Origin: Microbacteriaceae bacterium PS02343 | Lineage (GTDB): Bacteria; Actinomycetota; Actinomycetes; Actinomycetales; Microbacteriaceae | Direction: 5' to 3' | Assembly (NCBI GenBank): GCA_029959365.1 | Contig: JASCOA010000006.1 | Span: 1-64,000 of the forward strand | Length of the DNA: 64,000 nt | Shown here: positions 1 through 64,000 of the stretch, piece by piece | Numbering within the stretch: position 1 is the first letter of the stretch | Layout: the number at the start of each line of letters is the position of its first letter | The notes under the pieces: generated by a model | Seen by the model: only the letters and a program-made list of their open reading frames with translations | Told to the model about the DNA's origin: nothing | Database searches by the model: none | Made by a program: the position numbers and the translations under genes

Positions 1-719
1 CCCGCGGTGCACTGGTACAGCTGGTGGATGACCGGCGGCGCGACGGCGGCCTCGAGGCGGCGCGCATCCGCGCGCTCCAGCACCTCCGCGACGGCGTAGA
101 CGCGCTGCGGCCGCAGCGCCAGCCCGGCGTCGGCGATGGCGAGCAGCACCGACGGCGGGGCGACGAGGATCGTGGGCGCGTACTCGGCGAGCGAGCGGAT
201 GCGCTGCGCCAGATCGCCGTGCACGTCGAAGTACCGGAACTCCGCGACCCGCGAGCGCACGGTCTCGTAGAGCTCGTTGTCGGCGCGCAGGAAGAGCGCG
301 ATCCGATGCCCGAGGATGCGCCCCCGCGGCAGGGTGAGCGCCAGCATCGTGCCGGCCCAGTCGTCGCGCTCGGCGGCGCTGACGATGAAGACGCCGCGGT
401 GCCCGCTCGTGCCGCTCGAGAGCCCGACCGAGACGCCGTCGAGGGTGCCGGCGAAGTCGCGGCGGCGCTCGGCGTCGGTGGCGAGCGCGACGGCGTCGTC
501 GAGGGTGATGCCGACCGTGTTCATGGCATCGAAGTTCGCCATCATGACCGACTTGTCCATGAGCGGCAGATCCTGCAGCCGCCCCGGTGCGTCGGCGAAC
601 CACGGCGAGCGCCGCCGCAGGACGCTCAGGTGCCGGCGCACCCGTCGGTCCTGGAAGCGCTCGAGCTGCGCCCGGCTGCGGAAGCGCCGCAGCCAGCGGG
701 CGAGCACGAAGGCTCGCAC
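1..719 (-). CDS. F390-synthetase-related adenylate-forming protein (partial, 3' end off window)
   Basis: About 239 codons read from a GTG at 719 and run off the left edge, so the C-terminus is missing. The frame carries the phosphate-binding signature of the acyl-adenylate/phenylacetate-CoA ligase superfamily (S-S-G-T-S-G-H, near residue 95), followed by the family's Rossmann-like core with few basic residues. Proteins of this type are annotated as F390 synthetase-related and are expected to activate a carboxylate or phosphate with ATP; the substrate is unknown. The gene starts 5 nt after the stop of the metallo-hydrolase upstream and is the third gene of a small operon. No coenzyme F420 genes are visible, so a role with F420 is not supported here. 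Confidence 0.7.
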   Translation of the reverse strand, partial: MRAFVLARWLRRFRSRAQLERFQDRRVRRHLSVLRRRSPWFADAPGRLQDLPLMDKSVMMANFDAMNTVGITLDDAVALATDAERRRDFAGTLDGVSVGLSSGTSGHRGVFIVSAAERDDWAGTMLALTLPRGRILGHRIALFLRADNELYETVRSRVAEFRYFDVHGDLAQRIRSLAEYAPTILVAPPSVLLAIADAGLALRPQRVYAVAEVLERADARRLEAAVAPPVIHQLYQCTA

Positions 720-724
720 GATCC

Positions 725-1495
725 TCAGTCGGCCCACAGCAGGTCCACCCCCTCCGGGTGCGGGTCGTGGGCGAAGCGCAGGCGCACCCCGGCGGCCTCG
801 GCGGCGAGCAGGCGCTGGGCGGTGCGCGCCTGGGCGGCGTGATCGTGACCGATGGAGCGCGGGAGGGCGCGCATCCGCTGCTCCTGACCGAGCAGATCCC
901 GGTTCCAGGCCGCGTCCCCGGCGAGCAGCACCCGGTCGTGCACGAGCACGCCCACGTGCCCGCGGGCGTGGCCCGGCAGGTCGACGATGCACAGGGCGCC
1001 GTCGCCGAAGAGGTCGTGACTCGGCAGGCCGTGCGCCTCGCCCTCGAAGCGGTCGACCACGATGCGCTGCGCGTTCTCGAACCACGGGGGCAGCAGCCCG
1101 CGCAGCACCGCCTCCTTGAGCCGGGGCCCGCGCAGCGTCTCGACGAGCCCGGCGCTCAGCACGAAGACGGCGTGCGGGAAGAACCGCACCCCGCCGATGT
1201 GGTCGGGGTGCAGGTGGGTCAGCACCACGTGGGTGACCGTGGCGGGGTCGAGCTGCTCGCCGACGGTCTCGCCGTCGCGGACGCGGGGCGGCAGCAGGCG
1301 GCGGTACGCCCATCCGCTCGCTCCGGTGCCCCACGGGCGGGGCGGGTACCCGGTGTCGACGAGCACCCGGCGCTCGCCGTCGTCGTAGCGGAACACCCCG
1401 GCGGGGAACACCCTGCGCTCACGGGGTGCGCCGCGCAGCAGGGCCCCGACGTCGTGGCGGGTCTCGCCGCAGCGGTGGTAGCGCAGCTCAGGCAT
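725..1495 (-). CDS. MBL-fold metallo-hydrolase
   Basis: A 256-residue single-domain metallo-beta-lactamase-fold hydrolase. The metal-binding signature H-L-H-P-D-H is at residues 94-99, with the later ligands visible in L-P-G-H-A-R-G-H (about 175) and the G-D-A-A segment (about 193). There is no signal peptide, so it should be cytosolic. The fold covers lactonases, thioesterases and similar hydrolases; the substrate cannot be told from the sequence. Its start overlaps the stop of the epimerase by 8 nt and the adenylating gene follows after 5 nt, so the three products are probably co-expressed and act in one pathway. Confidence 0.85.
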   Translation of the reverse strand: MPELRYHRCGETRHDVGALLRGAPRERRVFPAGVFRYDDGERRVLVDTGYPPRPWGTGASGWAYRRLLPPRVRDGETVGEQLDPATVTHVVLTHLHPDHIGGVRFFPHAVFVLSAGLVETLRGPRLKEAVLRGLLPPWFENAQRIVVDRFEGEAHGLPSHDLFGDGALCIVDLPGHARGHVGVLVHDRVLLAGDAAWNRDLLGQEQRMRALPRSIGHDHAAQARTAQRLLAAEAAGVRLRFAHDPHPEGVDLLWAD

Positions 1496-2435
1496 AGCTC
1501 GCCAGGCTCTCGTCGAGGCCCACCGTCGGGGCGTAGCCGAGCACCCTGCGCGCGGCCGTGATGTCGAGGGTCTGCGAGTACGCGATGGAGGCGACGGTGT
1601 ACCGGGTGAGCGGTGGCTCGGGCCGTCCGGGCAGGCGGGCCGCGATCGCCTCGAGGGCGCCGGCCGCGGCCAGCACGGGGCGGACGCTCAGGTGCCGGTA
1701 CCGGGGCTCGACCCCCATGCCGGCGAGCAGTCGGTCGAGCAGCTGCTTGAAGGGCCGCGGGTCCCCGTTGCTGATGTTGAAGACCTGGCCGTCGGCCGCC
1801 GGCGCCTCGACGGCGAGGCGCAGCGCCGTCGCCACGTTCTCGACCGCGGTGAGATCGACGAGGTTCGCACCGTTCCGGAACAGCGGGATGCCGATGCGCT
1901 CGTGCACGGCGAGCAGCCGCGGCACCAGGCTGCGCTCCCCGCGGCCGAGGATGCCGCGCGGGCGGAGGATCACCACCTCGGGGCGGTCCAGGGCGTTCAG
2001 CAGCAGCGCCTCCGCCGCGCGCTTCGAGCGGATGTAGCCGTTCATCGCCCGGACCGGCTGCGGATCGTGCTCCCGGACCCCGATGCGGTCGCGGGTGTCG
2101 GCGTGCACGCTCGGCGAGGAGACGTGCACGATGCGGCGAGCGCCGCTGCGCCGGGCCAGCTCGAGCACGCGTGCCGTGCCGTGCACGTTGGCGTGCTCGA
2201 AGTCGCTCCAGCGCCCCCAGGGGGTGGAGAGGGCGGCGCAGTGCACGATGACGTCGGGGCGCAGGCCCGAGGCGGGCAGCGCCTCCAGATCGCCGACGAA
2301 GCTGGGCACCCCCTCCGGCAGCAGCGTCGGGTTCCGGCCGGCGGCGGTCACGGCGTAGCCGTGCGCGAGCAGCTCCCGGACGACGTGGCGGCCGAGGAAG
2401 CCGCTCGCACCCGTGACGAGCGCGTGTTCCCCCAT
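1488..2435 (-). CDS. NAD(P)-dependent epimerase / 3-beta-hydroxysteroid-dehydrogenase-like protein
   Basis: A 315-residue extended short-chain dehydrogenase/reductase. The N-terminal nucleotide-binding loop is T-G-A-S-G-F-L-G (residues 7-14), and the active-site pattern Y-x-x-x-K appears as Y-I-R-S-K near residue 136. The family oxidises or reduces hydroxyl/keto groups on sugars, sterols or acyl chains. I chose the ATG at 2435 because a TAGGAT -10 box lies 7 nt upstream, which suggests a leaderless transcript. First gene of the operon with the MBL hydrolase and the adenylating enzyme; the operon diverges from a GT4 glycosyltransferase, so a lipid or glycolipid substrate is possible but unproven. 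Confidence 0.82.
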   Translation of the reverse strand: MGEHALVTGASGFLGRHVVRELLAHGYAVTAAGRNPTLLPEGVPSFVGDLEALPASGLRPDVIVHCAALSTPWGRWSDFEHANVHGTARVLELARRSGARRIVHVSSPSVHADTRDRIGVREHDPQPVRAMNGYIRSKRAAEALLLNALDRPEVVILRPRGILGRGERSLVPRLLAVHERIGIPLFRNGANLVDLTAVENVATALRLAVEAPAADGQVFNISNGDPRPFKQLLDRLLAGMGVEPRYRHLSVRPVLAAAGALEAIAARLPGRPEPPLTRYTVASIAYSQTLDITAARRVLGYAPTVGLDESLASYA

Positions 2436-2471
2436 GACTCGAATCCTAGGACTCCCCCTAGGCTCCCCCGT
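2436..2471. promoter_or_regulatory. Divergent leaderless promoter pair, epimerase / glycosyltransferase
   Basis: The 36-nt gap holds a minus-strand -10 box TAGGAT (2448-2443), 7 nt before the epimerase ATG, and a plus-strand -10 box TAGGCT (2459-2464), 7 nt before the glycosyltransferase ATG. The gap also contains two CCTAGG-type repeats (2445-2450 and 2457-2462), one within each promoter, so one DNA-binding protein could act on both. No convincing -35 hexamers are seen. Confidence 0.5.
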
Positions 2472-3686
2472 ATGCGGATCGCCCTGGTGACGGACTACTA
2501 CCTGCCCACCCTCGGCGGCACCCAGACCGCGGTCAAGGCGCACCGCGAGGCCCTCGAGGCCGCCGGCCACGAGGCCACCGTGTTCGCGCCCCTGCTGCAG
2601 CCCGGCGGCGACCCGGGCGTCGAGGGGCTTCCGATCTCCCCCGTGTTCCGTCCCGACGGCTTCCCCTTCGCCTGGTCGCCCCGCCGGATCGCCGAGCAGC
2701 TGCGCGAGTCCTTCGCGCGACGACGCATCGAGGTCGTGCACACGCACTCCGAGATGTTCGCCGCGCTCGGCGCCATCGAGGCGGCCCGCGACCTCGGGCT
2801 GCCGGTGGTGCACACCATGCACGGCCGAGTCGACGTCTACACGGCGCGCACCCTGCCGCTGCCCTCGCTCTCGACGCGCCTCCTCGCCGCGCTGCACGCC
2901 CGGCACGTGAGCCCACGGGGCGTCTCCGTGCCCGGCGGCACCGCCTACACCGCCACGGCGACGGCGCGGCGCATGTGGCGGCTCATGGCCGCGCAGTCCC
3001 GGGCCAGCGCCCACGTGATCGTGCCGTCGGCGCACTTCACCGCCAAGCTCGCCGCGCAGGGCGTCGCGACGCCGATGACCGTGCTCTCCAACGGCCTGGA
3101 GCCGTCGGTGCTCGCGCGCGTCGGCAGCCCAGTGGAGCGCGCCCTCGAGCCCGGCGAGCCGCTGCGGCTGCTCTGGGTGGGCCGGCTCTCCCCGGAGAAG
3201 CGGCCCGCCGTGCTCGCCGAGGCCGCCCGCTCCTTCGGCGCCGGGGTCACCGTCGACGTCTACGGCGAGGGCATGGCCCGCCCCTCCCTCGAGCGGATGC
3301 GCGCCCCGGTCACCCTGCACGGCGCGGTGCCGCAGGAGGCCGTGCTCGAGGCGATGCGCGGCGCGCACGCGCTGGTCTCCAGCTCGCTGGACTTCGACAA
3401 CCAGCCGATGGTGATCCTCGAGGCCATCGCCTCCGGTCTGCCGGTGATCCACTGCGACCCGGACCTCGCCGAGGCCGTGCCCGCGGGCGGCGGCTTCCTG
3501 ACCCCCACCCCGGATGCGCCGGGGCTCGTCGCGACGGTCCGCACGCTGCGGACGGACCCCGCCGCGATCGGCAGCGCCAGTCGGGCGATGCTCGCGGCGC
3601 GCGGCGGCGTCGCCCAGCGGATCGACGGGCTGCTGGGGGTCTACGAGACGGCGCTGGCGGCAGGACCGGCGGACCGCATCCGCTGA
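2472..3686 (+). CDS. GT4-family glycosyltransferase
   Basis: A 404-residue retaining glycosyltransferase of the GT-B fold. The N-terminal acceptor domain opens with R-I-A-L-V-T-D-Y-Y-L-P-T-L-G-G, typical of family 4. The C-terminal nucleotide-sugar domain has W-V-G-R-L-S-P-E-K and a D-N-Q-P-M-V-I-L-E-A-I-A-S-G motif that fits the E-x7-E donor site. Relatives transfer hexoses to diacylglycerol or phosphatidylinositol at the cytoplasmic membrane face; donor and acceptor cannot be assigned here. The ATG at 2472 follows a TAGGCT box by 7 nt, implying a leaderless message. It converges on ispG with only 15 nt between stop codons. Confidence 0.85.
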   Translation: MRIALVTDYYLPTLGGTQTAVKAHREALEAAGHEATVFAPLLQPGGDPGVEGLPISPVFRPDGFPFAWSPRRIAEQLRESFARRRIEVVHTHSEMFAALGAIEAARDLGLPVVHTMHGRVDVYTARTLPLPSLSTRLLAALHARHVSPRGVSVPGGTAYTATATARRMWRLMAAQSRASAHVIVPSAHFTAKLAAQGVATPMTVLSNGLEPSVLARVGSPVERALEPGEPLRLLWVGRLSPEKRPAVLAEAARSFGAGVTVDVYGEGMARPSLERMRAPVTLHGAVPQEAVLEAMRGAHALVSSSLDFDNQPMVILEAIASGLPVIHCDPDLAEAVPAGGGFLTPTPDAPGLVATVRTLRTDPAAIGSASRAMLAARGGVAQRIDGLLGVYETALAAGPADRIR

Positions 3687-3701
3687 TCCGCCGCTCGTCG
3701 A

Positions 3702-4856
3702 TCAGACGGTGACGACCTGCGCGGTGCCGGTGGGCGCGTCGGGGCCGAGCTCGGCGGCTATGCGGTTCGCCTCCTCGATGAGGGTGGCCACGATCTCGTG
3801 CTCCGGAACCGTCTTGACGACCTCGCCCTTGACGAAGATCTGTCCCTTGCCGTTGCCGCTGGCCACGCCGAGGTCGGCCTCGCGCGCCTCGCCGGGTCCG
3901 TTGACGATGCAGCCCATCACCGCGACGCGCAGCGGCACCGTCATGCCCTCGAGACCCGCGGTGACCTCGTCGGCCAGGGTGTACACGTCGACCTGGGCTC
4001 GCCCGCAGCTGGGGCAGGAGACGATCTCGAGCTTGCGCTCGCGCAGGTTGAGCGACTGCAGGATCTGCAGGCCCACCTTGATCTCCTCGACCGGCGGGGC
4101 GGAGAGCGAGACGCGGATCGTGTCGCCGATGCCCTCGGCGAGCAGGATGCCGAAGGCGGTCGAGCTCTTGATGGTGCCCTGGAACGCGGGGCCGGCCTCG
4201 GTGACGCCGAGGTGCAGCGGCCAGTCGCCGAGCCGGGCGAGCTGCCGGTAGGCCTGCACCATGACGATCGGGTCGTTGTGCTTGACCGAGATCTTGAAGT
4301 CGTGGAAGTCGTGCTCCTCGAAGAGCGACGCCTCCCAGACCGCGCTCTCGACGAGCGCCTCCGGGGTGGCCTTGCCGTACTTCTGCAGCAGACTCGGCTC
4401 GAGGGAACCAGCGTTCACGCCGATGCGCAGGCTCACGCCGGCGTCCTTCGCGGCCTTCGCGATCGCGCCGACCTGGTCGTCGAACCTGCGGATGTTGCCC
4501 GGGTTGACGCGCACGGCGGCGCAACCGGCGTCGATGGCCTGGAAGACGTACTTCGGCTGGAAGTGGATGTCGGCGATCACCGGGATCTGGCTCTTCTTCG
4601 CGATGATCGGCAGCGCGTCGGCGTCGTCCTGGCTCGGCACGGCCACGCGTACGATCTCGCAGCCGGATGCGGTCAGCTCCGCGATCTGCTGCAGCGTCGC
4701 GTTGATGTCGGTGGTCGGCGTGGTCGTCATCGACTGCACGCTCACCGGGGCGTCGCCGCCCACCATGACGCTGCCGACCTTGATCTGCCGGGTCTTGCGG
4801 CGCGGGGCCAGCACGGGCGGGGGCGCGGCGGGCATTCCGAGGTTCACAGCAGGCAC
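3702..4856 (-). CDS. ispG: 4-hydroxy-3-methylbut-2-enyl diphosphate synthase (flavodoxin type)
   Basis: A 384-residue IspG/GcpE, catalysing the sixth MEP-pathway step, the reductive ring opening of methylerythritol cyclodiphosphate to HMBPP. The TIM-barrel part begins with K-V-G-S-V-M-V-G-G and holds A-D-I-H-F-Q. The C-terminal 4Fe-4S domain shows the ligands in S-C-P-S-C-G-R and [10 protein letters not shown]. The GTG start at 4856 lies 6 nt behind a TAGGCT box, indicating a leaderless transcript and supporting this start. dxr of the same pathway is 2.6 kb upstream on the same strand. Confidence 0.96.
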
Positions 4857-4862
4857 GTCGTC

Positions 4863-4868
4863 AGCCTA
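4863..4868 (-). promoter_or_regulatory. ispG -10 box (leaderless)
   Basis: TAGGCT read on the minus strand, then 6 nt (gacgac), then the ispG GTG. The spacing puts the transcription start on the start codon. Confidence 0.5.
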
Positions 4869-4927
4869 GGCGGGCCCACCGACGGGCAGGCCCGCGCGCA
4901 GCCGCTGCACAGCACACCGCACTCGGC

Positions 4928-6307
4928 TCAGCCGAACAGGCTGATCGGGTTCACGAGGTCCGCGTAGATGAGCAGCGCGCTCATGCCGCCGAGCAGGATC
5001 ACCACGACGAAGGTGAGCGGGATCACCTTGGCGGTGTCGACGGGACCGGGGTCCGGGCGGCCGAACAGCTTCGCGAAGAAGCGCCGCACCCCCTCCCAGA
5101 CGGCGCCCGCGACGTGCCCGCCGTCGAGCGGCATGAGCGGCACGAGGTTGAACACGAAGAGCGCGACGTTGAGGCTGGCGAGGATGCCGAGCATGGCCGA
5201 CACCTTGTCGGCCACCGGGATCGTGTCGAGCGCGGCGATCTCGCCGGCGAAGCGGCCCACGCCGACCACGCTGATCGGTCCGTCGGGGTCGCGCTCGCCG
5301 CCGCCGAACGCAGCCTGGGCCACATCGACGAGGCGCTGGGGCAGGTTGAGGATCAGGTGCACGACCCGCTCGACGTTCTCGCCGACCGCGGCGGGCACCT
5401 CGGTGATCGGCTGCTGCACCACCTCGTACTGCGGGGTGATGCCCACGAAGCCGACCTCCTGCGTGACGACGTCGCCGTCCGCATCCGTCACCACCGCGTC
5501 GTCGTCGCCGACGACGGCGCGCTCGGTGAGCAGCGGCGTGACCTGCAGGGTGAGCGGCTCGCCGTCGCGCAGCACGTCGAGCGCGATGGTGCGGCCCGCG
5601 GCGCCGCGGATGACGCCGCTCACCTGGTCCCAGTCCACGGCCTGGTCGCCGTCGATCGCGACGATCTCGTCACCGGGCAGCACGCCGGCCTCGGCGCCGG
5701 GAGCGATGGGGTCGTCGTCGGTGCAGTCGGTCTGCGCGCTGTCGGAGGCGACCACGCACTCGTTGACGCTCGACACCGTCAGGCCGGGCTGGGCCACGCC
5801 GAAGCCGACCATGACGATGGCGTAGAAGACGAAGCCGAGCACGAGGTTCATGGCCGGGCCGCCGACCATGATCACGATGCGCTTCCAGACCGGCAGCTGG
5901 TAGAAGGTGCGGTGCTCCTCGCCCTGCACGATCGTCTCGGCGCTCGCCTCGCGGGCCTCCTGGATCATCGAGGTGATGCCCGAGGGGCGCTTCTCGCGCG
6001 GCTCGTCGCCGGAGAGCGCCTGCAGGAAGCCGGTGCTCGCCTCGCGCGGTGCGCCGCCGGGGCGCTTCGGCGGGTACATGCCCGACATGGCGATGAAGCC
6101 GCCGAGCGGGATGGCCTTGAGGCCGTACTCGGTCTCGCCGCGCTTGCGCGAGAGGATCGTCGGCCCGAAGCCGATCATGTACTGCGTCACCCGCACGCCG
6201 AAGAGCTTCGCGGGCAGGAGGTGGCCGATCTCGTGCAGGCCGATCGAGACGGCGAGGCCGATCACGATGACGAGCACGCCCAGCACGTAGAGCAGCACGG
6301 ATTCCAC
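4928..6307 (-). CDS. rseP: Site-2 protease, RseP/Rip1-type M50 metalloprotease with PDZ domain
   Basis: A membrane zinc protease for intramembrane cleavage of regulatory membrane proteins such as anti-sigma factors. The zinc motif H-E-I-G-H is at residues 25-29 in the first membrane helix. A second helix follows near 155-180, a PDZ-like domain in the middle (P-G-D-E-I-V-A-I-D-G), and the third metal ligand in P-L-M-P-L-D-G-G-H near the C-terminus. A further GTG lies 6 nt upstream, but TACCGT ends 6 nt before the GTG at 6307, so the leaderless start at 6307 (459 aa) is preferred. The position between dxr and ispG is typical for actinobacteria; candidate targets are not visible in the window. 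Confidence 0.93.
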   Translation of the reverse strand: MESVLLYVLGVLVIVIGLAVSIGLHEIGHLLPAKLFGVRVTQYMIGFGPTILSRKRGETEYGLKAIPLGGFIAMSGMYPPKRPGGAPREASTGFLQALSGDEPREKRPSGITSMIQEAREASAETIVQGEEHRTFYQLPVWKRIVIMVGGPAMNLVLGFVFYAIVMVGFGVAQPGLTVSSVNECVVASDSAQTDCTDDDPIAPGAEAGVLPGDEIVAIDGDQAVDWDQVSGVIRGAAGRTIALDVLRDGEPLTLQVTPLLTERAVVGDDDAVVTDADGDVVTQEVGFVGITPQYEVVQQPITEVPAAVGENVERVVHLILNLPQRLVDVAQAAFGGGERDPDGPISVVGVGRFAGEIAALDTIPVADKVSAMLGILASLNVALFVFNLVPLMPLDGGHVAGAVWEGVRRFFAKLFGRPDPGPVDTAKVIPLTFVVVILLGGMSALLIYADLVNPISLFG

Positions 6308-6313
6308 GGACAC

Positions 6314-6319
6314 ACGGTA
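6314..6319 (-). promoter_or_regulatory. rseP -10 box (leaderless)
   Basis: TACCGT on the minus strand, 6 nt before the GTG at 6307. This site decides between two nearby in-frame GTG codons. Confidence 0.45.
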
Positions 6320-6464
6320 GTGCCACCGGGCTATGAACCCGCTGCGGACCAGGACCGCACCCCTACTGGGGGTCGGGCGCGAGCGGATGCACGACTAGCG
6401 TCGGGCAGGGAGCGCCGCCGATGGGACTCGGCGCTCCACGGGACGACGGCGAGGGGGACGGACG

Positions 6465-7399
6465 ATGCGGCGACTCATCGTCGGCGCCGGCGCCGTGGGC
6501 ACCGCGCTCGCCGACCTGCTCATCGAGCGCGGGAAACGGTCCGGATCGCCAGCACGAGCGGACGAACGGTGACCGGCACCGAGTCGCTGCGCCTCGACGC
6601 CTCGGACGCCACCGCGCTCACCGCCGCGGCCGCGGGCTGCCGCACGATCTTCCTGCTCGTCAACCCGCCGTACACGACGTGGCCCGAGACGCTGCCCCCG
6701 ATCGTCGACGCGGCGATCGAGGCGGCGCGGCGCACCGGCGCCGACCTCGTGATGGGCGGCAACCTCTACGCCTACGGGCCGGTCGACGGTGCCATGACCG
6801 AGCAGTCGCCGCTCGCGAGCACCGAGGCCAAGGGCATGCTGCGCGCCGAGCTGTGGCGGCGCGCGCAGGCCGCGACGCTGCGCGGCGACGTGCGCGCCGT
6901 CGAGGTGCGCTCGAGCGACTACTACGGTCCCACCGCGGGCGCGAACTCGCACCTCGGCACGAAGTTCTTCGGTCCGATCGTGGCCTCGGAGACCGCGCGC
7001 GTCACCGGCGACCCGCTCATGCCGCACAGCTGGAGCTACATCCCCGACTTCGCCGCGACCCTCGCCGCGGCGGCCGACGACGACCGCAGCTGGGGCCGGG
7101 CGTGGCACGTGCCGAGCGGCGAGCCGCGCACCATGCGCGACATCGCGGCGGAGGCGAACCTCGTCGCCGGCAGCTCGGGCGATCTCGAGCGGGTCAGCCC
7201 CACGCTCGTGGCGCTCGCCAAGCTCGTCTCGCCCTTCCTGCGCGAGGTCGAGGCGGTGCGCTACGAGTTCGAGCGCCCCTACGTGCTCGACGCGAGCGAG
7301 ACCGAGGGCGCGCTGCAGCTGCGCCCGACCCCGTGGCGCGACGCGCTCGACGCGACCGTCGAGGCGAACCTGCGCGCACGGCGCGGCGCACTGCGCTGA
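6465..7399 (+). pseudogene. NAD-dependent epimerase-like gene with a frameshift
   Basis: The N-terminus starts at ATG 6465 behind a G-rich ribosome site with a Rossmann loop (V-G-A-G-A-V-G-T-A) but hits a TGA at 6570. From about 6531 the family sequence continues in another frame to 7399 (N-P-P-Y-T-T-W-P, G-G-N-L-Y-A-Y-G-P-V, S-D-Y-Y-G-P-T). Adding one G to the GGG run at 6531-6533 restores one frame of about 311 residues. Either the gene is recently inactivated or a base was lost in sequencing; the intact downstream codon usage favours a recent event or an error. A TAGCGT box at 6396-6401 may be its promoter. Relatives are extended SDR enzymes acting on nucleotide sugars or similar. Confidence 0.7.
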
Positions 7400-7437
7400 A
7401 ACGGGCGGCGTCGCTCGAGCCGCTGCTCGCGCCCGTT
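7400..7437. terminator. Possible terminator hairpin between convergent genes
   Basis: The arms AACGGGCG (7400-7407) and CGCCCGTT (7430-7437) are complementary over 8 bp with a 22-nt loop, placed directly behind the stop of the frameshifted gene and before the dxr stop. There is no U tract and the loop is long, so the call is weak. Confidence 0.3.
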
Positions 7438-7494
7438 CGTCACCGCCCCGGACCTCCGCCGCCGTTCAGGCCGATGCTCTCGCGCGCACGACGC

Positions 7495-8580
7495 TCAGCC
7501 CGCGGCGATGCGCCGGTCGGCGTCGCGGCGGGCCCAGCGCTCCGCTTCCAGCAGCTCGTCGAGGTCCGGGCGAGCGGATGCGGGAGCGAAGGCCTCGACG
7601 ACGGAGCGCACGGTGTCGACGATCGCCGTGAATCCGATCCGTCCGGCGTGGAAGCCCGCCACCGCCTGCTCGTTCGCCGCGTTGTAGACGGCCGGATGCG
7701 CGCCGCCGGCAGCGCCGACCTCGCGCGCGAGGGCGACGGCCGGGAAGGCCTCGTCGTCGAGCGGCTCGAAGGTCCAGCTGCTCGCGCGGGTCCAGTCGAG
7801 GGGGGCCCCGGCGCCGGGCACGCGCTCCGGCCAGCCGAGCGCGAGCGCGATGGGCAGCCGCATGTCGGGCGGCGACGCCTGGGCGAGCGTCGAGCCGTCG
7901 ACGAACTCGACCATGGAGTGCACGATCGACTGCGGATGCACGACCACGTCGATGCGCTCGTAGCCGATGCCGAAGAGCAGGTGCGCCTCGATGACCTCGA
8001 GGCCCTTGTTGACCAGGGTCGCGGAGTTGGTGGTGACCACCGGGCCCATGCTCCAGGTCGGATGCGCGAGCGCCTCCTGCGGGGTCACGTGCTCGAGCTC
8101 GGCGCGCCCCCTTCCGCGGAAGGGGCCGCCGGAAGCGGTCAGCACGAGCCGGCGCACCTCGTCGGGTGCGCCGCCGCGCAGCGCCTGCGCGAGCGCGGAG
8201 TGCTCGGAGTCGACCGGCACGAGCTGCCCGGGGGCGGCGCGGCCGATCACGAGCTCGCCGCCGACCACGAGGCTCTCCTTGTTGGCGAGCGCGAGGGTGC
8301 GGCCTGCGTCGAGCGCGGCGAGGGTCGGGCCGAGACCCACCGAGCCGGTGATGCCGTTGAGCACGACGTCCGAGCGGATGTCGCGGGCGAGCTGCGCGGA
8401 CTCCTCGGCGCCGAGCGCCACGGCCTCCACGCCGAACTCGGCCGCCTGCGCGGCGAGCGCGGAGCGGTCGCTGCCTGCGGAGAGCCCGACGACGCGGAAG
8501 CGGTCGGGAGCGGCGCGCACGACGTCGAGGGCCTGCCGGCCGATCGAGCCGGTGGACCCGAGGATCACGATCTCGCGCAT
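7495..8580 (-). CDS. dxr: 1-deoxy-D-xylulose 5-phosphate reductoisomerase
   Basis: A 361-residue Dxr, the second MEP-pathway enzyme, converting DXP to methylerythritol 4-phosphate with NADPH. The NADPH loop L-G-S-T-G-S-I-G is at residues 6-13. The family motif L-A-N-K-E-S-L-V follows near 100. The catalytic loop with S-G-G-P-F-R-G and the H-P-T-W-S-M-G block lie near 150-180. It starts 28 nt after the FKBP lipoprotein and is probably read from the same transcript. Target of fosmidomycin in organisms that take the drug up (family knowledge). Confidence 0.96.
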
Positions 8581-8608
8581 CCGCTGCCCCGCTCCCGCGC
8601 TCAGCCGG

Positions 8609-9556
8609 TCAGTACCGGGCGAGGATGTCGACGACGAAGACGATCGTGTCGCCGACCTCGATGCCGGCGTTGGCGTTGCCCGTCGCGTAACCGAGCTCGG
8701 ACGGGATCGAGATGATCACCTGCGAGCCGACCGTCTGGCCGGCGACGCCCTGCGTGAAGCCGGGGACGAGATCCGAGAGCGCGAAGTCGGCCGGGGCGCC
8801 GTTCTCCCAGCTGGAGTCGAAGACCTCGCCGGTGCGCCAGTTCACGCCGGTGTACTGCACGATGACGTCATCGCTCGCCTCGACGACCTCGCCGTCGCCC
8901 TTCTGGAGCACACCGACCGTGAGCTCGGCGGGCGGGTCGGTCTCGGGGATCGTGATCGTCGGGGCACCGTTCTCGGCGAGCTCGACGGTGGGCAGACCCG
9001 CGACGGGCTCCTGCGGCTCTCCCGAGGCGCGGTCGGGGTAGTCGGTGGGGGCGCTCGCCGCCTTCTCGACGATGTCGGCGAGGAGCACCACGTTCTCGGA
9101 GCCGTCGAGGCCGAGCTGCGTGTTGCCCTGGGCGCCGAAGAGATCGGCCGGGGGGATGATCGAGAGCACGCGCGAACCGACCGGCACGCCCTCGAAGCTG
9201 TCGACGATGCCCGCCGGGAAGGTGCTGTCGATGCCGAACTCCTCGGGGGCGGCGCCGTCCCACCCGTTGCTGAAGAGCTCCTCGCCCGTGGTGCCGTTGA
9301 CGAAGACGTAGGAGATCGTGAAGGCGTCGCCCTCGGCGAGCTCATCGCCGTCGCCCTCCTCGAGCACCGTCGTGGCGAACTCCTCGGCCTCGAGCGGCGT
9401 CTCGAAGGTCAGCTCCGGCTTGGCGCCGTCGTCGCCGGTGACCGTGATCTTGTCGAGCGGGTTCGCGCTCGAGATCGAGCACGCGGTGAGGGTCGCGGCG
9501 AGCAGCACGGTGGCGGGCAGGGCGAGGCGGCGGAGGCGCAAGAAGGAGTCCTTCAT
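8609..9556 (-). CDS. Lipoprotein with two FKBP-type peptidyl-prolyl isomerase domains
   Basis: A 315-residue exported lipoprotein. The signal peptide (residues 1-25, R-L-R-R then a hydrophobic run) ends in the lipobox L-T-A-C with Cys26. Two FKBP-like domains follow, about residues 70-170 and 210-315. The second is the more canonical, with [20 protein letters not shown] and a C-terminal hydrophobic strand ending V-F-V-V-D-I-L. The first has diverged and may have lost activity. It should act as a folding catalyst outside the membrane. I took ATG 9556 rather than an upstream in-frame codon because only this start gives a signal peptide. Confidence 0.88.
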
Positions 9557-9591
9557 CGTTCGGCGGGATCGTGCCCGAGCGGGCAGGGGCC

Positions 9592-9597
9592 AGTATG
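9592..9597 (-). promoter_or_regulatory. Possible -10 box upstream of the FKBP lipoprotein
   Basis: CATACT on the minus strand, about 35 nt before the ATG. The same hexamer precedes the tRNA-Glu and the diacylglycerol kinase in this window. Confidence 0.35.
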
Positions 9598-9698
9598 GCA
9601 GCAGCCTCTGGGCGGGGCGCCCAGGCGGGAGGCGGGCCACTCGACGCGGAGCTCCCCGACGAGGGGAGGGCGTCGTCCGCTGAGCGGGTGCGGAGCGC

Positions 9699-10172
9699 TC
9701 AGCCCCGCAGGCGGTGCCGCGGCTCGTGCCGCACGGGGAAGGCCACCGAGTTGGCGATGAAGCAGAGCTGCGCCGCCCGCTCGTGCAGCGAGGCGGCCAG
9801 CTCGAGGTCGACCCCCTCGGCCAGCTCGATCTCAGGGCGCAGCACGGCGCCGGTCATCCGCCCGCTGCCGTCGGATTCGACCACGAGATCGGCGCTGGGG
9901 GCGTCGCGGTAGCCGACCACCCGCACGCCGGCACCGGCGGCCACGTGCAGGTAGGACATCATGTGGCACTCCGCGAGGGCGCCGAGCAGCAGCAGCTCCG
10001 GGTTCCAGCGGTCGTCGTGACCGCGGAAGACCCGGTCGGCGGAGCCGGCGATCGGCGGGCGCTCCCCCGCGCGCAGCTCGTGCTCGCGCCCGTAGTCGCG
10101 ATGACCGCTCGTGCCGGTGCCGCGGTCGCCCATCCACTCGAGTTCGAGGGTGAACTGCTGCTCGAGGGCCAT
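9699..10172 (-). CDS. OsmC-family protein
   Basis: A 157-residue OsmC/Ohr-fold protein, a cytosolic thiol peroxidase family acting on organic hydroperoxides. The two family cysteines are present in A-E-C-H-M-M (near residue 72) and Q-L-C-F-I (near 138). The second is less typical in its surroundings, so this is an OsmC-like subgroup rather than a classical Ohr. The ATG at 10172 follows a TAGCGT box by 7 nt, so the gene probably has its own leaderless promoter although it lies only 10 nt behind the ATPase gene. Confidence 0.85.
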   Translation of the reverse strand: MALEQQFTLELEWMGDRGTGTSGHRDYGREHELRAGERPPIAGSADRVFRGHDDRWNPELLLLGALAECHMMSYLHVAAGAGVRVVGYRDAPSADLVVESDGSGRMTGAVLRPEIELAEGVDLELAASLHERAAQLCFIANSVAFPVRHEPRHRLRG

Positions 10173-10179
10173 GCGCGTC

Positions 10180-10185
10180 ACGCTA
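10180..10185 (-). promoter_or_regulatory. OsmC-gene -10 box (leaderless)
   Basis: TAGCGT on the minus strand, 7 nt before the ATG. It overlaps the last codons of the upstream ATPase gene. Confidence 0.45.
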
Positions 10186-13005
10186 CACGGCGCGCCGGCG
10201 CGGCGACCCGGTGCCGAGCCCGGTCTCGGCACGGGGTTCCGGCTCGGGCTCGGTGCGCACCGCGCGCAGGGTGCCGGCCTCGGCGACCCACGCCTCCCCC
10301 GGGGCGAGGGGCGGCGGCAGCTCCGCCGGGCGCAGCAGGGAGCGCACGTCGGCGAGCGAGCCGCCGGTGACGAGCACCGGACCGTGCTGCGCGAGCCGGG
10401 AGAAGAGGCCCCAGCGAGCGCTCCAGTCTTCGAGGTCGCCGACCAGCAACGCGGGCGCGTCGACGCCGAGGCTCGGGTCGCCCGCACCGTCGAGCACGGT
10501 GCTGCGCAGCCCCGGGTCCTCCGTGCTCCACCGCGCGAGGAGGCGGCGCGCATCCGGTCCCGCGACGGCTCGCAGCTCGCGTGGCGCGACCCGCTCGACG
10601 GGCGCCTCCGCATCCGGGCCCGGATCGTCGACGAGCGCGAACTGCAGCCGGTGACCGGCCGTGCTGCCGGCGCCCGGGCGCAGACCGGGGTCGTGCTGCT
10701 GGGGCGCGCCGCCGGCCAGCACGTGCTCCTGCCGATCGTCGATGCGCAGCAGCGCCCGGCTGCGGCTGAGCTGCGCCAGAGCGCCGAGGCCGGTGAGCCG
10801 CTGGGCTGTGACGAGCACGTGCAGGTCGCGGGCCGGCGCCTCGCGCAGCAGCCGGGCGAGGCGGTCGAGGGCCCGCAGACGGTGCTCTTCGCCGAGCGCG
10901 TCGAGCAGCACGTCGAGGTCGTCGAGCAGCAGTGCGCCCGGTGCGCGCAGCCGCTCGGCGGTCTCGATCGCCGCCCAGAGCGAGCGGGGTCCGCGTCCCG
11001 GCCGCAGCACCGGCAGCCCGGCCGCAGCGACGGCCGCATGCGCCGCGGCGACGGCGCCGGAGCGGCCGCTGCCCGCGCCGCCGACGACGAGCAGCGGGCT
11101 GCGGGCCGCGAGGTCGAGGGGTTCGCGGCGCTGCTCCTCGGGCAGGTCGACGAGCCCCAGCGGCAGCCCGTGCTCGGGCAGCTGCTCGGCGCGGAGACGC
11201 TCGGGAAGCGGCGGCAGCCACGGCCTGAAGGGCTGCGCCGAGCCGTGCCAGCGCTGCTGCACCGCCACCGCGTCCGACGGGACGGGCAGCGCCATCTGCG
11301 CCTCGAGCGTCTCGCCCTCGACGAGCAGGATCGCGCGACCGGGCAGCCCGGCGGGCAGCGATGCCGCGCCGGGTGCTCCGACGACCGCCGTGCTGTCGGC
11401 CTCGCTCATCACGCGCAGGGCGATGCGGAGCGCGGCGTTCGCGAGCACGCCGTCGCGCACCGCCCCGGCCGGCCGTTGCGTGCAGAGCACGAGGTGGATG
11501 CCGAGCGAGCGTCCGCGGGCTGCGAGGTCGGCGATCAGCGGATCGAGCTCGGGCAGCGCCTGCATCATCGCGGCGTACTCGTCGATGATCACCACGAGGC
11601 GGGCCAGTTCGCCGTCGGCCAGCTCCGCGATGGAGCGGGCGCGGTGCTCGGCGAGCAGCCGCTCGCGACGACGGGTCTCCGCTCGGAGGCTCTCCAGCGC
11701 CCGGCGAGCGGTGACGGCGTCGAGGTCGGTGATGACGCCCACGACGTGCGGCAGCCGCTCGAGCGGCGCGAAGGCGGCGCCGCCCTTGAAGTCCACGAGC
11801 AGCACGGCCAGCTCGTCCGGGGCACGGGTCGCGGCCATCGCCAGCACCCACGCCACGAGCAGCTCGCTCTTGCCGCTGCCCGTCGTGCCGGCGACGAGCG
11901 CGTGCGGACCGTGCCGCACCAGGTCGAGCGCGAGCGGACCTGCGGCGCTCGCCCCGACGACCGCGCTGAGCCCCTCCGGTCGGGGCTGCGCGAGCTCGGC
12001 GAGGGCGACGTGCTCCGGCACGGCGGCCGCGGCGGCCCCGGTGCCCAGACGCGTCGCCTCCTCGCGCAGCAGAGACGCGCCCGCGACGGCGGCGGCGAGG
12101 CTGCAGAGCTCGGGTTCGATCGAGCCGAGCGACGAGGCGTCGGGGTGCCGCAGCAGCCGGGGCCCCTCGCCGTCGATCACGAGCACGACCTCGCAGCCCG
12201 GCGGCAGGTCTCCCTCGTGGTCCCGCAGCGCCAGCCAGGCGGCCTCGCTGTGCTCCGTCCAGCTCAGCTGCTCCCGCCATCCGCCGGTCGCGGGCCCTTC
12301 GGCATCGGGCCGCGCGCGCAGCGGATGCGGTCCCCGGCCGAGCCACGCCCAGTGCTCCCCCGAGGGCGCCTCCACCGACATCGCGGCCGGTGGCAGCGTG
12401 CAGAGCCGGTGCAGGATCACCGCGCGGGCGACCGCTCGGGCGACCGTGGGCGAGGCCACGACCCCGATGCGACGCGCATCCGTGCCGATCGCCGCCCGCT
12501 CGAGGGTGCGGGCCCGGGCCTCGAGCCGCTCGCGGCGCTCGGTCTCGTCGGGGGTCTCGTCCTCGGCGGCAGTGCGCTCCATCCGCAGCGCGCTGCGGCG
12601 GGCACCGACTCCGAGGCGCACGTCGGTGCCGCCGGCCCAGCGGCGCCGCAGCCCCGATTCGCCGTGCAGCTCCGCGGTCAGCGCCGGCAGCGCCTCGTCG
12701 ATGATGCGACGCTCCTGATCGTGCCGTTCGGCGATCATCCGCTCGGCCGCCTCGCAGTCCTCGACGAAGCGCCTGCGCTCGCGCCGCAGCCGTCGCCGCG
12801 CGCCGATGCGACCGTCGGCGAGCGCACCGATCGCGACGATCGGTCCGAGCAGCGCGAAGAGCAGGGCGAACGGCGAGCGGGTGACCGCCCAGATGAGCAG
12901 GGCGCCGACCATCGGCGCGAGGCTCGCGATGAGCGGGAACGGCATCGGCTCGGGTCGGCTGGGGCCGCGCGGCCCGCGCAGCGGCTCGGTGATCGCATCC
13001 GTCAT
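10183..13005 (-). CDS. FtsK/SpoIIIE (EccC-like) ATPase
   Basis: A 940-residue membrane ATPase resembling EccC/EssC motors of type VII secretion. Two adjacent membrane helices lie at about residues 22-62, followed by a basic stalk. The first ATPase domain has an intact Walker A (G-T-T-G-S-G-K-S, about 375) and Walker B (V-V-I-I-D-E-Y, about 470). The second domain (from about 640) has a degenerate Walker A in which the lysine is Arg (G-G-A-G-S-G-R-S), with L-L-L-D-D-L-D as its Walker B, as is common in EccC. No EccB, EccD, EccE, mycosin or WXG100 gene is visible nearby. It lies behind an FHA protein, a pseudokinase and PP2C, so it may be controlled by phosphorylation. DNA translocation is a less likely alternative because there is no gamma domain. 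Confidence 0.82.
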   Translation of the reverse strand: MTDAITEPLRGPRGPSRPEPMPFPLIASLAPMVGALLIWAVTRSPFALLFALLGPIVAIGALADGRIGARRRLRRERRRFVEDCEAAERMIAERHDQERRIIDEALPALTAELHGESGLRRRWAGGTDVRLGVGARRSALRMERTAAEDETPDETERRERLEARARTLERAAIGTDARRIGVVASPTVARAVARAVILHRLCTLPPAAMSVEAPSGEHWAWLGRGPHPLRARPDAEGPATGGWREQLSWTEHSEAAWLALRDHEGDLPPGCEVVLVIDGEGPRLLRHPDASSLGSIEPELCSLAAAVAGASLLREEATRLGTGAAAAAVPEHVALAELAQPRPEGLSAVVGASAAGPLALDLVRHGPHALVAGTTGSGKSELLVAWVLAMAATRAPDELAVLLVDFKGGAAFAPLERLPHVVGVITDLDAVTARRALESLRAETRRRERLLAEHRARSIAELADGELARLVVIIDEYAAMMQALPELDPLIADLAARGRSLGIHLVLCTQRPAGAVRDGVLANAALRIALRVMSEADSTAVVGAPGAASLPAGLPGRAILLVEGETLEAQMALPVPSDAVAVQQRWHGSAQPFRPWLPPLPERLRAEQLPEHGLPLGLVDLPEEQRREPLDLAARSPLLVVGGAGSGRSGAVAAAHAAVAAAGLPVLRPGRGPRSLWAAIETAERLRAPGALLLDDLDVLLDALGEEHRLRALDRLARLLREAPARDLHVLVTAQRLTGLGALAQLSRSRALLRIDDRQEHVLAGGAPQQHDPGLRPGAGSTAGHRLQFALVDDPGPDAEAPVERVAPRELRAVAGPDARRLLARWSTEDPGLRSTVLDGAGDPSLGVDAPALLVGDLEDWSARWGLFSRLAQHGPVLVTGGSLADVRSLLRPAELPPPLAPGEAWVAEAGTLRAVRTEPEPEPRAETGLGTGSPRRRAV

Positions 13006-13109
13006 GCCCCCAGCGAACCCCGCCCCGCGCGCCGAACCCCCGCGAGCGCCCCACCCCGTGGACCGCGCACCCCTGTGGAGGAGCAGACCGCGGCCGCGCA
13101 CCCGCGAAC

Positions 13110-13331
13110 GCGCAGCGACCAGCCACGTGCTCGCCGGTCGATGCGCCGAGGGTGCCGACTCCCCGGCTGCCGAGACGGACCCGCGTCGTGCGCCTCAGGG
13201 GCGGCGGCGCACCCCCGGAAGCGCAGCGACCGGCCACTTGCTTGCCGGTCGAAGCGCCGAGGGCGCCGACTCTCCAGCTGCCGAGACGGACCCGCATCGT
13301 GCGCCGCAGGGGCGGCGGCGCACCAAAAGGC
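13110..13331. repeat. Two tandem copies of a 111-bp repeat, each with two hairpins
   Basis: The 326-base gap between the FHA gene and the ATPase gene (13006-13331) holds two direct copies of a 111-bp unit (13110-13220 and 13221-13331), with a short degenerate start of a third copy just before 13110. Each unit contains two inverted repeats. In the second unit both stems are perfect: CGACCGGC/GCCGGTCG and GTGCGCCGC/GCGGCGCAC. In the first unit each has a mismatch or is shorter. The array begins right behind the FHA stop codon. No convincing gene is seen in it on either strand. It could act as a terminator or processing element between the two genes. Confidence 0.75.
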
Positions 13332-13667
13332 TCAGTCCAGCAGGAAGAACTGCTCCCCGACCTCGATGCGGCTGCCGCGCGGCGCACGGTAGCGGCGTCC
13401 GGGCTCGCAGCGCTGCGGCGCCTCGCCGGGTGCCCAGAGCACCGTGCCGTTGCCGGAGTGGCGGTCGAGGATCCAGAACTCGCCATCGTCGACGCCGAAC
13501 TGGAGGTGGGTCTTCGAGACGGAGCGGCCCGCATCCGGCACGCGGATGAGGTGCGTCGCCGTCGTGCCGGGGTCGGCGGACGGGAGCCGGCCGAGCAGCC
13601 CCCCGCCGCGCACCGCGTAGCTCTCGCCCGTGCTGAACTGCAGCAGGAATCCATCGTTCGCGCTCAT
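13332..13667 (-). CDS. FHA-domain protein
   Basis: A 111-residue protein that is almost entirely one forkhead-associated domain, a phosphothreonine-peptide binder. The canonical residues are present: G-R near residue 26, S-V-S-K-T-H near 50 and H-S-G-N-G-T near 70. No membrane segment, so it is a small cytosolic adaptor. It lies 89 nt behind the pseudokinase and upstream of the EccC-like ATPase; EssC/YukB proteins of Firmicutes carry FHA domains fused to the motor, so this separate FHA could serve the ATPase in the same way (inference). A ribosome site AGGAGG lies 9 nt before the ATG. Confidence 0.88.
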   Translation of the reverse strand: MSANDGFLLQFSTGESYAVRGGGLLGRLPSADPGTTATHLIRVPDAGRSVSKTHLQFGVDDGEFWILDRHSGNGTVLWAPGEAPQRCEPGRRYRAPRGSRIEVGEQFFLLD

Positions 13668-13756
13668 GGTGCGGCACCTCCTCGGTCGTCGAGCGCGTCC
13701 CGTGCGCTCCTCGACCGGCCCCGAGGGTAGCAGCCGGGGATCGGTCGTCGCCGGGC

Positions 13757-14935
13757 TCAGCTCGACGACGCCGCGCAGTGCGGCTCGCTGGGCTCGCCCA
13801 ACCGGCCGTCGCGGTTGACGACGACCGAGAGGCACACGGTCTCGCCCTCGACCACCTCGACGACGTACCGCGGTGCGTCGAGCAGCTGGGGTACGCCCCC
13901 GTCGAGTCGCGCCTGGAACCGGTCGCCCTCCTCGAGCCCGGGGTCGTCCCAGCTGAACTCGATCGACCCGCCGTCGGTGACCGCCCGCACGCCCTCGACC
14001 GCCGGGATGCCGACGTCGGCCCCCCGGTCGAGCGCCGCGAAGGTCGAGGCGCCGACCGCGATCGCCGCCACTGCGGCGGCGAGCAGCGCCCAGGACGCGA
14101 GCCGCATGCCGCGCGGACCGCCGGGGTCCTCCGGGTGCAGCGCCGCGAGCACGCGGGCGTCGATCGGGCGGGTGCCGTCGAGGGCGACCTCGATCGGTGT
14201 GAGCGGATGCCCGAGCGCGGACTGCGCCTCGCGCAGTTCGAGGACCAGTTCGAGGGAGGAGCCGTGACGGCGGCCCGGGTCGTGCGACGTCGCCCGGTCG
14301 AGCACACGGCGCAGCGGCGCAGGGGCCGGCTCTCCCCCGAGCATGCTCCGCAGGGTCGCGCCGAGCCCGTGCACGTCGGCGGCCACGTCGAGCGCCCCTC
14401 CCGCGCGCACCTCGGGCGCGGTCCACACGTCCTCGGGCGACGGCACCGCGTCGAGGTCGAGCGCGGCGGCGAGACCCGACGCGGCGAGCACCACGGAGCC
14501 GTAGGGGGTCACGAGCAGGTGCGGTGGGCGCACGCCGCCGTGCAGCACGCCGGCGCGGTGCAGTGTCTCGAGCGCGCTGCCGATGCGCACGCCCAGTGCG
14601 AGCACCTCGGCGACCGTCATCACGCGGCCGTTCTCGGCGATGTTGCCGATGCAGCGCTCGGAGACGATGTAGGGCCGTCCATCGACGGCGACGGAGGCCT
14701 GCAGCACGGTGAGCACGGAGGGGTGCGCGCTCACGAGCGCCATCTGGTCGGCCGCGGCTCGGAAGCGCTCGCGCTCCTCGTCGCTGGTGAGCGGCTGCTG
14801 CAGCACGGTGAGCAGCACCGGTCGACGAGGCGAGAGCTGCTCGGCGCCGTAGACGTCGACGAGCTCGCCGGAGCCGTGGAACCGCGCGGTGCTGTAGCCC
14901 GGCAGCACCGGCGGTCCGAGCGGCGACGCGGGCAC
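13757..14935 (-). CDS. Membrane-anchored Ser/Thr pseudokinase with Cys-pair ectodomain
   Basis: A 392-residue PknB-like receptor: kinase fold (1-260), one membrane helix (about 279-302, L-A-S-W-A-L-L-A-A-A-V-A-A) and an extracellular domain of about 85 residues. The catalytic residues are gone: VAIK lysine is Thr (residue 43), HRD is H-G-G (132-134), DFG is A-S-G (152-154). It is therefore probably a pseudokinase scaffold or sensor rather than an enzyme. The ectodomain resembles that of the active kinase at 38.8-40.5 kb, including a terminal Cys pair. The GTG start follows the PP2C stop by 6 nt. Confidence 0.85.
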   Translation of the reverse strand: MPASPLGPPVLPGYSTARFHGSGELVDVYGAEQLSPRRPVLLTVLQQPLTSDEERERFRAAADQMALVSAHPSVLTVLQASVAVDGRPYIVSERCIGNIAENGRVMTVAEVLALGVRIGSALETLHRAGVLHGGVRPPHLLVTPYGSVVLAASGLAAALDLDAVPSPEDVWTAPEVRAGGALDVAADVHGLGATLRSMLGGEPAPAPLRRVLDRATSHDPGRRHGSSLELVLELREAQSALGHPLTPIEVALDGTRPIDARVLAALHPEDPGGPRGMRLASWALLAAAVAAIAVGASTFAALDRGADVGIPAVEGVRAVTDGGSIEFSWDDPGLEEGDRFQARLDGGVPQLLDAPRYVVEVVEGETVCLSVVVNRDGRLGEPSEPHCAASSS

Positions 14936-14941
14936 GGTCGA

Positions 14942-15718
14942 TCAGGCCTCGTGCAGATCGAGCACGATGAGCGTGACGTTGTCGCGCCCGCCCGCGTCGA
15001 GCGCCGCGTCGAGCAGCGCCTGCGCGGTGGCCTCGGCGGAGAAGCCGGCGGTGGCGTGCATCCGGATCCAGTCGTCGCGCAGCTCCTTGGTGAGCCCGTC
15101 GGAGCAGATGAGCAAGCGGATGCCGGCGCGCAGCGGGATGAGCCAGACGTCGGGCTGCGGGTCGTCCTCGAAGCCGATCGCGCGGGTGATGACGTTGCTG
15201 TCCGGGTGGTGCTCGGCCTCGTCCTCGGTGATCATGCCGGCGTCCACCATCGCCTGCACGACCGAGTGATCGACCGTCACCCGCGCGAAGTCGTCGCCCT
15301 CGGCGGCGTAGACACGGGAGTCGCCGAGGTTGAAGACCGCGAGGTAGGGGTTGCCGTCCTCGGCGACGAGGGCCGCACCGGTGATGGTGGTGCCGCTGCC
15401 GCGGCCGCCGACCACCTCGCCCTCGCGGATGTCGAGCGTCGCCTGCACGAGCGCGCGGTTGAGGTCCTCGATCGCGGTGAGCCCGTCGGAGGCGAGCTCG
15501 CCGAGGCGGCGCACCACCGCGGCGCTCGCGACGTCGCCGGAGTCGTGGCCGCCCATCCCATCCGCCACCGCGAAGACCGGAGCGAGCGCGAGCAGGCTGT
15601 CCTCGTTGAGCGAGCGCCGGTGACCGACGTCGGTCAGCGCGTGCCAGCTGACGGCGAGCGCGGGGCCGCCGTCCACGGGTACCGGTGCGGTGCCGGAGAT
15701 CTCGCCGAGGCGCAGCAT
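14942..15718 (-). CDS. PP2C-family Ser/Thr protein phosphatase
   Basis: A 258-residue soluble PP2C/PPM phosphatase that removes phosphate from Ser/Thr using two Mn or Mg ions. Motifs in order: R-S-L-N-E-D-S, V-A-D-G-M-G-G-H, N-L-G-D-S-R-V-Y, C-S-D-G-L-T-K-E-L and G-R-D-N-V-T-L-I. All metal-binding aspartates appear intact. It sits 2 nt behind the aldo/keto reductase and 6 nt before the pseudokinase. Because its neighbouring kinase is catalytically dead, its substrates must be phosphorylated by another kinase, for example the one in module B. Confidence 0.93.
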   Translation of the reverse strand: MLRLGEISGTAPVPVDGGPALAVSWHALTDVGHRRSLNEDSLLALAPVFAVADGMGGHDSGDVASAAVVRRLGELASDGLTAIEDLNRALVQATLDIREGEVVGGRGSGTTITGAALVAEDGNPYLAVFNLGDSRVYAAEGDDFARVTVDHSVVQAMVDAGMITEDEAEHHPDSNVITRAIGFEDDPQPDVWLIPLRAGIRLLICSDGLTKELRDDWIRMHATAGFSAEATAQALLDAALDAGGRDNVTLIVLDLHEA

Positions 15719-15720
15719 GC

Positions 15721-16695
15721 TCAGGCCTCCCCGCCCGTGAAGATCGCGTCGATCTCGCGCAGGTCCGACTCGTCCGGGCTCCAGGCCGTCGCCGCGGCGG
15801 CGTTCTGCGCCACCTGCTCGGGTCGGGTGGCGCCGGCGATCACGCTCGCGAGGCCGGGCTGCGCGAGCAGCCAGCCGAAGGTGGCCTCGAGCACCGTGAC
15901 GCCGCGCGCATCGGCGAAGGCGCGGTAGCGGTCGAGCGCCTCCCAGGGCGCGGATTCGAGCAGCTGCGGCTTGGAGTGCGTGATGCGGCCGTCGCTCGGT
16001 GCCGCGTCGCTGCGGTACTTGCCCGTGAGCAGGCCGTTGGCGAGCGGGAAGTAGGGCAGGAAGCCGAGCCCGTAGGCGCGCACGGCCGGCAGCACCTCGG
16101 CCTCGGCGCCGCGCGCGAGCAGGCTGTACTCGTTCTGCGCGCTGACGAAGGGCACGTGACCGCCGATGCGGGCCGTGAACTCGGCCTCCGCGATCTGCCA
16201 GCCGGCCAGGTTCGAGTGGCCGAGGTAGCGCACCTTGCCCTCGCGCACGAGGTCGCTCAGCACGTCGAGGGTCTCCTCGATCGGGGTGAGCGGATCGGGG
16301 GCGTGCAGCTGGTAGAGGTCGATCCAGTCGGTGCGCAGCCGGCGCAGCGACGACTCGACCGCGAGCCGCACGTAGCGGCGCGAGCCGCGGGCGCCCCAGT
16401 CGGGGCCGTTGGCGCCCTCCATGTCCATGCCGAACTTGGTGGCCAGCACGAAGCGGTCGCGGCGGCCCTCGAGGGCTCGACCGAGCACCTCCTCGCTGCG
16501 CCCGCGCTGCGCCCCGTAGATGTCGGCTCCGTCGATGAGGTTCACACCCGCGTCGAGTGCCGCACCGATGACGGCGTCGGCTCCCTCCTGGGTCTCGGTG
16601 GCGGTGCCGGCGCGGCCGAAGTTGTTGCCACCGAGCCCCACCGCCGAGACGATGAGTCCGGAGCGGCCGAGCGGTCGGAGGAACGGGGCTGGCAT
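15721..16695 (-). CDS. Aldo/keto reductase
   Basis: A 324-residue NADPH-dependent aldo/keto reductase of the (beta/alpha)8 fold. Seen are the catalytic Asp/Tyr (D-G-A-D-I-Y-G), the lysine in V-L-A-T-K-F-G, D-L-Y-Q-L-H and the C-terminal cofactor segment S-V-I-A-G-A-T-R-P-E-Q. It resembles the Kv-beta/YajO-type reductases; the substrate is unknown. The ATG follows a TACGAT box by 6 nt, so it begins a leaderless transcript that probably continues into the PP2C-pseudokinase-FHA genes. The link to signalling may be only transcriptional. Confidence 0.92.
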   Translation of the reverse strand: MPAPFLRPLGRSGLIVSAVGLGGNNFGRAGTATETQEGADAVIGAALDAGVNLIDGADIYGAQRGRSEEVLGRALEGRRDRFVLATKFGMDMEGANGPDWGARGSRRYVRLAVESSLRRLRTDWIDLYQLHAPDPLTPIEETLDVLSDLVREGKVRYLGHSNLAGWQIAEAEFTARIGGHVPFVSAQNEYSLLARGAEAEVLPAVRAYGLGFLPYFPLANGLLTGKYRSDAAPSDGRITHSKPQLLESAPWEALDRYRAFADARGVTVLEATFGWLLAQPGLASVIAGATRPEQVAQNAAAATAWSPDESDLREIDAIFTGGEA

Positions 16696-16701
16696 CCCCC
16701 C

Positions 16702-16800
16702 ATCGTAGGCGCCCCACCGCTCCTCCCCGGGACGCCCCAGCGGATGCCCCTCCCCCGATCACGATCGGCTCCCGACCCGGCAGCCACGGCTCGGTAGCCT
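16702..16800. promoter_or_regulatory. Divergent leaderless promoters for the aldo/keto reductase operon and tag
   Basis: The minus-strand box TACGAT (16707-16702) sits 6 nt before the aldo/keto reductase ATG, and the plus-strand box TAGCCT (16795-16800) sits 6 nt before the tag ATG. No clear -35 elements. One copy of the octamer GCGGATGC lies between them at 16740-16747. Confidence 0.5.
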
Positions 16801-16806
16801 CGCCGC

Positions 16807-17391
16807 ATGGACGATCTGAGGACGGGGCCGGACGGGCTCGAGCGCTGCGGCTGGGTGGGCGACGACGCGGAGTACCGCCGCTACCACGACGAGGAATGGG
16901 GCGTGCCGTTGCACGGCGACCGCGCCCTGTTCGAGAAGCTCAGCCTGGAGGCCTTCCAGTCGGGCCTCTCCTGGATCACGATCCTCAAGCGGCGTCCCGG
17001 CTTCCGAGCCGCGTTCGAGGCCTTCGAGCCGGCGACCGTGGCCGCGTACGGCGAGGCCGACGTCGAACGTCTGCTCGCGGACGCGGGCATCATCCGCAAC
17101 CGGGCGAAGGTGCTCGCGACGATCGCGAACGCGCGCATCGTCGCCGCGCTGGAGCCCGGCGAGCTCGACGCGATGATCTGGTCCTTCGCACCGCCGCCCG
17201 GACCGGCGCGGCGCTCGCTCGCCGACGTGCCGGCGACCACCGAGGCGTCGACGGCGCTCAGCGCGGAGCTGCGCGGGCGGGGTCTGCGCTTCGTGGGCCC
17301 CACCACCGGCTACGCGCTCATGCAGTCAGCGGGCCTGGTGCACGATCATCTCGAGGGCTGCCACCGCTTCGATCCGGCGCAGGTGGCCTGA
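16807..17391 (+). CDS. tag: DNA-3-methyladenine glycosylase I
   Basis: A 194-residue Tag-family base-excision glycosylase that removes 3-methyladenine. Family blocks: C-G-W-V near the N-terminus, Y-H-D-E-E-W-G-V-P, L-E-A-F-Q-S-G-L-S-W, and the C-terminal H-D-H-L-E-G-C-H, whose His/Cys with the first Cys form the zinc snap. Leaderless start 6 nt behind TAGCCT. Single gene, convergent with thiL. Confidence 0.95.
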   Translation: MDDLRTGPDGLERCGWVGDDAEYRRYHDEEWGVPLHGDRALFEKLSLEAFQSGLSWITILKRRPGFRAAFEAFEPATVAAYGEADVERLLADAGIIRNRAKVLATIANARIVAALEPGELDAMIWSFAPPPGPARRSLADVPATTEASTALSAELRGRGLRFVGPTTGYALMQSAGLVHDHLEGCHRFDPAQVA

Positions 17392-17414
17392 GCCGGCAGC
17401 CGGGCGCCCGGCAC

Positions 17415-17435
17415 GGGTCGGCTCCGCGCCGACCC
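17415..17435. terminator. Hairpin terminator between tag and thiL
   Basis: The stem GGGTCGGC/GCCGACCC (8 bp, perfect) with loop TCCGC lies between the convergent stops of tag and thiL. There is no U run, as usual for high-GC actinobacteria, so it could serve both directions. Confidence 0.55.
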
Positions 17436-17496
17436 GAACCGAGCGGAGGACAGCGGTCCCGGGCGGGCGCTCGATCCGCGGCGTGCCGAGCAGTGG

Positions 17497-18519
17497 TCAG
17501 CCGGCGGCGCCGTTCCAGCCGGCGTAGGGGTCCCATCCGCTCAGATCGACCGGACGCCCGTCGACCGTGAGCGCGTCGCCAGGGAGCGTGCGGCCGATGC
17601 GGACGAAGCCCGCGGGCAGCGCCGCGCCGTCGGGCAGCACCGCGAGCAGCGAGTGGTCCTCGCCGCCGGCCAGCGCGAGCTCGAGGCCGTCCGCGACGTC
17701 GGGGGCCAGCGCGCTGAGCGCGACGCCGTCCAGGTCGATGCCGACCCCGCTGGCGCGGATGAGGCGGCGCGCGTCGAGCGCGAGCCCGTCGGAGAGATCG
17801 AGCATGGCGGTCGCGCCGGCCAGCGCCGCGAGCCGTCCGGCGGCGATCGGCGGCGAGGGCGCGAGCTGCGCGCCGATCCAGGCAGGGTGCTCGGCGCGCA
17901 GGCGCTCGGCGCGCCGGGCATCGGGCTCTCCCGCAGCGTCGACGCCCTCGGTGAAGAGCAGGCGCAGACCGAGCGCGGCGCGGCCGAGCGTCCCCGCGAC
18001 GGCCACGGTCTGCCCGGCGGAGGCGCCGTCGCGGCGGACGGGCGCACGACCCTCCAGGTCGCCGAACGCCGTCACCGCGAGGGTGAGCGAAGCGGATGCG
18101 GAGAGGTCGCCGCCGACGACGCCGCAGCCGGGCGCGAGGGCGGCGCAGGCGTCGCGCAGGCCGTCTGCGATCGCCTCGAGCAGCGCGACGGGCGTCGCGG
18201 ACGGCGCGGCCAGCCCGACGAGCAGCCCGCTCGGCACCGCGCCCATGGCGGCGACGTCGGCGAGGTTCGAGGCGGCGATCTTCCAGCCGAGGTCGTGCCC
18301 GCTCGACCAGGCGAGACGGAAGTCCGGCCCGTGCACCATGAGGTCGGTGGTCGTGACGAAGCGGCCGTCGGGCGCGGCGACCACCGCGGCGTCGTCGCCG
18401 GGGCCGAGCAGCGCGCTCGTCGCGGCCGGCAGCCGGCGGGTGATCCGGTCGAGCACCTCGAGCTCGCCGAGACCGCCGAGCGTCGCTCGTGACGGGTCGC
18501 TGCCGCCGGGTCGCTCCAT
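17497..18519 (-). CDS. thiL: Thiamine-monophosphate kinase
   Basis: A 340-residue ThiL, phosphorylating thiamine monophosphate to the diphosphate cofactor with ATP. Seen are G-P-G-D-D-A-A-V in the N-terminus, the D-L-M-V-H-G and W-K-I-A-A-S-N-L-A-D-V-A-A-M-G blocks, D-L-S-D-G-L and the C-terminal A-G-G-E-D-H. Two ATG codons compete: 18525 and 18519. A TACCGT box ends 1 nt before the first and 7 nt before the second, so the leaderless start at 18519 is more likely. It diverges from the DUF3515 gene. Confidence 0.93.
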   Translation of the reverse strand: MERPGGSDPSRATLGGLGELEVLDRITRRLPAATSALLGPGDDAAVVAAPDGRFVTTTDLMVHGPDFRLAWSSGHDLGWKIAASNLADVAAMGAVPSGLLVGLAAPSATPVALLEAIADGLRDACAALAPGCGVVGGDLSASASLTLAVTAFGDLEGRAPVRRDGASAGQTVAVAGTLGRAALGLRLLFTEGVDAAGEPDARRAERLRAEHPAWIGAQLAPSPPIAAGRLAALAGATAMLDLSDGLALDARRLIRASGVGIDLDGVALSALAPDVADGLELALAGGEDHSLLAVLPDGAALPAGFVRIGRTLPGDALTVDGRPVDLSGWDPYAGWNGAAG

Positions 18520-18526
18520 GCTCATG

Positions 18527-18536
18527 ACGGTAGCCT
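18527..18536. promoter_or_regulatory. Overlapping divergent -10 boxes of thiL and the DUF3515 gene
   Basis: Within ten bases lie a minus-strand TACCGT (18532-18527), 7 nt before the thiL ATG, and a plus-strand TAGCCT (18531-18536), 8 nt before the DUF3515 ATG. They share the bases at 18531-18532, so the two promoters cannot be occupied at once. Confidence 0.5.
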
Positions 18537-18544
18537 GTCGCACG

Positions 18545-19186
18545 ATGCGCCCCTCACCGCGCCGCCTCGCGGCGGCCCTCATCCCCGCCGGCCTGATCGC
18601 CGTGGCCGTCGCCGGCTGCACCCCGATCGTCAACCTCGAGCCGGCCGCCGACGCCGGCGATCCCGGCTGCGCCGAGATCATCACGCGACTCGACCTGATC
18701 CCCGACATGGAGGGCCTCGAGCTGCGCGAGACCAACGCGCAGGCGACCGCCGCCTGGTCGCAGCCGGGGTCGGAGCAGAGCGCCGTGCTGCTGCGCTGCG
18801 GCGTGGAGCCGCCCGGGCCGACCGCCGAGTTCAGCTGCGTGACGATCGACGGCGTCGACTGGCTGCAGGACCCGAGCGAGGACCCGGTCTACCGCTTCAT
18901 CAGCTACGGGCGCACCCCCGCGACCGAGGTGATCGTCGATACCGAGCAGATGATCTCGGGCACCAACGTGCTCAACAACCTGTCGAACACCATCGACTAC
19001 AAGGCCGCCGATCGGGCCTGCGTCGCGGCCGAGGACGTCTTCGGCGGCGCGACGCCGGACGAGGACGGGGCGCTCGTCAACCCGGGCGCCGCGCCGGCGC
19101 CCGAGGCCACCGGCCCCGAGGAGGCGGGCACCGACGCGACCGGCCCCGAGGAGACCGGTACCGACGGGACGACACCGGCCGGCTGA
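18545..19186 (+). CDS. DUF3515-family lipoprotein
   Basis: A 213-residue predicted lipoprotein: a basic start, a hydrophobic run (residues 8-22), and a lipobox V-A-G-C with Cys25. The mature part matches the actinobacterial DUF3515 pattern, with several conserved cysteines (P-G-C-A-E, L-R-C-G-V, F-S-C-V, A-C-V-A-A) that may form disulfides. The last 40 residues are a low-complexity Ala/Glu/Thr/Pro tail with a repeated A-T-G-P-E-E unit. DUF3515 genes commonly sit beside ddl and thiL in actinobacteria, as here, but their role is unknown. Confidence 0.85.
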   Translation: MRPSPRRLAAALIPAGLIAVAVAGCTPIVNLEPAADAGDPGCAEIITRLDLIPDMEGLELRETNAQATAAWSQPGSEQSAVLLRCGVEPPGPTAEFSCVTIDGVDWLQDPSEDPVYRFISYGRTPATEVIVDTEQMISGTNVLNNLSNTIDYKAADRACVAAEDVFGGATPDEDGALVNPGAAPAPEATGPEEAGTDATGPEETGTDGTTPAG

Positions 19187-19187
19187 C

Positions 19188-20285
19188 TCAGCGGACGGTC
19201 TCGAGACCGAGCTGGATCAGCTCGTCGATGAGGTCGCCGTAGGCGAGGCCGCTGGCCTCCCAGAGCTTCGGGTACATCGAGATCGGCGTGAAGCCGGGCA
19301 GGGTGTTGAGCTCGTTGACCACGAAGCCCTGCTCGGTAAGGAAGAAGTCGGCGCGGGCCAGGCCGGCGCCGCCGATGGCCTCGAAGGCGAGCGCGGCGAG
19401 GCGCTGCATCTCGGCGAGATCCGCCGGGTCCATGACCGTCGGGCAGAGCAGCTCGACGCCGTCGGCGCCCGAGTACTTGGCCTCGAAGTCGTAGAACTCG
19501 CGGCCGGTGACGACGATCTCGCCGGCGACGGAGACGCGGGGCGCTCCGCCGTCGCGACCGCCGAGCACCGAGCACTCGACCTCCCGGCCGACGACCGTCG
19601 GCTCGATGAGCACCTTCGAGTCCTCGGCGAGCGCGAACTCGACCGCGGCGGCGAGCGCGTCCGCGCTCTTGACCTTGCTGACGCCCACCGACGAGCCGGC
19701 GCGCGCCGGCTTGACGAAGACGGGGTAGCCGAAGCCCTCCGCGGCTGCGGCGGCGCGCTCGGGCGCGGCGGCCCACTCGCGCGCGGTCACGGTGTACCAG
19801 GGCGCGATCGGCACGCCGGCCTGCTCGAGCACGCGCTTGAAGGCGTCCTTGTCGAAGCCGATCGCCGAGGCGAGGATGCCGTTGCCGACGTAGGGCAGGT
19901 CGAGCAGTTCGAACCACCCCTGAATCGCGCCGTCCTCGACGGTCGGGCCCAGCAGCGCCGGGAAGATGATGTCGATCTCGCCGAGCGAACGGCGGGTGCC
20001 GTCCTGCTCGGTGACGAAGAGCTCGCGGCTGCCCGGCGCCTCGGGGAAGTGCACGCGGGTGCCGTTGTCCCGCACGACCGCGTGGCGGTCGGGGCGCATG
20101 CGCCACAGCTCCGGGTCGCCGTCCTGCAGCGTGAGCACGCCGTCGAGGGTGATGCCGACGGGGATGACCTCGTACTTGTCCGTGTCGATCGCGCCGAGCA
20201 CGCCGCTCGCGGTGCCGGTGCCGACGATGTGCTCGCTCGTGCGGCCGCCGAAGAGGAGGGCGACACGGGTCTTCTGCTGGGTCAT
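19188..20285 (-). CDS. ddl: D-alanine--D-alanine ligase
   Basis: A 365-residue ATP-grasp ligase making the D-Ala-D-Ala dipeptide of peptidoglycan. Seen are the N-terminal L-F-G-G-R-T-S-E-H, the lysine-bearing V-F-V-K-P-A-R-A-G-S-S-V-G-V loop, and the metal site A-R-A-D-F-F with V-N-E-L-N-T-L-P-G-F-T. The omega-loop segment F-Y-D-F-E-A-K-Y-S fits a D-Ala enzyme rather than a D-lactate ligase. Last gene of the leuCD-murA-plsC-gpsA-ddl run, 74 nt behind gpsA, stopping 1 nt from the convergent DUF3515 gene. Confidence 0.96.
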   Translation of the reverse strand: MTQQKTRVALLFGGRTSEHIVGTGTASGVLGAIDTDKYEVIPVGITLDGVLTLQDGDPELWRMRPDRHAVVRDNGTRVHFPEAPGSRELFVTEQDGTRRSLGEIDIIFPALLGPTVEDGAIQGWFELLDLPYVGNGILASAIGFDKDAFKRVLEQAGVPIAPWYTVTAREWAAAPERAAAAAEGFGYPVFVKPARAGSSVGVSKVKSADALAAAVEFALAEDSKVLIEPTVVGREVECSVLGGRDGGAPRVSVAGEIVVTGREFYDFEAKYSGADGVELLCPTVMDPADLAEMQRLAALAFEAIGGAGLARADFFLTEQGFVVNELNTLPGFTPISMYPKLWEASGLAYGDLIDELIQLGLETVR

Positions 20286-20326
20286 CGTGCTGCTTTCTGA
20301 ATCGTGCGCGAGGTGGTGCGGGACGA

Positions 20327-20342
20327 GCGGATGCGCATCCGC
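20327..20342. other. Perfect 16-bp palindrome upstream of ddl
   Basis: GCGGATGCGCATCCGC: two head-to-head copies of the octamer GCGGATGC, which is frequent throughout this window. It lies in the 74-nt gap between gpsA and ddl, 42 nt before the ddl ATG. It may be an operator or simply two chance copies of the octamer. Confidence 0.5.
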
Positions 20343-20359
20343 CCCGCAACGAGGACGCG

Positions 20360-21424
20360 TCAGCGCTGGTGCTCGTCGGGCGGCAGGTCGTCGCCGTCGG
20401 TCGTGAGGTGCGGGGCGATGTCCCGCGGCGACATGGTACCGGCGAGCACCTCGGCCACCTGGCGCACGATCGGCATGTCGACGCCGAGCCCGTCGGCCAG
20501 CTCGAGCACGGGGGCGACGGAGGCGAGGCCCTCGGCGGTCTGGTTCATCCGGCGGATCACGTCCTCGAAGCTGTACCCCTGCCCGAGCAGGCGGCCCGCG
20601 GTGTTGTTGCGCGAGAGCGGCGAGCCGCAGGTGGCGATGAGGTCGCCGAGCCCGGCGAGGCCCGACATCGTCTCGGGTCGCGCACCGGAGGCGACCGCGA
20701 AGTCGGTGATCTCGGCGAGGCCGCGGGTGATGATCGAGGCCTTGGTGTTCTCGCCGTAGCCGACGCCGTCGACGATGCCGACCGCGACGGCGATGAGGTT
20801 CTTGAGCACGCCGCCGAACTCGGTGCCGATCACGTCGTTGTTCGTGAACGAGCGCAGGTACGGGGCGTTCGCGGCGACCGCGACCTGGTTCGCGGTCTCC
20901 GGGTCCGAGGACGAGACGACGATCGCGGTCGGCTGCTCCTTGGCGATCTCCAGCGCGAGGTTCGGCCCGCTGGCGACGGCGATGCGGCCGGGCTCGATGT
21001 CGAGCTCCTGCGCGATGACCTCGCTCATGCGGTACCGGGTGCCCTTCTCGACGCCCTTCATGAGGCTGACCACGGGCACGCCGGCGGGGATCATGTCGCG
21101 CACCGCGCGCAGGTTCTCGCGCAGCGACTGGCTCGGCACCGAGAGGAACACCATCTCGCTCGTGTCGAGCACCTCGCGCAGGTGCGAGGAGGCCCAGAGG
21201 TTGGGCGGCAGGTCGATGCCGGGCAGGTAGTCGCTGTTGCGGCGGCTCTCGGCGATCTCGCGCGCGAGCTCGGCACGGCGGGCCCAGAGCGAGACGTCCG
21301 CTCCGCCATCGGCGAGCACCTTCGCGAAGGTCGTGCCCCAGCTGCCGGCGCCGAGCACCGCGACGCGGCGGGCGCCGGGGGTGATGATGCGCAACGGCAC
21401 CGTGTTGGTCGGTACGTTCCTCAC
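20360..21424 (-). CDS. gpsA: Glycerol-3-phosphate dehydrogenase [NAD(P)+]
   Basis: A 354-residue GpsA, reducing dihydroxyacetone phosphate to sn-glycerol 3-phosphate for phospholipids. The nucleotide loop V-L-G-A-G-S-W-G-T-T-F-A-K-V lies at about residues 23-36, the catalytic lysine in G-G-V-L-K-N near 216, and the substrate motif S-R-N-N-T-A-G near 278. The GTG start overlaps the plsC stop as GTGA, and a later start would cut into the nucleotide loop. Its position next to plsC, which uses its product, fits one phospholipid-precursor unit. Confidence 0.95.
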   Translation of the reverse strand: MRNVPTNTVPLRIITPGARRVAVLGAGSWGTTFAKVLADGGADVSLWARRAELAREIAESRRNSDYLPGIDLPPNLWASSHLREVLDTSEMVFLSVPSQSLRENLRAVRDMIPAGVPVVSLMKGVEKGTRYRMSEVIAQELDIEPGRIAVASGPNLALEIAKEQPTAIVVSSSDPETANQVAVAANAPYLRSFTNNDVIGTEFGGVLKNLIAVAVGIVDGVGYGENTKASIITRGLAEITDFAVASGARPETMSGLAGLGDLIATCGSPLSRNNTAGRLLGQGYSFEDVIRRMNQTAEGLASVAPVLELADGLGVDMPIVRQVAEVLAGTMSPRDIAPHLTTDGDDLPPDEHQR

Positions 21425-22200
21425 GGGCGGCCCGTCTCCTTCTGATCGTGCTTCGCGGGGTCCCAGAGCTCGGCCGGCGGGGTCTCGCCGCGCAGCTCGC
21501 CGAGCAGTCGCGCGATCTCGTGCATGACCTGCGCGGAGGCGGCCTCGAGCGCGGTCTTGTCGTGCGTGCGCCCGACTGCGGCGCTGAGGTCGATCGGGTC
21601 GCCGATGATGATCTGCACGGGCTTGCGCCGGAAGAGGCTGACGCGCTTGCCGTAACGGGCCATGAGGCCCTGGCTGCCCCAGTGCGCCATCGGGATGATC
21701 GGGATGCCGTGCTCGAGCGCCGCGCGCACCGCGCCCGCCCTGCCGCGCATGGGCCACAGGTCGGGCTCGCGGGTGAGCGTGCCCTCGGGGTAAATGATGA
21801 TGGCGTTGCCCTTGGCGAGCAGGTTCCCGGCGGCGGCGAGCGGGTCGGCGCCCCGCCCCGCACCGCGTTCGACCGGGATCTGCCCCGAGGCGCGCATGAT
21901 CGCGCCCAGCCCCGGCACGCGGAACAGCGAGGCCTTGGCGAGGAAGCGCGGCACACGGCCCATCTTCCACAGCGCGATGCCCGTGACCACGGGGTCGATC
22001 TGGGTGTAATGGTTCGGCGCGAGGATGAACGCGCCCTGCTTCGGCAGCTTGTGCCCGTCGATGATGCGCCAGCGCACCGAGGCATTCATCACCGGCAGCA
22101 CGATGGCCGCGAGCAGCCAGAAGAAGGGCGAGCGCAGCCGCTCGGAGCGCACGCGCGGCGACGGGCCCGCCGACGCGGCGGGCCGGTCGCGCTCGCGCAT
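21421..22200 (-). CDS. plsC: 1-acyl-sn-glycerol-3-phosphate acyltransferase
   Basis: A 259-residue membrane-associated acyltransferase forming phosphatidic acid. The acyltransferase boxes are N-H-Y-T-Q-I-D (H-x4-D, near residue 64), the G-Q-I-P-V-E-R block near 107 and Y-P-E-G-T-L-T-R near 140. A hydrophobic helix at about 26-40 anchors it. Its start shares one base with the murA stop (TGATG) and its end overlaps gpsA by 4 nt, so translation is probably coupled. Confidence 0.93.
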   Translation of the reverse strand: MRERDRPAASAGPSPRVRSERLRSPFFWLLAAIVLPVMNASVRWRIIDGHKLPKQGAFILAPNHYTQIDPVVTGIALWKMGRVPRFLAKASLFRVPGLGAIMRASGQIPVERGAGRGADPLAAAGNLLAKGNAIIIYPEGTLTREPDLWPMRGRAGAVRAALEHGIPIIPMAHWGSQGLMARYGKRVSLFRRKPVQIIIGDPIDLSAAVGRTHDKTALEAASAQVMHEIARLLGELRGETPPAELWDPAKHDQKETGRP

Positions 22201-23579
22201 CAGTCCTGCGCCTCGAAGGTGAAGTCGGCGCCGAGCTGATCGAGCTTGTCGACGATGTGCTCGTAGCCGCGGCTGATGATGCCCATGTTGCTCACCGTCG
22301 AGGTGCCCTCGGCCGCGAGCGCGGCGATGAGGTAGCTGAAGCCGCCGCGCAGGTCGGGCACGTGCACGTTCGCGGCCTTGAGCTTGGTGGGGCCGACGAT
22401 GACGGCCGCCTGCTCGAGGTCGCGCTTGGGCACGCGGCGGTAGTCGCCGTCGAGGCCGTGCTCGTGCACGACGATCTCGGCGCCCATCTCGTTGAGGGCG
22501 CTCGTGAATCCGAGCCGGTTCTCGTAGACCGTCTCGTGCACGACCGAGCGGCCCTCCGCCTGCGTGAGGGCGACGATGAGCGGCTGCTGCCAGTCCGTCA
22601 TGAAGCCGGGGTGCACATCCGTCTCCACGTTCACCGGCTTGAGCGGGTGACCGGGGTTCGGGTGGTAGAAGCGGATGCCGTCGTCCTCGATGTCGAAGGC
22701 GCCGCCGGCCTTGCGGAATACGTTGAGGAAGGTCATCAGATCGATCTGGTGCGCACCCTCGACGAAGATGCTGCCGCCGGTCGCCAGCGCGGCGGAGGCC
22801 CAGCTCGCGGCCTCGTTGCGGTCGAAGAGCGCGGTGTGCACGTAGCCGCCGAGCTCCTCCACGCCCTCGATGAGGATGACGCGGTTCGGCTCGACCGAGA
22901 TGATCGCGCCCATCTTCTGCAGGATCGCGATGAGATCCATGATCTCGGGCTCGATCGCCGCGTTCTTGAGCTCGGTGGTGCCCTTCGCCAGCACGGCGGT
23001 GAGCAGCACCTGCTCGGTGGCGCCGACGCTCGGGTAGGGGAACTCGATCTTCGCGCCCTTGAGCCCGTCCGGGGCGGTGAGGTGGATGCCCTCGTAGGAC
23101 TTGTCGACGACGGCGCCGAAGGCGCGCAGCGCGTCGAGGTGGAAGTTGATCGGCCGGTTGCCGATGCGGCAGCCGCCGAGGTCGGGGATGAACGCCTCGC
23201 CGAGCTTGTGCAGCAGCGGGCCGCAGAACAGGATCGGGATCCGGCTGGAGCCCGCGTGCGCGTCGATCTCGGCGAAGTGCGCCTGGAGCACGTTGCGGGG
23301 GTCGAGGTGCAGCACGCCGGGAGCCGTCTCGGTGACGAGCACGCCGTGCACCTCGAGCAGGTCGCGCACGACCTTGACGTCGCTGATGTTCGGCACGTCG
23401 CGCAGCACGCTCTCGCTGCTGCCGAGCAGGGCCGCGACCATCGCCTTGGTGGCGAGGTTCTTGGCGCCGCGCACGCGGATCCGGCCGTTCAGCGGCTTGC
23501 CGCCGTGGATGGTGATCGTGTCGGAGATCAGTCCCACGCGCTCACCGGCCTTCTTCGCATCCTTGACGAGGGAATTCAC
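22200..23579 (-). CDS. murA: UDP-N-acetylglucosamine 1-carboxyvinyltransferase
   Basis: A 459-residue MurA, adding enolpyruvate to UDP-GlcNAc in the first committed peptidoglycan step. The catalytic-loop cysteine is present at residue 137 ([10 protein letters not shown]), so the enzyme is not of the natural fosfomycin-resistant Asp type. The N-terminal R-G-A-K-N and the T-D-W-Q-Q-P block fit the EPSP-synthase fold. It is longer than E. coli MurA at the N-terminus by about 20 residues. The GTG start overlaps the leuD stop (GTGA). Confidence 0.96.
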
Positions 23580-24190
23580 TCAGCACCTGCACTCTGACGG
23601 ACGGGCAGCGTTCGCGGTCGCCAACGCTCGCGGCGGGATTCGAACTCGGAGATCGCCTGCTCGTTGCGGAGCGTGAGGGCGATGTCGTCGAGGCCTTCCA
23701 GAAGCCGCCACCGAGTATAGGCATCGATGTCGAAGCCGATGCTGAGCGCGCCGACGGTCACCGTCTGGCTCTCCAGGTCGACCGTCATCTCGCGACCGGG
23801 CTCCTCCTCGAGGAGGGCCCAGATGCGCTCGATGTCGCTCTCGGGCACCTGTCCGGCGACGAGGCCCTGCTTGCCCGAGTTGCCGCGGAAGATGTCCGCG
23901 AAGCGAGGGCTGAGCACGACGTCGAAGCCGAAGTCGCGCAGCGCCCAGACAGCGTGCTCGCGGCTGGAGCCTGTGCCGAAGTCGGGGCCGGCGACCAGGA
24001 TGCGGGCTCCCTGGTAGGCGGGCTGGTTGAGGATGAACCCGGGGTCCTGGCGCCAGCCGTGGAAGAGGGCGTCGTCGAACCCGGTCTTGGTGACGCGCTT
24101 GAGGAACACCGCGGGGATGATCTGGTCGGTGTCGACGTTGGAGCGGCGGAAGGGCACGCCGACGCCGGTGACGCTGCTGATCTTGTCCAT
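23576..24190 (-). CDS. leuD: 3-isopropylmalate dehydratase small subunit
   Basis: A 204-residue LeuD swivel domain that completes the isopropylmalate isomerase with LeuC in leucine synthesis. Motifs: [10 protein letters not shown] near residue 17, [10 protein letters not shown] near 70, and G-N-S-G-K-Q-G-L. The ATG at 24190 shares a base with the leuC stop (TGATG). Confidence 0.96.
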
Positions 24191-25650
24191 CAGGCCTGGA
24201 CCTCCTCGGTCGGTGCGAACGCCGTGTCGATCGACAGATCCCACGGGCTGGAGAGGGTGCCGCGGATCGCGGTCGCCGCGGCGACGAGCGGCGAGACGAG
24301 GTGCGTGCGACCGCCCTTGCCCTGGCGGCCCTCGAAATTGCGGTTGGAGGTGCTGGCGCAGCGCTCCCCCGGCGCGAGCTGGTCGGGGTTCATGCCGAGG
24401 CACATCGAGCAGCCCGCGAAGCGCCACTCGGCACCGAAGTCCTTGATGATCTGGTCGAGGCCCTCGGCCTCGGCCTCGAGCCGCACGCGGGCCGACCCGG
24501 GCACGACCATGACGCGCACGCCGTCGGCCTTGCGCTGCCCTTTGATGATGGAGGCGAAGGCGCGCAGGTCCTCGATGCGGCTGTTGGTGCACGAGCCCAT
24601 GAACACCGCGTCGACGCGGATGTCCTTCATCGGCGTGCCGGCCACGAGGTCCATGTACTGCAGCGCGCGCTCGGCGGCCACCTTCTCGTGGGGGTCGTCG
24701 AAGTCGTCCGGCCCGGGCACGGGCTGGCTGAGCGAGACGCCCTGACCGGGGTTGGTGCCCCAGGTGACGAAGGGCTCGAGCTCGTCGGCGTCGATGAAGA
24801 TCTCGGCGTCGAAGACGGCGCCCTCGTCGGTCGGCAGGGTCTTCCAGTACGCGACCGCGTCCTCCCAGTCCTGGCCGGTCGGCGCGTGGTCGCGGCCCTC
24901 GACGTAGTCGAAGGTGATCTGGTCGGGGGCGACCATGCCGGCGCGGGCGCCCGCCTCGATCGACATGTTGCAGATCGTCATGCGGCCGTCCATCGAGAGC
25001 GCGCGGATGGCGCTGCCGCGGTACTCGAGCACGTAGCCCTGCCCGCCGCCGGTGCCGATCCTCGCGATGACGGCGAGGATGATGTCCTTGGCCGTGACGC
25101 CGGGCCGCAGCGTGCCGTCGACGTTGATGGCCATGGTCTTGAAGGGCTTGAGCGGCAGGGTCTGCGTGGCCATGACGTGCTCGACCTCGCTGGTGCCGAT
25201 GCCGAAGGCCATCGAGCCGAAGGCGCCGTGCGTCGAGGTGTGCGAGTCGCCGCAGACGACCGTGATGCCCGGCATCGTCAGCCCGAGCTGCGGGCCCACG
25301 ACGTGGACGATGCCCTGCTCCTTGTCGCCGAGCGAGTGGATGCGCACGCCGAACTCCTCGGCGTTGCGGCGCAGCGTGTCGATCTGCAGCCGGCTCGTCG
25401 GGTCGGCGATCACCCGGTCGATGTTGAGCGTCGGGGTGTTGTGGTCCTCGGTCGCGATCGTGAGGTCGAGGCGGCGCAGCGGGCGCTCGGCGACGCGCAG
25501 GCCGTCGAAGGCCTGCGGGCTCGTGACCTCGTGCACGAGGTGCAGGTCGATGTAGATGAGATCGGGCTCGCCGTTCTCGCCCTTGACGACGACGTGGTCG
25601 TCCCAGACCTTCTCAGCGAGGGTGCGGGGCTTCTGCGTGGCGCTGTTCAT
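24190..25650 (-). CDS. leuC: 3-isopropylmalate dehydratase large subunit
   Basis: A 486-residue aconitase-type large subunit carrying a 4Fe-4S cluster; with LeuD it converts 2- to 3-isopropylmalate. Cluster ligands are seen in M-G-S-C-T-N-S-R and in C-S-M-C-L-G-M-N; the [15 protein letters not shown] block is also present. The likely ribosome site GAAGG lies about 13 nt before the ATG, further than usual. The intervening bases form one arm of a possible regulatory hairpin, so initiation is probably controlled by the leader upstream. Confidence 0.96.
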
Positions 25651-25651
25651 G

Positions 25652-25779
25652 TGACTCGTCGATTCCTTCAGTCTGATGCGTGCCGGCCCACGTCGAGACC
25701 CCGCGACGAGTCAGGCCGTGAATCGAGCCTCGTCGCGGCGGCGAAGGAGGAGCTGAGCCGTGCGCACCTCGTCAGGCTA
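25652..25779 (-). promoter_or_regulatory. Putative leucine attenuator / leader of the leuCD operon
   Basis: Read on the minus strand: a -10 box TAGCCT (25779-25774), 6 nt, then the GTG of a small reading frame with three successive Leu codons. Three pairing segments follow: A, CCGCGACGAG (25738-25729, inside the leader frame); B, starting with the leader stop, TGACTCGTCGCGG (25713-25701); C, CGACGAGTCA (25661-25652, between the ribosome site and ATG of leuC). B can pair over 10 bp with A or with C but not with both. This is the layout of ribosome-mediated attenuation; the direction of switching is not clear from the sequence. Confidence 0.6.
25711..25767 (-). CDS. Leucine-operon leader peptide
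   Basis: An 18-codon frame, MRTAQLLLRRRDEARFTA, from a GTG that follows TAGCCT by 6 nt (so probably leaderless) to a TGA that is the first codon of pairing segment B. Codons 6-8 are CTC, CTC, CTT (Leu), directly followed by three Arg codons within segment A. It would sense charged leucyl-tRNA by ribosome stalling. It is too short for coding statistics; the case rests on Leu codons, hairpins and location. Confidence 0.55.
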   Translation of the reverse strand: MRTAQLLLRRRDEARFTA

Positions 25780-25848
25780 TCACCGGCTCGTCGCGCGGGG
25801 CGTTCGGGGCGCCTGCGCCGTGTCGAGGCGGAGCGGAGCGCGGCCGCC

Positions 25849-26406
25849 TCAGCCGCGCTCGACGCGCAGCGGGCACTCGCCCAGCTCGATGCGCGCATCC
25901 GCCGGCACCTCGGCCGGCTGGCCGGACGGCGCCTCGGCGACCCGGCCGTCGGCGCGGACGAGCCAGGTGCCGTTCGTCGAGCCGAGGTCCTGCACGAGCA
26001 GGCGGCCGCCGCGTACGAGCAGGAGGGCGTGGGTCTTGGAGACGGAGTGGCGCGCATCCGCCACCGGCACGACGAGGGCGTCGGGATGCTCCGATCGCGG
26101 GGCGGGATCACGGCCGAGCAGCAGCGGGACCGTGATCGGGATGCGACGGCCGTCCTCCAGCACGAGGACGGGGGTCGGCGCGTCGGGCTCGGTCTCGGTC
26201 TCGGTCTCGGCGAGCACGCCGCCGAAGACCGCCCCCGGAGCGGGCGTCGCGAAGGAGCGGCCGCGCAGCGGCGCCGTGCCGGTCTGCAGCGGCACCGGCT
26301 GCGGTGCTGGGGACGGTGCCGGTGCTACTTGCGGCGGCGGCGCAGGGAGCGGCGGGAGCAGTCCCGGCGGCGGCGTGATCCGGTAGGGGCCCTGCGGCTC
26401 GGTCAT
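25849..26406 (-). CDS. FHA-domain protein with Pro-rich N-terminus
   Basis: A 185-residue cytosolic protein: a Pro/Ala-rich tail (1-75, with an acidic Glu-Thr repeat, E-T-E-T-E-T-E), then an FHA domain with all key residues (L-G-R near 97, S-V-S-K-T-H near 121, L-G-S-T-N-G-T near 143). It should bind phosphothreonine motifs. Last gene of module B, 53 nt after another FHA gene, with a GGAGAGGAG ribosome site. A TACGAT box at 26444-26449 suggests it may also have its own promoter. Confidence 0.87.
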   Translation of the reverse strand: MTEPQGPYRITPPPGLLPPLPAPPPQVAPAPSPAPQPVPLQTGTAPLRGRSFATPAPGAVFGGVLAETETETEPDAPTPVLVLEDGRRIPITVPLLLGRDPAPRSEHPDALVVPVADARHSVSKTHALLLVRGGRLLVQDLGSTNGTWLVRADGRVAEAPSGQPAEVPADARIELGECPLRVERG

Positions 26407-26459
26407 CGGCGCTCCTCTCCATCGCGATCACCCCCATCGTAGGGGCGCGACGGCGGGGA

Positions 26460-27275
26460 TCAGCGCCCGGGCGCCCAGAGCACGAGCGGCACATTGGCGA
26501 GGTCGACGCCCCAGCCGAGGGGCACCGGCATCGGCTCGTGCGGCGGGCAACGGGTCTCCACGCCCGCCTCGTCGACCAGGTAGGTGCCGTTGGTCGAGCC
26601 GAGATCCTCGACCGTGAGGAGACCGCCGCGCAGCGACATGCGCGCGTGGGTGCGCGAGACGCCCGACTGCTCGTCGGGCACGGTGATGCGCCCCTCCCCC
26701 GCGCCGGCCCGCGGTGCGCGGCCGAGCACCACGGTGCCGTCGAGCGGGTGCTCGGAGCCGTCGAGCAGACGCAGCAGCCAGTGCGGGTCGTGGTTGGGCC
26801 GCGGCGCGGCCGGTCGGGTGGCGATCTCGATCTCGGCCGGCGACGCGGCGGCGCTCACGATCGGCACGGGCCGCGTGGCGGGTGCCGACTGCTCCGACTC
26901 GTCGCGGCGCGGTCGCACCGGCTGCTCCGGGTCGACGGGCGACGCGGCGCGGACCGCGGCGAAGACCGCCGGCGGCGACTCGAGGCGGTCGAAGCGGTGG
27001 CCCGCCGGAGCGGGCGCGGGGCTCCGGCGCGGAGCCGGGCGCGACGCGGGCGCCGCATCGGGGTCGAGCTCTGCCGACCGCGCAGCAGGGTCGGCTGCGG
27101 ACGGCGGCGCGACGACGTCGGATGCCGCCGCGACGGACGCAGCGGTGCGCGCCCCCTCGGTGCGCGGCGCTGCCGAAGCGGCGGCCGTGCCGAACACGAT
27201 CGCGTGGAAATCCCATTCGGTGACGCCCGCAGGTCCGCTCGCCGGTGCCCCCGCGTCGTCGAACCGCTGCGTCAT
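26460..27275 (-). CDS. FHA-domain protein with long disordered N-terminus
   Basis: A 271-residue protein: about 165 residues of Ala/Pro/Arg-rich, probably disordered sequence, then an FHA domain (G-R near 180, G-V-S-R-T-H near 208, L-G-S-T-N-G-T near 230) that ends in a short hydrophobic strand. No membrane helix. Separated by 112 nt from the transglutaminase-like gene; that gap holds a -10 box and one of the three module-B palindromes, so the two FHA genes may form a separately regulated unit. Confidence 0.86.
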   Translation of the reverse strand: MTQRFDDAGAPASGPAGVTEWDFHAIVFGTAAASAAPRTEGARTAASVAAASDVVAPPSAADPAARSAELDPDAAPASRPAPRRSPAPAPAGHRFDRLESPPAVFAAVRAASPVDPEQPVRPRRDESEQSAPATRPVPIVSAAASPAEIEIATRPAAPRPNHDPHWLLRLLDGSEHPLDGTVVLGRAPRAGAGEGRITVPDEQSGVSRTHARMSLRGGLLTVEDLGSTNGTYLVDEAGVETRCPPHEPMPVPLGWGVDLANVPLVLWAPGR

Positions 27276-27318
27276 GTGCCGTGCTCCTCGCCCCTGCCCA
27301 ACCGCTGGGCTGGTGACG

Positions 27319-27364
27319 AGCCTAGGGAGGCGCTCGCCGACTCGCGATGGGGAGGGCTGCCCAT
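27319..27364 (-). promoter_or_regulatory. Promoter with module-B palindrome upstream of the FHA genes
   Basis: A minus-strand -10 box TAGGCT (27324-27319) and, 22 nt upstream, the semi-palindrome ATGGG-N8-CCCAT (27347-27364, plus-strand text GATGGGGAGGGCTGCCCATG with flanks). No TTGACA-like -35 is seen between them. Equivalent pairs occur at 37967-38024 and 42766-42812. Confidence 0.5.
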
Positions 27365-27387
27365 GACGGCCTGCCGGGCGCTCGGGG

Positions 27388-29724
27388 TCAACGGCGTCGC
27401 CCGCCCTTGCCGTCCATCCGCTCGAGCGCGCGGCGGCCCGCTCCGGCGAGATCGCGACGGAGGCGGATGCGGAACTTCGCGAGCTCGCGGCGCAGCCGAG
27501 ACGTCGACGCCCTTGCGAGCTCGACAGCGGCCTCTGCCTCGGTCCAGATCGCGTCGGACTCCTCCGACGGCACGTCCCGACCGGAGAACACCGCGTCGTC
27601 CGTGCGCGTCGCGAGAGCGCCCAGACCGGTGGCGGTATCCCGCTCGAGCAGCTGCGCCGTGGCGGCCCGGGTGCGCCCGACCGGGCTCGGATAACCGAGC
27701 TCGGCGTAGCGGTCGACCAGCTCCTCCCAGGCGCCGGCGGCCTGCCGGTCGCCGGAGCCGGAGCGGCGTCGCCGACGGCGCAGGTGCTTGAGCAGCATCA
27801 CGATGAGCAGCGGGATCGTGTAGAGCAGCACCGGGATAGCGAGGATCGTGAGCAGCGTGACGAGCCACGGCGGCAGCGCGAAGGCGTCGTCCTTGTCCTC
27901 ATCCTCGGCGTCGTCGATGTCGACCGGGGTGAGCAGGTCCTCGTTGGCGCTCTCGTCCGGCGGGGGCTGGCGCACCTGCGGCTGCGGCTCGGACTGCGGC
28001 TTCGGCTCCTGGTCCTGCGGCACGTCGGTCTCGTCCGGCGTCGGGAAGAAGGGCACCCAGCCCACGCCCTCGAAGGGCACCTCGACCCAGGCGGTGACGT
28101 CGTCGCCGGTGACGACGACCTCGCCGCCGCCCTCCGGCACCTCGGGTGCGAAGCCCATGACGACGCGCGCCGGGAAGCCGAGGTCGTTGGCGATGAGCGC
28201 CATCGCCGAGGCGTACTGCTCCTCGTCGCCGACCATGAAGGCCTGCTCGACGAGCAGCGTCATGCGGTCGGCGCCGTGGCCGGCGCGGCTCGGCACGGCG
28301 TCGCTGGCGAGGCCGTGGCTGAGGAAGCCGTTGGCCTTGAAGCCGGTCTCGACGGCGCGGAGCTGGTCGATCGGATCGGAGGTGGGCGAAGAGGAGGCGT
28401 ACTCGCGCCCGCGCGCCACGAGCAGGTCTGCCGTGCCGTCGATCGAGGATCGCGCGAAGCCCTCGACGGGCACGCCGGCGAGCTCGGTGGGCTCGGGGCG
28501 CTCCTGGATGCGGGTGTCGATGCGGTAGCTGGTGCCCTCATCCGCCCCGCTCGTGAGCACGGCCGTGCCGGTCTCGCTGTTGAAGCGGAGCGCGTCGCTC
28601 TCGGCGGCGCTCGCCTCGTCGAGCAGCTCGATGCCGCTGGCGTAGCCGACCTGGGGCAGCCAGACGTCGTCGTACTCGAGCACCTCGACCGTGACGGTCT
28701 CGACGGCCGCGGTGGTGAGCAGAGTCGGATCGGGGATGGTGCGACCGACGAGGCGGAAGGTGCCCGCCGCCTCGGGCGTCTGCGGGCCCGGGCTCGAGAC
28801 CTGCCAGAGCCTGCCGTTGTAGCTGTCCATGCTCGCGAGGCGCACGAGGTCGCCCGACTGCAGGCCCTCGATGCGGAAGAGCTCCGTCTCGGTGAGGTCC
28901 TTCGTGTACTTGCGGTAGCCGGAGAGCGGGCTCGGGAAGCGCTGGGGGTCGAACGGCGGCTGGATCTCCTCGCGCAGCACGAAGCGCTGGTCCTGCGACG
29001 GCGCGACGAGCACGCCGCCGAGGCCGCCGACCACGAGGGCCGCGACGATGACGATGGCCGAGCCGGCGAGCTTCTTGCGGTTCAGGGTGCGCTGGGCGCT
29101 GTCGATCGTGGCGCTGCCGCGCTGCCGCCAACCGAGCCAGAGCAGGGCGAGCGCGCCGAAGCCGGCGCCGCGCGCGATGGCGAGGAACGGCTCGTCGGTG
29201 CCGATGAGCACGCTCGCGACGTAGAGCGCGAGCGGGCCGAGCAGGGCGAGCAGCAGGGTGCCGGCGTTGCGGTGGCCGCGGCCGATCCAGCGCAGCAGCA
29301 TCGTGGCGCTCGTGGTGGCGACGGCCCAGGTGGCGACGTACGGCAGCACGTTGATGTAGTCGGGGGCGCCGGCCGGGGCGGCGAGCGTGACGATGTCGGC
29401 CCAGCCGTAGACCGCGCCGACGGCGAGGCCGGAGAGGGTCTGCAGGTTCGGGATGACGACGGCGATGCCGTGCTGCGGCATGGCGAAGGCCGTGCCGAGC
29501 AGGAAGTAGGCGACGATGCCGCCGAGGATGCTCGGCAGCAGCGGCAGGCGCAGCAGGTGCGTGCCGACCGCGGCGCCCAGGCCGACGAGCAGGCCGCCGA
29601 CGCCGGCGAGCAGGAAGCCGAGGTCCTCGTAGGACGTGGCGAAGCCGGCGAGGCCGAGCAGCACCAGCAGGGCGAGCACGACGAGGTCGGCCCAGGTCTG
29701 CGCGGCGATGCGGTTGGCGGGCAT
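27388..29724 (-). CDS. TgpA-like membrane protein with degenerate transglutaminase domain
   Basis: A 778-residue membrane protein: several N-terminal helices (about 15-250), a large outer domain with a transglutaminase-like core (about 480-565), one further helix (about 640-665) and a cytoplasmic C-terminal tail. The transglutaminase fold is recognisable (E-Q-Y-A-S-A-M-A-L-I-A, F-P-A-R-V-V-M-G-F, A-W-V-E-V), but the expected Cys is Glu (G-D-E-E-Q-Y), the His before A-W-V-E-V is Thr, and the Asp of D-P-T-P is Phe. It is thus probably non-enzymatic. Starts in a TGATG overlap with DUF58, the usual partner. Confidence 0.85.
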   Translation of the reverse strand: MPANRIAAQTWADLVVLALLVLLGLAGFATSYEDLGFLLAGVGGLLVGLGAAVGTHLLRLPLLPSILGGIVAYFLLGTAFAMPQHGIAVVIPNLQTLSGLAVGAVYGWADIVTLAAPAGAPDYINVLPYVATWAVATTSATMLLRWIGRGHRNAGTLLLALLGPLALYVASVLIGTDEPFLAIARGAGFGALALLWLGWRQRGSATIDSAQRTLNRKKLAGSAIVIVAALVVGGLGGVLVAPSQDQRFVLREEIQPPFDPQRFPSPLSGYRKYTKDLTETELFRIEGLQSGDLVRLASMDSYNGRLWQVSSPGPQTPEAAGTFRLVGRTIPDPTLLTTAAVETVTVEVLEYDDVWLPQVGYASGIELLDEASAAESDALRFNSETGTAVLTSGADEGTSYRIDTRIQERPEPTELAGVPVEGFARSSIDGTADLLVARGREYASSSPTSDPIDQLRAVETGFKANGFLSHGLASDAVPSRAGHGADRMTLLVEQAFMVGDEEQYASAMALIANDLGFPARVVMGFAPEVPEGGGEVVVTGDDVTAWVEVPFEGVGWVPFFPTPDETDVPQDQEPKPQSEPQPQVRQPPPDESANEDLLTPVDIDDAEDEDKDDAFALPPWLVTLLTILAIPVLLYTIPLLIVMLLKHLRRRRRRSGSGDRQAAGAWEELVDRYAELGYPSPVGRTRAATAQLLERDTATGLGALATRTDDAVFSGRDVPSEESDAIWTEAEAAVELARASTSRLRRELAKFRIRLRRDLAGAGRRALERMDGKGGRRR

Positions 29725-31022
29725 CAGATCACCCGCCGCAGGGTCTTCGGCAGGTCGGTGAGCTCGCCGATCGTGATGATCTGCAGGCCGGCGACGCTGG
29801 CGACGCGCGGCTGGGCACCGAGCTCGACGCGGAAGGCGACGATGCGGGCGTCCTGCCCGAACAGCGACTCGATGGCACGGAAGTCGGTGGGTCCCATCCG
29901 ACTGCCCGCGACGATCATGACGACGCTGGGCGGGGGCAGGCGCTTGGTGGTCTCGCGGGCGAAGTCGCGCGGCGTCGGGTAGCGGCGCCCGACCAGCTCG
30001 AGCCGACACGAGTCGTCGAGCATCGCGGTGACGGAGTGGGTGCGCAGGGCGTGCGTGTCGGTGACGACGCTCATCTGGGTGCCGTCCCGGATCACCTGGG
30101 CGCCGAGCGAGGCGGTCACGGAGACGGCGAGCTCGAACTCCTCGGCCGTCTCGTAGTAGCTGTTCTGCACGGTCTGGATGATCGTGAGCTGGCTGCGCCG
30201 GGTCTCCTCGAACTGGCGCACCATGAGCACGCCCGTGCGGGCGGAGGTGCGCCAGTGCACGTAGCGCCGGTCGTCGCCGGGCTCGTAGGGCCGCAGCGCG
30301 TGGAACGCCAGGTCGTTGTTCGTGATGGTCTTGGTGGTCTGACCCTCGAGGTCCTTGACCAGGCCGGCCGCCGTCGGGTCGAGGCGGGTCGTGGCCGGGT
30401 GCACGAAGAGCTCGCTCGGCTCGGTCCAGCGCACGGTGCGGCGCAGCAGGCCCAGCTGGTCGCCGCGCACCGAGATGGCGGGGCCGGCCGAGATGACGGC
30501 GCGGCGGTTGGTCGGCACCGCGAAGAGCTCGTCGTGGCGGCCGCGCGGCTCGATTGCCGGCAGGCTGAACTCGGCGAGGCCGCTGCCGACGGGCAGCTCC
30601 ATGCGGCCGGGGGTCGACTTGCGGGTGCCGACGTTGACGACGACGAGCTCGCCGAGGGCGCGCTCCCCCACCGTCACCCGTCGCGGGTTGAGCCCCACCG
30701 TGACCTCGTAGCGTGCACGGCCGAAGAGGAACGCCGAGGCGACGAGCAGGGCGCCGAGCAGCGTGGCCGCCACGAAGGTGAGCTCGGCCCAGCCGAGCAC
30801 GCGCCCCGCGACGAGCGCGGCGACGCCGAGCAGGAGCACGATCCATCCGACCGGGCTGACGGTGCCGAGCACCGGGCCGGCGTAGCGCCAGGCGACCCGG
30901 AACCACGGGCCGACCGCGTCGCGCACGGTGAGCGCGGCGACGGCGAGGCGATGGCGCAGGCCCCCGATCAGGCCGAGATCCTTCGGCTGCTGGAGGTCCC
31001 GCGCGGGGGCGGTGGCGGTCAT
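29724..31022 (-). CDS. DUF58-domain membrane protein
   Basis: A 432-residue protein with two membrane helices (about 55-98), an extracytoplasmic-type beta region, and a C-terminal DUF58 domain carrying the signature Y-x-P-G-D-D-x-R-x-I/V-x-W (here Y-E-P-G-D-D-R-R-Y-V-H-W-R-T-S-A-R, near residue 245) and a von Willebrand A-like remainder. DUF58 proteins work with MoxR ATPases in putative chaperone-like assemblies. Overlaps moxR by 4 nt (ATGA) and the next gene by 1 nt. Confidence 0.9.
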   Translation of the reverse strand: MTATAPARDLQQPKDLGLIGGLRHRLAVAALTVRDAVGPWFRVAWRYAGPVLGTVSPVGWIVLLLGVAALVAGRVLGWAELTFVAATLLGALLVASAFLFGRARYEVTVGLNPRRVTVGERALGELVVVNVGTRKSTPGRMELPVGSGLAEFSLPAIEPRGRHDELFAVPTNRRAVISAGPAISVRGDQLGLLRRTVRWTEPSELFVHPATTRLDPTAAGLVKDLEGQTTKTITNNDLAFHALRPYEPGDDRRYVHWRTSARTGVLMVRQFEETRRSQLTIIQTVQNSYYETAEEFELAVSVTASLGAQVIRDGTQMSVVTDTHALRTHSVTAMLDDSCRLELVGRRYPTPRDFARETTKRLPPPSVVMIVAGSRMGPTDFRAIESLFGQDARIVAFRVELGAQPRVASVAGLQIITIGELTDLPKTLRRVI

Positions 31023-31987
31023 GCCGCGCGGTAGGCGGGTGCCGCGATGTCGAGCAGGATGCGCGAGACGATGTCCTCGGCCTTGACGCCCGCGAACTCG
31101 CTCTCCGGGTCGACGATCATGCGGTGCGCCAGCACCGGCACGGCGAGCTCGCGCACGTCGTCGGGCGTCACGTAGGTGCGGCCCTTGCCGAGCGCCCAGG
31201 TCTTGATGGCGCGGGCGAGCGAGAGCGCACCGCGCATGCTGACGCCGAGCTGCACGTCCTGGTGCGCGCGCGTCGCGTCGACGATGGCGCTGAGGTACTG
31301 CATGACGCTCGGGTCGACGAAGACCTCGGAGGTCAGCTCGGTCATCTGCGGGATGGAGGCCGACGAGATGATCGGCTGGATCCGCGCGGCCCGCTGGCGG
31401 CTCGACGAGTCGAGCAGCAGCTTGACGCTGGTCTCGGAGTCCGGGTAGCCGAGGCTGGTCTTGATGAGGAAGCGGTCGAGCTGCGCCTCGGGCAGCTTGT
31501 AGGTGCCCGCCTGCTCGACCGGGTTCTGCGTCGCGATGACCATGAAGGGCTTGCCGACCTCGTGGCCGACGCCGTCGATCGTGACGACGCCCTCCTCCAT
31601 GACCTCGAGCAGCGCCGACTGCGTCTTCGGCGAGGCGCGGTTGATCTCATCGGCCAGCACGACCGAGGCGAAGATCGGGCCCTTGTGGAACTCGAAGACG
31701 CCCTTCTGCTGGTCGTAGATCGTCACGCCGGTGACATCGGAGGGCAGCAGGTCGGGCGTGAACTGGATGCGCGAGTTCGTGCCGTCGAGCGTGTTCGCCA
31801 GGGCCTTGGCGAGCACCGTCTTGCCGGTGCCCGGGAAGTCCTCGAGCAGCACGTGGCCGTCGGAGAGCATCGCGGTGACCACGAGCCGGATGACCTCCTT
31901 CTTGCCGAGGATCGCGAGGTCGACGTTGCCGACCAGCTTCTCGAAGGCGTCGGCGAACCAAGCGGCTTGCTCCTGGGAGACGGGCAT
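31019..31987 (-). CDS. MoxR-family AAA+ ATPase
   Basis: A 322-residue AAA+ ATPase: Walker A F-P-G-T-G-K-T-V-L-A-K (near residue 54), Walker B V-L-A-D-E-I-N-R-A (near 112), and the sensor segment A-T-Q-N-P-V-E-Q-A-G-T-Y (near 150). MoxR proteins remodel or activate VWA/DUF58 partners; the partner here is the overlapping DUF58 gene. ATG 31987 is preceded by GAAGGAG. Confidence 0.95.
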   Translation of the reverse strand: MPVSQEQAAWFADAFEKLVGNVDLAILGKKEVIRLVVTAMLSDGHVLLEDFPGTGKTVLAKALANTLDGTNSRIQFTPDLLPSDVTGVTIYDQQKGVFEFHKGPIFASVVLADEINRASPKTQSALLEVMEEGVVTIDGVGHEVGKPFMVIATQNPVEQAGTYKLPEAQLDRFLIKTSLGYPDSETSVKLLLDSSSRQRAARIQPIISSASIPQMTELTSEVFVDPSVMQYLSAIVDATRAHQDVQLGVSMRGALSLARAIKTWALGKGRTYVTPDDVRELAVPVLAHRMIVDPESEFAGVKAEDIVSRILLDIAAPAYRAA

Positions 31988-32047
31988 TCTTCGGGCTCCT
32001 TCGTGCGGGGTGCGTCGGGTGGGGGCGAACGGGTCGAGCGGATGCGG

Positions 32048-35000
32048 TCAGCAGGGCTTCATGCCCGACGGCGGGCTGGACGGGTTGATCTCCCGGCTGC
32101 GGATGAACCAGCTGCCGTCGCCGTAGTACGCGCCCGTGCTGCCCTGCTTCACGCGGTACCACTCCTCGTTGTTCGTCACCGTGTAGCAGGTGACGACCTG
32201 CTGACCCCGCGCATAGTCGCGGTTGCAGCTGCTGCCGTTCCAGTTGCCCCAGCGCGGAAGCTGCTCCGGGCAGGTCGGCGTCTGCACGCTGACGGTCCAC
32301 TCGGTGGGCTCGGGCGGCGGCGGTGCCTGGTTCATCGTCGCGCTGGCGGTGGCCACCGAGGACTCCTTGTTGGCCGTGTAGGTCCAGACGCGCAGGTTGA
32401 TCTGCTGACCGGCCGATCCGTTCAGGCCGCCGACCGAGGTGCTCGTGGTGGTCTGCACACCGCCGCCGTTGATCTGGTACCGGTACCCGGCGATCGCAGG
32501 TCCGCCACCGGCCGGTGCGCTCCAGCTGATCGAGTAGCCGTAGTCCCCGCGGTTGTTGTTGTTCTTGTTCACGCTCGGGTTGCCGGGCGCGTTCGGCGTC
32601 GGCCAGTCGGCGGCGGTACCGCTGCCGGTGGTCGCCGGCGAGACCGTGCCGTTGACGGTGTTGGTGATGCTGATCGTGTAGGCGCCTGCCGCGCGACCCT
32701 GGATGGTCGGCGTCGCGCGGTTGCCGCTGTCGCCGGAGCCGCTCTGATCCACACCCGGGCCGGTCACCCGCCAGTTGTAGATGCCCTCCGAGCCGGCGCT
32801 CGGGCCCGACCAGGTGAATCGGAAGTTGAACTCGTTGTTGACCGGGTTGCCCTGGCGCTCGAAGCTGGCCCCGGCGGGGCGCCCCGTGGCGGCGGTGACG
32901 GCGCTGCTCCAGTCGGACCAGCCGCTCTCGAGGCCCGGCTCGTTCCGCGACATGACGCGGAACTGGTAGCTCTTGCCGGTCTGGCCGGTCCACTGCTGCT
33001 GCGTCGTGGAGCCGCTCATCCAGCCATCGGCGCTGGGCAGCGGCGTAGCGGTGCCACCGTTGGCCTCACGGATCTCGACGCGGTAGCCCGTGACGGGTCG
33101 CCCAGAGCCGTTCGACGGCTGCCAAGACATCGTGATGATGGCGCTGCCGTCCTGCGTCGACGACGGATTTTGCGGTACTGGCTTGGTCGGCTCGGCGTAA
33201 GGCTTCGACGGGTTGCTCGGCGTCGAGGGCTGGCTGTCGCCGATCGCGTTCGTGGCGACCACCGTGAAGCGGTACTCCTGATCCGGCTGGAGGTTGCGCA
33301 CGGTCTGGATCGTGCTCGTCGGGGAGTCGAGCTGCCCCGGGGAGAGCGAGCCGCGGTCGCCGCCGCTCGATGTCCAGCTCAGCGTGTAGCCCGTGATGGG
33401 CGAGTTGTTGCTCGACGGAGCCCGCCAGCTGACGGTGGCGCTGCGGTTGCCGCCGGCGTCGACCTGCGGCATCGTCGGCTGGTCCGGAGCGTCGCGCACG
33501 TCGACGAGCAGCCGGCCGTTGACGTTGCGGTCCGCATCCAGCGTAGGGTCCTGCACCGTGTAGACGATCTCGGCCGACTGCGCGTTGATGCCGGCGGCGG
33601 CGCTGACGCGGATCTGGCGGCCGCCGATCACCTCGACGTCCACATCCGCTCCGTTGTTGAGGCGGGCGTCGATGACCTCGAGCGGCTCGTCGGCCGGGAA
33701 GTAGCTGATGTCGTTCGCGAGCACGTCGATGGTCTCGCTCGTGCCGCGCTCGATCGTGTCGATGCGGTCGTCGACCGTGCGCGTGAGCGGCTTCGCGGAC
33801 GGCACGACGACGATCTCGACCTGCCCGGGCACGCTGAAGTCCTCGAACTGCACGTCGAAGGAGACCGTGACCGAGGTGCCCTTGCGGGTGCCGCGCGGCG
33901 ACGACATGGTGAGCTGGGTGCCGCTCAGGCTCGCCTCGATGCCGCCGTTCGAACCGCGGAAGTTCGCGTAGCGGAGCTCGTTCGCGAGCACCTCGGGGTT
34001 CTGGTGCCCGGATGCGTCGCGCAGATCGAGGGTGATCGCGTCCTCGCCCGCCTCGATCTCCTGGCGCTGGTTCGAGAAGGTCGGCGGGGTGTCGCGGAAG
34101 TCGGGGTCGCCGACCGTGATCGGCACGGTGATGAAGGCGGTGCGCCCGGTCGCGTCGTTGACGTTCTCGCCGTCGGTGACCTCGAAGGCGATGCTGGCCG
34201 AGCCGCGGTAGTCGGTGCCCGGTCGGAAGATCAGCGAGTCCTCGTCGACGATCGGGTTCGTGCCGTCGGAGTTCAGCGCACGCGCGTCGCCGGCGTTGAT
34301 GACGACGGCCTTCTGACCGCTCGGCACGGTGAGGATGTCGGCCAGCTCCAGCGTCAGCTCGCCGTTCATGTCGACCTGCTGCTCGCCGCCGCTGTAGAAG
34401 GGCGGCGGGAAGGTGTCCTCGGTCGCGGAGGCCGGCGGCACGATGATGAAGGCGCTGCCCGAGAGCTCGTCGAGCTCGTTGGTGAGCGTGTAGGTGATCG
34501 CCACGCGCCGCTCGCCCGGCGTCACGCGCACGGTGCGGCCGTCGTCGAGCAGCCGCGCCTGGTCGGCGTAGGGGCCGCTGATCGTGGCGACGAGGTCGGT
34601 CAGGCGACCGCCCGGGTTCTGGGCTCCGTCGAGCAGGTCGACGTCGACGGTGTCGTTGCCGACGACCTGCTCGGGCTCGAGCACCTTGTCGAGGGCGACC
34701 GGGTAGAGCGGTCGCGCGTCCGGCGTGACGTTGACCTGCACGTAGGCGTCGGCGACGCCGCCCTTGCCGTTCGTCACCTGGTAGCGCAGCGAGTAGAAGC
34801 CGGGCGTCTCGGGCGCCTCGATGACGACGCGCGGGCCGTCGGTCTCGGTGACCAGCGCCTCATCCGCTTCCAGCAGGGGGCTCTTGAGCTGCAGCTGGTA
34901 GCCGCTCGGGTCGGAGTCGTTGTCGAGCACCGGCACCGAGGCGGTGCGGCCCGGGGCGACCTCGACGTTGTCGTCGCGGGCGATCGGGTTGGCCACGGTC

Positions 35001-37915
35001 TCGGGGCGCGGCACGATGCCGATGTTGATCGTGCCGATCTGCGTGAGGCCCAGCGTGTCCTGCACGCGGTAGCGGAAGGTGTCGGTGCCGACGCTGTTGG
35101 CGAAGGCCTCGTACTCGAAGCCGGTGCTGTCGCGCTCGACGATGCGGCCGAGCGACGGCGCGCTCGTCTCGCCGAGCAGCACGACGGAGTCGCCGTCGGG
35201 GTCGATGCCGTCGAGGGGCACGTCGATGCGCACCGTGTTGCCGGCGAAGGTGCGGCCGGTCAGCGGCACGGGCAGCGGGGCGCGGTTGGTCGACTCGTCG
35301 GCCGGGCTGACCCGGTACTCGACCCGGGCCATCGCGGTCTCGCCGAACTGGTCGGCGATGCGGTAGCTCACCGTGAACACGCCGGCCTGCAACGGGGCCT
35401 GGTAGCGCACCTTGCCCTGGGTGATGAAGGCCTCGCCGTCGCCGGCGCCGGTGATGTCGACGAGCTCGGGCTCGAGCTCCATCGGCACGCCGTCCGGGTG
35501 GTAGTCGTTGTCGAGCACGTCGACCGAGACGATGTCGCCGGCGCGCACGTTCACGATGTCGTCGACCGCGACCGGCGGCTGGTGCCGCACGAGGGCCGGG
35601 ATCGGCACGATCGAGATGGTGGCGGATGCGGAGTTCAGCCCGTCGGAGATCGTGTACTGGATCTCGATCGGCTCGGTGAGCTGCACACTGCTGGTCAGTC
35701 GCACCTGCGAGAAGGCGAGGGTCTCGACGGCGACCTTGCCCTGCGCGGGACCGGCCTCGACCGACTGGACCGCGAGCACGCGCCCGCTCGGCGAGATGTC
35801 GTTGGCGAGCACCGGGATCGTGACCGGCTCCTCGGCGCGGAGGTACGCGATGTCCTTCACCGCGATCGGCGGCAGCTCGTTCTCCGGGTCGGGCTTCACG
35901 TCGACGCGGATGATGCCGACGCTGGTCATGGCGCCAGCGCCGACCGTGTAGATCAGGTAGTAGGTGCCGGCCGTCGCGGAGGAGACCGTGAAGGTGCCGC
36001 GGTCGGTGTTCTCGGTGACCTCGAGACCCTCGTCGGCGCTGTCGGTGCCGAGCAGCTGCAGTGGGGCGCCGGACGGGCTGATGTCGTTGAGCAGCGGCTC
36101 GACGACGACGGACTCGCCGACGTAGGTCTCCGCGAAGTCGGGCGTGCCGACCGGGTTGAGGGTGCCGGCCTGCACGACCTCGATCGCGAGGGTGCCGGTG
36201 GCCTCGAGGCGCCCGTCGGAGATGACGTACTGCACCTCCTTCACCCCGATCTCGCCGGAGAGGTGCTGGAAGGTGAGGTCGCCGTCGGAGGAGCTCTGCA
36301 CCGAGTCGCCGGACGTCGGCGTGGCCGAGACGAGGTAGACCTCGTCGCCGTCGGGGTCGAGCCAGTCGGTGAGCACGTTGTAGGTGACCGACTGACCCTG
36401 CTCGACCTGGATCTGCGAGTTGCGGAGCGACTCCGGGGCGGAGTTCTCCGCGACATCGCGGATGCTGACGGTGACGTTCGCCGTCGCGACTCCCCCGCGG
36501 CCGTCCTCGACGGTGTAGGTGAAGCGCACCTGGCCGGTGAGACCAGGTGCTGGCGTGAACTGCAGCGTGCGGCCACCGTCGATGAAGTCGAGCACGCCGG
36601 ACGCCTCGCTCACCGGCGCCTCGGTCACGACGAGCACGTCGCCGTCCGGATCGGTGTCGTTCTGCAGCACCGGCAGGATCGTCGTGCGGCCGGGTCGCGC
36701 GCCGAAGACGTCGTCGCGAGCCACCGGCGGGCGGTTCTCCTCCGTGCGGTCGGCGAGGGTGTCCTCGAAGGACTCGGTGGTCGTCTTCTCGTCGCCCTCC
36801 TCCTCCTGCTCGACCTCGGGCGGGGTGACCTCGTCCCAGTTGTCCACGAGTCGCATGTTCGCGTCGACGAGCCAGACGTCGCCGGAGGTGACGTTGTTGA
36901 GGGCGATGACGTCGCGGTTGACGCGGAAGACGAGCTCGCTGCCGGCCGTCGGCTCGGGGATGCGCTGGGTCGCCGGCGCCGCGTCGGTGCACGCGGCCAG
37001 GTACTGCTGGGACAGCGCCCAGGCGCCGTGCGCGCAACCGTTCAGCCAGACCGGCTGGGTGACGTCGTCGGCATCGGTGGCCGGCACGTCGACCTCGGCG
37101 TCGACGACGCGCACCTCGCCGCCGCCGAGCGGCGCGAGCAGCAGCCCGGTGCCGGTGGCGAGCACGACGTCGCCGTTGGCGCCGCCGACCTGCTGCAGGC
37201 GCAGCGCGGGCTCGGGCAGGTCGACGGCCTCGCCGCGCACGATGAGCCGGTTCTCCGACTCGTCGAGGATGACCGGTGTGTCGCCGACGGCGGTGAGCTG
37301 CACGGCGCCGAGCTCGTCGATCTCGGTGACCTGGGGCTTCTCGCCCGGTGCAGCGATCGTCAGCAGCTGGCCCTTCGAGGGGTTCACGGCGAAGACGGTG
37401 CCGTCCTGGGCGGTGACGGCGACGCCGCCGCGACCGAGCGTCGCATCCGCTTCGGTGGTGGCCGGGTCGAAGTTGAACTCGCCGCCCGCGGGCACGACCC
37501 AGAGGTCGCCCGAGTCGGGATCGACGACGCTGAGCACGTCGCTGCCGTAGGAGACCGCGGAGCCGATCGGCAGCTCGGCGCGTCCGGCGAGCGTGGTGGT
37601 GGCCGCGTCGACGCGCTCGATGGCACCGGTGTCCTCGCCGTAGAGGAAGACGTCCTCGCCCTGCTGCACCACGTCGAAGACGGGCGACGAGGCGAAGACG
37701 GCGCCGTTGAGCTCCTCGATCTGGCGGTTCAGCCGGCCGGAGACGAGCTCGGACTGGTTCGTGACCCAGACGTCGCGCGCATTGAGGTCGACCTCGGTGA
37801 CGGGGAAGCCGTCGTGGAGCGCCGCGACGCCGACCAGGCCGCTGACCGTCACGGCGAGTGCTGCGGTTGACGCGATCGCCTTACGGCGCAGTCGCCACCA
37901 GTCCCTCGCCCCCAC
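32048..37915 (-). CDS. Giant surface protein with Ig-like and fibronectin III repeats
   Basis: A 1955-residue protein. A basic start and single hydrophobic helix (about 10-30) anchor or export it; residues 35-390 look like a beta-propeller-type region. About eleven Ig/cadherin-like repeats follow (390-1475, typified by P-P-V-A-x-D-D and V-L-x-N-D), then about four FN3-like domains (1480-1865). The last 85 residues are Trp- and Cys-rich and may form a cell-wall or ligand-binding module. The GTG start at 37915 is chosen because GAGAGAGG lies 7 nt upstream and an earlier start would lengthen the N-terminus ahead of the anchor. Likely the extracellular output or sensor of module B. Confidence 0.88.
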   Translation of the reverse strand: MGARDWWRLRRKAIASTAALAVTVSGLVGVAALHDGFPVTEVDLNARDVWVTNQSELVSGRLNRQIEELNGAVFASSPVFDVVQQGEDVFLYGEDTGAIERVDAATTTLAGRAELPIGSAVSYGSDVLSVVDPDSGDLWVVPAGGEFNFDPATTEADATLGRGGVAVTAQDGTVFAVNPSKGQLLTIAAPGEKPQVTEIDELGAVQLTAVGDTPVILDESENRLIVRGEAVDLPEPALRLQQVGGANGDVVLATGTGLLLAPLGGGEVRVVDAEVDVPATDADDVTQPVWLNGCAHGAWALSQQYLAACTDAAPATQRIPEPTAGSELVFRVNRDVIALNNVTSGDVWLVDANMRLVDNWDEVTPPEVEQEEEGDEKTTTESFEDTLADRTEENRPPVARDDVFGARPGRTTILPVLQNDTDPDGDVLVVTEAPVSEASGVLDFIDGGRTLQFTPAPGLTGQVRFTYTVEDGRGGVATANVTVSIRDVAENSAPESLRNSQIQVEQGQSVTYNVLTDWLDPDGDEVYLVSATPTSGDSVQSSSDGDLTFQHLSGEIGVKEVQYVISDGRLEATGTLAIEVVQAGTLNPVGTPDFAETYVGESVVVEPLLNDISPSGAPLQLLGTDSADEGLEVTENTDRGTFTVSSATAGTYYLIYTVGAGAMTSVGIIRVDVKPDPENELPPIAVKDIAYLRAEEPVTIPVLANDISPSGRVLAVQSVEAGPAQGKVAVETLAFSQVRLTSSVQLTEPIEIQYTISDGLNSASATISIVPIPALVRHQPPVAVDDIVNVRAGDIVSVDVLDNDYHPDGVPMELEPELVDITGAGDGEAFITQGKVRYQAPLQAGVFTVSYRIADQFGETAMARVEYRVSPADESTNRAPLPVPLTGRTFAGNTVRIDVPLDGIDPDGDSVVLLGETSAPSLGRIVERDSTGFEYEAFANSVGTDTFRYRVQDTLGLTQIGTINIGIVPRPETVANPIARDDNVEVAPGRTASVPVLDNDSDPSGYQLQLKSPLLEADEALVTETDGPRVVIEAPETPGFYSLRYQVTNGKGGVADAYVQVNVTPDARPLYPVALDKVLEPEQVVGNDTVDVDLLDGAQNPGGRLTDLVATISGPYADQARLLDDGRTVRVTPGERRVAITYTLTNELDELSGSAFIIVPPASATEDTFPPPFYSGGEQQVDMNGELTLELADILTVPSGQKAVVINAGDARALNSDGTNPIVDEDSLIFRPGTDYRGSASIAFEVTDGENVNDATGRTAFITVPITVGDPDFRDTPPTFSNQRQEIEAGEDAITLDLRDASGHQNPEVLANELRYANFRGSNGGIEASLSGTQLTMSSPRGTRKGTSVTVSFDVQFEDFSVPGQVEIVVVPSAKPLTRTVDDRIDTIERGTSETIDVLANDISYFPADEPLEVIDARLNNGADVDVEVIGGRQIRVSAAAGINAQSAEIVYTVQDPTLDADRNVNGRLLVDVRDAPDQPTMPQVDAGGNRSATVSWRAPSSNNSPITGYTLSWTSSGGDRGSLSPGQLDSPTSTIQTVRNLQPDQEYRFTVVATNAIGDSQPSTPSNPSKPYAEPTKPVPQNPSSTQDGSAIITMSWQPSNGSGRPVTGYRVEIREANGGTATPLPSADGWMSGSTTQQQWTGQTGKSYQFRVMSRNEPGLESGWSDWSSAVTAATGRPAGASFERQGNPVNNEFNFRFTWSGPSAGSEGIYNWRVTGPGVDQSGSGDSGNRATPTIQGRAAGAYTISITNTVNGTVSPATTGSGTAADWPTPNAPGNPSVNKNNNNRGDYGYSISWSAPAGGGPAIAGYRYQINGGGVQTTTSTSVGGLNGSAGQQINLRVWTYTANKESSVATASATMNQAPPPPEPTEWTVSVQTPTCPEQLPRWGNWNGSSCNRDYARGQQVVTCYTVTNNEEWYRVKQGSTGAYYGDGSWFIRSREINPSSPPSGMKPC

Positions 37916-37966
37916 GTGCTGCCTCTCTCGCAAGTCCTCGCCGCGGAGCGCATCCGCAGCGGTGCC

Positions 37967-38024
37967 ACCATAACAGGGGGGCGAACGGCGCTCGAAGCCC
38001 CGCGCATGGGGAGATGTACCCATG
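37967..38024 (-). promoter_or_regulatory. Promoter with module-B palindrome upstream of the surface-protein operon
   Basis: A minus-strand -10 box TATGGT (37972-37967) and, 33 nt upstream, CATGGGGAGATGTACCCATG (38005-38024) with perfect 6-bp arms CATGGG/CCCATG. The remaining bases of the 196-nt gap between the two genes show a copy of GCATCCGC at 37949-37956 and nothing else clear. Confidence 0.55.
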
Positions 38025-38111
38025 CCCATGACGAGCGCACTGCGGTGAGCGAACCACGACGGCGCACCGGTCGAGGGGCGTTCGCGGTTGGCGCTCAGCG
38101 AGCCGTCGTGG

Positions 38112-38828
38112 TCAGTCGGCCGAGGCGTCGTCGGCGGCGCGGTCGAGCAGCGGCAGGTCGTCGGCGCTGATCATCCTGGTGCCGACCGCGTACTCGACGA
38201 GGCGGGCCCGGCGGTTGGTCGCCAGCTTGCCCTTGCCGCCGCGGAGCCCGGCGACGCCGATCTTGTCGAGCTTGTCGCAGACGTTGTCGAGCTTGCGGTT
38301 GAAGGTGGTCATGCTCCAGCCGAGCCGTTCGGCGGCCTGCGCGGAGGTGGGGATCTCGCCGCGCCCCGGCAGATCCTGCTGCAGCACGTGCTCGGCGAGC
38401 GAGACGATCAGCATGCGCTGCGTCGTCGTGAGGGTGACCGGCATGATCGTGGTCTGGCCGATCTCGTCGGCCCGCAGCTGCGAGGTCGTGAAGACGTCGC
38501 TCTCGGCGTGCACGGTGAGGTCGTAGGTGGTCGAACCGGCGCTGAACATGATGTGCATGCGCTCGAAGACGATCGGCAGCCGCGCGCCGGGAGCCAGCCA
38601 CGCCTGGACCTGGCCCGAGGCGTCGGTGACGGTCGCCGAGAGCAGGTTGCCCACGTTGCTCAGCCACCAGAGCCCGGCCTCGCTGTGGATGCGCAGGAAC
38701 CGGCGGTGCAGGTAGGGGTTGTCGTCGACGACCAGGTCGGCCTCGCGGCCGATGAAGAACTCGGTGCCCTCGTCGATCGTGAACCACTCGCCGACGAACT
38801 CCAGCTTGAGACCGCTCACGGTGCGCAT
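38112..38828 (-). CDS. FHA-HTH fusion protein, candidate transcription regulator
   Basis: A 238-residue protein: an N-terminal FHA-like domain (1-110) and a C-terminal helical region (125-210) that reads as a winged or plain helix-turn-helix (T-S-A-Q-A-A-E-R-L-G-W-S-M-T-T-F-N-R-K-L). The FHA part is degenerate: the G-R is kept, but the S-x-x-H and N-G positions read P-Y-L-H-R-R and N-V-G-N. It overlaps the kinase gene by 13 nt, so it is made with the kinase and may carry its signal to DNA, as EmbR does in mycobacteria (analogy). It is the only DNA-binding candidate in module B. Confidence 0.83.
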   Translation of the reverse strand: MRTVSGLKLEFVGEWFTIDEGTEFFIGREADLVVDDNPYLHRRFLRIHSEAGLWWLSNVGNLLSATVTDASGQVQAWLAPGARLPIVFERMHIMFSAGSTTYDLTVHAESDVFTTSQLRADEIGQTTIMPVTLTTTQRMLIVSLAEHVLQQDLPGRGEIPTSAQAAERLGWSMTTFNRKLDNVCDKLDKIGVAGLRGGKGKLATNRRARLVEYAVGTRMISADDLPLLDRAADDASAD

Positions 38829-40453
38829 ACCTCCAGTGGATTCGCGCTCGCGGCGCCGTCGCGGATGACCCAGACCTTCACGCAGACCGTCGCGGCGCCC
38901 TCGACACCCTCGACGGTGATCGTCGCGGACTCGCTCGAGCCCTCGATGAGGCGCGCACCGCCCGCGATGGTCTCGGGCACGTCGACGCGCTGCCAGCGGA
39001 AGCGGTCGGCCTCCTCGAACTCGGGGTTGAGCACCTCGAAGGTGGCAGTGGAGGCGCCGGGGGCGTAGGACGCGGCGGCGAGCTCGGGGGTCGGGGTGAG
39101 CGGGCCGACCGCGCTCTGATCGTCGGGGTCCACCGCTGCGGCGCTCGAGGGCTCCGGCTCCGGCGCGCCGCCGTTGAGCAGCACGCCCACCGTCACGGCC
39201 CCGCCGATGAGCACCACGGCCGCGCCCGCGATGAGCGTCGCGACCAGCCCGCGCTTCGAGCGCGACGCTTCCGGAGCGGACTGCTGCCGGGTCGCGGCAC
39301 CCGGGCGGATGACGGTGCTCTCGTCGACGGGCGCCTGCTGCGGTGCGGGCTGCTGCGGCGCGACCTGCTTCACCGAGCGGACGACGGTGGGCTGCTCGCC
39401 CTGCGGGGACAGGATCGGCGGCTCCTGGACCGGGGGTGCGACGGGCTGCGCATCGATCGTCGCGACCGAGCGCACGCGCGTCTCGTCCTCGCCGCCGACG
39501 GGGCCGCGCTCCGGCTCCGGCACGAACAGGTTGGGCACGTCGATGGCGGTCGGCGCGTAGCCGAGCTCGAGCTCGACGCGCTGCAGCGCCCGGGCGAAGT
39601 CCACGGCGGTGTCGAAGCGCTGAGCGCGGTCGACCGACATCGCCTTCTGCAGCACCGCCGTGAGCGAGCGCGGCAGGTCGGTGCGCTCGAACGGGGTGAT
39701 CTGCCCGCGCTCGATGCGCCCGACGAGGTCGAGCGTGCCGTTCGATCGGCCGCGTACCTCGTAGGGCGTGCGGCCGGCGAGCAGCGTGTGGACGGTCGCG
39801 GCGAGCGAGAAGACGTCGCTGCGCACATCCGGTCGCGGATCGTCCTCGAACATCTCGGACGGCGACCACGGAATCGACATGCCGATCGACTGGTTGCTGC
39901 CGGTGCCCGTCGCGGTCGCCTCGAGCCCTCCCCGGCCGAGCGTCGTCGTGTGCACGGGCAGCTCCTCGAGCTGCGAGGCGATGCCGAAGTCGGTGAGGGC
40001 GGGCCATCCGAAGCTGTTCGTGAGCACGTTGGCGGGCTTGATGTCGCGGTGCAGGATGCCGGCCTGGTGCGCGGTCGCGACGGCGCTGGAGACGCGGATC
40101 GCGACCCGCAGCGCGTCCACGACCGAGAATGGCCGCTGCTTGTACTGCTCGCCGAGGTTCGGCCCCGAGCAGTACTCCATGATCAGGTACGGGCGCCCGT
40201 CCGGCGCGACGTCGGCGTGGTAGATCGAGACGATGTACGGATGAGCGCTGAGCTGCGCCATGAGGTTCGCCTCGGCGACGAAGGCCGCCCGGTTCGCCTC
40301 GGTGAGCTCCTCGGTCAGCAGCACCTTGACGGCGACCTGGCGCCGCGGCAGCTGCTGCTCGTAGAGGAAGACGTCGGCGAAGCCGCCGGAGCCCAGCAGT
40401 CGGACGACCTCGAAGCCCGGGATGACGGGCGGCGTCGACGGCGCGCGCCGCAT
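38816..40453 (-). CDS. PknB-type receptor Ser/Thr protein kinase
   Basis: A 545-residue receptor kinase. All catalytic elements are intact: glycine loop L-G-S-G-G-F-A-D-V, Lys43 in V-A-V-K-V, H-R-D (135-137), D-F-G (155-157). A juxtamembrane linker (about 300-395) holds Thr motifs such as P-T-V-V-R and S-T-V-I-R. One membrane helix lies near 405-425, then an ectodomain of about 100 residues ending with two cysteines (V-C-V-K-V and E-V-C-A-P). It probably phosphorylates the FHA-linked proteins of this operon. ATG shares one base with the preceding FHA stop. PASTA domains are absent. Confidence 0.94.
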   Translation of the reverse strand: MRRAPSTPPVIPGFEVVRLLGSGGFADVFLYEQQLPRRQVAVKVLLTEELTEANRAAFVAEANLMAQLSAHPYIVSIYHADVAPDGRPYLIMEYCSGPNLGEQYKQRPFSVVDALRVAIRVSSAVATAHQAGILHRDIKPANVLTNSFGWPALTDFGIASQLEELPVHTTTLGRGGLEATATGTGSNQSIGMSIPWSPSEMFEDDPRPDVRSDVFSLAATVHTLLAGRTPYEVRGRSNGTLDLVGRIERGQITPFERTDLPRSLTAVLQKAMSVDRAQRFDTAVDFARALQRVELELGYAPTAIDVPNLFVPEPERGPVGGEDETRVRSVATIDAQPVAPPVQEPPILSPQGEQPTVVRSVKQVAPQQPAPQQAPVDESTVIRPGAATRQQSAPEASRSKRGLVATLIAGAAVVLIGGAVTVGVLLNGGAPEPEPSSAAAVDPDDQSAVGPLTPTPELAAASYAPGASTATFEVLNPEFEEADRFRWQRVDVPETIAGGARLIEGSSESATITVEGVEGAATVCVKVWVIRDGAASANPLEVCAP

Positions 40454-41796
40454 CAGTCCTCGCTCACGGTGAAGACGACCCCGCCGCCGAGGTCGATCAC
40501 CGTGCCGACGATGACCGCGGTCGGTTCGCCCTGACGCAGCTTCTGCGGGCTCTTGCCCGGCAGGATCACGTGGGTGCCGTTGCGCGAGTGCAGGTCGGTG
40601 ACGACGACCGTGCCGCCCTCGACGGCGAACTGCACGTGGTTGCGCGAGATGTCCTGGCCGAGCGAGGTGACCGTGACGAGCCGCGGGATCCGGCCGCCGG
40701 GCACCTGGCTGACGCTGGGCGCGCGGCCGACGAGAACCGGCTGATCGAGCGCCTCGACGACGCCGTCGAAGCGCAGCAGGTGCAGGGAGGGCGCCGGCAC
40801 CGCGGCTGGCGCGGACGCGCCGTGCTCTCGGCGCCGCGCGCGCAGCTCGGCGAGGTCCTCGGCCATGACGGTGTGCCCGTCGTGATCGCCCTCGACGGGC
40901 ACGCCGAGGCGGTCGGAGGCGACCGGGTCGGCACCGGAGCGGGACGGGCTCACGATGGTCGCGTCGAGCAGATCGTCGTGCTCGTCGTCGTGCTCGTGAT
41001 CGCCCGCGAGTCCCTCCGCTGCTGCGGGCAGGATCGTCTGCTCCGGCAGGTAGGTCTGCTCGATCAGCGCCTGGTCGGTGGGCTGGCGGCGGGGCATGAC
41101 GGACGTGCGCTCGTCGATCGAGTCGTCGACGACCTCGTCCTCGGACGGCTCGACGGGCGTCTGCACCGCGGGGATCGGCGCGGGCGCCGGGATGATCAGC
41201 GGCTCGGCCGAGGGCACCGGAGCAGCGGGCTCCGCAGGCGGCGCGGCGGGAACGGGCTCGGGCGCGATCAGGGCGGGAGCGATCGGCGCCGACTCGACCG
41301 GTCCCGGCTGCGAGCCGATCGGCGCGGCAGGGGCGGGCTGCGGGACCGGAGCGGACGCGGTCGCGTCGAGCGCCAGCGCGTCGGTGGCGACGATGCCCGA
41401 GACGATCGGCAGCAGCCCGTCCGCGGAGACGGCGGCGGCGTCCGCGCGACGCAGCTGCACGGCGGAGGCGGACGCATCCGCATCCTCCCGCCACGTGGCG
41501 ACTCCGGCGCCGCTGCGCTCGACGCTGCCGCCCGCGGAGGAGACGGTCGCAGCGACGGGGCCGCGCAGGATCGTGCGCAGGCCGCCCTGCGCATCCGATT
41601 CGGCGTAGGCGAAGGAGGGCACCGCGGAGAGCCCGCCCGCGGTGAGGCGGTCGAGCAGGGCGTCCGCGCTCTCGAGCAGCGCCGGCCAGAGGTCGAGCGC
41701 GCGCTCGGCGGAGGCCTCGACGAGCAGCGCGCGGCCGTCGTGCACGAGGGCGAACCAGCCGCCCCCGTCGGTGTGCCGGTAGTGCGTCGCGGTCAT
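40453..41796 (-). CDS. FHA-domain protein with Thr-motif linker
   Basis: A 447-residue cytosolic protein in three parts: an N-terminal folded domain (1-130) of unknown type, a Pro/Ala/acidic linker (130-330) and a C-terminal FHA domain (G-R near 355, D-I-S-R-N-H near 383, L-H-S-R-N-G-T near 405). The linker contains spaced threonines followed by hydrophobic residues (R-T-S-V-M, Q-T-Y-L-P, Q-T-I-L-P, A-T-I-V-S, H-T-V-M-A) that suit phosphorylation by the neighbouring kinase and reading by FHA domains. It lies 1 nt behind PP2C and overlaps the kinase. Confidence 0.86.
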   Translation of the reverse strand: MTATHYRHTDGGGWFALVHDGRALLVEASAERALDLWPALLESADALLDRLTAGGLSAVPSFAYAESDAQGGLRTILRGPVAATVSSAGGSVERSGAGVATWREDADASASAVQLRRADAAAVSADGLLPIVSGIVATDALALDATASAPVPQPAPAAPIGSQPGPVESAPIAPALIAPEPVPAAPPAEPAAPVPSAEPLIIPAPAPIPAVQTPVEPSEDEVVDDSIDERTSVMPRRQPTDQALIEQTYLPEQTILPAAAEGLAGDHEHDDEHDDLLDATIVSPSRSGADPVASDRLGVPVEGDHDGHTVMAEDLAELRARRREHGASAPAAVPAPSLHLLRFDGVVEALDQPVLVGRAPSVSQVPGGRIPRLVTVTSLGQDISRNHVQFAVEGGTVVVTDLHSRNGTHVILPGKSPQKLRQGEPTAVIVGTVIDLGGGVVFTVSED

Positions 41797-41797
41797 C

Positions 41798-42682
41798 TCA
41801 TCCCCTCGCTTGATCTCTGGGCTGGGTCTGCTCGAGGTGCTCGAGCACCTCCGCCGTGTCCATCGACCGGTCCTCGTCGCCGCCGTCGCCGTGCAGGCGC
41901 GAGCGCACCGCGACGACCGTCACGTTGTCGGAGCCGCCGGCCTCGACCGCGGCCGCTACGAGCAGCTCGGCGAGCCCGTCGAGCTCGTCGCCCGGGTGAT
42001 CGCGCTCGAACTCGAGGATCGCCTTGGCGATTAGATGGTCGTCGAGCTCCTTGGTGAGCCCGTCGGAGCAGATCAGGAAGCTCTGCAGACCACCGGCCGG
42101 CAGCAGCCAGACGTCGGCGTCGACCTCGGTGTCGACGCCCACCGCGCGGGTGATGATGTTGCGCTCGGGGTGGGTGGCCATCTGCGCATGGGTGATCGCG
42201 CCGATCTCGAAGAGCTCCTGCACCGCCGAGTGGTCGACCGTGACCTGCTGCAGCCCGGTGTCCGACCACGCGTAGACGCGGGAGTCGCCGATGTTGAAGG
42301 CCATCCAGAGATTGCGCTCGGGCTCGCCCGTCGTGACGAACGCGAGGCCGGCCAGGGTCGTTCCCGCGAGCGCCTGCTCGCCGCCGGGGCCCCGGATGGC
42401 GTGGATGCGCTCGTTGGCCTCGCGGATCGCACCGAGCACGGTGTCGGGGTCGGTCGGACCGTTCGAGCGGATCCGCTCGCCGAACACCTCGACGACGGCC
42501 TGGCTGGCGCGGTCGCCGTAGGCATGACCGCCCATGCCGTCGGCGACGAGCACGACCGGGGGCAGCACGAAGTGGCTGTCCTCGTTGACCCGCCGCACGG
42601 AACCCAGGTCGGTGGCGGCGCTCACCGAGAACGTCACGGAGCCGTTCGGCAGTTCGAACGACACCTCCGGCACAGCGACCAA
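41798..42682 (-). CDS. PP2C-family Ser/Thr protein phosphatase
   Basis: A PP2C of about 294 residues and first gene of module B. Motifs: R-R-V-N-E-D-S, V-A-D-G-M-G-G-H, N-I-G-D-S-R-V-Y, C-S-D-G-L-T-K-E-L, S-D-N-V-T-V-V. It is clearly related to the PP2C of module A. The start is uncertain: TTG 42682 has GAGGGG five bases upstream, while GTG 42688 abuts that ribosome site and GTG 42673 is too far from it. It should oppose the receptor kinase encoded two genes downstream. Confidence 0.9.
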   Translation of the reverse strand: MVAVPEVSFELPNGSVTFSVSAATDLGSVRRVNEDSHFVLPPVVLVADGMGGHAYGDRASQAVVEVFGERIRSNGPTDPDTVLGAIREANERIHAIRGPGGEQALAGTTLAGLAFVTTGEPERNLWMAFNIGDSRVYAWSDTGLQQVTVDHSAVQELFEIGAITHAQMATHPERNIITRAVGVDTEVDADVWLLPAGGLQSFLICSDGLTKELDDHLIAKAILEFERDHPGDELDGLAELLVAAAVEAGGSDNVTVVAVRSRLHGDGGDEDRSMDTAEVLEHLEQTQPRDQARG

Positions 42683-42765
42683 TGGCACCCCTCGACCCGT
42701 ATGACGCCGCGCCGGCCCGACGAGAGCGGGCGGCGCGGGAGCCGGGCGGTGCCCGGCGCGGGACA

Positions 42766-42812
42766 ATGCTAGCGGGCGACGCGGCCCCCGGATGCGGGGA
42801 GCACTCCCCATG
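42766..42812 (-). promoter_or_regulatory. Promoter with module-B palindrome upstream of PP2C
   Basis: A minus-strand -10 box TAGCAT (42771-42766) and, 21 nt upstream, GGGGAGCACTCCCCATG (42796-42812), a third version of the module-B element. It lies in the 193-nt gap shared with the divergent CYTH-CHAD gene, so it could also influence that gene. Confidence 0.5.
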
Positions 42813-42875
42813 TCGCCGCGCGCGCTCGCCGCGAACGCGCACCGCTCCCCCGGCCGCGCACGGTAGACAGGACGG

Positions 42876-44396
42876 ATGAGCGCGAGCACCGGCATCGAGA
42901 TCGAGCGGAAGTACGACGTCGAGGAGGCCGCGGCGCTGCCCGACCTCGTGGGCGCCACCCCGGCGGTGGCGGCCGTCGAGGACGAGGGGGTGCGCGAGCT
43001 CGTCACCGTCTACCTCGACACTGCCGACTTCGCCCTGGCGCGTCGCGGCGTCGTGCTGCGCCGCCGCACCGGCGGCCCGGACGCCGGCTGGCACGTGAAG
43101 ACCAGCGGCGACGGACGCGGGCGCGTGGAGCACCGCCTGCCGCTCGACGACGCCGGGGCCTCCGCCGACGCCGAGCTGGGCGCGCCCCCGGCCGAGCTGC
43201 TCGACCCGCTGCGCGGCCTGGTGCGCGGCCGGCCCGTCGAGGCGATCGCGACCCTCGCGGTGCAGCGCCGGGCGCTGCTGCTGCGCGACGCCGACGGCGG
43301 CCTGCTCGCCGAGGTCGTCGACGACCACGTGACCGCGACGCCGCGGCACGGCGAGCCCAGCTCGTGGCGCGAGTGGGAGGTCGAGCTGGCTCCGGGCTCC
43401 GAGGACGACGCGCTCCTCGACGCGGTCGAGGAGCGGGTACTCGCCGCCGGGGCGTCCGTCTCGGGCAGCGTCGCCAAGGTGGCGCGCGCGCTGGGGACCA
43501 CGGTGCCGGCGAGCCGGCAGGGCGCATCCGCTGCGCTCGGGGCGAAGGCGCGCCTCGACCGCTTCGCCGCCGGCGGCGTCGGCGCGCTGATCGCCCGGCT
43601 GGTCGCCCTCGACGAGTCGGTGCGACGGGGCGAAGCGGATGCGGTGCACCAGCTGCGCACGACCGCGCGGCGCCTGCGCACGCTGCTGGGCGCCGTGGCG
43701 CCGGCCTACGACGCCGAGGCGGTCGACGCCCTGCGCGACGGGCTGCGCGATCTCGGCCGGGCGCTGAGCGGCGCCCGCGACGCCGAGGTGCTGCGCGAGC
43801 GGCTGACCGCCGCGGTCGCCGAGGAGCCCGAGGGCCCCGCCGTCGAGCACCTGCTGCGGCTCGCCGCCGACCGCGAGGAGACCACCCGCGAGGCCGCCGT
43901 CGCCGCCCTCGACGGCGACGAGTACTTCGCGCTGCTCGATGCGCTCGAGGCGCTGACGCCGCGCGACGACGTCGAGCACCCGCGGGCGAAGGAGGCGCTG
44001 CGCGAGCGGCTGCGGCGCGAGCACCGCCGTGTGCGCCGCGCCGCCGTGCGCTACGACGACGCACCGGGCCCGGTCAGCTCGCGGGAGGCGCTGCACGACG
44101 CCCGCAAGGCGGCCAAGCGCCTGCGCTACGCGGTCGAGGCCGCGCGCGAGCTGCCCGGCTTCGGCGCCTCGGGCCACGCGCGCAGGGCCGAGGCGGTGCA
44201 GGACGCGCTCGGCGAGCACCTCGACGCCCTGACCGCGGCGGCGGCGATCGCCGAGGCGGTGCCGCTCGCGGCGCAGCTCGAGCCCGCCGGGGTGTTCTCG
44301 CTCGGGCGCGCCCACGCGCAGGAGGAGCGTCGCGCCGCCGACGCGCTCGACGCGGGGCTGCTCGCGCTGTGGGAGCTGTTCGACCGCGAGCCTTGA
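42876..44396 (+). CDS. CYTH and CHAD domain protein
   Basis: A 506-residue cytosolic protein: a CYTH domain (about 5-200) with the E-I-E-R-K-Y signature at residues 8-13 and the paired basic/acidic strands of the triphosphate tunnel, then a CHAD domain (about 225-500), a helical bundle with conserved His and Arg/Lys residues (V-H-Q-L-R-T-T-A-R-R-L-R, L-H-D-A-R-K-A-A-K-R-L-R-Y). CYTH proteins hydrolyse inorganic or nucleoside triphosphates, and CHAD domains bind polyphosphate; the fusion points to polyphosphate metabolism. TAGACA lies 6 nt before the ATG, close to a leaderless arrangement. Confidence 0.92.
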   Translation: MSASTGIEIERKYDVEEAAALPDLVGATPAVAAVEDEGVRELVTVYLDTADFALARRGVVLRRRTGGPDAGWHVKTSGDGRGRVEHRLPLDDAGASADAELGAPPAELLDPLRGLVRGRPVEAIATLAVQRRALLLRDADGGLLAEVVDDHVTATPRHGEPSSWREWEVELAPGSEDDALLDAVEERVLAAGASVSGSVAKVARALGTTVPASRQGASAALGAKARLDRFAAGGVGALIARLVALDESVRRGEADAVHQLRTTARRLRTLLGAVAPAYDAEAVDALRDGLRDLGRALSGARDAEVLRERLTAAVAEEPEGPAVEHLLRLAADREETTREAAVAALDGDEYFALLDALEALTPRDDVEHPRAKEALRERLRREHRRVRRAAVRYDDAPGPVSSREALHDARKAAKRLRYAVEAARELPGFGASGHARRAEAVQDALGEHLDALTAAAAIAEAVPLAAQLEPAGVFSLGRAHAQEERRAADALDAGLLALWELFDREP

Positions 44397-44460
44397 GCCG
44401 AGCGAGCGCCGGCCGCCGGGCCGGCGCGCTGCTCGCTCGCGTCGCAGGCGCCCGGGTACG

Positions 44461-44497
44461 ACGAAAGCCCCCGGAGCAGGACTCCGAGGGCTTTCGT
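44461..44497. terminator. Strong bidirectional terminator
   Basis: Arms ACGAAAGCCC and GGGCTTTCGT (10 bp) with an inner CGGAG/CTCCG stem give a nearly continuous hairpin. One side lies behind the CYTH-CHAD stop, the other 9 nt behind the tRNA-Glu, so it ends both transcripts. The TTTCG run on each side gives partial U tracts. Confidence 0.85.
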
Positions 44498-44505
44498 GTT
44501 GTCGG

Positions 44506-44578
44506 TGACCCCAGCGGGATTCGAACCCGCGTTACCGCCGTGAGAGGGCAGCGTACTAGGCCGCTATACGATGGGGCC
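44506..44578 (-). tRNA. tRNA-Glu (anticodon CTC)
   Basis: 73 nt on the minus strand with the acceptor stem GGCCCCA/TGGGGTC (one G-T pair), D arm, anticodon loop CCCTCTCAC giving CTC, and the T arm GCGGG-TTCGAAT-CCCGC. The discriminator base is A. The CCA end is not encoded. Confidence 0.96.
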
Positions 44579-44616
44579 GGTCTTGCGAGGCGTTTCCGTC
44601 TCGCGACAACTCAATG

Positions 44617-44646
44617 AGTATGGCACGGGGCGCGAGGGGCCGCCAA
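44617..44646 (-). promoter_or_regulatory. Promoter of tRNA-Glu
   Basis: On the minus strand: -35-like TTGGCG (44646-44641), 18-nt spacer, -10 CATACT (44622-44617), 38 nt before the mature 5' end. Nothing else is seen in the 167-nt gap up to the diacylglycerol-kinase gene. Confidence 0.5.
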
Positions 44647-44745
44647 ATCGCGGCGTGAATCCCGGGCGTGTCGCGGCCGCTCCCCCGCGTTCCGGAGCTC
44701 GCCGGAGACGCGGTCGGTCGCCCGTCGGGAACGCGATCCGGCCCC

Positions 44746-45684
44746 TCAGCGGCCGGCCGGCTCCGGTGCGGGCGGCGCGAGCACGCGCAGGGCGCCCGGC
44801 TCGACGCGGACGTCGAGCGGCAGCGGGCCGACGCGCTCGCCGTCGGCGTAGCCCACCGCATCCGCTTCGAGGCGCACGCGGTGCACCCGCTCGATGCTCA
44901 CGTGCCGGTCGCCCACGTGCGTGCCGGCGAAGACGCGCGGGAAGATGCGCAGGAACGACAGCCGGCTCATCGGCGCGACGATGAAGAGGTCGAGCAGCCC
45001 GTCGTCGAGCAGCGCCTTCGGGGTGATGAGCATGCCGCCGCCGAAGGAGGTGTTGTTCGCGACCGAGATGAGCAGCGCGTCGACCGAGCGCGGCTGGCCG
45101 TCGACGACGAGCGCGTAGCGGCGCGGGCGCAGGCGCAGCAGCTCGATGAGGATCGCCACGTTGTAGCGCTGGCGGCCCCTCGGCCAGCGCAGCGCGTTCG
45201 CCCGTTCGTTGACCGCGGAGTCGAAGCCGGCCGACAGCACGCCGGCGAACCAGCGCTCGGGAGTCGAGCCGTCGAAGCGGATGAGCCCGGCGTCGATGGT
45301 GCGCGCCGGGCGCCCGAGCGCCTCGAGCAGCACGTCGAGCGCCTGCTGAGGCTCGCCGAGCGGGATGCGGAGGCCGCGCGCGAAGTCGTTGCCGGTGCCG
45401 CTCGGCACGATGCCCAGCGGCACCCCGGTGCCGGCGAGCAGGCCCGCGGCGAGGTGCACCATGCCGTCGCCGCCGACGACCACGAGGGCGTCGAGGGGCT
45501 CGTCGGCGAGCAGAGCTCGGCAGCGCCGCTCGAGCTGCTCCATGCTGGGCTCGAGCACCCGCGTGACGCGGTGCCCCGCGGTCTCGAGGGCCCGCACGAC
45601 GAGATCGCCCGTGCTGCGACGGCTGCCGAACGAGGCTGCGGGGTTGACGGCGACGACCAGGTGTCGCGGGGTCGGGGCGGTCAT
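44746..45684 (-). CDS. Diacylglycerol-kinase-family lipid kinase
   Basis: A 312-residue DagK/YegS-type lipid kinase that phosphorylates diacylglycerol or a related lipid with ATP at the membrane. Motifs: V-V-V-G-G-D-G-M-V-H (near residue 72), G-T-G-N-D-F-A-R-G-L (near 98), and the C-terminal D-G-L-L-D-L block. The actual lipid cannot be told. The start at 45684 lies 6 nt behind CATACT and is probably leaderless. Confidence 0.92.
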   Translation of the reverse strand: MTAPTPRHLVVAVNPAASFGSRRSTGDLVVRALETAGHRVTRVLEPSMEQLERRCRALLADEPLDALVVVGGDGMVHLAAGLLAGTGVPLGIVPSGTGNDFARGLRIPLGEPQQALDVLLEALGRPARTIDAGLIRFDGSTPERWFAGVLSAGFDSAVNERANALRWPRGRQRYNVAILIELLRLRPRRYALVVDGQPRSVDALLISVANNTSFGGGMLITPKALLDDGLLDLFIVAPMSRLSFLRIFPRVFAGTHVGDRHVSIERVHRVRLEADAVGYADGERVGPLPLDVRVEPGALRVLAPPAPEPAGR

Positions 45685-45690
45685 CCGCTC

Positions 45691-45696
45691 AGTATG
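45691..45696 (-). promoter_or_regulatory. -10 box of the lipid kinase gene
   Basis: CATACT on the minus strand, 6 nt before the ATG. The same hexamer is used by the neighbouring tRNA-Glu promoter. Confidence 0.4.
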
Positions 45697-45765
45697 GCCG
45701 GGCGGATGCGCGCCGGGCGAGCCCGCGGACGGGGCGGCATCCGGGCTGCGCTGGTCGGCCGGCGC

Positions 45766-46053
45766 TCAGGACTCGGGCTGCGCCGGGCTCTCGGCCCGCG
45801 CGGCCGCGGCGGGCTCGGGCAGGCCGAGCGCGGCGCGCAGGCGCGCCTCCGCGTCCTCGGCGCGCTCCTGCGGGCGGCTCGCGGCACGGTTGGCCTCCGT
45901 GACCGCCTTGAGCACCTCCTCGCGGTGGATGCGCACGCCGCGAGGGGCGTCGATGCCGATGCGCACACCGTCGCCGCGCGACTCGATGATCGTGACGACG
46001 ATGTCATCGCCGATCAGAACCCGTTCCCCGGGCTTGCGCGTCAGCACCAGCAT
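45766..46053 (-). CDS. csrA: Carbon storage regulator CsrA
   Basis: A 95-residue CsrA. The first 60 residues match the family (M-L-V-L-T-R-K-P-G-E, G-V-R-I-G-I-D-A-P-R-G-V-x-I-H-R-E-E-V), including the RNA-binding R-x-G-I and the C-terminal R-E-E. CsrA binds GGA motifs in leaders and in Gram-positives controls flagellin translation with FliW; fliW and flagellin genes are not in the window. The 30-residue Ala/Glu/Pro-rich tail is longer than usual. It follows the flagellar cluster but has its own leaderless-type promoter. Confidence 0.95.
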   Translation of the reverse strand: MLVLTRKPGERVLIGDDIVVTIIESRGDGVRIGIDAPRGVRIHREEVLKAVTEANRAASRPQERAEDAEARLRAALGLPEPAAAARAESPAQPES

Positions 46054-46059
46054 CCGACC

Positions 46060-46070
46060 AGCGTATCGGC
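46060..46070 (-). promoter_or_regulatory. csrA promoter (-10)
   Basis: Minus strand TACGCT (46065-46060), 6 nt before the ATG. It overlaps GCCGATAC (46070-46063), a good match to the sigma28/WhiG -10 GCCGATAA, but no TAAA-like -35 lies 14-16 nt upstream, so the main-sigma reading is preferred. Confidence 0.4.
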
Positions 46071-46128
46071 TGACGCAGCCGGGGTCGGAAGGCGGACGGG
46101 CGTTTCCGCGGAGGGCGGACGCGACCGC

Positions 46129-47046
46129 CTACAGCGTCGACGACGTCGCCGGCGCCGCGTCGACCCAGCCGACCGGGACGCGCAGATCGTTGACCGTGCC
46201 GGGGCTGGCGGTGCCGGCGAGACCCACCACGGCGAGGGCGTCGACGGGCACGACCGCGGCCACGGCGCCGACCCATCGGGCGGTGTCCTCGGGCTTGCGG
46301 CCCGCGTCGACGACGAGCCAGACCTGGTCGGCGGGCACCCCGCGCAGCGCCTCGAGCCGCACCGGATCGACCGGCAGGGAGGCGGGCAGGCCGGCCGCGA
46401 CGATGCCGCCGCGAGCGTGCTGCACGCCGTCGGCGCGGAAGGCGCTGCAGGTGCGGCGGTCGTCGACGCGCGGCAGCCCCGCCTCCTCGATCGCTCCGGA
46501 GACGGCGATCCGGCCGCCGGTGGTCACGGCCATCGCTCGGGCGACCGCGAGCGCGACCGCACCGAGGCCCACGACGAGCACGACGTCGCCCGGCGCCGAG
46601 CGCACCGTCGGCACCGGCGACCGCGGCGGCTCGGGCGCGGTGACGGCCACGATCTCGTCGAGCAGCCTGGCGAAGTCCGGGCGCTCGGTGGAGACGCGGC
46701 TGGGCTGCGGGGCGGGCTCGCGCGCGGCGTCGTCGCGCAGGCCCGCGTGCATCCGCTCCTCGGCCCGCTCCGCCTGGTCGAGCAGCGCGTCGAGGCCGAC
46801 CGGTGCGCCGGCGGTCGGCGACGCCGCCGGTGAGGGCGGCACCGGCATCGCGACGGCGGGACCGCCCGGCTCGTCGGCGATCTCCACCTCGGCCTCGAAG
46901 TAGGACTTCGCGAAGAGACCGCGGAGTCCCCCGACGGTCACCCGCTCGGCGCTGAGGATGCGGGCGCGCGGCCCGTACTCCCGCTCGACGCGCGCGGTGA
47001 GCTCGACGAGCGAGGGGGCGTCAAGCCGCAATCGTCTCGGGGACAC
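46129..47046 (-). CDS. FlhF-like protein lacking the P-loop
   Basis: A 305-residue protein in the place where flhF follows flhA. The N-terminus (F-x-A-K-S-Y-F-E-A-E-V near residue 45; R-x-L-G-x-x-A-x-I-L-S type start) resembles the FlhF N domain. The middle (85-140) is low complexity. The SRP-GTPase-like part (150-300) has V-V-L-V-V-G-L-G-A-V-A where FlhF has G-P-T-G-V-G-K-T-T, so Walker A is lost; a V-V-D-A-G strand remains. Probably a non-GTPase relative. The GTG start overlaps the flhA end by 26 nt. Confidence 0.65.
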   Translation of the reverse strand: MSPRRLRLDAPSLVELTARVEREYGPRARILSAERVTVGGLRGLFAKSYFEAEVEIADEPGGPAVAMPVPPSPAASPTAGAPVGLDALLDQAERAEERMHAGLRDDAAREPAPQPSRVSTERPDFARLLDEIVAVTAPEPPRSPVPTVRSAPGDVVLVVGLGAVALAVARAMAVTTGGRIAVSGAIEEAGLPRVDDRRTCSAFRADGVQHARGGIVAAGLPASLPVDPVRLEALRGVPADQVWLVVDAGRKPEDTARWVGAVAAVVPVDALAVVGLAGTASPGTVNDLRVPVGWVDAAPATSSTL

Positions 47047-49081
47047 GCACCACCCCGACGGTCTCGATCTGACTGCCGGCGCTCGTGGCCTCCTGGTACG
47101 ACAGCACGGCGACGCCGTCGGCCTGGGTGCCCGCGAGGCGCCGCACGGCGGGGCGCAGGGCGGGCGCGCAGACGAGCACGGGCGCGATGCCGCGGGCGTC
47201 GACCGAGCGGATGGTGTCGGCCAGCGCCGCGATGACCTGCTCGATGCGGCTCGGGTCGAGCACGATCTGGGTGCCCTGCTCGCTCGGCCGCAGCCCCTCG
47301 AGCATGGACTGCTCGAGCGCGGGGTCGATCATGACGACGCGCAGCACGCCGTCGTCGAGGTGCTTGGCGACGAGCGCCGGTCCGAGAGCCGAGCGCGCGG
47401 CCTCGACGAGCGCCTCCGGATCGTTCGACTGCTTCGCCCGCAGCGAGAGCGCCTCGTAGATGCGCGGCAGGTCGTTGATGGCCACCCGCTCGGCGAGCAG
47501 CCCCTGCAGCACGCGCTGCACCTCGGCCAGCGAGAGCAGGTTGGGCACCAGCTCGTCGACGGCGGACGGGTTGACCTGCTTGACGCCCTCGGTGAGCACG
47601 CGCACGTCCTCGCGGCTGAGCAGGCGCGCGGCGTTCTGGGTGATGACCGTCGACAGGTGCGTGACGATGACCGAGACGCGGTCGATGACGGTCGCGCCGG
47701 CCATCTCGGCGGCGTGCCGCATCTCGGCGGGCACCCACTTGCCGGCGAGCTGGAAGACCGGCTCGATCGTGGCCTGACCGGGCACGTCGTCCAGGCCGTC
47801 GCCCAGCGCGAGCAGTCGGCCCGAGGGCGCCGTGCCGCGGCCGACCTCGACGCCGGCGACGCGGATCGCGTAGGTGGAGCGCGGCAGCTCGATGCTGTCG
47901 CGGGTGCGCACGGCGGGCACGACGACGCCGAGCTCGCCGGCGATCGTCCGCCGCAGCGCCTTGACCCGGCCGAGCAGGTCGTCGCTCTGACCGCTGACGA
48001 GGTCGACGAGATCGGGGGCGAGCTGGATCTCCAGCGCGTGGACCCGCATCTGCTCGATGAGGTCCTCGGTGCTGTCGCCCGTGGGAGCGGGCGGCATGGC
48101 CTCGGCGAGGCGCTGCGCCGCCGCGGCCTTCCTCTCGGCGGACGCGATGCGGCGGCTGGCGATGATGAGCCCGGCGCCGACGGCGATGAACGGGATCGGC
48201 GGCATGCCCGGGATGAGCGCCATGACGAGCGCCGCGCAGCCCGCGATCATGAGCGCCATCTGCGACTGCGCGAGCTGCTTCGAGGCCTGCGAGCTCATCT
48301 CCTGGTCGGAGGTGGAGCGCGTGACGATCATGCCCGTCGCGACGGCCATCAGCAGCGCCGGGATCTGGGTGACCAGGCCGTCGCCGATGGTCAGCAGCGT
48401 GTAGGTCTCGACGGCCTCGCCGATCTCCATGCCGCGCTGCAGCATGCCGAGGGCGATGCCGCCCACGATGTTGATGATGATGATGATGATGCCGGCGATC
48501 GCGTCGCCCTTGACGAACTTCGACGCACCGTCCATCGCACCGTAGAAGTCGGCCTCGGCCGCCACCTCCGCGCGGCGCTCCTTGGCCTGCTGCTCGCTGA
48601 TCATGCCGGCGTTCAGCTCGGCGTCGATCGCCATCTGCTTGCCGGGCATCGCGTCGAGGGTGAAGCGCGCGCCGACCTCGGCGACGCGCTCGGCGCCCTT
48701 CGTGACGACCACGAACTGGATGACGATGAGGATGAGGAAGACGACCGCCCCGATCACGATCGATCCGCCGACCGCGACATGCCCGAACGCCTCGATGACC
48801 TGGCCCGCGTAGCCCTCCCCCAGCACCAGGCGGGTGGAGGCGACGTTGAGCCCGAGCCGGAACAGCGTCGCCACGAGCAGCAGCGACGGGAACACCGAGA
48901 AGTCGAGCGGGCGCTTGGCGAACATCGTCGTGAGCAGGATGACGAGCGCGAAGAGGATGTTCACGATGATGAGCACGTCGAGCAGCGGTGCGGGCACCGG
49001 CACGACGAGCAGCAGGATGATGCCGACCACGCCGATCGGCACGGCGAGCGCCCCGAGCAGCAGCCTCATTCGAGCGGTCAT
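47021..49081 (-). CDS. flhA: Flagellar type III export protein FlhA
   Basis: A 686-residue FlhA, the export-gate subunit. Seven or eight N-terminal membrane helices (to about 310) include the FHIPEP-type cytoplasmic loop (G-A-R-F-T-L-D-A-M-P-G-K-Q-M-A-I-D-A-E-L). The C-terminal cytoplasmic domain (about 350-686) docks export chaperones and substrates. ATGA overlap with flhB. Confidence 0.96.
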   Translation of the reverse strand: MTARMRLLLGALAVPIGVVGIILLLVVPVPAPLLDVLIIVNILFALVILLTTMFAKRPLDFSVFPSLLLVATLFRLGLNVASTRLVLGEGYAGQVIEAFGHVAVGGSIVIGAVVFLILIVIQFVVVTKGAERVAEVGARFTLDAMPGKQMAIDAELNAGMISEQQAKERRAEVAAEADFYGAMDGASKFVKGDAIAGIIIIIINIVGGIALGMLQRGMEIGEAVETYTLLTIGDGLVTQIPALLMAVATGMIVTRSTSDQEMSSQASKQLAQSQMALMIAGCAALVMALIPGMPPIPFIAVGAGLIIASRRIASAERKAAAAQRLAEAMPPAPTGDSTEDLIEQMRVHALEIQLAPDLVDLVSGQSDDLLGRVKALRRTIAGELGVVVPAVRTRDSIELPRSTYAIRVAGVEVGRGTAPSGRLLALGDGLDDVPGQATIEPVFQLAGKWVPAEMRHAAEMAGATVIDRVSVIVTHLSTVITQNAARLLSREDVRVLTEGVKQVNPSAVDELVPNLLSLAEVQRVLQGLLAERVAINDLPRIYEALSLRAKQSNDPEALVEAARSALGPALVAKHLDDGVLRVVMIDPALEQSMLEGLRPSEQGTQIVLDPSRIEQVIAALADTIRSVDARGIAPVLVCAPALRPAVRRLAGTQADGVAVLSYQEATSAGSQIETVGVVRVPETIAA

Positions 49082-50175
49082 GATTCTCCTCCGGTGAGTG
49101 CGGGGGCCATGGACTGGATGCCGGAGGCGCCGCCGCGGCGCTGCAGCGCCATGACGAAGGCCAGCAGCTTGGCGACGGCGGTGTAGAGCTCGGCCGGGAT
49201 CTCGTGGCCGATCTCGCAGGACGCGTGCAGCGCGCGGGCCAGGCCGACCTCGCGCACCATCGGCACGCCCGATTCATCCGCTTTCTCGCGGATGCGCCGG
49301 GCGATCTCGTCCACGCCCTTGGCGACGACGCGCGGCGCGCTCCTGCCGGCCTCGTACTTGAGGGCGACGGCGTAGTGGGTGGGGTTGACGACGACCACGT
49401 CCGCATCCGCCACCGAGGCGATCATGCGGTTGCGGCTCAAGGCCAGCTGACGGGCGCGGCGCTGCGACTTGATCAGCGGGTCGCCCTCGCTGTTCTTCGA
49501 CTCGTCGCGCACCTCCTTCTTGGTCATGCGCGTGTGCTTGCGGTTGCGGCGGGCGATGACGAGCATGTCGAACACCGCGAGCGCGAGCCCGGCGAGCACG
49601 CCGGCCTGCAGCAGCGAGGCGACGCCGCCGGTGGCCACGTTCATGACCGCGGAGAGCGGCAGGGAGGCGCTGGAGGCGAGCGTCGGCATGAGCCCGGTGA
49701 CGACGATGGCGAGCACGCCGCCGACGACCGCGGTCTTCAGCAGGGCCTTCACGCCCTCCCAGAGCGCCTGGCCGCCGAAGGTGCGCTTCATGCCGTTCAG
49801 CAGGTTGAACTGGTCGAAGCGCCCCTTCATCTGCTTGAGGTGGATGCCGCCCTGCACGAAGGCCGCGGCGACCGCGATGACCGCCACCACCGCGAGGATC
49901 GGTGCGATGAGCCCGAGCACGGTGCCGAGCCCCTCGCCGAGCATCTCGACGGCCACCTGCGGGTCGGGCTGGGCGATGATGCGCGGGATGTTCAGCAGCT
50001 GGTCCGTGCCGCCGTCGGCGGCGTTCTGCACGACCGCCGGCAGCATCGCGGCGACCGCGCCGATGCCGACCCAGGCCGAGAGGTCCTGGCTGCGCGAGAG
50101 CTTGCCGTCGCGGCGCACCTCGCGCATCCGCTTGTCGGTGGCCTGCTCGGTCCTCTCCTCGGAGGTGTCGGCCAT
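49078..50175 (-). CDS. flhB: Flagellar export switch protein FlhB
   Basis: A 365-residue FlhB: four membrane helices in the first 215 residues, then a cytoplasmic domain with the self-cleaving N-P-T-H motif (near residue 263). It switches export from hook to filament proteins together with FliK, which is also encoded here. It overlaps fliR by one base and flhA by four. Confidence 0.96.
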   Translation of the reverse strand: MADTSEERTEQATDKRMREVRRDGKLSRSQDLSAWVGIGAVAAMLPAVVQNAADGGTDQLLNIPRIIAQPDPQVAVEMLGEGLGTVLGLIAPILAVVAVIAVAAAFVQGGIHLKQMKGRFDQFNLLNGMKRTFGGQALWEGVKALLKTAVVGGVLAIVVTGLMPTLASSASLPLSAVMNVATGGVASLLQAGVLAGLALAVFDMLVIARRNRKHTRMTKKEVRDESKNSEGDPLIKSQRRARQLALSRNRMIASVADADVVVVNPTHYAVALKYEAGRSAPRVVAKGVDEIARRIREKADESGVPMVREVGLARALHASCEIGHEIPAELYTAVAKLLAFVMALQRRGGASGIQSMAPALTGGES

Positions 50176-50933
50176 CAGCGGGCACCCCCCATCAGCTCGA
50201 GCGCGTCGCCGGTGAGCGACTCGACGATGGCGGGCAGCCCGACGAAGGTGGTGACCGCGAGCACGAGGGTGAGCAGCACCTTGAGCGGGAAGCTCAGCGC
50301 GAAGGCGTTGAGGGCGGGGGCGACGCGGGTGAGCAGGCCCATGCCGACGTCGGCGAGGAAGAGCACGACGATGAGCGGGCCGGCGATCTGCACGGCCGCG
50401 AGCAGCATCTGCCCGGTGCCCTGGATGAGCAGCGGACCGGTGACCGCCGCCGTGAGCGCCGAGCCCACAGGGATCGCCTCGAAGGAGCGGATGAGGCCGC
50501 CCATCACGAGCAGGTACCCGCCGGAGGCGAAGAGCAGCGCGATCGCCGTCATCTGGAACAGCCGGGCGAACTGGGCGCCGTTGACCATTGACTGCGGGTC
50601 GAAGCCCTGCGCGAGGGAGAAGCCGCCGAAGAGGTCGATGAGGCTGCCGGCGGACTGCACCGCGGAGAAGGCGACGAAGACGAGGAAGCCGAGCAGCGCG
50701 CCCGCGACGAGCTCGAGCACGAGCGCGACGAGGAAGTCGCCGGGGCTGCCCTGCACGTACTGCTCGGCGGCGCGCGGCGAGACGGCCAGCGCCAGGCCGA
50801 CGGCGAGCATGCCCTTGACCCGGAGCGGGAAGGCCCCGGTCGAGAACGGCGGCGCGATGACGAGGAACGCGACCATGCGCACGGCGGAGAGCCCGAAGGC
50901 CTCCAGCCAGCCGAGGTTGATCGCGAGGGTCAT
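50175..50933 (-). CDS. fliR: Flagellar biosynthetic protein FliR
   Basis: A 252-residue integral membrane protein with about six helices; part of the FliPQR export channel. The start M-T-L-A-I-N-L-G-W-L-E-A-F and the A-P-P-F-S-T block fit the family. It lies 8 nt behind fliQ. Confidence 0.93.
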   Translation of the reverse strand: MTLAINLGWLEAFGLSAVRMVAFLVIAPPFSTGAFPLRVKGMLAVGLALAVSPRAAEQYVQGSPGDFLVALVLELVAGALLGFLVFVAFSAVQSAGSLIDLFGGFSLAQGFDPQSMVNGAQFARLFQMTAIALLFASGGYLLVMGGLIRSFEAIPVGSALTAAVTGPLLIQGTGQMLLAAVQIAGPLIVVLFLADVGMGLLTRVAPALNAFALSFPLKVLLTLVLAVTTFVGLPAIVESLTGDALELMGGAR

Positions 50934-50941
50934 CGGGTGCC

Positions 50942-51217
50942 TCAGACCGTGCCGAGGAGGCCGGGGATGCGCTCGAAGAGCTGCGTGGTGAAGCTCACCA
51001 TCTCGGTGATCATCCAGTTGCCGGCGATGACGAGGGCGGCCGAGACGGCGACCATCTTCGGCACGAAGGAGAGGGTGACCTCCTGCACCTGCGTGATCGA
51101 CTGCAGCAGCGAGATCGCGAAGCCGACCACGAGCGCGGTCACGAGCATGGGGGCGCTGAGCTTGGCGCCCATGAGGATCGCCTGCATGGCGATGTCGAGC
51201 ACGCTCGAGGTGTCCAT
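50942..51217 (-). CDS. fliQ: Flagellar biosynthetic protein FliQ
   Basis: A 91-residue protein with two membrane helices, the usual FliQ size, with the Q-A-I-L-M-G-A-K-L-S-A-P and Q-S-I-T-Q-V-Q-E-x-T-L-S-F-V-P-K family blocks. Starts in a TGATG overlap with fliP. Confidence 0.95.
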   Translation of the reverse strand: MDTSSVLDIAMQAILMGAKLSAPMLVTALVVGFAISLLQSITQVQEVTLSFVPKMVAVSAALVIAGNWMITEMVSFTTQLFERIPGLLGTV

Positions 51218-52020
51218 CAGGTCGCCCCCGCGTAGCTCTGCACGAGCGCGGTCACGATGAGGCCCCAGCCGTCGACGAGGATGAAGAGCAGGATCTTGAA
51301 GGGCAGCGAGATCATGACGGGCGGCAGCATCATCATGCCGAGCGACATCAGCGCCGCGGAGACGACGAGGTCGATGACGAGGAACGGCACGAAGATGACG
51401 AAGCCGATGATGAACGCCGCGCGCAGCTCGCTGATCATGAAGGCCGGCACCAGCTGGGCCAGGCTCACGTCGTCCTGCGTGGCCGGGTTCTCGAGGCCGG
51501 CGGCGCGGGTCATGAGCGCCAGGTCCTCCTGCCGGGTGAGCCCGAGCATGAACTCGCGCAGCGGGCCGGTGGCGGTCTCGAAGGTGGTCGTGACGTCCAT
51601 CTCGCCGGCCAGGTAGGGCTGGATCGCGGTCTCGTTGATCTCGGTGATGACCGGGCTCATGATGAACAGCGACAGGAAGAGCGCGAGACCGGCGAGCACC
51701 TGGTTCGGCGGCACCGTGGGCAGCGAGAGCGCGTTGCGGGTCATCGCGAGCACGACGAAGATCTTCGTGAACGACGTCATCATGATGATGAGCGAGGGCG
51801 CCACGCCGATCAGGGTGACGGCGAGCAGCGTGACGATCGACTGCGAGGGCGTGCCGTTCGGGCCGTTGACCTCGACGCTGACGCCGCCGAGGTTCAGCGC
51901 GTCGGTGCCCGTCTGAGCGGATGCGGGCGCGGCGACCGCGAGCGCCGCCAGGAGCGCGCCGCCGAGCAGCGCGAGGGCGGAGCCGAGGAGCAGCCGACGC
52001 GCGGGGTTCGCGCCCGTCAT
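51217..52020 (-). CDS. fliP: Flagellar biosynthetic protein FliP
   Basis: A 267-residue FliP with a cleavable-type signal peptide (1-35, ending A-P-A-S-A-Q) and four membrane helices. Family blocks: S-F-T-K-I-x-V-V-L-x-x-x-R-N-A-L, P-P-N-Q-V-L-x-G-L-A-L-F, and the C-terminal S-M-G-M-M-M-L-P-P-type run (S-L-G-M-M-M-L-P-P-V). ATGA overlap with fliO. Confidence 0.96.
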   Translation of the reverse strand: MTGANPARRLLLGSALALLGGALLAALAVAAPASAQTGTDALNLGGVSVEVNGPNGTPSQSIVTLLAVTLIGVAPSLIIMMTSFTKIFVVLAMTRNALSLPTVPPNQVLAGLALFLSLFIMSPVITEINETAIQPYLAGEMDVTTTFETATGPLREFMLGLTRQEDLALMTRAAGLENPATQDDVSLAQLVPAFMISELRAAFIIGFVIFVPFLVIDLVVSAALMSLGMMMLPPVMISLPFKILLFILVDGWGLIVTALVQSYAGAT

Positions 52021-52439
52021 CGCAGCTGCTTGATCGCGCGGGCGGCCTGTCGCCAGGTGGACGCGGCGAGGATCGAGCCGTGCAGGGCTCCGCCGGCGAC
52101 CGGCGCGGGCGCGATGGCGCTCGCCAGGCCCTGCTCCTGCTGGGCGCGCTCGAGCTTCTGGGAGAAGTCGGCGACGTTGCTCGGCTCCTCGGCCGGGGCC
52201 TCGCTGCTGTGCAGCAGGTTGACGCTGTGCTCGGTCACGCCGAGCAGGAAGCGCTGGCCGTCGAGGTCGACGACCACGACCGAGGCCTTCGAGCCCACGC
52301 CCTGGCGCCCGCGCACCTGCAGCGGGTTCGCGGGACGCCCGGTGCGGCCGCGCAGGATGCGCCGCTGCACGTACCAGAGCAGCCCGACGACGACGCCCAG
52401 CGAGAGGGCGACGCGCAGGACGATGAGGAGGGTGTCCAC
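52017..52439 (-). CDS. fliO: Flagellar biosynthetic protein FliO
   Basis: A 140-residue protein with one N-terminal membrane helix (about 4-23) and a small cytoplasmic domain (V-R-G-R-Q-G-V-G-S-K-A-S-V-V-V-V-D-L-D-G-Q-R-F-L-L-G, split over residues 43-68) typical of FliO, which helps FliP assembly. GTG start 2 nt after fliN. Confidence 0.88.
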   Translation of the reverse strand: MDTLLIVLRVALSLGVVVGLLWYVQRRILRGRTGRPANPLQVRGRQGVGSKASVVVVDLDGQRFLLGVTEHSVNLLHSSEAPAEEPSNVADFSQKLERAQQEQGLASAIAPAPVAGGALHGSILAASTWRQAARAIKQLR

Positions 52440-52441
52440 GC

Positions 52442-53143
52442 TCAGCGCAGCCCTTCCTGCACGTCGAGGATCTTGGTGACCCGCACGGCGTAGTCCTGGT
52501 CGACGACGACGATCTCGCCGAGGGCGATGCGGCGGCCGTTGAGCAGGATGTCGGCGGGCGCGCCGGCCGAGCGGTCCAGCTCCACGACGGCGCCGGGCTC
52601 GAGGCCGAGCACGCTGCGCACGGGCATGCGGGTGCGGCCGATCTCGACGGTCAGCACCATCTCGACGTCGTTGATGCGGGCCAGCCGGTCCATCGCATCC
52701 GCCGGGCTCGCCGCGAGCTCGTGACCGGGCTCCGCGTGGGCGGTCAGCCGCACGGCGAACCAGCCGACCACGCCGAGGGCCGTGCGCAGCTCGAAGAAGC
52801 CGGCCTGCGCATCCGCCATCAGGGCGCTGGCGTCGTCGCGGCGCACCTCGCCGAGCACGCCGGCGCCGAGCGTGTCGACGGCGGCTTCGAGCGCGGGGCG
52901 CAGGATGGTCTCGAGCGGCAGGCTGTCGCCGCCGTCGAGGCCCTCGATGCTGAGCGGGTCCTTGAGCACGAGGCCCAGGTCGGCGCTCGTGGCGCCCACG
53001 AACGAGGCGACTACGGCGCTCGCGGCCTGGCTCGCGAGACCGCGGGGGCGCGCGGCGGCGCTCGCGGTCACGCCCGCGATGGGCAGGGACTGCGCGAGCG
53101 CCTCGGCCGCTGCTGCGGTCGAGTTGGCGGTGACGACGGTCAC
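52442..53143 (-). CDS. fliN: Flagellar motor switch protein FliN (FliY-like)
   Basis: A 233-residue protein, longer than classical FliN. The C-terminal 80 residues are a SpoA domain (V-E-M-V-L-T-V-E-I-G-R-T-R-M-P-V, L-x-P-G-A-V-V-E-L-D-R, I-A-L-G-E-I-V-V-V). The N-terminal 150 residues resemble the CheC/FliY-type region without clear phosphatase motifs. Part of the C ring with FliM and FliG. The GTG start overlaps fliM as GTGA. Confidence 0.9.
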   Translation of the reverse strand: MTVVTANSTAAAAEALAQSLPIAGVTASAAARPRGLASQAASAVVASFVGATSADLGLVLKDPLSIEGLDGGDSLPLETILRPALEAAVDTLGAGVLGEVRRDDASALMADAQAGFFELRTALGVVGWFAVRLTAHAEPGHELAASPADAMDRLARINDVEMVLTVEIGRTRMPVRSVLGLEPGAVVELDRSAGAPADILLNGRRIALGEIVVVDQDYAVRVTKILDVQEGLR

Positions 53144-54012
53144 GATGACTCCTCGGTGTCGACGATCACTCCGGCGAGTCGGCTTCCGACGGCGCCGGCG
53201 GCGGCCCGGGCGATGGACGTGCCGTGCACGCTCACCTCGAACGGGCGGTGCTGGGCATGGGGCAGGGAGAGCACGTCGCCGACCGCGAGGTCGAGGATCG
53301 TGCGGGGGGTGACGGTGAGCGGTGCGAGGCGCAGCGCGACCTCGACGGGCGCCCAGTCGAGGTGCTCGCGCAGGCGCTCCGGCGCATCCGCGATCCTCTC
53401 GACGGCGTTGGCGTTGCCGAGGCGCGGCAGCACCGCGCCGAGCGGCAGCGCCACGGTCGCGGGCGAGGAGCTGTCGCCCACGCGCACCTCGAACTCGGCC
53501 ACGAGCATGAGGTCGCTGGGTGCGGCGGCCTGGGCGAACTGCGAGTTGTAGTGGATCGAGTCGATCGACACGTTGTCGGTGAGCAGCGCGCCGAAGGAGT
53601 ACTCGAGGTCCTCGATCGCGTCGTCCATGAGATTGCGGATGAGCGACTGCTCGATCGGCGTGAAGCGCCGGTCCGGCGGGGCGACGACGCCCGAGCCGCC
53701 GAGCATCGACGAGATCCAGCCGAGCGCCGCGGCGGTGGGGAACTGGATGACGGCGCGCGCCGACTGGCCCTCGAGGTCGAGCAGCACCATCGCCGTGATC
53801 GACGGCAGCGATGCCGCGAAGGCGTCGTAGGTCTGCACGGTGAGCTGACCGAAGCCGACCTGCGACATGACGCGCACCTTGGCGGTGAGCTCGGTGCCCC
53901 ACTGGCGCGCGAAGGTCTCGAAGGCGACCTCGAGCACGCGCGACTGGTGCCGCGCGAGCGTGGTGGGTCGACTGAAGTCGTACACCTCGATCACGCGTTC
54001 CTCGTCCGTCAC
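53140..54012 (-). CDS. fliM: Flagellar motor switch protein FliM
   Basis: A 290-residue FliM: Y-D-F-S-R-P near the N-terminus, a CheC-like middle domain (L-L-D-L-E-G-Q, F-T-P-I-E-Q-S-L-I) and a C-terminal SpoA domain (about 210-285). The CheY-binding N-terminal LSQ-type peptide is not obvious. The GTG at 54012 is preferred over the one at 54021, because the latter coincides with the last base of a sigma28-like -10 box. Confidence 0.92.
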   Translation of the reverse strand: MTDEERVIEVYDFSRPTTLARHQSRVLEVAFETFARQWGTELTAKVRVMSQVGFGQLTVQTYDAFAASLPSITAMVLLDLEGQSARAVIQFPTAAALGWISSMLGGSGVVAPPDRRFTPIEQSLIRNLMDDAIEDLEYSFGALLTDNVSIDSIHYNSQFAQAAAPSDLMLVAEFEVRVGDSSSPATVALPLGAVLPRLGNANAVERIADAPERLREHLDWAPVEVALRLAPLTVTPRTILDLAVGDVLSLPHAQHRPFEVSVHGTSIARAAAGAVGSRLAGVIVDTEESS

Positions 54013-54020
54013 GCAGGGCA

Positions 54021-54047
54021 CTATCGACCCCCGGAGCGCTCGGGTTA
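54021..54047 (-). promoter_or_regulatory. Sigma28/WhiG-like promoter of fliM
   Basis: On the minus strand TAAC (54047-54044), 15-nt spacer, GTCGATAG (54028-54021). The consensus for FliA/WhiG is TAAA-N15-GCCGATAA. It lies 8 nt before the GTG at 54012, so the message may be leaderless. Confidence 0.55.
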
Positions 54048-54082
54048 GCGTCCGGTGTGCCCGCGTTCGGGGGTGCGGGTCG

Positions 54083-54967
54083 TCAGTGGCCTCCGGAGGC
54101 CTCCTCCGCGTGGGTCTCCACGGGCGCGGGCTCGGTCGGAGCGGCTCCGGCCTCCTGCTGGACGAGGTACTCCTGGGCGGCCCCGAAGAGCGCGCGCACG
54201 TCCTCCGGCTGGTCGGAGAACACCACGATGTCGGTGCGCCGGTTCGCGGCCATCGCCTCGGCGCTGTCGCCCTCCATGAGCGGCCTGGCGTCGCCGTAGC
54301 CGATCGCGCCGGCGCGGCTCGACGGCAGCCCGGCGCGCTCGACCAGGTAGCGCACGACCTCGGTGGCGCGCGCCGCCGAGAGCTCCCAGTTGGTGGCGTA
54401 CGGCGCGGCGGAGGCTCGGAAGTCGGCGTGCCCCTCGACCGCGACCTCCCAGCGCGCGGCGGCCAGCTCGTGACCGATGCCGTCGAGCACCGATTCGGCC
54501 GTGCCCGTGAGGTTGTTGCTGTTGCTGTCGAAGAAGGTCTGGGTGCCGACGAGGCGCACGGTGAGCCCCCGGTCGTCGAGCTCGAAGCTCACCGTGTTGT
54601 CGAGGCCCTGCGCCACGAGGGTGCTCGAGATGCGCTCGCGCAGCTCGGTGAAGTCCTCCACCTCCTGCAGCGCCAGGTCGAAGGGGGTCGGGTTCTCGGT
54701 GTCCTCCGAGACCAGGTCCTCGGGCACGACCGTGCCGGTCGCCGTGTCGGCGAAGCTCGTCTCGGTCTGGCCGAATCCGGTGGCCAGCGAGTTCTTGAGC
54801 TGGATGTACTTCTGATCGTCGACCGTCGAGATCGCGTAGAGCACGATGAAGAGGCACATGAGCACCGTCACCATGTCCGAGTAGGAGACGGCCCAGCGCT
54901 CGTCGGGCCCGTCGTGCCCGCCCTCGCCGTGCTCGCCGCCGCCGCGACGGCCGCGCCGGCGGCTCAC
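54083..54967 (-). CDS. motB: Flagellar motor stator protein MotB
   Basis: A 294-residue stator protein. The single membrane helix (about 28-47, Y-S-D-M-V-T-V-L-M-C-L-F-I-V-L-Y) holds the proton-binding Asp31. The C-terminal OmpA-like peptidoglycan-binding domain (about 130-265) shows V-E-G-H-A-D, N-W-E-L-S-A-A-R-A and N-R-R-T-D-I-V. The tail is Glu/Pro/His-rich. GTG start, 40 nt behind motA. Confidence 0.95.
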   Translation of the reverse strand: MSRRRGRRGGGEHGEGGHDGPDERWAVSYSDMVTVLMCLFIVLYAISTVDDQKYIQLKNSLATGFGQTETSFADTATGTVVPEDLVSEDTENPTPFDLALQEVEDFTELRERISSTLVAQGLDNTVSFELDDRGLTVRLVGTQTFFDSNSNNLTGTAESVLDGIGHELAAARWEVAVEGHADFRASAAPYATNWELSAARATEVVRYLVERAGLPSSRAGAIGYGDARPLMEGDSAEAMAANRRTDIVVFSDQPEDVRALFGAAQEYLVQQEAGAAPTEPAPVETHAEEASGGH

Positions 54968-55007
54968 GGGGCGGTCCCCGCATCCGCTCGCAGCATGCCG
55001 CCCACGG

Positions 55008-55784
55008 CTACGCCGCCTCGCTCTGCTGCTTGGGCTGGGCGCTCGGCGGGAGCATCGCCCGCAGGCGCTCCCCCAGCACGCGCGGCTGGCTGCCGGCCTG
55101 CACCGCGAGCATGCCCTCGATGACGACGGCCAGGCGCTGCTCCTCGAGCTCGGCGAGGCGCGAGAGCTTGCCGCCGATCGGCGCCCAGAAGAAGTTGGCG
55201 CTGAGCAGGCCCCACAGGGTCGCGACGAACGCCGCGGCGATCATGTGGCCGAGCTCGTCGGGCTTGTCGAGGTTCTCGAGCACGTGGGTGAGCGAGACGA
55301 CGGTGCCGACGATGCCGATGGTGGGCGCGTAGCCCGCCATGAGCATGAAGAACTTGCCGCCCTTCTTCTCCTCCTGGATCCGCGAGTCGACCGTGTCCTC
55401 GAGGATGATGCGCAGCTCCTCGGCGTCGGTGCCGTCGGCGATGTTCTGCAGGGCGTTCTTGATGAGCGGGTCGTCGACCTCGGCGGCCTCCTGCTCGAGC
55501 GCCAGCAGGCCGTCGCGGCGGGCGCGCTCGGCGTAGCCGACGATGGCCTCGATGGTCTGGGCCGGCGGGAGGACCTTGCCGACGAAGGCCTTGGGCAGCG
55601 CGAAGAGGGCCCGCTTGGCGTCGCCGATCGTGCCGCTCGCGATCGCGACGGCGATCGTGGCGCCGAAGACGAGGATCATCGGGGCCGGCAGGAGCAGCGC
55701 CTCGACGTGGGCGCCCTCCATCGTGATCATGGCGTACAGCGCACCCAGCGCGAGCAGGATGCCGATGATGGTGGAGGGGCTCAT
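55008..55784 (-). CDS. motA: Flagellar motor stator protein MotA
   Basis: A 258-residue MotA with four membrane helices (N-terminal pair near 5-50, second pair near 145-200: G-Y-A-P-T-I-G-I-V-G-T-V and A-A-A-F-V-A-T-L-W-G) and a large cytoplasmic loop that contacts FliG. The conserved prolines of the ion channel are in A-P-T-I-G. Overlaps flbD by ATGA. Confidence 0.95.
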   Translation of the reverse strand: MSPSTIIGILLALGALYAMITMEGAHVEALLLPAPMILVFGATIAVAIASGTIGDAKRALFALPKAFVGKVLPPAQTIEAIVGYAERARRDGLLALEQEAAEVDDPLIKNALQNIADGTDAEELRIILEDTVDSRIQEEKKGGKFFMLMAGYAPTIGIVGTVVSLTHVLENLDKPDELGHMIAAAFVATLWGLLSANFFWAPIGGKLSRLAELEEQRLAVVIEGMLAVQAGSQPRVLGERLRAMLPPSAQPKQQSEAA

Positions 55785-56050
55785 CGCTCGTCCTCCGCCT
55801 TCGGCAGGGCCGGCACGACCGTCAGCGGCACCGGGCCGGCGGGGGCGGACTCCTCGATGCGGCGCGCCATCGCGATGACGCGGGCGCGGAAGGCGACGAT
55901 CTCGTCGATCACCTCGTCGACCGTCTCGGTGACGACGTAGCTGACGCCGTCGACCATCACCAGGGTCGTGTCCGGACTCGCGTGCAAGCGCGCGACGAGG
56001 TCCGGGTTCACCGCGAATCGGCTGCCGTTCAGCCGCGTGACCATGATCAT
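55781..56050 (-). CDS. flbD: Flagellar protein FlbD
   Basis: An 89-residue FlbD-type protein (M-V-T-R-L-N-G-S-R-F-A-V-N-P-D-L, V-D-G-V-S-Y-V-V-x-E) of the small FlbD/SwrD family that supports motor function next to motAB. The ATG at 56050 has GGAG six bases upstream, better than the TTG at 56062. It has a C-terminal extension of about 25 residues. Confidence 0.9.
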   Translation of the reverse strand: MIMVTRLNGSRFAVNPDLVARLHASPDTTLVMVDGVSYVVTETVDEVIDEIVAFRARVIAMARRIEESAPAGPVPLTVVPALPKAEDER

Positions 56051-56094
56051 CCTGATCTCCAAGCTCGCCCGCCATCCATAGCAGGCACTCCGTA

Positions 56095-56121
56095 CTGTCG
56101 GCCGGCGGACGGTCGCGGTTA
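56095..56121 (-). promoter_or_regulatory. Sigma28/WhiG-like promoter of flbD-motA-motB
   Basis: On the minus strand TAAC (56121-56118), 15-nt spacer, GCCGACAG (56102-56095); it matches the element before fliM in both boxes and in spacing. It lies 44 nt before the flbD ATG. A GCGCCCCG/CGGGGCGC hairpin (56130-56147) lies just beyond it. Confidence 0.55.
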
Positions 56122-56199
56122 GGAGCGGGGCGCCCCGTCCGGGGCGCGGGATCGGGTGCTGCCCTTGAACCCCGACCCGTCGCTGAGGACCCTGACCGC

Positions 56200-56462
56200 A
56201 TGAGCCTCACCATCACCTGCGCGGTCGAGAGCGTCGAGCGAGCCACCGCCTTCCCCACCGCCCTCGGCTGGTCCCTCGTGCCGGAGATGTCCCGGGCGGA
56301 GGTCTCCTGCTTCGCGATCGCGCCCGACCAGTTCGTCATGCTCGGCGGGCGGGCGGATCGGCCGACGACTGCCCCTTCATGTACCAGCGCCAGTTCGACG
56401 ACCCTGACGGCTACCACTGCTCGCCGTTCTGGATGAAGCCGGACGCCGCGCCGGCCGGCTGA
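56200..56462 (+). pseudogene. Remnant of a VOC/glyoxalase-family gene
   Basis: The first 49 codons (V-E-R-A-T-A-F, A-L-G-W, V-S-C-F-A-I-A-P-D-Q-F-V-M-L-G) are an N-terminal VOC domain. Then the frame changes near 56355 and the C-terminal piece (M-Y-Q-R-Q-F-D-D-P-D-G-Y-H) ends at TGA 56460-56462. The middle of the domain, about 50 residues, is missing, so this is an internally deleted, frameshifted gene. Confidence 0.75.
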
Positions 56463-56484
56463 GCGCCGTCGCTAGGCTCGCGGC

Positions 56485-56985
56485 ATGATCGACGCGCCGA
56501 GCCCCGAGTCCACCATCCTCGCCGCGGTCGATCTGCTGCACGAGCGCGGCTACGAGGGGGCCCGCCTGCGCGCGAGCTTCTACGCCACCGGGCACTGGCG
56601 CTGCGCGGTGCACACCCCCGAGACGGGCGGGGAGACGCTCGGCGGCGACGAGGCGTTGTCGTACACGAGCGGACGCGGCGCGGACATCCTGGGCGACGGA
56701 CGAACGGCGTGGACGCCGGAGTCGCTGGCCGACGAGCTCGAGGCGCGCCTCGCCGGCGCCCCGCACGCGCACCGCCGCGACCCCGCCTACCGGGCCTGGT
56801 TCCGGGCGATGCGCGAGCGCACCGCGGGCGGCGGCTTCATCATGTGGGAGGACTTCCACCGACCCGAGGAGGACTGGCAGCGCCGCGGGCTCGTACGACT
56901 GCTCCCCGGCACCGCCGAGCTGCGCGAGGCGTGGCGCGGCCTCGACGAGTCCCACTGGACGATGCCGCTGCCGCCGGCCCCCTGA
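56485..56985 (+). CDS. Hypothetical protein
   Basis: A 166-residue soluble protein that I cannot assign. It is rich in Arg, Glu and Trp, with no signal peptide or membrane helix; the C-terminal half has F-I-M-W-E-D-F-H-R-P-E-E-D-W-Q. A TAGGCT box (56473-56478) 6 nt before the ATG supports a real, leaderless gene. With the VOC remnant it sits on the opposite strand inside the flagellar locus, a position that suggests insertion. Confidence 0.7.
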   Translation: MIDAPSPESTILAAVDLLHERGYEGARLRASFYATGHWRCAVHTPETGGETLGGDEALSYTSGRGADILGDGRTAWTPESLADELEARLAGAPHAHRRDPAYRAWFRAMRERTAGGGFIMWEDFHRPEEDWQRRGLVRLLPGTAELREAWRGLDESHWTMPLPPAP

Positions 56986-57048
56986 TCCGTTCGCGCACCG
57001 CATCCGACAGCGACGGCGGGGCACGCGCGGGCGGCGCCAGGACGCCGA

Positions 57049-57077
57049 ACGGCGCCGTCTCGAGGAGACGGCGCCGT
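57049..57077. terminator. Hairpin terminator between the hypothetical gene and flgE
   Basis: A perfect 13-bp stem, ACGGCGCCGTCTC / GAGACGGCGCCGT, with a 3-nt loop GAG, 64 nt behind the hypothetical gene and 38 nt behind the flgE stop. No U tract. It can stop transcription from both sides and so separates flgE from flbD. Confidence 0.75.
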
Positions 57078-57114
57078 GGCGCGACGCGGGGGTTCGGGTC
57101 CCCCGCGATCCGGA

Positions 57115-58293
57115 TCAGCGCTTGAGGTTCGACAGCTCCTGGAGCACCTCGTCGCTGGTGGTGATGATGCGGGCGTTCGCCTGGAAGCCGCGCTGCGCGA
57201 CGATCAGGTTCGTGAACTCCTGCGAGAGGTCGACGTTCGACATCTCGAGCGCGCCGGTCAGCAGCGCGCCGCGGCCCTCGGTGCCCGGGGCGCCGACCGT
57301 GGGCGCGCCGGAGTTGACGCTCGCGCGGTAGGTCGAGCCGCCGGCCTTCTCGAGGCCCGCCGGGTTGATGAAGCTCGCCACCGCGATCTGGCCGAGCACC
57401 TGCTGCTCGCCGTTCGAGAACAGGCCCAGGATGCTGCCGTCGTTCGAGATCGAGTAGCTGTCGAGCGTGCCCGCGGCGTTGCCGTCCTGCTCGCTGATCG
57501 AGATCGTCGAGATGTTCGGGAAGGTGGTCACGTCGGCCAGGTCGACCGCGATGCCGCCGACCGTGAAGGCGCCGCCGCCGCTGACCGCGTTGCCGGTGAA
57601 GGCGAGGGTGCCGGTGTAGGCCGTGGCCGGGTCGCCGGTCGAGGCGTTGACGGACCAGTTGCCGTCGGCCTGCGCGGTGAGGCGCAGGGTGAGCGTGAGC
57701 TCGTTGCCGTCGGCGTCGTAGACGTCGATCGTGCGCACGAGCTCCTTGCCGGCGTCGGAGCCGGCCGGGATGGTGCCCGTGACGGTGGCGTTCCGCGTCT
57801 GCGTCGACGGGTTCACCGCGCCGTAGGGCAGCTGGATGCTCGAGAGCTGGCCGCCCTGCTGCACGACGCCGTCCTGCGCGTTCCAGCCCTGCACCATCTC
57901 GCCGTTCGGGCCGACGAGGCGGCCGTTCGAGTCGAACTCGAAGGCGCCGGCGCGGGTGTAGAGCGTCTCGCCGCCGGACTGCACCATGAAGAAGCCGTCG
58001 CCCGAGATGAGCATGTCGGTGCCCTTGCCGGTGGTCTGAGCGGACCCCTGGCCGAAGTTGGTCGTGATCGCGGCGACCTGCACGCCGAGCCCGACCTGCG
58101 CCGGGTTGGTGCCGCCGATCTCGCCCTGCGGCGTGCCCGCGGCTCGGGTGAGCTGCGAGAGCGTGTCCTGGAACTGCGTGGCGGAGCTCTTGAAGCCCGT
58201 GGTGTTGACGTTGGCGATGTTGTTGCCGGTGACGTCGAGCATGGTCTGGTGCGAGCGGAGGCCGGAGATGCCGGAGTAGAGCGAGCGGAGCAT
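57115..58293 (-). CDS. flgE: Flagellar hook protein FlgE
   Basis: A 392-residue hook protein with the axial-protein N-terminus (M-L-R-S-L-Y-S-G-I-S-G-L, G-N-N-I-A-N-V-N-T-T-G-F-K) and the matching C-terminus (V-D-L-S-Q-E-F-T-N-L-I-V-A-Q-R-G-F-Q-A-N-A-R). The middle carries the variable hook domains. Exported by the flagellar apparatus, without signal peptide. It lies 27 nt behind flgD with a GAAAGG ribosome site. Confidence 0.96.
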   Translation of the reverse strand: MLRSLYSGISGLRSHQTMLDVTGNNIANVNTTGFKSSATQFQDTLSQLTRAAGTPQGEIGGTNPAQVGLGVQVAAITTNFGQGSAQTTGKGTDMLISGDGFFMVQSGGETLYTRAGAFEFDSNGRLVGPNGEMVQGWNAQDGVVQQGGQLSSIQLPYGAVNPSTQTRNATVTGTIPAGSDAGKELVRTIDVYDADGNELTLTLRLTAQADGNWSVNASTGDPATAYTGTLAFTGNAVSGGGAFTVGGIAVDLADVTTFPNISTISISEQDGNAAGTLDSYSISNDGSILGLFSNGEQQVLGQIAVASFINPAGLEKAGGSTYRASVNSGAPTVGAPGTEGRGALLTGALEMSNVDLSQEFTNLIVAQRGFQANARIITTSDEVLQELSNLKR

Positions 58294-58320
58294 GGCTGTC
58301 GCCTTTCGGTAGGAGCGGAT

Positions 58321-58782
58321 TCAGACGGTCGCCGCACCCGATGCGGCGTCCGTCGAGGTGGTGGTGGTCGAGGGGGCGACGCCGCTGATGGCGTCGAGCG
58401 CGACGGGCTTGCCGCCGACGTTCACGGAGGGCGGACTGGTCGCGAAGGAGATCGACTCGGCGAGACCGGTGACGGTGACGCCGTCGGCGCCGAGGTAGCT
58501 GACCTGCTGGCCGACGAGCGAGGCGGCGGCCGAGCGCATCTGCAGCCCGAAGCTCTCCTCGGTGAGGCCCTGCAGGGTCGTGAGGCTCTCCATCATGGCG
58601 AGCTGCGTGGTCTGCGCCATCATCTCGTTCGTGTCCATGGGGCTGGAGGGGTCCTGGTTGCGCAGCTGGGTCACCAGCAGCTCCAGGAACACCTCGCTGT
58701 CGAGCGACTTCGACGGCGCCGCGGCGCTCGACGCGGCGGTCGCGGCGGTGCCGGGGGCACCGACGGGGGTGACGATGGTCAT
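58321..58782 (-). CDS. flgD: Flagellar hook assembly protein FlgD
   Basis: A 153-residue FlgD, the scaffold for hook polymerisation. The N-terminal export/cap region shows F-L-E-L-L-V-T-Q-L-R-N-Q-D-P-S-S-P-M-D (near 32-50). The C-terminal part is short compared with E. coli and lacks a full FlgD Ig domain, as in several Gram-positives. GGAGGAA precedes the ATG. Confidence 0.94.
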   Translation of the reverse strand: MTIVTPVGAPGTAATAASSAAAPSKSLDSEVFLELLVTQLRNQDPSSPMDTNEMMAQTTQLAMMESLTTLQGLTEESFGLQMRSAAASLVGQQVSYLGADGVTVTGLAESISFATSPPSVNVGGKPVALDAISGVAPSTTTTSTDAASGAATV

Positions 58783-58796
58783 GGTGTTCCTCCGGC

Positions 58797-60281
58797 TCAG
58801 ACGAGCAGATCGATGGTGGAGAGCGGATGCGCGGCGCGCGTTCCGGGAGCGGCGGCGGTCGCGAGGTCGGCAGCCCGCTCGGCGCGGCCGGCGTCGCGGG
58901 CGGTACCGCGCTCCCCCGCGCGATCTCGCGACCCGTCCCGGCCCGGAGCGTCGCGTTCCAGCGCGTCGCGGCCCGAGCCGTCGCGCGCACCGCGGCCCGG
59001 CGCGTCGTCGGCGGAGACGTCGAGTCGCGCGCCGGCGCCGGCGTCGCTGAGGTCGCGGCGCAGATCGGCAGCGATGGTGCGCAGCGCCTCGCGGCCGGCG
59101 TCGTTGGGCGCGAAGAGCTCGACGCGCAGCTGGCCGTCGGCGCCGATCAGGGCGCGCACGGTCACCGGACCGAGCCGCTCGGGCTGCACCGTGAGGGTGA
59201 CGATGCTGTCGCCGCCCTCGGCGGCCGCGATGGCGAGGACGGGGGCCTTGAGCTGGGCGTGGAAGGCGGTGGGGTCGACCGGGGCCGCGGGGGCCGGGGC
59301 GGCTGCGGCCGCGACGGCGGGCGCGCTGGTCTGCGGCGCGACCACGACGGGAGCCGCGATCGGTGCGGTCGTGACGGTGGGGGCCGGGGCGCGCTCGGCC
59401 GTCGGCTCGGCGGTGCGGGCGGCGGCGGGCGCGGCCTGCGCGGTGGTGGCGCCGGCGACTGTCGCCTGCTGCGCTGCCGTCGTCGGCGCTTCGGCGGCAT
59501 CCGGCGTCGCGGAGGTCGTCGCAGCCTGCGCGGCGGGAACCTGCGGCGCGGCGGGCCGGGTCGCGGCGGGCTGCGGTGCGACGGGCTGCGGCGCGACGCC
59601 CTGCGCCGCCACCGCTGGCGTCGAGCCGCCCTGAGCGGTCGCGCGCTGCGCGGCGGCGGTCGTCGCGTTCGAGGTGCTCGACGAGGCCGCCACGCCCGAG
59701 GGCTGCGCCTCGATGGCGGGTGCGGACTCGGCGCTGGGCGCGGGAGCGGACGCGGTCGGGGCGGTCCCAGCGGGGACCGGCGCCGCCGACCCGGCGAGCG
59801 AGCGCGCCGCGGCGCCCTCGAGCAAGGGCGACGCGTCGACGTCGGCGACGTCAGTGACGGCGATCGCAACGGCGGCCGTCGCGGAAGCACCCGGGACCGA
59901 GGGGATCGGGGCTTCGGGTCGCTGATCCTCCCCCACGGTCTCGGTGGTCGGTGCCGGCTCTCCGGCGGGCGCGGCCCCTGCGGCCTGCGCGGCGACGGCG
60001 AAGCCGAGCTGCGCGGCCGCGAGCGCGGCGTTCGTGGCGGGGACCCGCGCAGCGGGGGCGGCGGAGTCTGCCGGGGCGCTCATCCGCTCGGCGTCCGTGC
60101 CCTCGTGCGCGTCGGCCGCGATCGGCGGCTGCTGCGCGTCGCGATCGGCGGCGGGGGCGCCCTGGGAGCGCACCGCGGCGTCGAGCGCCGAGCCGAAGGC
60201 CTCGGGCTGCGCCGGCGCCGCGGCGGCGGGCCGGGCGGCAGGGCGCGAGGGCGCGAGGTGGGCGGGGCTGAGCAGGGTCAT
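58797..60281 (-). CDS. fliK: Flagellar hook-length control protein FliK
   Basis: A 494-residue protein: a long Ala/Pro/Thr-rich ruler region (1-340) of very low complexity, a C-terminal FliK domain (about 345-430: L-T-V-Q-P-E-R-L-G-P-V-T-V-R, G-Q-L-R-V-E-L-F-A) that acts on FlhB, and an Arg/Asp-rich tail (R-D-G-S-R-D-R). Exported without a signal peptide. ATGA overlap with the C40 peptidase. Confidence 0.9.
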   Translation of the reverse strand: MTLLSPAHLAPSRPAARPAAAAPAQPEAFGSALDAAVRSQGAPAADRDAQQPPIAADAHEGTDAERMSAPADSAAPAARVPATNAALAAAQLGFAVAAQAAGAAPAGEPAPTTETVGEDQRPEAPIPSVPGASATAAVAIAVTDVADVDASPLLEGAAARSLAGSAAPVPAGTAPTASAPAPSAESAPAIEAQPSGVAASSSTSNATTAAAQRATAQGGSTPAVAAQGVAPQPVAPQPAATRPAAPQVPAAQAATTSATPDAAEAPTTAAQQATVAGATTAQAAPAAARTAEPTAERAPAPTVTTAPIAAPVVVAPQTSAPAVAAAAAPAPAAPVDPTAFHAQLKAPVLAIAAAEGGDSIVTLTVQPERLGPVTVRALIGADGQLRVELFAPNDAGREALRTIAADLRRDLSDAGAGARLDVSADDAPGRGARDGSGRDALERDAPGRDGSRDRAGERGTARDAGRAERAADLATAAAPGTRAAHPLSTIDLLV

Positions 60282-61012
60282 GCGGCGCCTCCCGCGATGA
60301 GACGCTGCAGCGCGGCCTGCACGAGGTCGGTGCCCCCGGTCGAGCTCGTGCCGCCGACCGCACCGGACAGGCCCGAGAGCGATGCGGTGGAGAGACCGGC
60401 CGCGGAGAGCGCGGAGGTCAGGGCCGAGGTGCCGCCCGTGGAGGCGGTGCTCGCCGAGGCGGTCGGCACGATGCGGCGGATGGTGTCGATCTGCGCGTCG
60501 CCGATGCGCACGGGCACGTACTCCACCTCGCCGCCGGGTCGCGGCGCGTGGATCTTCATGCCGTTGCCCGCGTAGATGGCGATGTGGCCGTAGTCGGCCG
60601 AGACGATGAGGTCGCCGGGCTGCGCCTCGGCGAGCGACCCGACCTCGGTGCCGAGCTTGGCCTGGTCGGGCACGACGCGGGGCATCTCGATGCCGAGGTT
60701 CGCGAAGACCTTCTGCACGAGGCCCGAGCAGTCCATGCCGCTCGCGTCCTCGCCGCCGAAGACGTAGGGCACGCCGAGGTACTGCATGGCGTCGTCGACG
60801 ACCGACTGGCCGGTGACGCCGCCGGATGCGGTCGCGCCCGTCGCCGTGCTGAGCGCCTCCGCGAAGGCGGTCGCGCCGGCCGCGCTGCTCGCGCTGCTCG
60901 CGGTGCTCGCGGGGCTCGTCGGTGCCGCTGCGGCGCTCGACGACGCCGTCGAGAGCTGCGCGATCTGGGTTCGGATCTCCTCGATGCGCCCGAGGGCGGC
61001 GACCATGCTCAC
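60278..61012 (-). CDS. C40 (NlpC/P60) peptidoglycan peptidase of the flagellar operon
   Basis: A 244-residue NlpC/P60 hydrolase with the full triad: Cys95 (M-D-C-S-G-L), His143 (Y-G-H-I-A) and His155 (I-H-A-P). The N-terminus (M-S-M-V-A-A-L-G-R-I-E-E-I-R) is amphipathic and there is no signal peptide, so export through the flagellar apparatus is likely. It is encoded between fliJ and fliK with coupled overlaps (GTGA, ATGA) and may open the wall for the rod, the role FlgJ plays elsewhere. No FlgJ-type gene is seen. The Ser/Thr/Gly-rich C-terminus is unassigned. Confidence 0.88.
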   Translation of the reverse strand: MSMVAALGRIEEIRTQIAQLSTASSSAAAAPTSPASTASSASSAAGATAFAEALSTATGATASGGVTGQSVVDDAMQYLGVPYVFGGEDASGMDCSGLVQKVFANLGIEMPRVVPDQAKLGTEVGSLAEAQPGDLIVSADYGHIAIYAGNGMKIHAPRPGGEVEYVPVRIGDAQIDTIRRIVPTASASTASTGGTSALTSALSAAGLSTASLSGLSGAVGGTSSTGGTDLVQAALQRLIAGGAA

Positions 61013-61428
61013 GAGCGCTCACCACCCCGGCGACCGGCGATCTCGTCGATCTCGATCTGGCCGAGCCGCAGGTCCTCGGCGACGACCGTGTCGTGGTGCC
61101 GGGTCTCGAGCTTCTCGATGCCGCGGCTGCGGCGCACCGCGTCGCGCACGGCCTCCGCGGCCCGCTGCTCGTCGCGGCGCTGCTCCTGCTCGCGGGCGTC
61201 GAGCGCGGCGAGCATGCTGCCGGCGGCCGCGCGGGCCGCGGCGATGGCGGTGAGGCTGGCGGCGTCGACCGCGTCGGTGCCGGAGGCGGCGAGGCCCCCG
61301 GCCATGCGCATCCGCTGGTCCGTCGTCGCCTGGCGTCGCGCGGTCGTCCGACCGAGCTGCGACACCGCGGCGTCGTGCTCGACCTGGCGCACGCGCAGCA
61401 GGCCGGCGAGGGGGAACTGTCGGTTCAC
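61009..61428 (-). CDS. fliJ: Flagellar export protein FliJ
   Basis: A 139-residue, mostly helical, charged protein (R-E-Q-E-Q-R-R-D-E-Q-R-A-A-E-A type coiled coil), of FliJ size and place directly after fliI. FliJ links the FliI ATPase to FlhA. Sequence conservation in this family is low, so the call rests on position, length and coiled coil. GTG start overlaps fliI (GTGA). Confidence 0.82.
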   Translation of the reverse strand: MNRQFPLAGLLRVRQVEHDAAVSQLGRTTARRQATTDQRMRMAGGLAASGTDAVDAASLTAIAAARAAAGSMLAALDAREQEQRRDEQRAAEAVRDAVRRSRGIEKLETRHHDTVVAEDLRLGQIEIDEIAGRRGGERS

Positions 61429-62747
61429 TGGGCACCTCCGGATGCGGTGAGCCGCCCCACCAGCGCGCCGAGGCGCTGCCAGGACTGCTCGAAGGGGGCG
61501 GCCTCGTCGAGGCCCTGGCGCAGGTGGCGGTTGATGGCATCCTGGTGCGCGAGCGCGGCGTCGACCCGAGGGTTGCTGCCCGGCTGGTAGGCGCCGACGT
61601 CGATGAGGTCCTGCGCGCTGCGCTGCGCCGCCATCACGGCGCGCAGCTCGCTCGCGGCCTGGCGGTGGGCCGGCGAGACCACCCGGCCGGCGAGGCGCGA
61701 CACCGAGCCGAGCGGGTCGACGGACGGGAAGTGACCGAGGGTGCCGAGCTTGCGATCGAGCACCACGTGCCCGTCGAGGATCGAGCGCGCCGAGTCGGCG
61801 ACGGGCTCGTTGTGGTCGTCGCCGTCGACGAGCACGGTGTAGACCCCGGTGACCGAGCCGCGCTCGGCCGTGCCGGCACGCTCGAGCAGCTGCGCGAGCA
61901 CCGAGAAGGTGGAGGGCGGGTAGCCGCGCGTCGCCGGGGGCTCGCCGGCGCTGAGGCCGATCTCGCGCTGGGCCATGGCCACGCGGGTGAGCGAGTCCAT
62001 CATCAGCACGACGTCCTCGCCCTGCTCGCGGAAGTCCTCGGCGATGCGGGTGGCGAGGAAGGCGGCGCGCTTGCGCAGCAGCGCCGGCTCGTCGCTCGTG
62101 GCCACGACCACGATCGAGCGCGCGAGGCCCTCGGCGCCGAGGTCGTCCTCGAGGAACTCGCGCACCTCGCGGCCTCGCTCGCCCACGAGCGCGATGACGG
62201 TGAGGCGCGCATCGGTGCCTCGGGCGATCATCGACAGCAGCGAGCTCTTGCCGACGCCGCTGCCGGCGAAGAGGCCGATGCGCTGACCGCGGCCGAGGGT
62301 CGTGAGGGTGTCGAGCACCCGCACGCCGGTGGCGAGCGGGGTGAGGATGCGCTGACGGGTCATCGCCGCCGGCGGCGCCTGCTCCACCGAGACCCAGCGG
62401 TCGACGCGGATGGGGCCCTTGCCGTCGATCGGCTGGCCGGAGGCGTCGATGACGCGGCCGAGCAGGCCGAGCCCGGTGGGGGCGAGCGCCTGACCGGAGC
62501 GACGGCGCACGATCGCGCCGGCCCGCACGCCGGTGAGGCTGGCGAGCGGCATGCAGCGCACCGAGCCCTGGGCGGTCGCGACGACCTCGGCGGCGATCAC
62601 GCGGTCGTCGGCCTGGATCTCGAGCTGCTCGCCCATCCCCGCGGCGATGCCGCGCACCTCGACGCCGAGGCCGAGCACGGCGGAGACCACGCCGGTGCGC
62701 ACGGGGCGCGCGGCGGCGAGGGCGGCGGCGTGCCGCGCGGGCCTCAT
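61425..62747 (-). CDS. fliI: Flagellum-specific ATP synthase FliI
   Basis: A 440-residue export ATPase related to the F1 beta subunit. Walker A G-S-G-V-G-K-S-S-L near residue 165, the catalytic G-E-R-G-R-E-V near 187, Walker B V-V-L-M-M-D-S-L near 245, and E-P-P-A-T-R-G-Y-P-P-S. The ATG overlaps the fliH stop as ATGA; a GTG two codons upstream is a possible alternative. Confidence 0.96.
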   Translation of the reverse strand: MRPARHAAALAAARPVRTGVVSAVLGLGVEVRGIAAGMGEQLEIQADDRVIAAEVVATAQGSVRCMPLASLTGVRAGAIVRRRSGQALAPTGLGLLGRVIDASGQPIDGKGPIRVDRWVSVEQAPPAAMTRQRILTPLATGVRVLDTLTTLGRGQRIGLFAGSGVGKSSLLSMIARGTDARLTVIALVGERGREVREFLEDDLGAEGLARSIVVVATSDEPALLRKRAAFLATRIAEDFREQGEDVVLMMDSLTRVAMAQREIGLSAGEPPATRGYPPSTFSVLAQLLERAGTAERGSVTGVYTVLVDGDDHNEPVADSARSILDGHVVLDRKLGTLGHFPSVDPLGSVSRLAGRVVSPAHRQAASELRAVMAAQRSAQDLIDVGAYQPGSNPRVDAALAHQDAINRHLRQGLDEAAPFEQSWQRLGALVGRLTASGGAQ

Positions 62748-63343
62748 CGCCACGCCCCTGCCAGGGCGGCGCGGGCGCGGGTCATCGCGCCGGCGATCGT
62801 GGCCTCGACCACGCCGTCCGGGCACTCGCCGACGGCGTCGCCGGGGCGGATGGACGGGTCGGCGACGAGCGGCACTCCGGCCTCCGCGCGCAGCGCCGGG
62901 TCGAGCATGCCCAGGTCGTCGGGGTGCAGGCGCACCCGCACCACCTCGGCGGCGCTCTCGTGCGCGAGCACCCGGGCCAGGGCGGCGCGGGCGCCGTTGG
63001 GAGCGTCGTCGAGCTCCACGCCGACGATCGCCTCGGCGAGCTCGAGACCGCCCTCGACGACCGCGTGCTCGGCCTCGGCCAGCACGGGCCGGGCGAGCAT
63101 CGTCACGCGCTGGGCGGCGGTGCGCAGCGCCTGCGCGGCCTGGTGCAGCTCGGCCATCGCGGCGGCGAGCGCCTGCGTGGCCTCGGCCTCGAGGCGCTCC
63201 TCGCGGGCCGCGACCTCGGCGGCGCCGGCCTGCAGCCCCTCGGCGTAGCCGACGGCGCGGGCGCGCTCGCGCTCGCCGCGCAGCACGTCGCTGCGCGGGT
63301 CCAGGCTCGGGAAGGCGATCCTGGCGAGGCGGGCCTCAGACAT
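62744..63343 (-). CDS. fliH: Flagellar assembly protein FliH
   Basis: A 199-residue FliH-like protein: an N-terminal charged helix, a long Ala/Glu/Gln coiled coil (30-90), and a C-terminal domain (about 100-199) with V-R-V-R-L-H-P-D-D-L. It regulates FliI. It overlaps fliG by 8 nt and fliI by 4. Confidence 0.88.
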   Translation of the reverse strand: MSEARLARIAFPSLDPRSDVLRGERERARAVGYAEGLQAGAAEVAAREERLEAEATQALAAAMAELHQAAQALRTAAQRVTMLARPVLAEAEHAVVEGGLELAEAIVGVELDDAPNGARAALARVLAHESAAEVVRVRLHPDDLGMLDPALRAEAGVPLVADPSIRPGDAVGECPDGVVEATIAGAMTRARAALAGAWR

Positions 63344-64000
63344 AGTCGTCCGCCTCCTCGTCCTCGAACTGCAGGCTGATGACGCCCTCGGCGTCGAGGG
63401 TGCGCATCGCGGTCACGATGGTGGCGCGCGCCTCCTCCACCTGCGAGAGGCGCACCTGGCCGAGGAGGCCGATCTCGTCGTCGACGAGCTCCTTCTGCCG
63501 CTCGGAGATGTTGGCGCGGATGGTCTCGGTGATCCGCTCGGTCGCCGCACGCAGCGCGAGCGCGAGCACGGGCGGCTCGATGCCGCGCAGCACCGCCTGC
63601 ACGTCGCGGTTGGTGAGCCGCAGCAGGTCCTCGAAGGTGACCATGCGCGCGCGCACCTCCTCGGCGAGCACGGGGTCGCGGGCCTCCAGGGCCTCGAGCA
63701 TCGCCCGCTCGGTGGTCGCATCCGCTCGGTTGAGGATGTCGACGAGGGGCTGCACGCCGCCGGTGACGGAGACCGCCTCGCGCGGGGTGATGACGGCGGC
63801 GATGCGGCTGCGCAGCGAGTCGGCGACGATCGCGACGGCCTCCGGTGTGGCGGCGCCCATCGTGGCGATGCACTGCACGACGTCGGCGCGCGCGTCATCC
63901 TCGAGCCCGGCGAGCACCGCCGAGGCCAGGTCGGGGCGCAGGTGCGTCAGCACGAGCGCGATGGTCTGCGGCAGCTCGGCGTCGAGCAGGGTGCGCAGGT
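63336..64000 (-). CDS. fliG: Flagellar motor switch protein FliG (5' end off window)
   Basis: The C-terminal 221 codons of FliG; the start lies beyond the right edge. Seen are the armadillo-like middle domain (L-P-Q-T-I-A-L-V-L-T-H-L, then R-A-R-M-V-T-F-E-D-L) and the C-terminal torque domain ending E-E-A-R-A-T-I-V. The charged helix that contacts MotA is part of this region. It is the first visible gene of the flagellar operon. Confidence 0.94.
   Translation of the reverse strand, partial: LRTLLDAELPQTIALVLTHLRPDLASAVLAGLEDDARADVVQCIATMGAATPEAVAIVADSLRSRIAAVITPREAVSVTGGVQPLVDILNRADATTERAMLEALEARDPVLAEEVRARMVTFEDLLRLTNRDVQAVLRGIEPPVLALALRAATERITETIRANISERQKELVDDEIGLLGQVRLSQVEEARATIVTAMRTLDAEGVISLQFEDEEADDYV

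Follow-up and report, generated by a model that had tools for sequence, protein, structure and literature searches.

Described counterparts of the locus analysed here include parts of type VII secretion systems (T7SSs) and of actinobacterial peptidoglycan synthesis. EssB/YukC is described as a pseudokinase of the membrane with no ATP binding (PMC9600267, PMC12599244), and its pseudokinase domain is reported to bind the FHA region of EssC in an apparently phosphorylation-independent manner (PMC9600267). MviN is reported to be phosphorylated by PknB and to recruit FhaA (PMC12599244). Membrane kinases, together with PPM phosphatases and FHA parts, have also been described in variants of the T7SS (PMC11217815).

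The window, by which we mean the whole stretch of DNA analysed (64,000 nucleotides, GC content 69-77% in 2-kb steps), comes from a 3.4 Mb genome of an Arenivirga-like species of the Microbacteriaceae. The features on which the analysis relies are the following, with positions given as those of the window.

10183..13005, minus strand: FtsK/SpoIIIE ATPase, 940 aa, EccC/EssC-related, with two transmembrane (TM) helices and one canonical Walker A motif

13090..13324, no strand: tandem repeat between the FHA gene and FtsK (111-bp unit, 2.1 copies, 89% matches)

13332..13664, minus strand: FHA domain protein, 110 aa, with the phosphothreonine-site residues GR, SKTH and NGT kept

13757..14935, minus strand: receptor pseudokinase, 392 aa, GTG start at 14935 and stop at 13757; degenerate kinase domain at ~residues 13-240, juxtamembrane segment at 241-275, TM helix at ~284-302 and an FN3-like C-terminal beta domain at ~310-392, in which two Cys are shared with A. 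flava

14942..15718, minus strand: PP2C/Stp1-type phosphatase, 258 aa, in which the Asp motifs for metal binding are retained

15721..16695, minus strand: aldo-keto reductase, a neighbour of the locus in several genera and used as a site marker

38816..40414, minus strand: intact receptor kinase of module B, used as a control (frame-open part; the true start lies slightly upstream)

The tandem repeat takes up the larger part of the intergenic space that separates FHA from FtsK in the window, and the corresponding gap in A. flava looks much shorter. Elsewhere in the window, a flagellar export cluster with FlhA (FHIPEP) and FlhB genes is found at 47021-50175.

The product of 13757..14935 has the domain order of PknB-like receptors, namely an N-terminal kinase domain, a single TM helix and a C-terminal domain, and its best matches among solved structures are PknA and PknB. 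The Pfam Pkinase model matches residues 18-203 (6.4e-9, 36 bits vs a cut-off of 31.7), and the A. flava copy stays under the same cut-off (25.1 vs 31.7 bits). The initial annotation of this DNA had reported that the positions of Lys43, HRD-Asp and DFG-Asp are occupied by Thr, Gly and Ala. An alignment of the protein with nine orthologous kinases bears this out, and the open reading frame, its coordinates and its strand were also correct. Thus, the lysine of VAVKV in the orthologues is Thr43 in VLLTV, the HRD-Asp is Gly134 and the catalytic-loop Asn is His139 (HRDIKPSN vs HGGVRPPH in the pseudokinase), and ASG replaces DFG such that its Asp is Ala152. The list was nevertheless incomplete, given that the lesions extend beyond the three named positions to this Asn and to several other elements. 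The alphaC Glu is replaced by Ala61 (AEANLM in the orthologues, AAADQM here), the Gly loop is altered (GSGGFADVF in the orthologues, GSGELVDVY here), the activation loop is shortened, and approximately 30 C-lobe residues around helix G are missing.

The protein therefore combines kinase homology with replacement of all three key residues (Lys, HRD-Asp and DFG-Asp), as expected of bacterial Ser/Thr receptor pseudokinases in general, and judging from these residues it appears to have lost both nucleotide binding and catalysis. An assembly error is excluded because the A. flava protein, which is full length and 67% identical to that of the window, carries every lesion. Some bacterial pseudokinases are reported to have gained other activities (PMC12599244), such that a non-canonical enzyme or a ligand sensor in a kinase fold could be envisaged here as well, but with all nucleotide- and metal-binding positions lost we regard this as very improbable.

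An AlphaFold2 model computed from a three-row alignment has a mean pLDDT of only 50.8 over the pseudokinase, and its kinase fold is for this reason assigned from sequence. The model is trusted in the ectodomain only, where beta strands are predicted for residues 311-392 (block pLDDT 63-87). Our literature search returned no paper on this protein, the mentions of Arenivirga all appearing incidental, and nothing in which Microbacteriaceae are linked to type VII secretion, a kinase and FHA together. A search of plasmids returned distant kinases only (46 records, 0 above 60% identity). Models of defence systems gave general kinase or FtsK matches only and were not considered further.

The gene order at the locus indicates its ancestry. 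Microbacteriaceae carry a cluster of ~17 kb, here termed cluster A, with genes for FHA, PP2C, kinase, Big_9/FN3, MoxR, DUF58, transglutaminase, FHA and an FtsK/EccC-like ATPase. Intact cluster A forms a single run in 9 of the first 16 loci fetched. Arenivirga keeps both ends of this run, and in both of its species only the PP2C, pseudokinase, FHA and FtsK genes are found at the locus, with the inner block absent. Sequence identities agree with this placement. The kinase domain of the pseudokinase has a median identity of 0.44 to cluster A (47 rows) and of 0.38 to cluster B, the second such cluster of the family (12 rows), and its lowest identity to A (0.403) is above its highest to B (0.398). 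For the ectodomain, the medians are 0.40 to A (the 42 of 47 rows with enough coverage) and 0.27 to B (12 rows). Trees were computed from 61 rows (quick tree) and from a 22-row subset of those 61 (careful tree); in the latter, the pseudokinase sits on a long branch and its joining cluster B is not rejected (AU p 0.424). Given that the tree does not decide, orthology to cluster A rests on gene order and identity, and on these grounds the protein is best read as a degenerate orthologue of the cluster-A receptor kinase.

A survey of the motif in orthologues, as proposed in the initial annotation, places the lesions in both Arenivirga species and finds every motif present in all 47 cluster-A kinases read (45 genera). 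Every motif is likewise present in 11 of 11 other cluster-B kinases and in the window's own module B kinase. Part of the 47 loci were chosen by kinase match, which biases this count towards intact kinases. A further set is provided by the 35 of 36 regions that were picked by FtsK position alone. Among these 35 loci, 24 have a kinase, each of them part of the 47 and intact (24/24), 8 have PP2C and FtsK genes without a kinase, and 3 are uninformative (L111 is cut by a contig end, and L124 and L126 are without the other genes). In the family, 2 of 398 genomes, both of them Arenivirga, encode a full-length relative of the pseudokinase (E 1e-50 or better), and in the order 1 of 386 does so, which is the window's own. 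Thus, among the genomes searched, the pseudokinase is confined to Arenivirga, a genus of soil bacteria, where it occurs in two species only. Because the relatives are intact, and the nearest genus by LeuC (g7, 87-89%) has an intact cluster, the simplest placement of the loss of catalysis is in the stem of Arenivirga.

The absence of a working kinase next to the phosphatase gene has parallels elsewhere. Of all loci fetched, 13, from 11 genera, combine PP2C and FtsK genes, and in some cases FHA, with the absence of a kinase, the space between PP2C and the next gene being too small for one. The window genome is therefore not exceptional in having a PP2C that lacks a kinase nearby. These kinase-less loci are L078-L082, L100, L106-L108, L118, L119, L123 and L128, and the FHA protein is of the zinc-ribbon type in several of them.

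Loci of this kind fit an alternative in which the Arenivirga gene is a relic, that is, a kinase on its way to being lost as in the genera now reduced to PP2C, FHA and FtsK. The several deletions, the elevated dN/dS and the sub-threshold Pfam score of the A. flava copy fit such an origin also. However, the 392-aa frames are intact in two species whose proteins are 67% identical, and the pattern of substitution also speaks against decay. By a simple count between the window species and A. flava, dN/dS is 0.44 for the gene, with values of 0.41 for the kinase domain, 0.56 for the juxtamembrane segment, 0.27 for the TM helix and 0.48 for the ectodomain. Neutral simulations under two base compositions never reach 0.44 (0/1000 under each), and both reading frames are open in 190/1000 and 5/1000 of them. 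Because the gene's value lies under that of every neutral simulation, we conclude that it is under purifying selection, and we consider a relic to be improbable.

The pseudokinase is constrained, although less than most of its neighbours. In the same comparison, dN/dS is 0.10 for the FHA gene, the most constrained of the module, and 0.30 for FtsK, with 0.22 for the module B kinase, 0.17 for MoxR and 0.41 to 0.77 for some FHA genes of module B. A value above that of most neighbours also fits relaxed constraint. By dN/dS, the module B FHA proteins encoded at 25849-26406 (0.77) and 40453-41796 (0.50) evolve faster than the pseudokinase. The PP2C value is left out since it is inflated by a one-base frameshift that splits this gene beside the pseudokinase in the A. 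flava record (~8920-9695 of its locus). This frameshift is a probable sequence error, given that the protein downstream of it is still ~96% identical to that of the window. Within the pseudokinase, the N-lobe is best conserved (75%), whereas among the cytoplasmic parts conservation is lowest in the juxtamembrane segment (51% identity).

Module B (~25.8-42.8 kb) is the window's copy of the second cluster, which is family-wide, and full-length relatives of its kinase are found at ~53-61% in many genera, often beside cluster A. The initial annotation had called this kinase a sister of the pseudokinase that keeps all motifs. Its motifs are indeed intact, but it belongs to a separate family-wide cluster, and it is the cluster-A kinases that the pseudokinase resembles more closely. 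The same annotation had proposed that a dead receptor with a live phosphatase acts as a decoy or scaffold that depends on the other kinase. A scaffold fits the evidence, whereas nothing that we found shows the protein to be a decoy or to need the module B kinase.

Receptor kinases of bacteria form dimers via their N-lobes, and no other part of the pseudokinase is as well conserved as this one, which would suit a decoy or hetero-dimer partner, as would the intact state of the module B kinase and the distant likeness of the two ectodomains. However, median ectodomain identity to cluster B is only 27%, and kinases of cluster B are widely found beside intact cluster A kinases, so nothing ties the pseudokinase and module B as a pair. 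A role of the pseudokinase that requires this kinase is possible, yet we judge such a partnership to be quite improbable. Module B also encodes, at 38112-38813, a 233-aa protein without a Pfam match, which by eye starts like an FHA domain, contains a TT-I motif and may end in a helix-turn-helix, and is perhaps a phosphorylation-linked regulator.

The immediate neighbours offer a more local set of partners. The PP2C gene directly precedes that of the pseudokinase in the direction of reading, with 6 nt from its stop to the pseudokinase GTG. The PP2C itself was initially described as probably active, in agreement with the retention of the metal-binding aspartates in the motifs NED, DGMGG, SDG and RDN; its score with the Stp1 model is 187.6 bits, below the cut-off of 230. 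While the pairing with this phosphatase holds, the initial annotation omitted the likelier local partners, which are the adjacent FHA protein and the FtsK/EccC-like ATPase. Phosphothreonine-site residues are kept in 50 of 50 FHA matches at such loci, that of A. flava included. A pattern search finds a zinc ribbon in frame upstream in 40 of these 50, and it is absent from both Arenivirga proteins. The ATPase is nearest by sequence to EccC (4nh0, 4.7e-55), YukB/EssC and EccC5, and it matches the NCBIfam EssC and EccC models below their cut-offs.

Because the FHA pocket is kept, the main rival to our preferred explanation is an adaptor that works in the manner of MviN. An active kinase, from module B or elsewhere, would phosphorylate the tail of the pseudokinase, the FHA protein would bind the resulting phosphothreonine, and the PP2C would reverse the modification. 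The strong constraint on the FHA gene is consistent with such a route, for which MviN itself provides the precedent, and the genome has seven other kinase matches above the Pfam cut-off. Against this route, a juxtamembrane Thr motif that a regular expression, which undercounts it, recognizes in 29 of 47 cluster-A kinases is absent in both pseudokinases, and the juxtamembrane segment is the one in which cytoplasmic conservation is lowest. We hold this route to be unlikely, although more probable than the alternatives considered above.

The explanation we favour, with modest confidence, is that the protein is a cluster-A orthologue that lost its kinase activity, at a locus that lost its inner block, and was kept as a membrane scaffold for FHA and FtsK, with the PP2C serving other kinases. 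On the Arenivirga stem, the Big_9/FN3-MoxR-DUF58-transglutaminase block would have left the locus and the cluster-A kinase would have lost nucleotide binding and catalysis, an order of events that we infer. The pseudokinase would have been retained as a scaffold that is anchored in the membrane and has no catalytic role, with the inactive kinase fold docking the neighbouring FHA protein and the FtsK/EccC-like ATPase at the inner membrane face. Its FN3-like ectodomain may still sense or anchor outside the cell, and the PP2C would act on phosphothreonines made by the cell's other kinases. These partners are proposed by analogy, because EssB/YukC shows a similar decay and binds the FHA region of EssC.

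With regard to type VII secretion, an EccC/EssC-like ATPase is encoded at the locus, and no WXG100 gene was found at the module or on the window's contig, the four matches in the genome all being on other contigs. Across 66 loci of other genera, WXG100 searches gave one match (E 0.056), and three of the four queries (L149, L150 and L151) look like misread frames, which makes this search a weak one. A search for YukD gave no match, whereas the control matched in B. subtilis. A separate and more typical T7SS-like locus is present on contig C217 (237-5884), with WXG100, a zinc-ribbon FHA and an FtsK of 1500 aa that has an FHA-like N-terminal match. The idea that the FtsK at the pseudokinase locus is the genome's only EccC-like ATPase is ruled out by this second one.

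The pseudokinase locus resembles several described systems in part. Like TscD, TsdD and TseD of T7SSc, T7SSd and T7SSe, it places a membrane kinase homologue beside an EccC-like ATPase, with the PPM phosphatase and FHA that occur in some of those systems. However, the active site of TscD is described as conserved and the clusters of these kinases as including a WXG100 gene (PMC11217815), and neither applies here. The PFNA cluster of bifidobacteria (Pkb2, FN3, AAA-ATPase, DUF58 and TGM, with PrpC and FHA in some) has the gene set of clusters A and B, but a word search of the main text of its review (PMC8430577) finds neither a pseudokinase nor FtsK, and the core block of PFNA is missing at the pseudokinase locus. 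The domain of MviN/MurJ (ActPs3) is likewise actinobacterial and shares the change of Lys to Thr (VALT there, VLLT here), a deletion in the activation loop and an FHA partner. In contrast to the Arenivirga protein, which has an N-terminal receptor domain, one TM helix and an FN3-like ectodomain, and whose orthologues keep their catalytic residues, the domain of MviN sits in a multi-pass protein of peptidoglycan synthesis.

EssB/YukC presents the most extensive parallel. Both proteins have an N-terminal cytoplasmic pseudokinase, one TM helix and an extracellular domain, both show degradation of the three motifs and the Gly loop together with a short activation loop, and both have FHA and FtsK/EssC-type parts adjoining. 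The differences are nevertheless substantial. Our protein matches general kinase families and lacks a match to the EssB/YukC Pfam family, EssB is absent from the best 60 solved matches shown for it, and its ectodomain is predicted to be beta whereas that of EssB is reported as helical (PMC3694306). Moreover, its FHA partner is a separate protein with the phosphothreonine pocket kept, unlike in EssC, and its sister proteins are intact kinases. Given the missing family match and the beta ectodomain, the pseudokinase does not belong to the EssB lineage.

A broader proposal, which we offer as a speculation that is rather unlikely to be correct, is that Arenivirga re-invented the EssB solution by converting, within a single family, an active receptor kinase into a pseudokinase that holds an FHA-ATPase assembly without phosphorylation. 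In that case, the cluster-A orthologues that remain intact would represent the ancestral condition in living bacteria. The locus also carries a warning, since a protein annotated as a kinase, here with a Pfam score over the cut-off, may be catalytically dead although its neighbouring phosphatase works. A pseudokinase of a single genus can here be compared with dozens of orthologues that are intact and share its gene context, which makes losses, retained parts and partners directly comparable and offers a testable case for the origin of EssB-type scaffolds.
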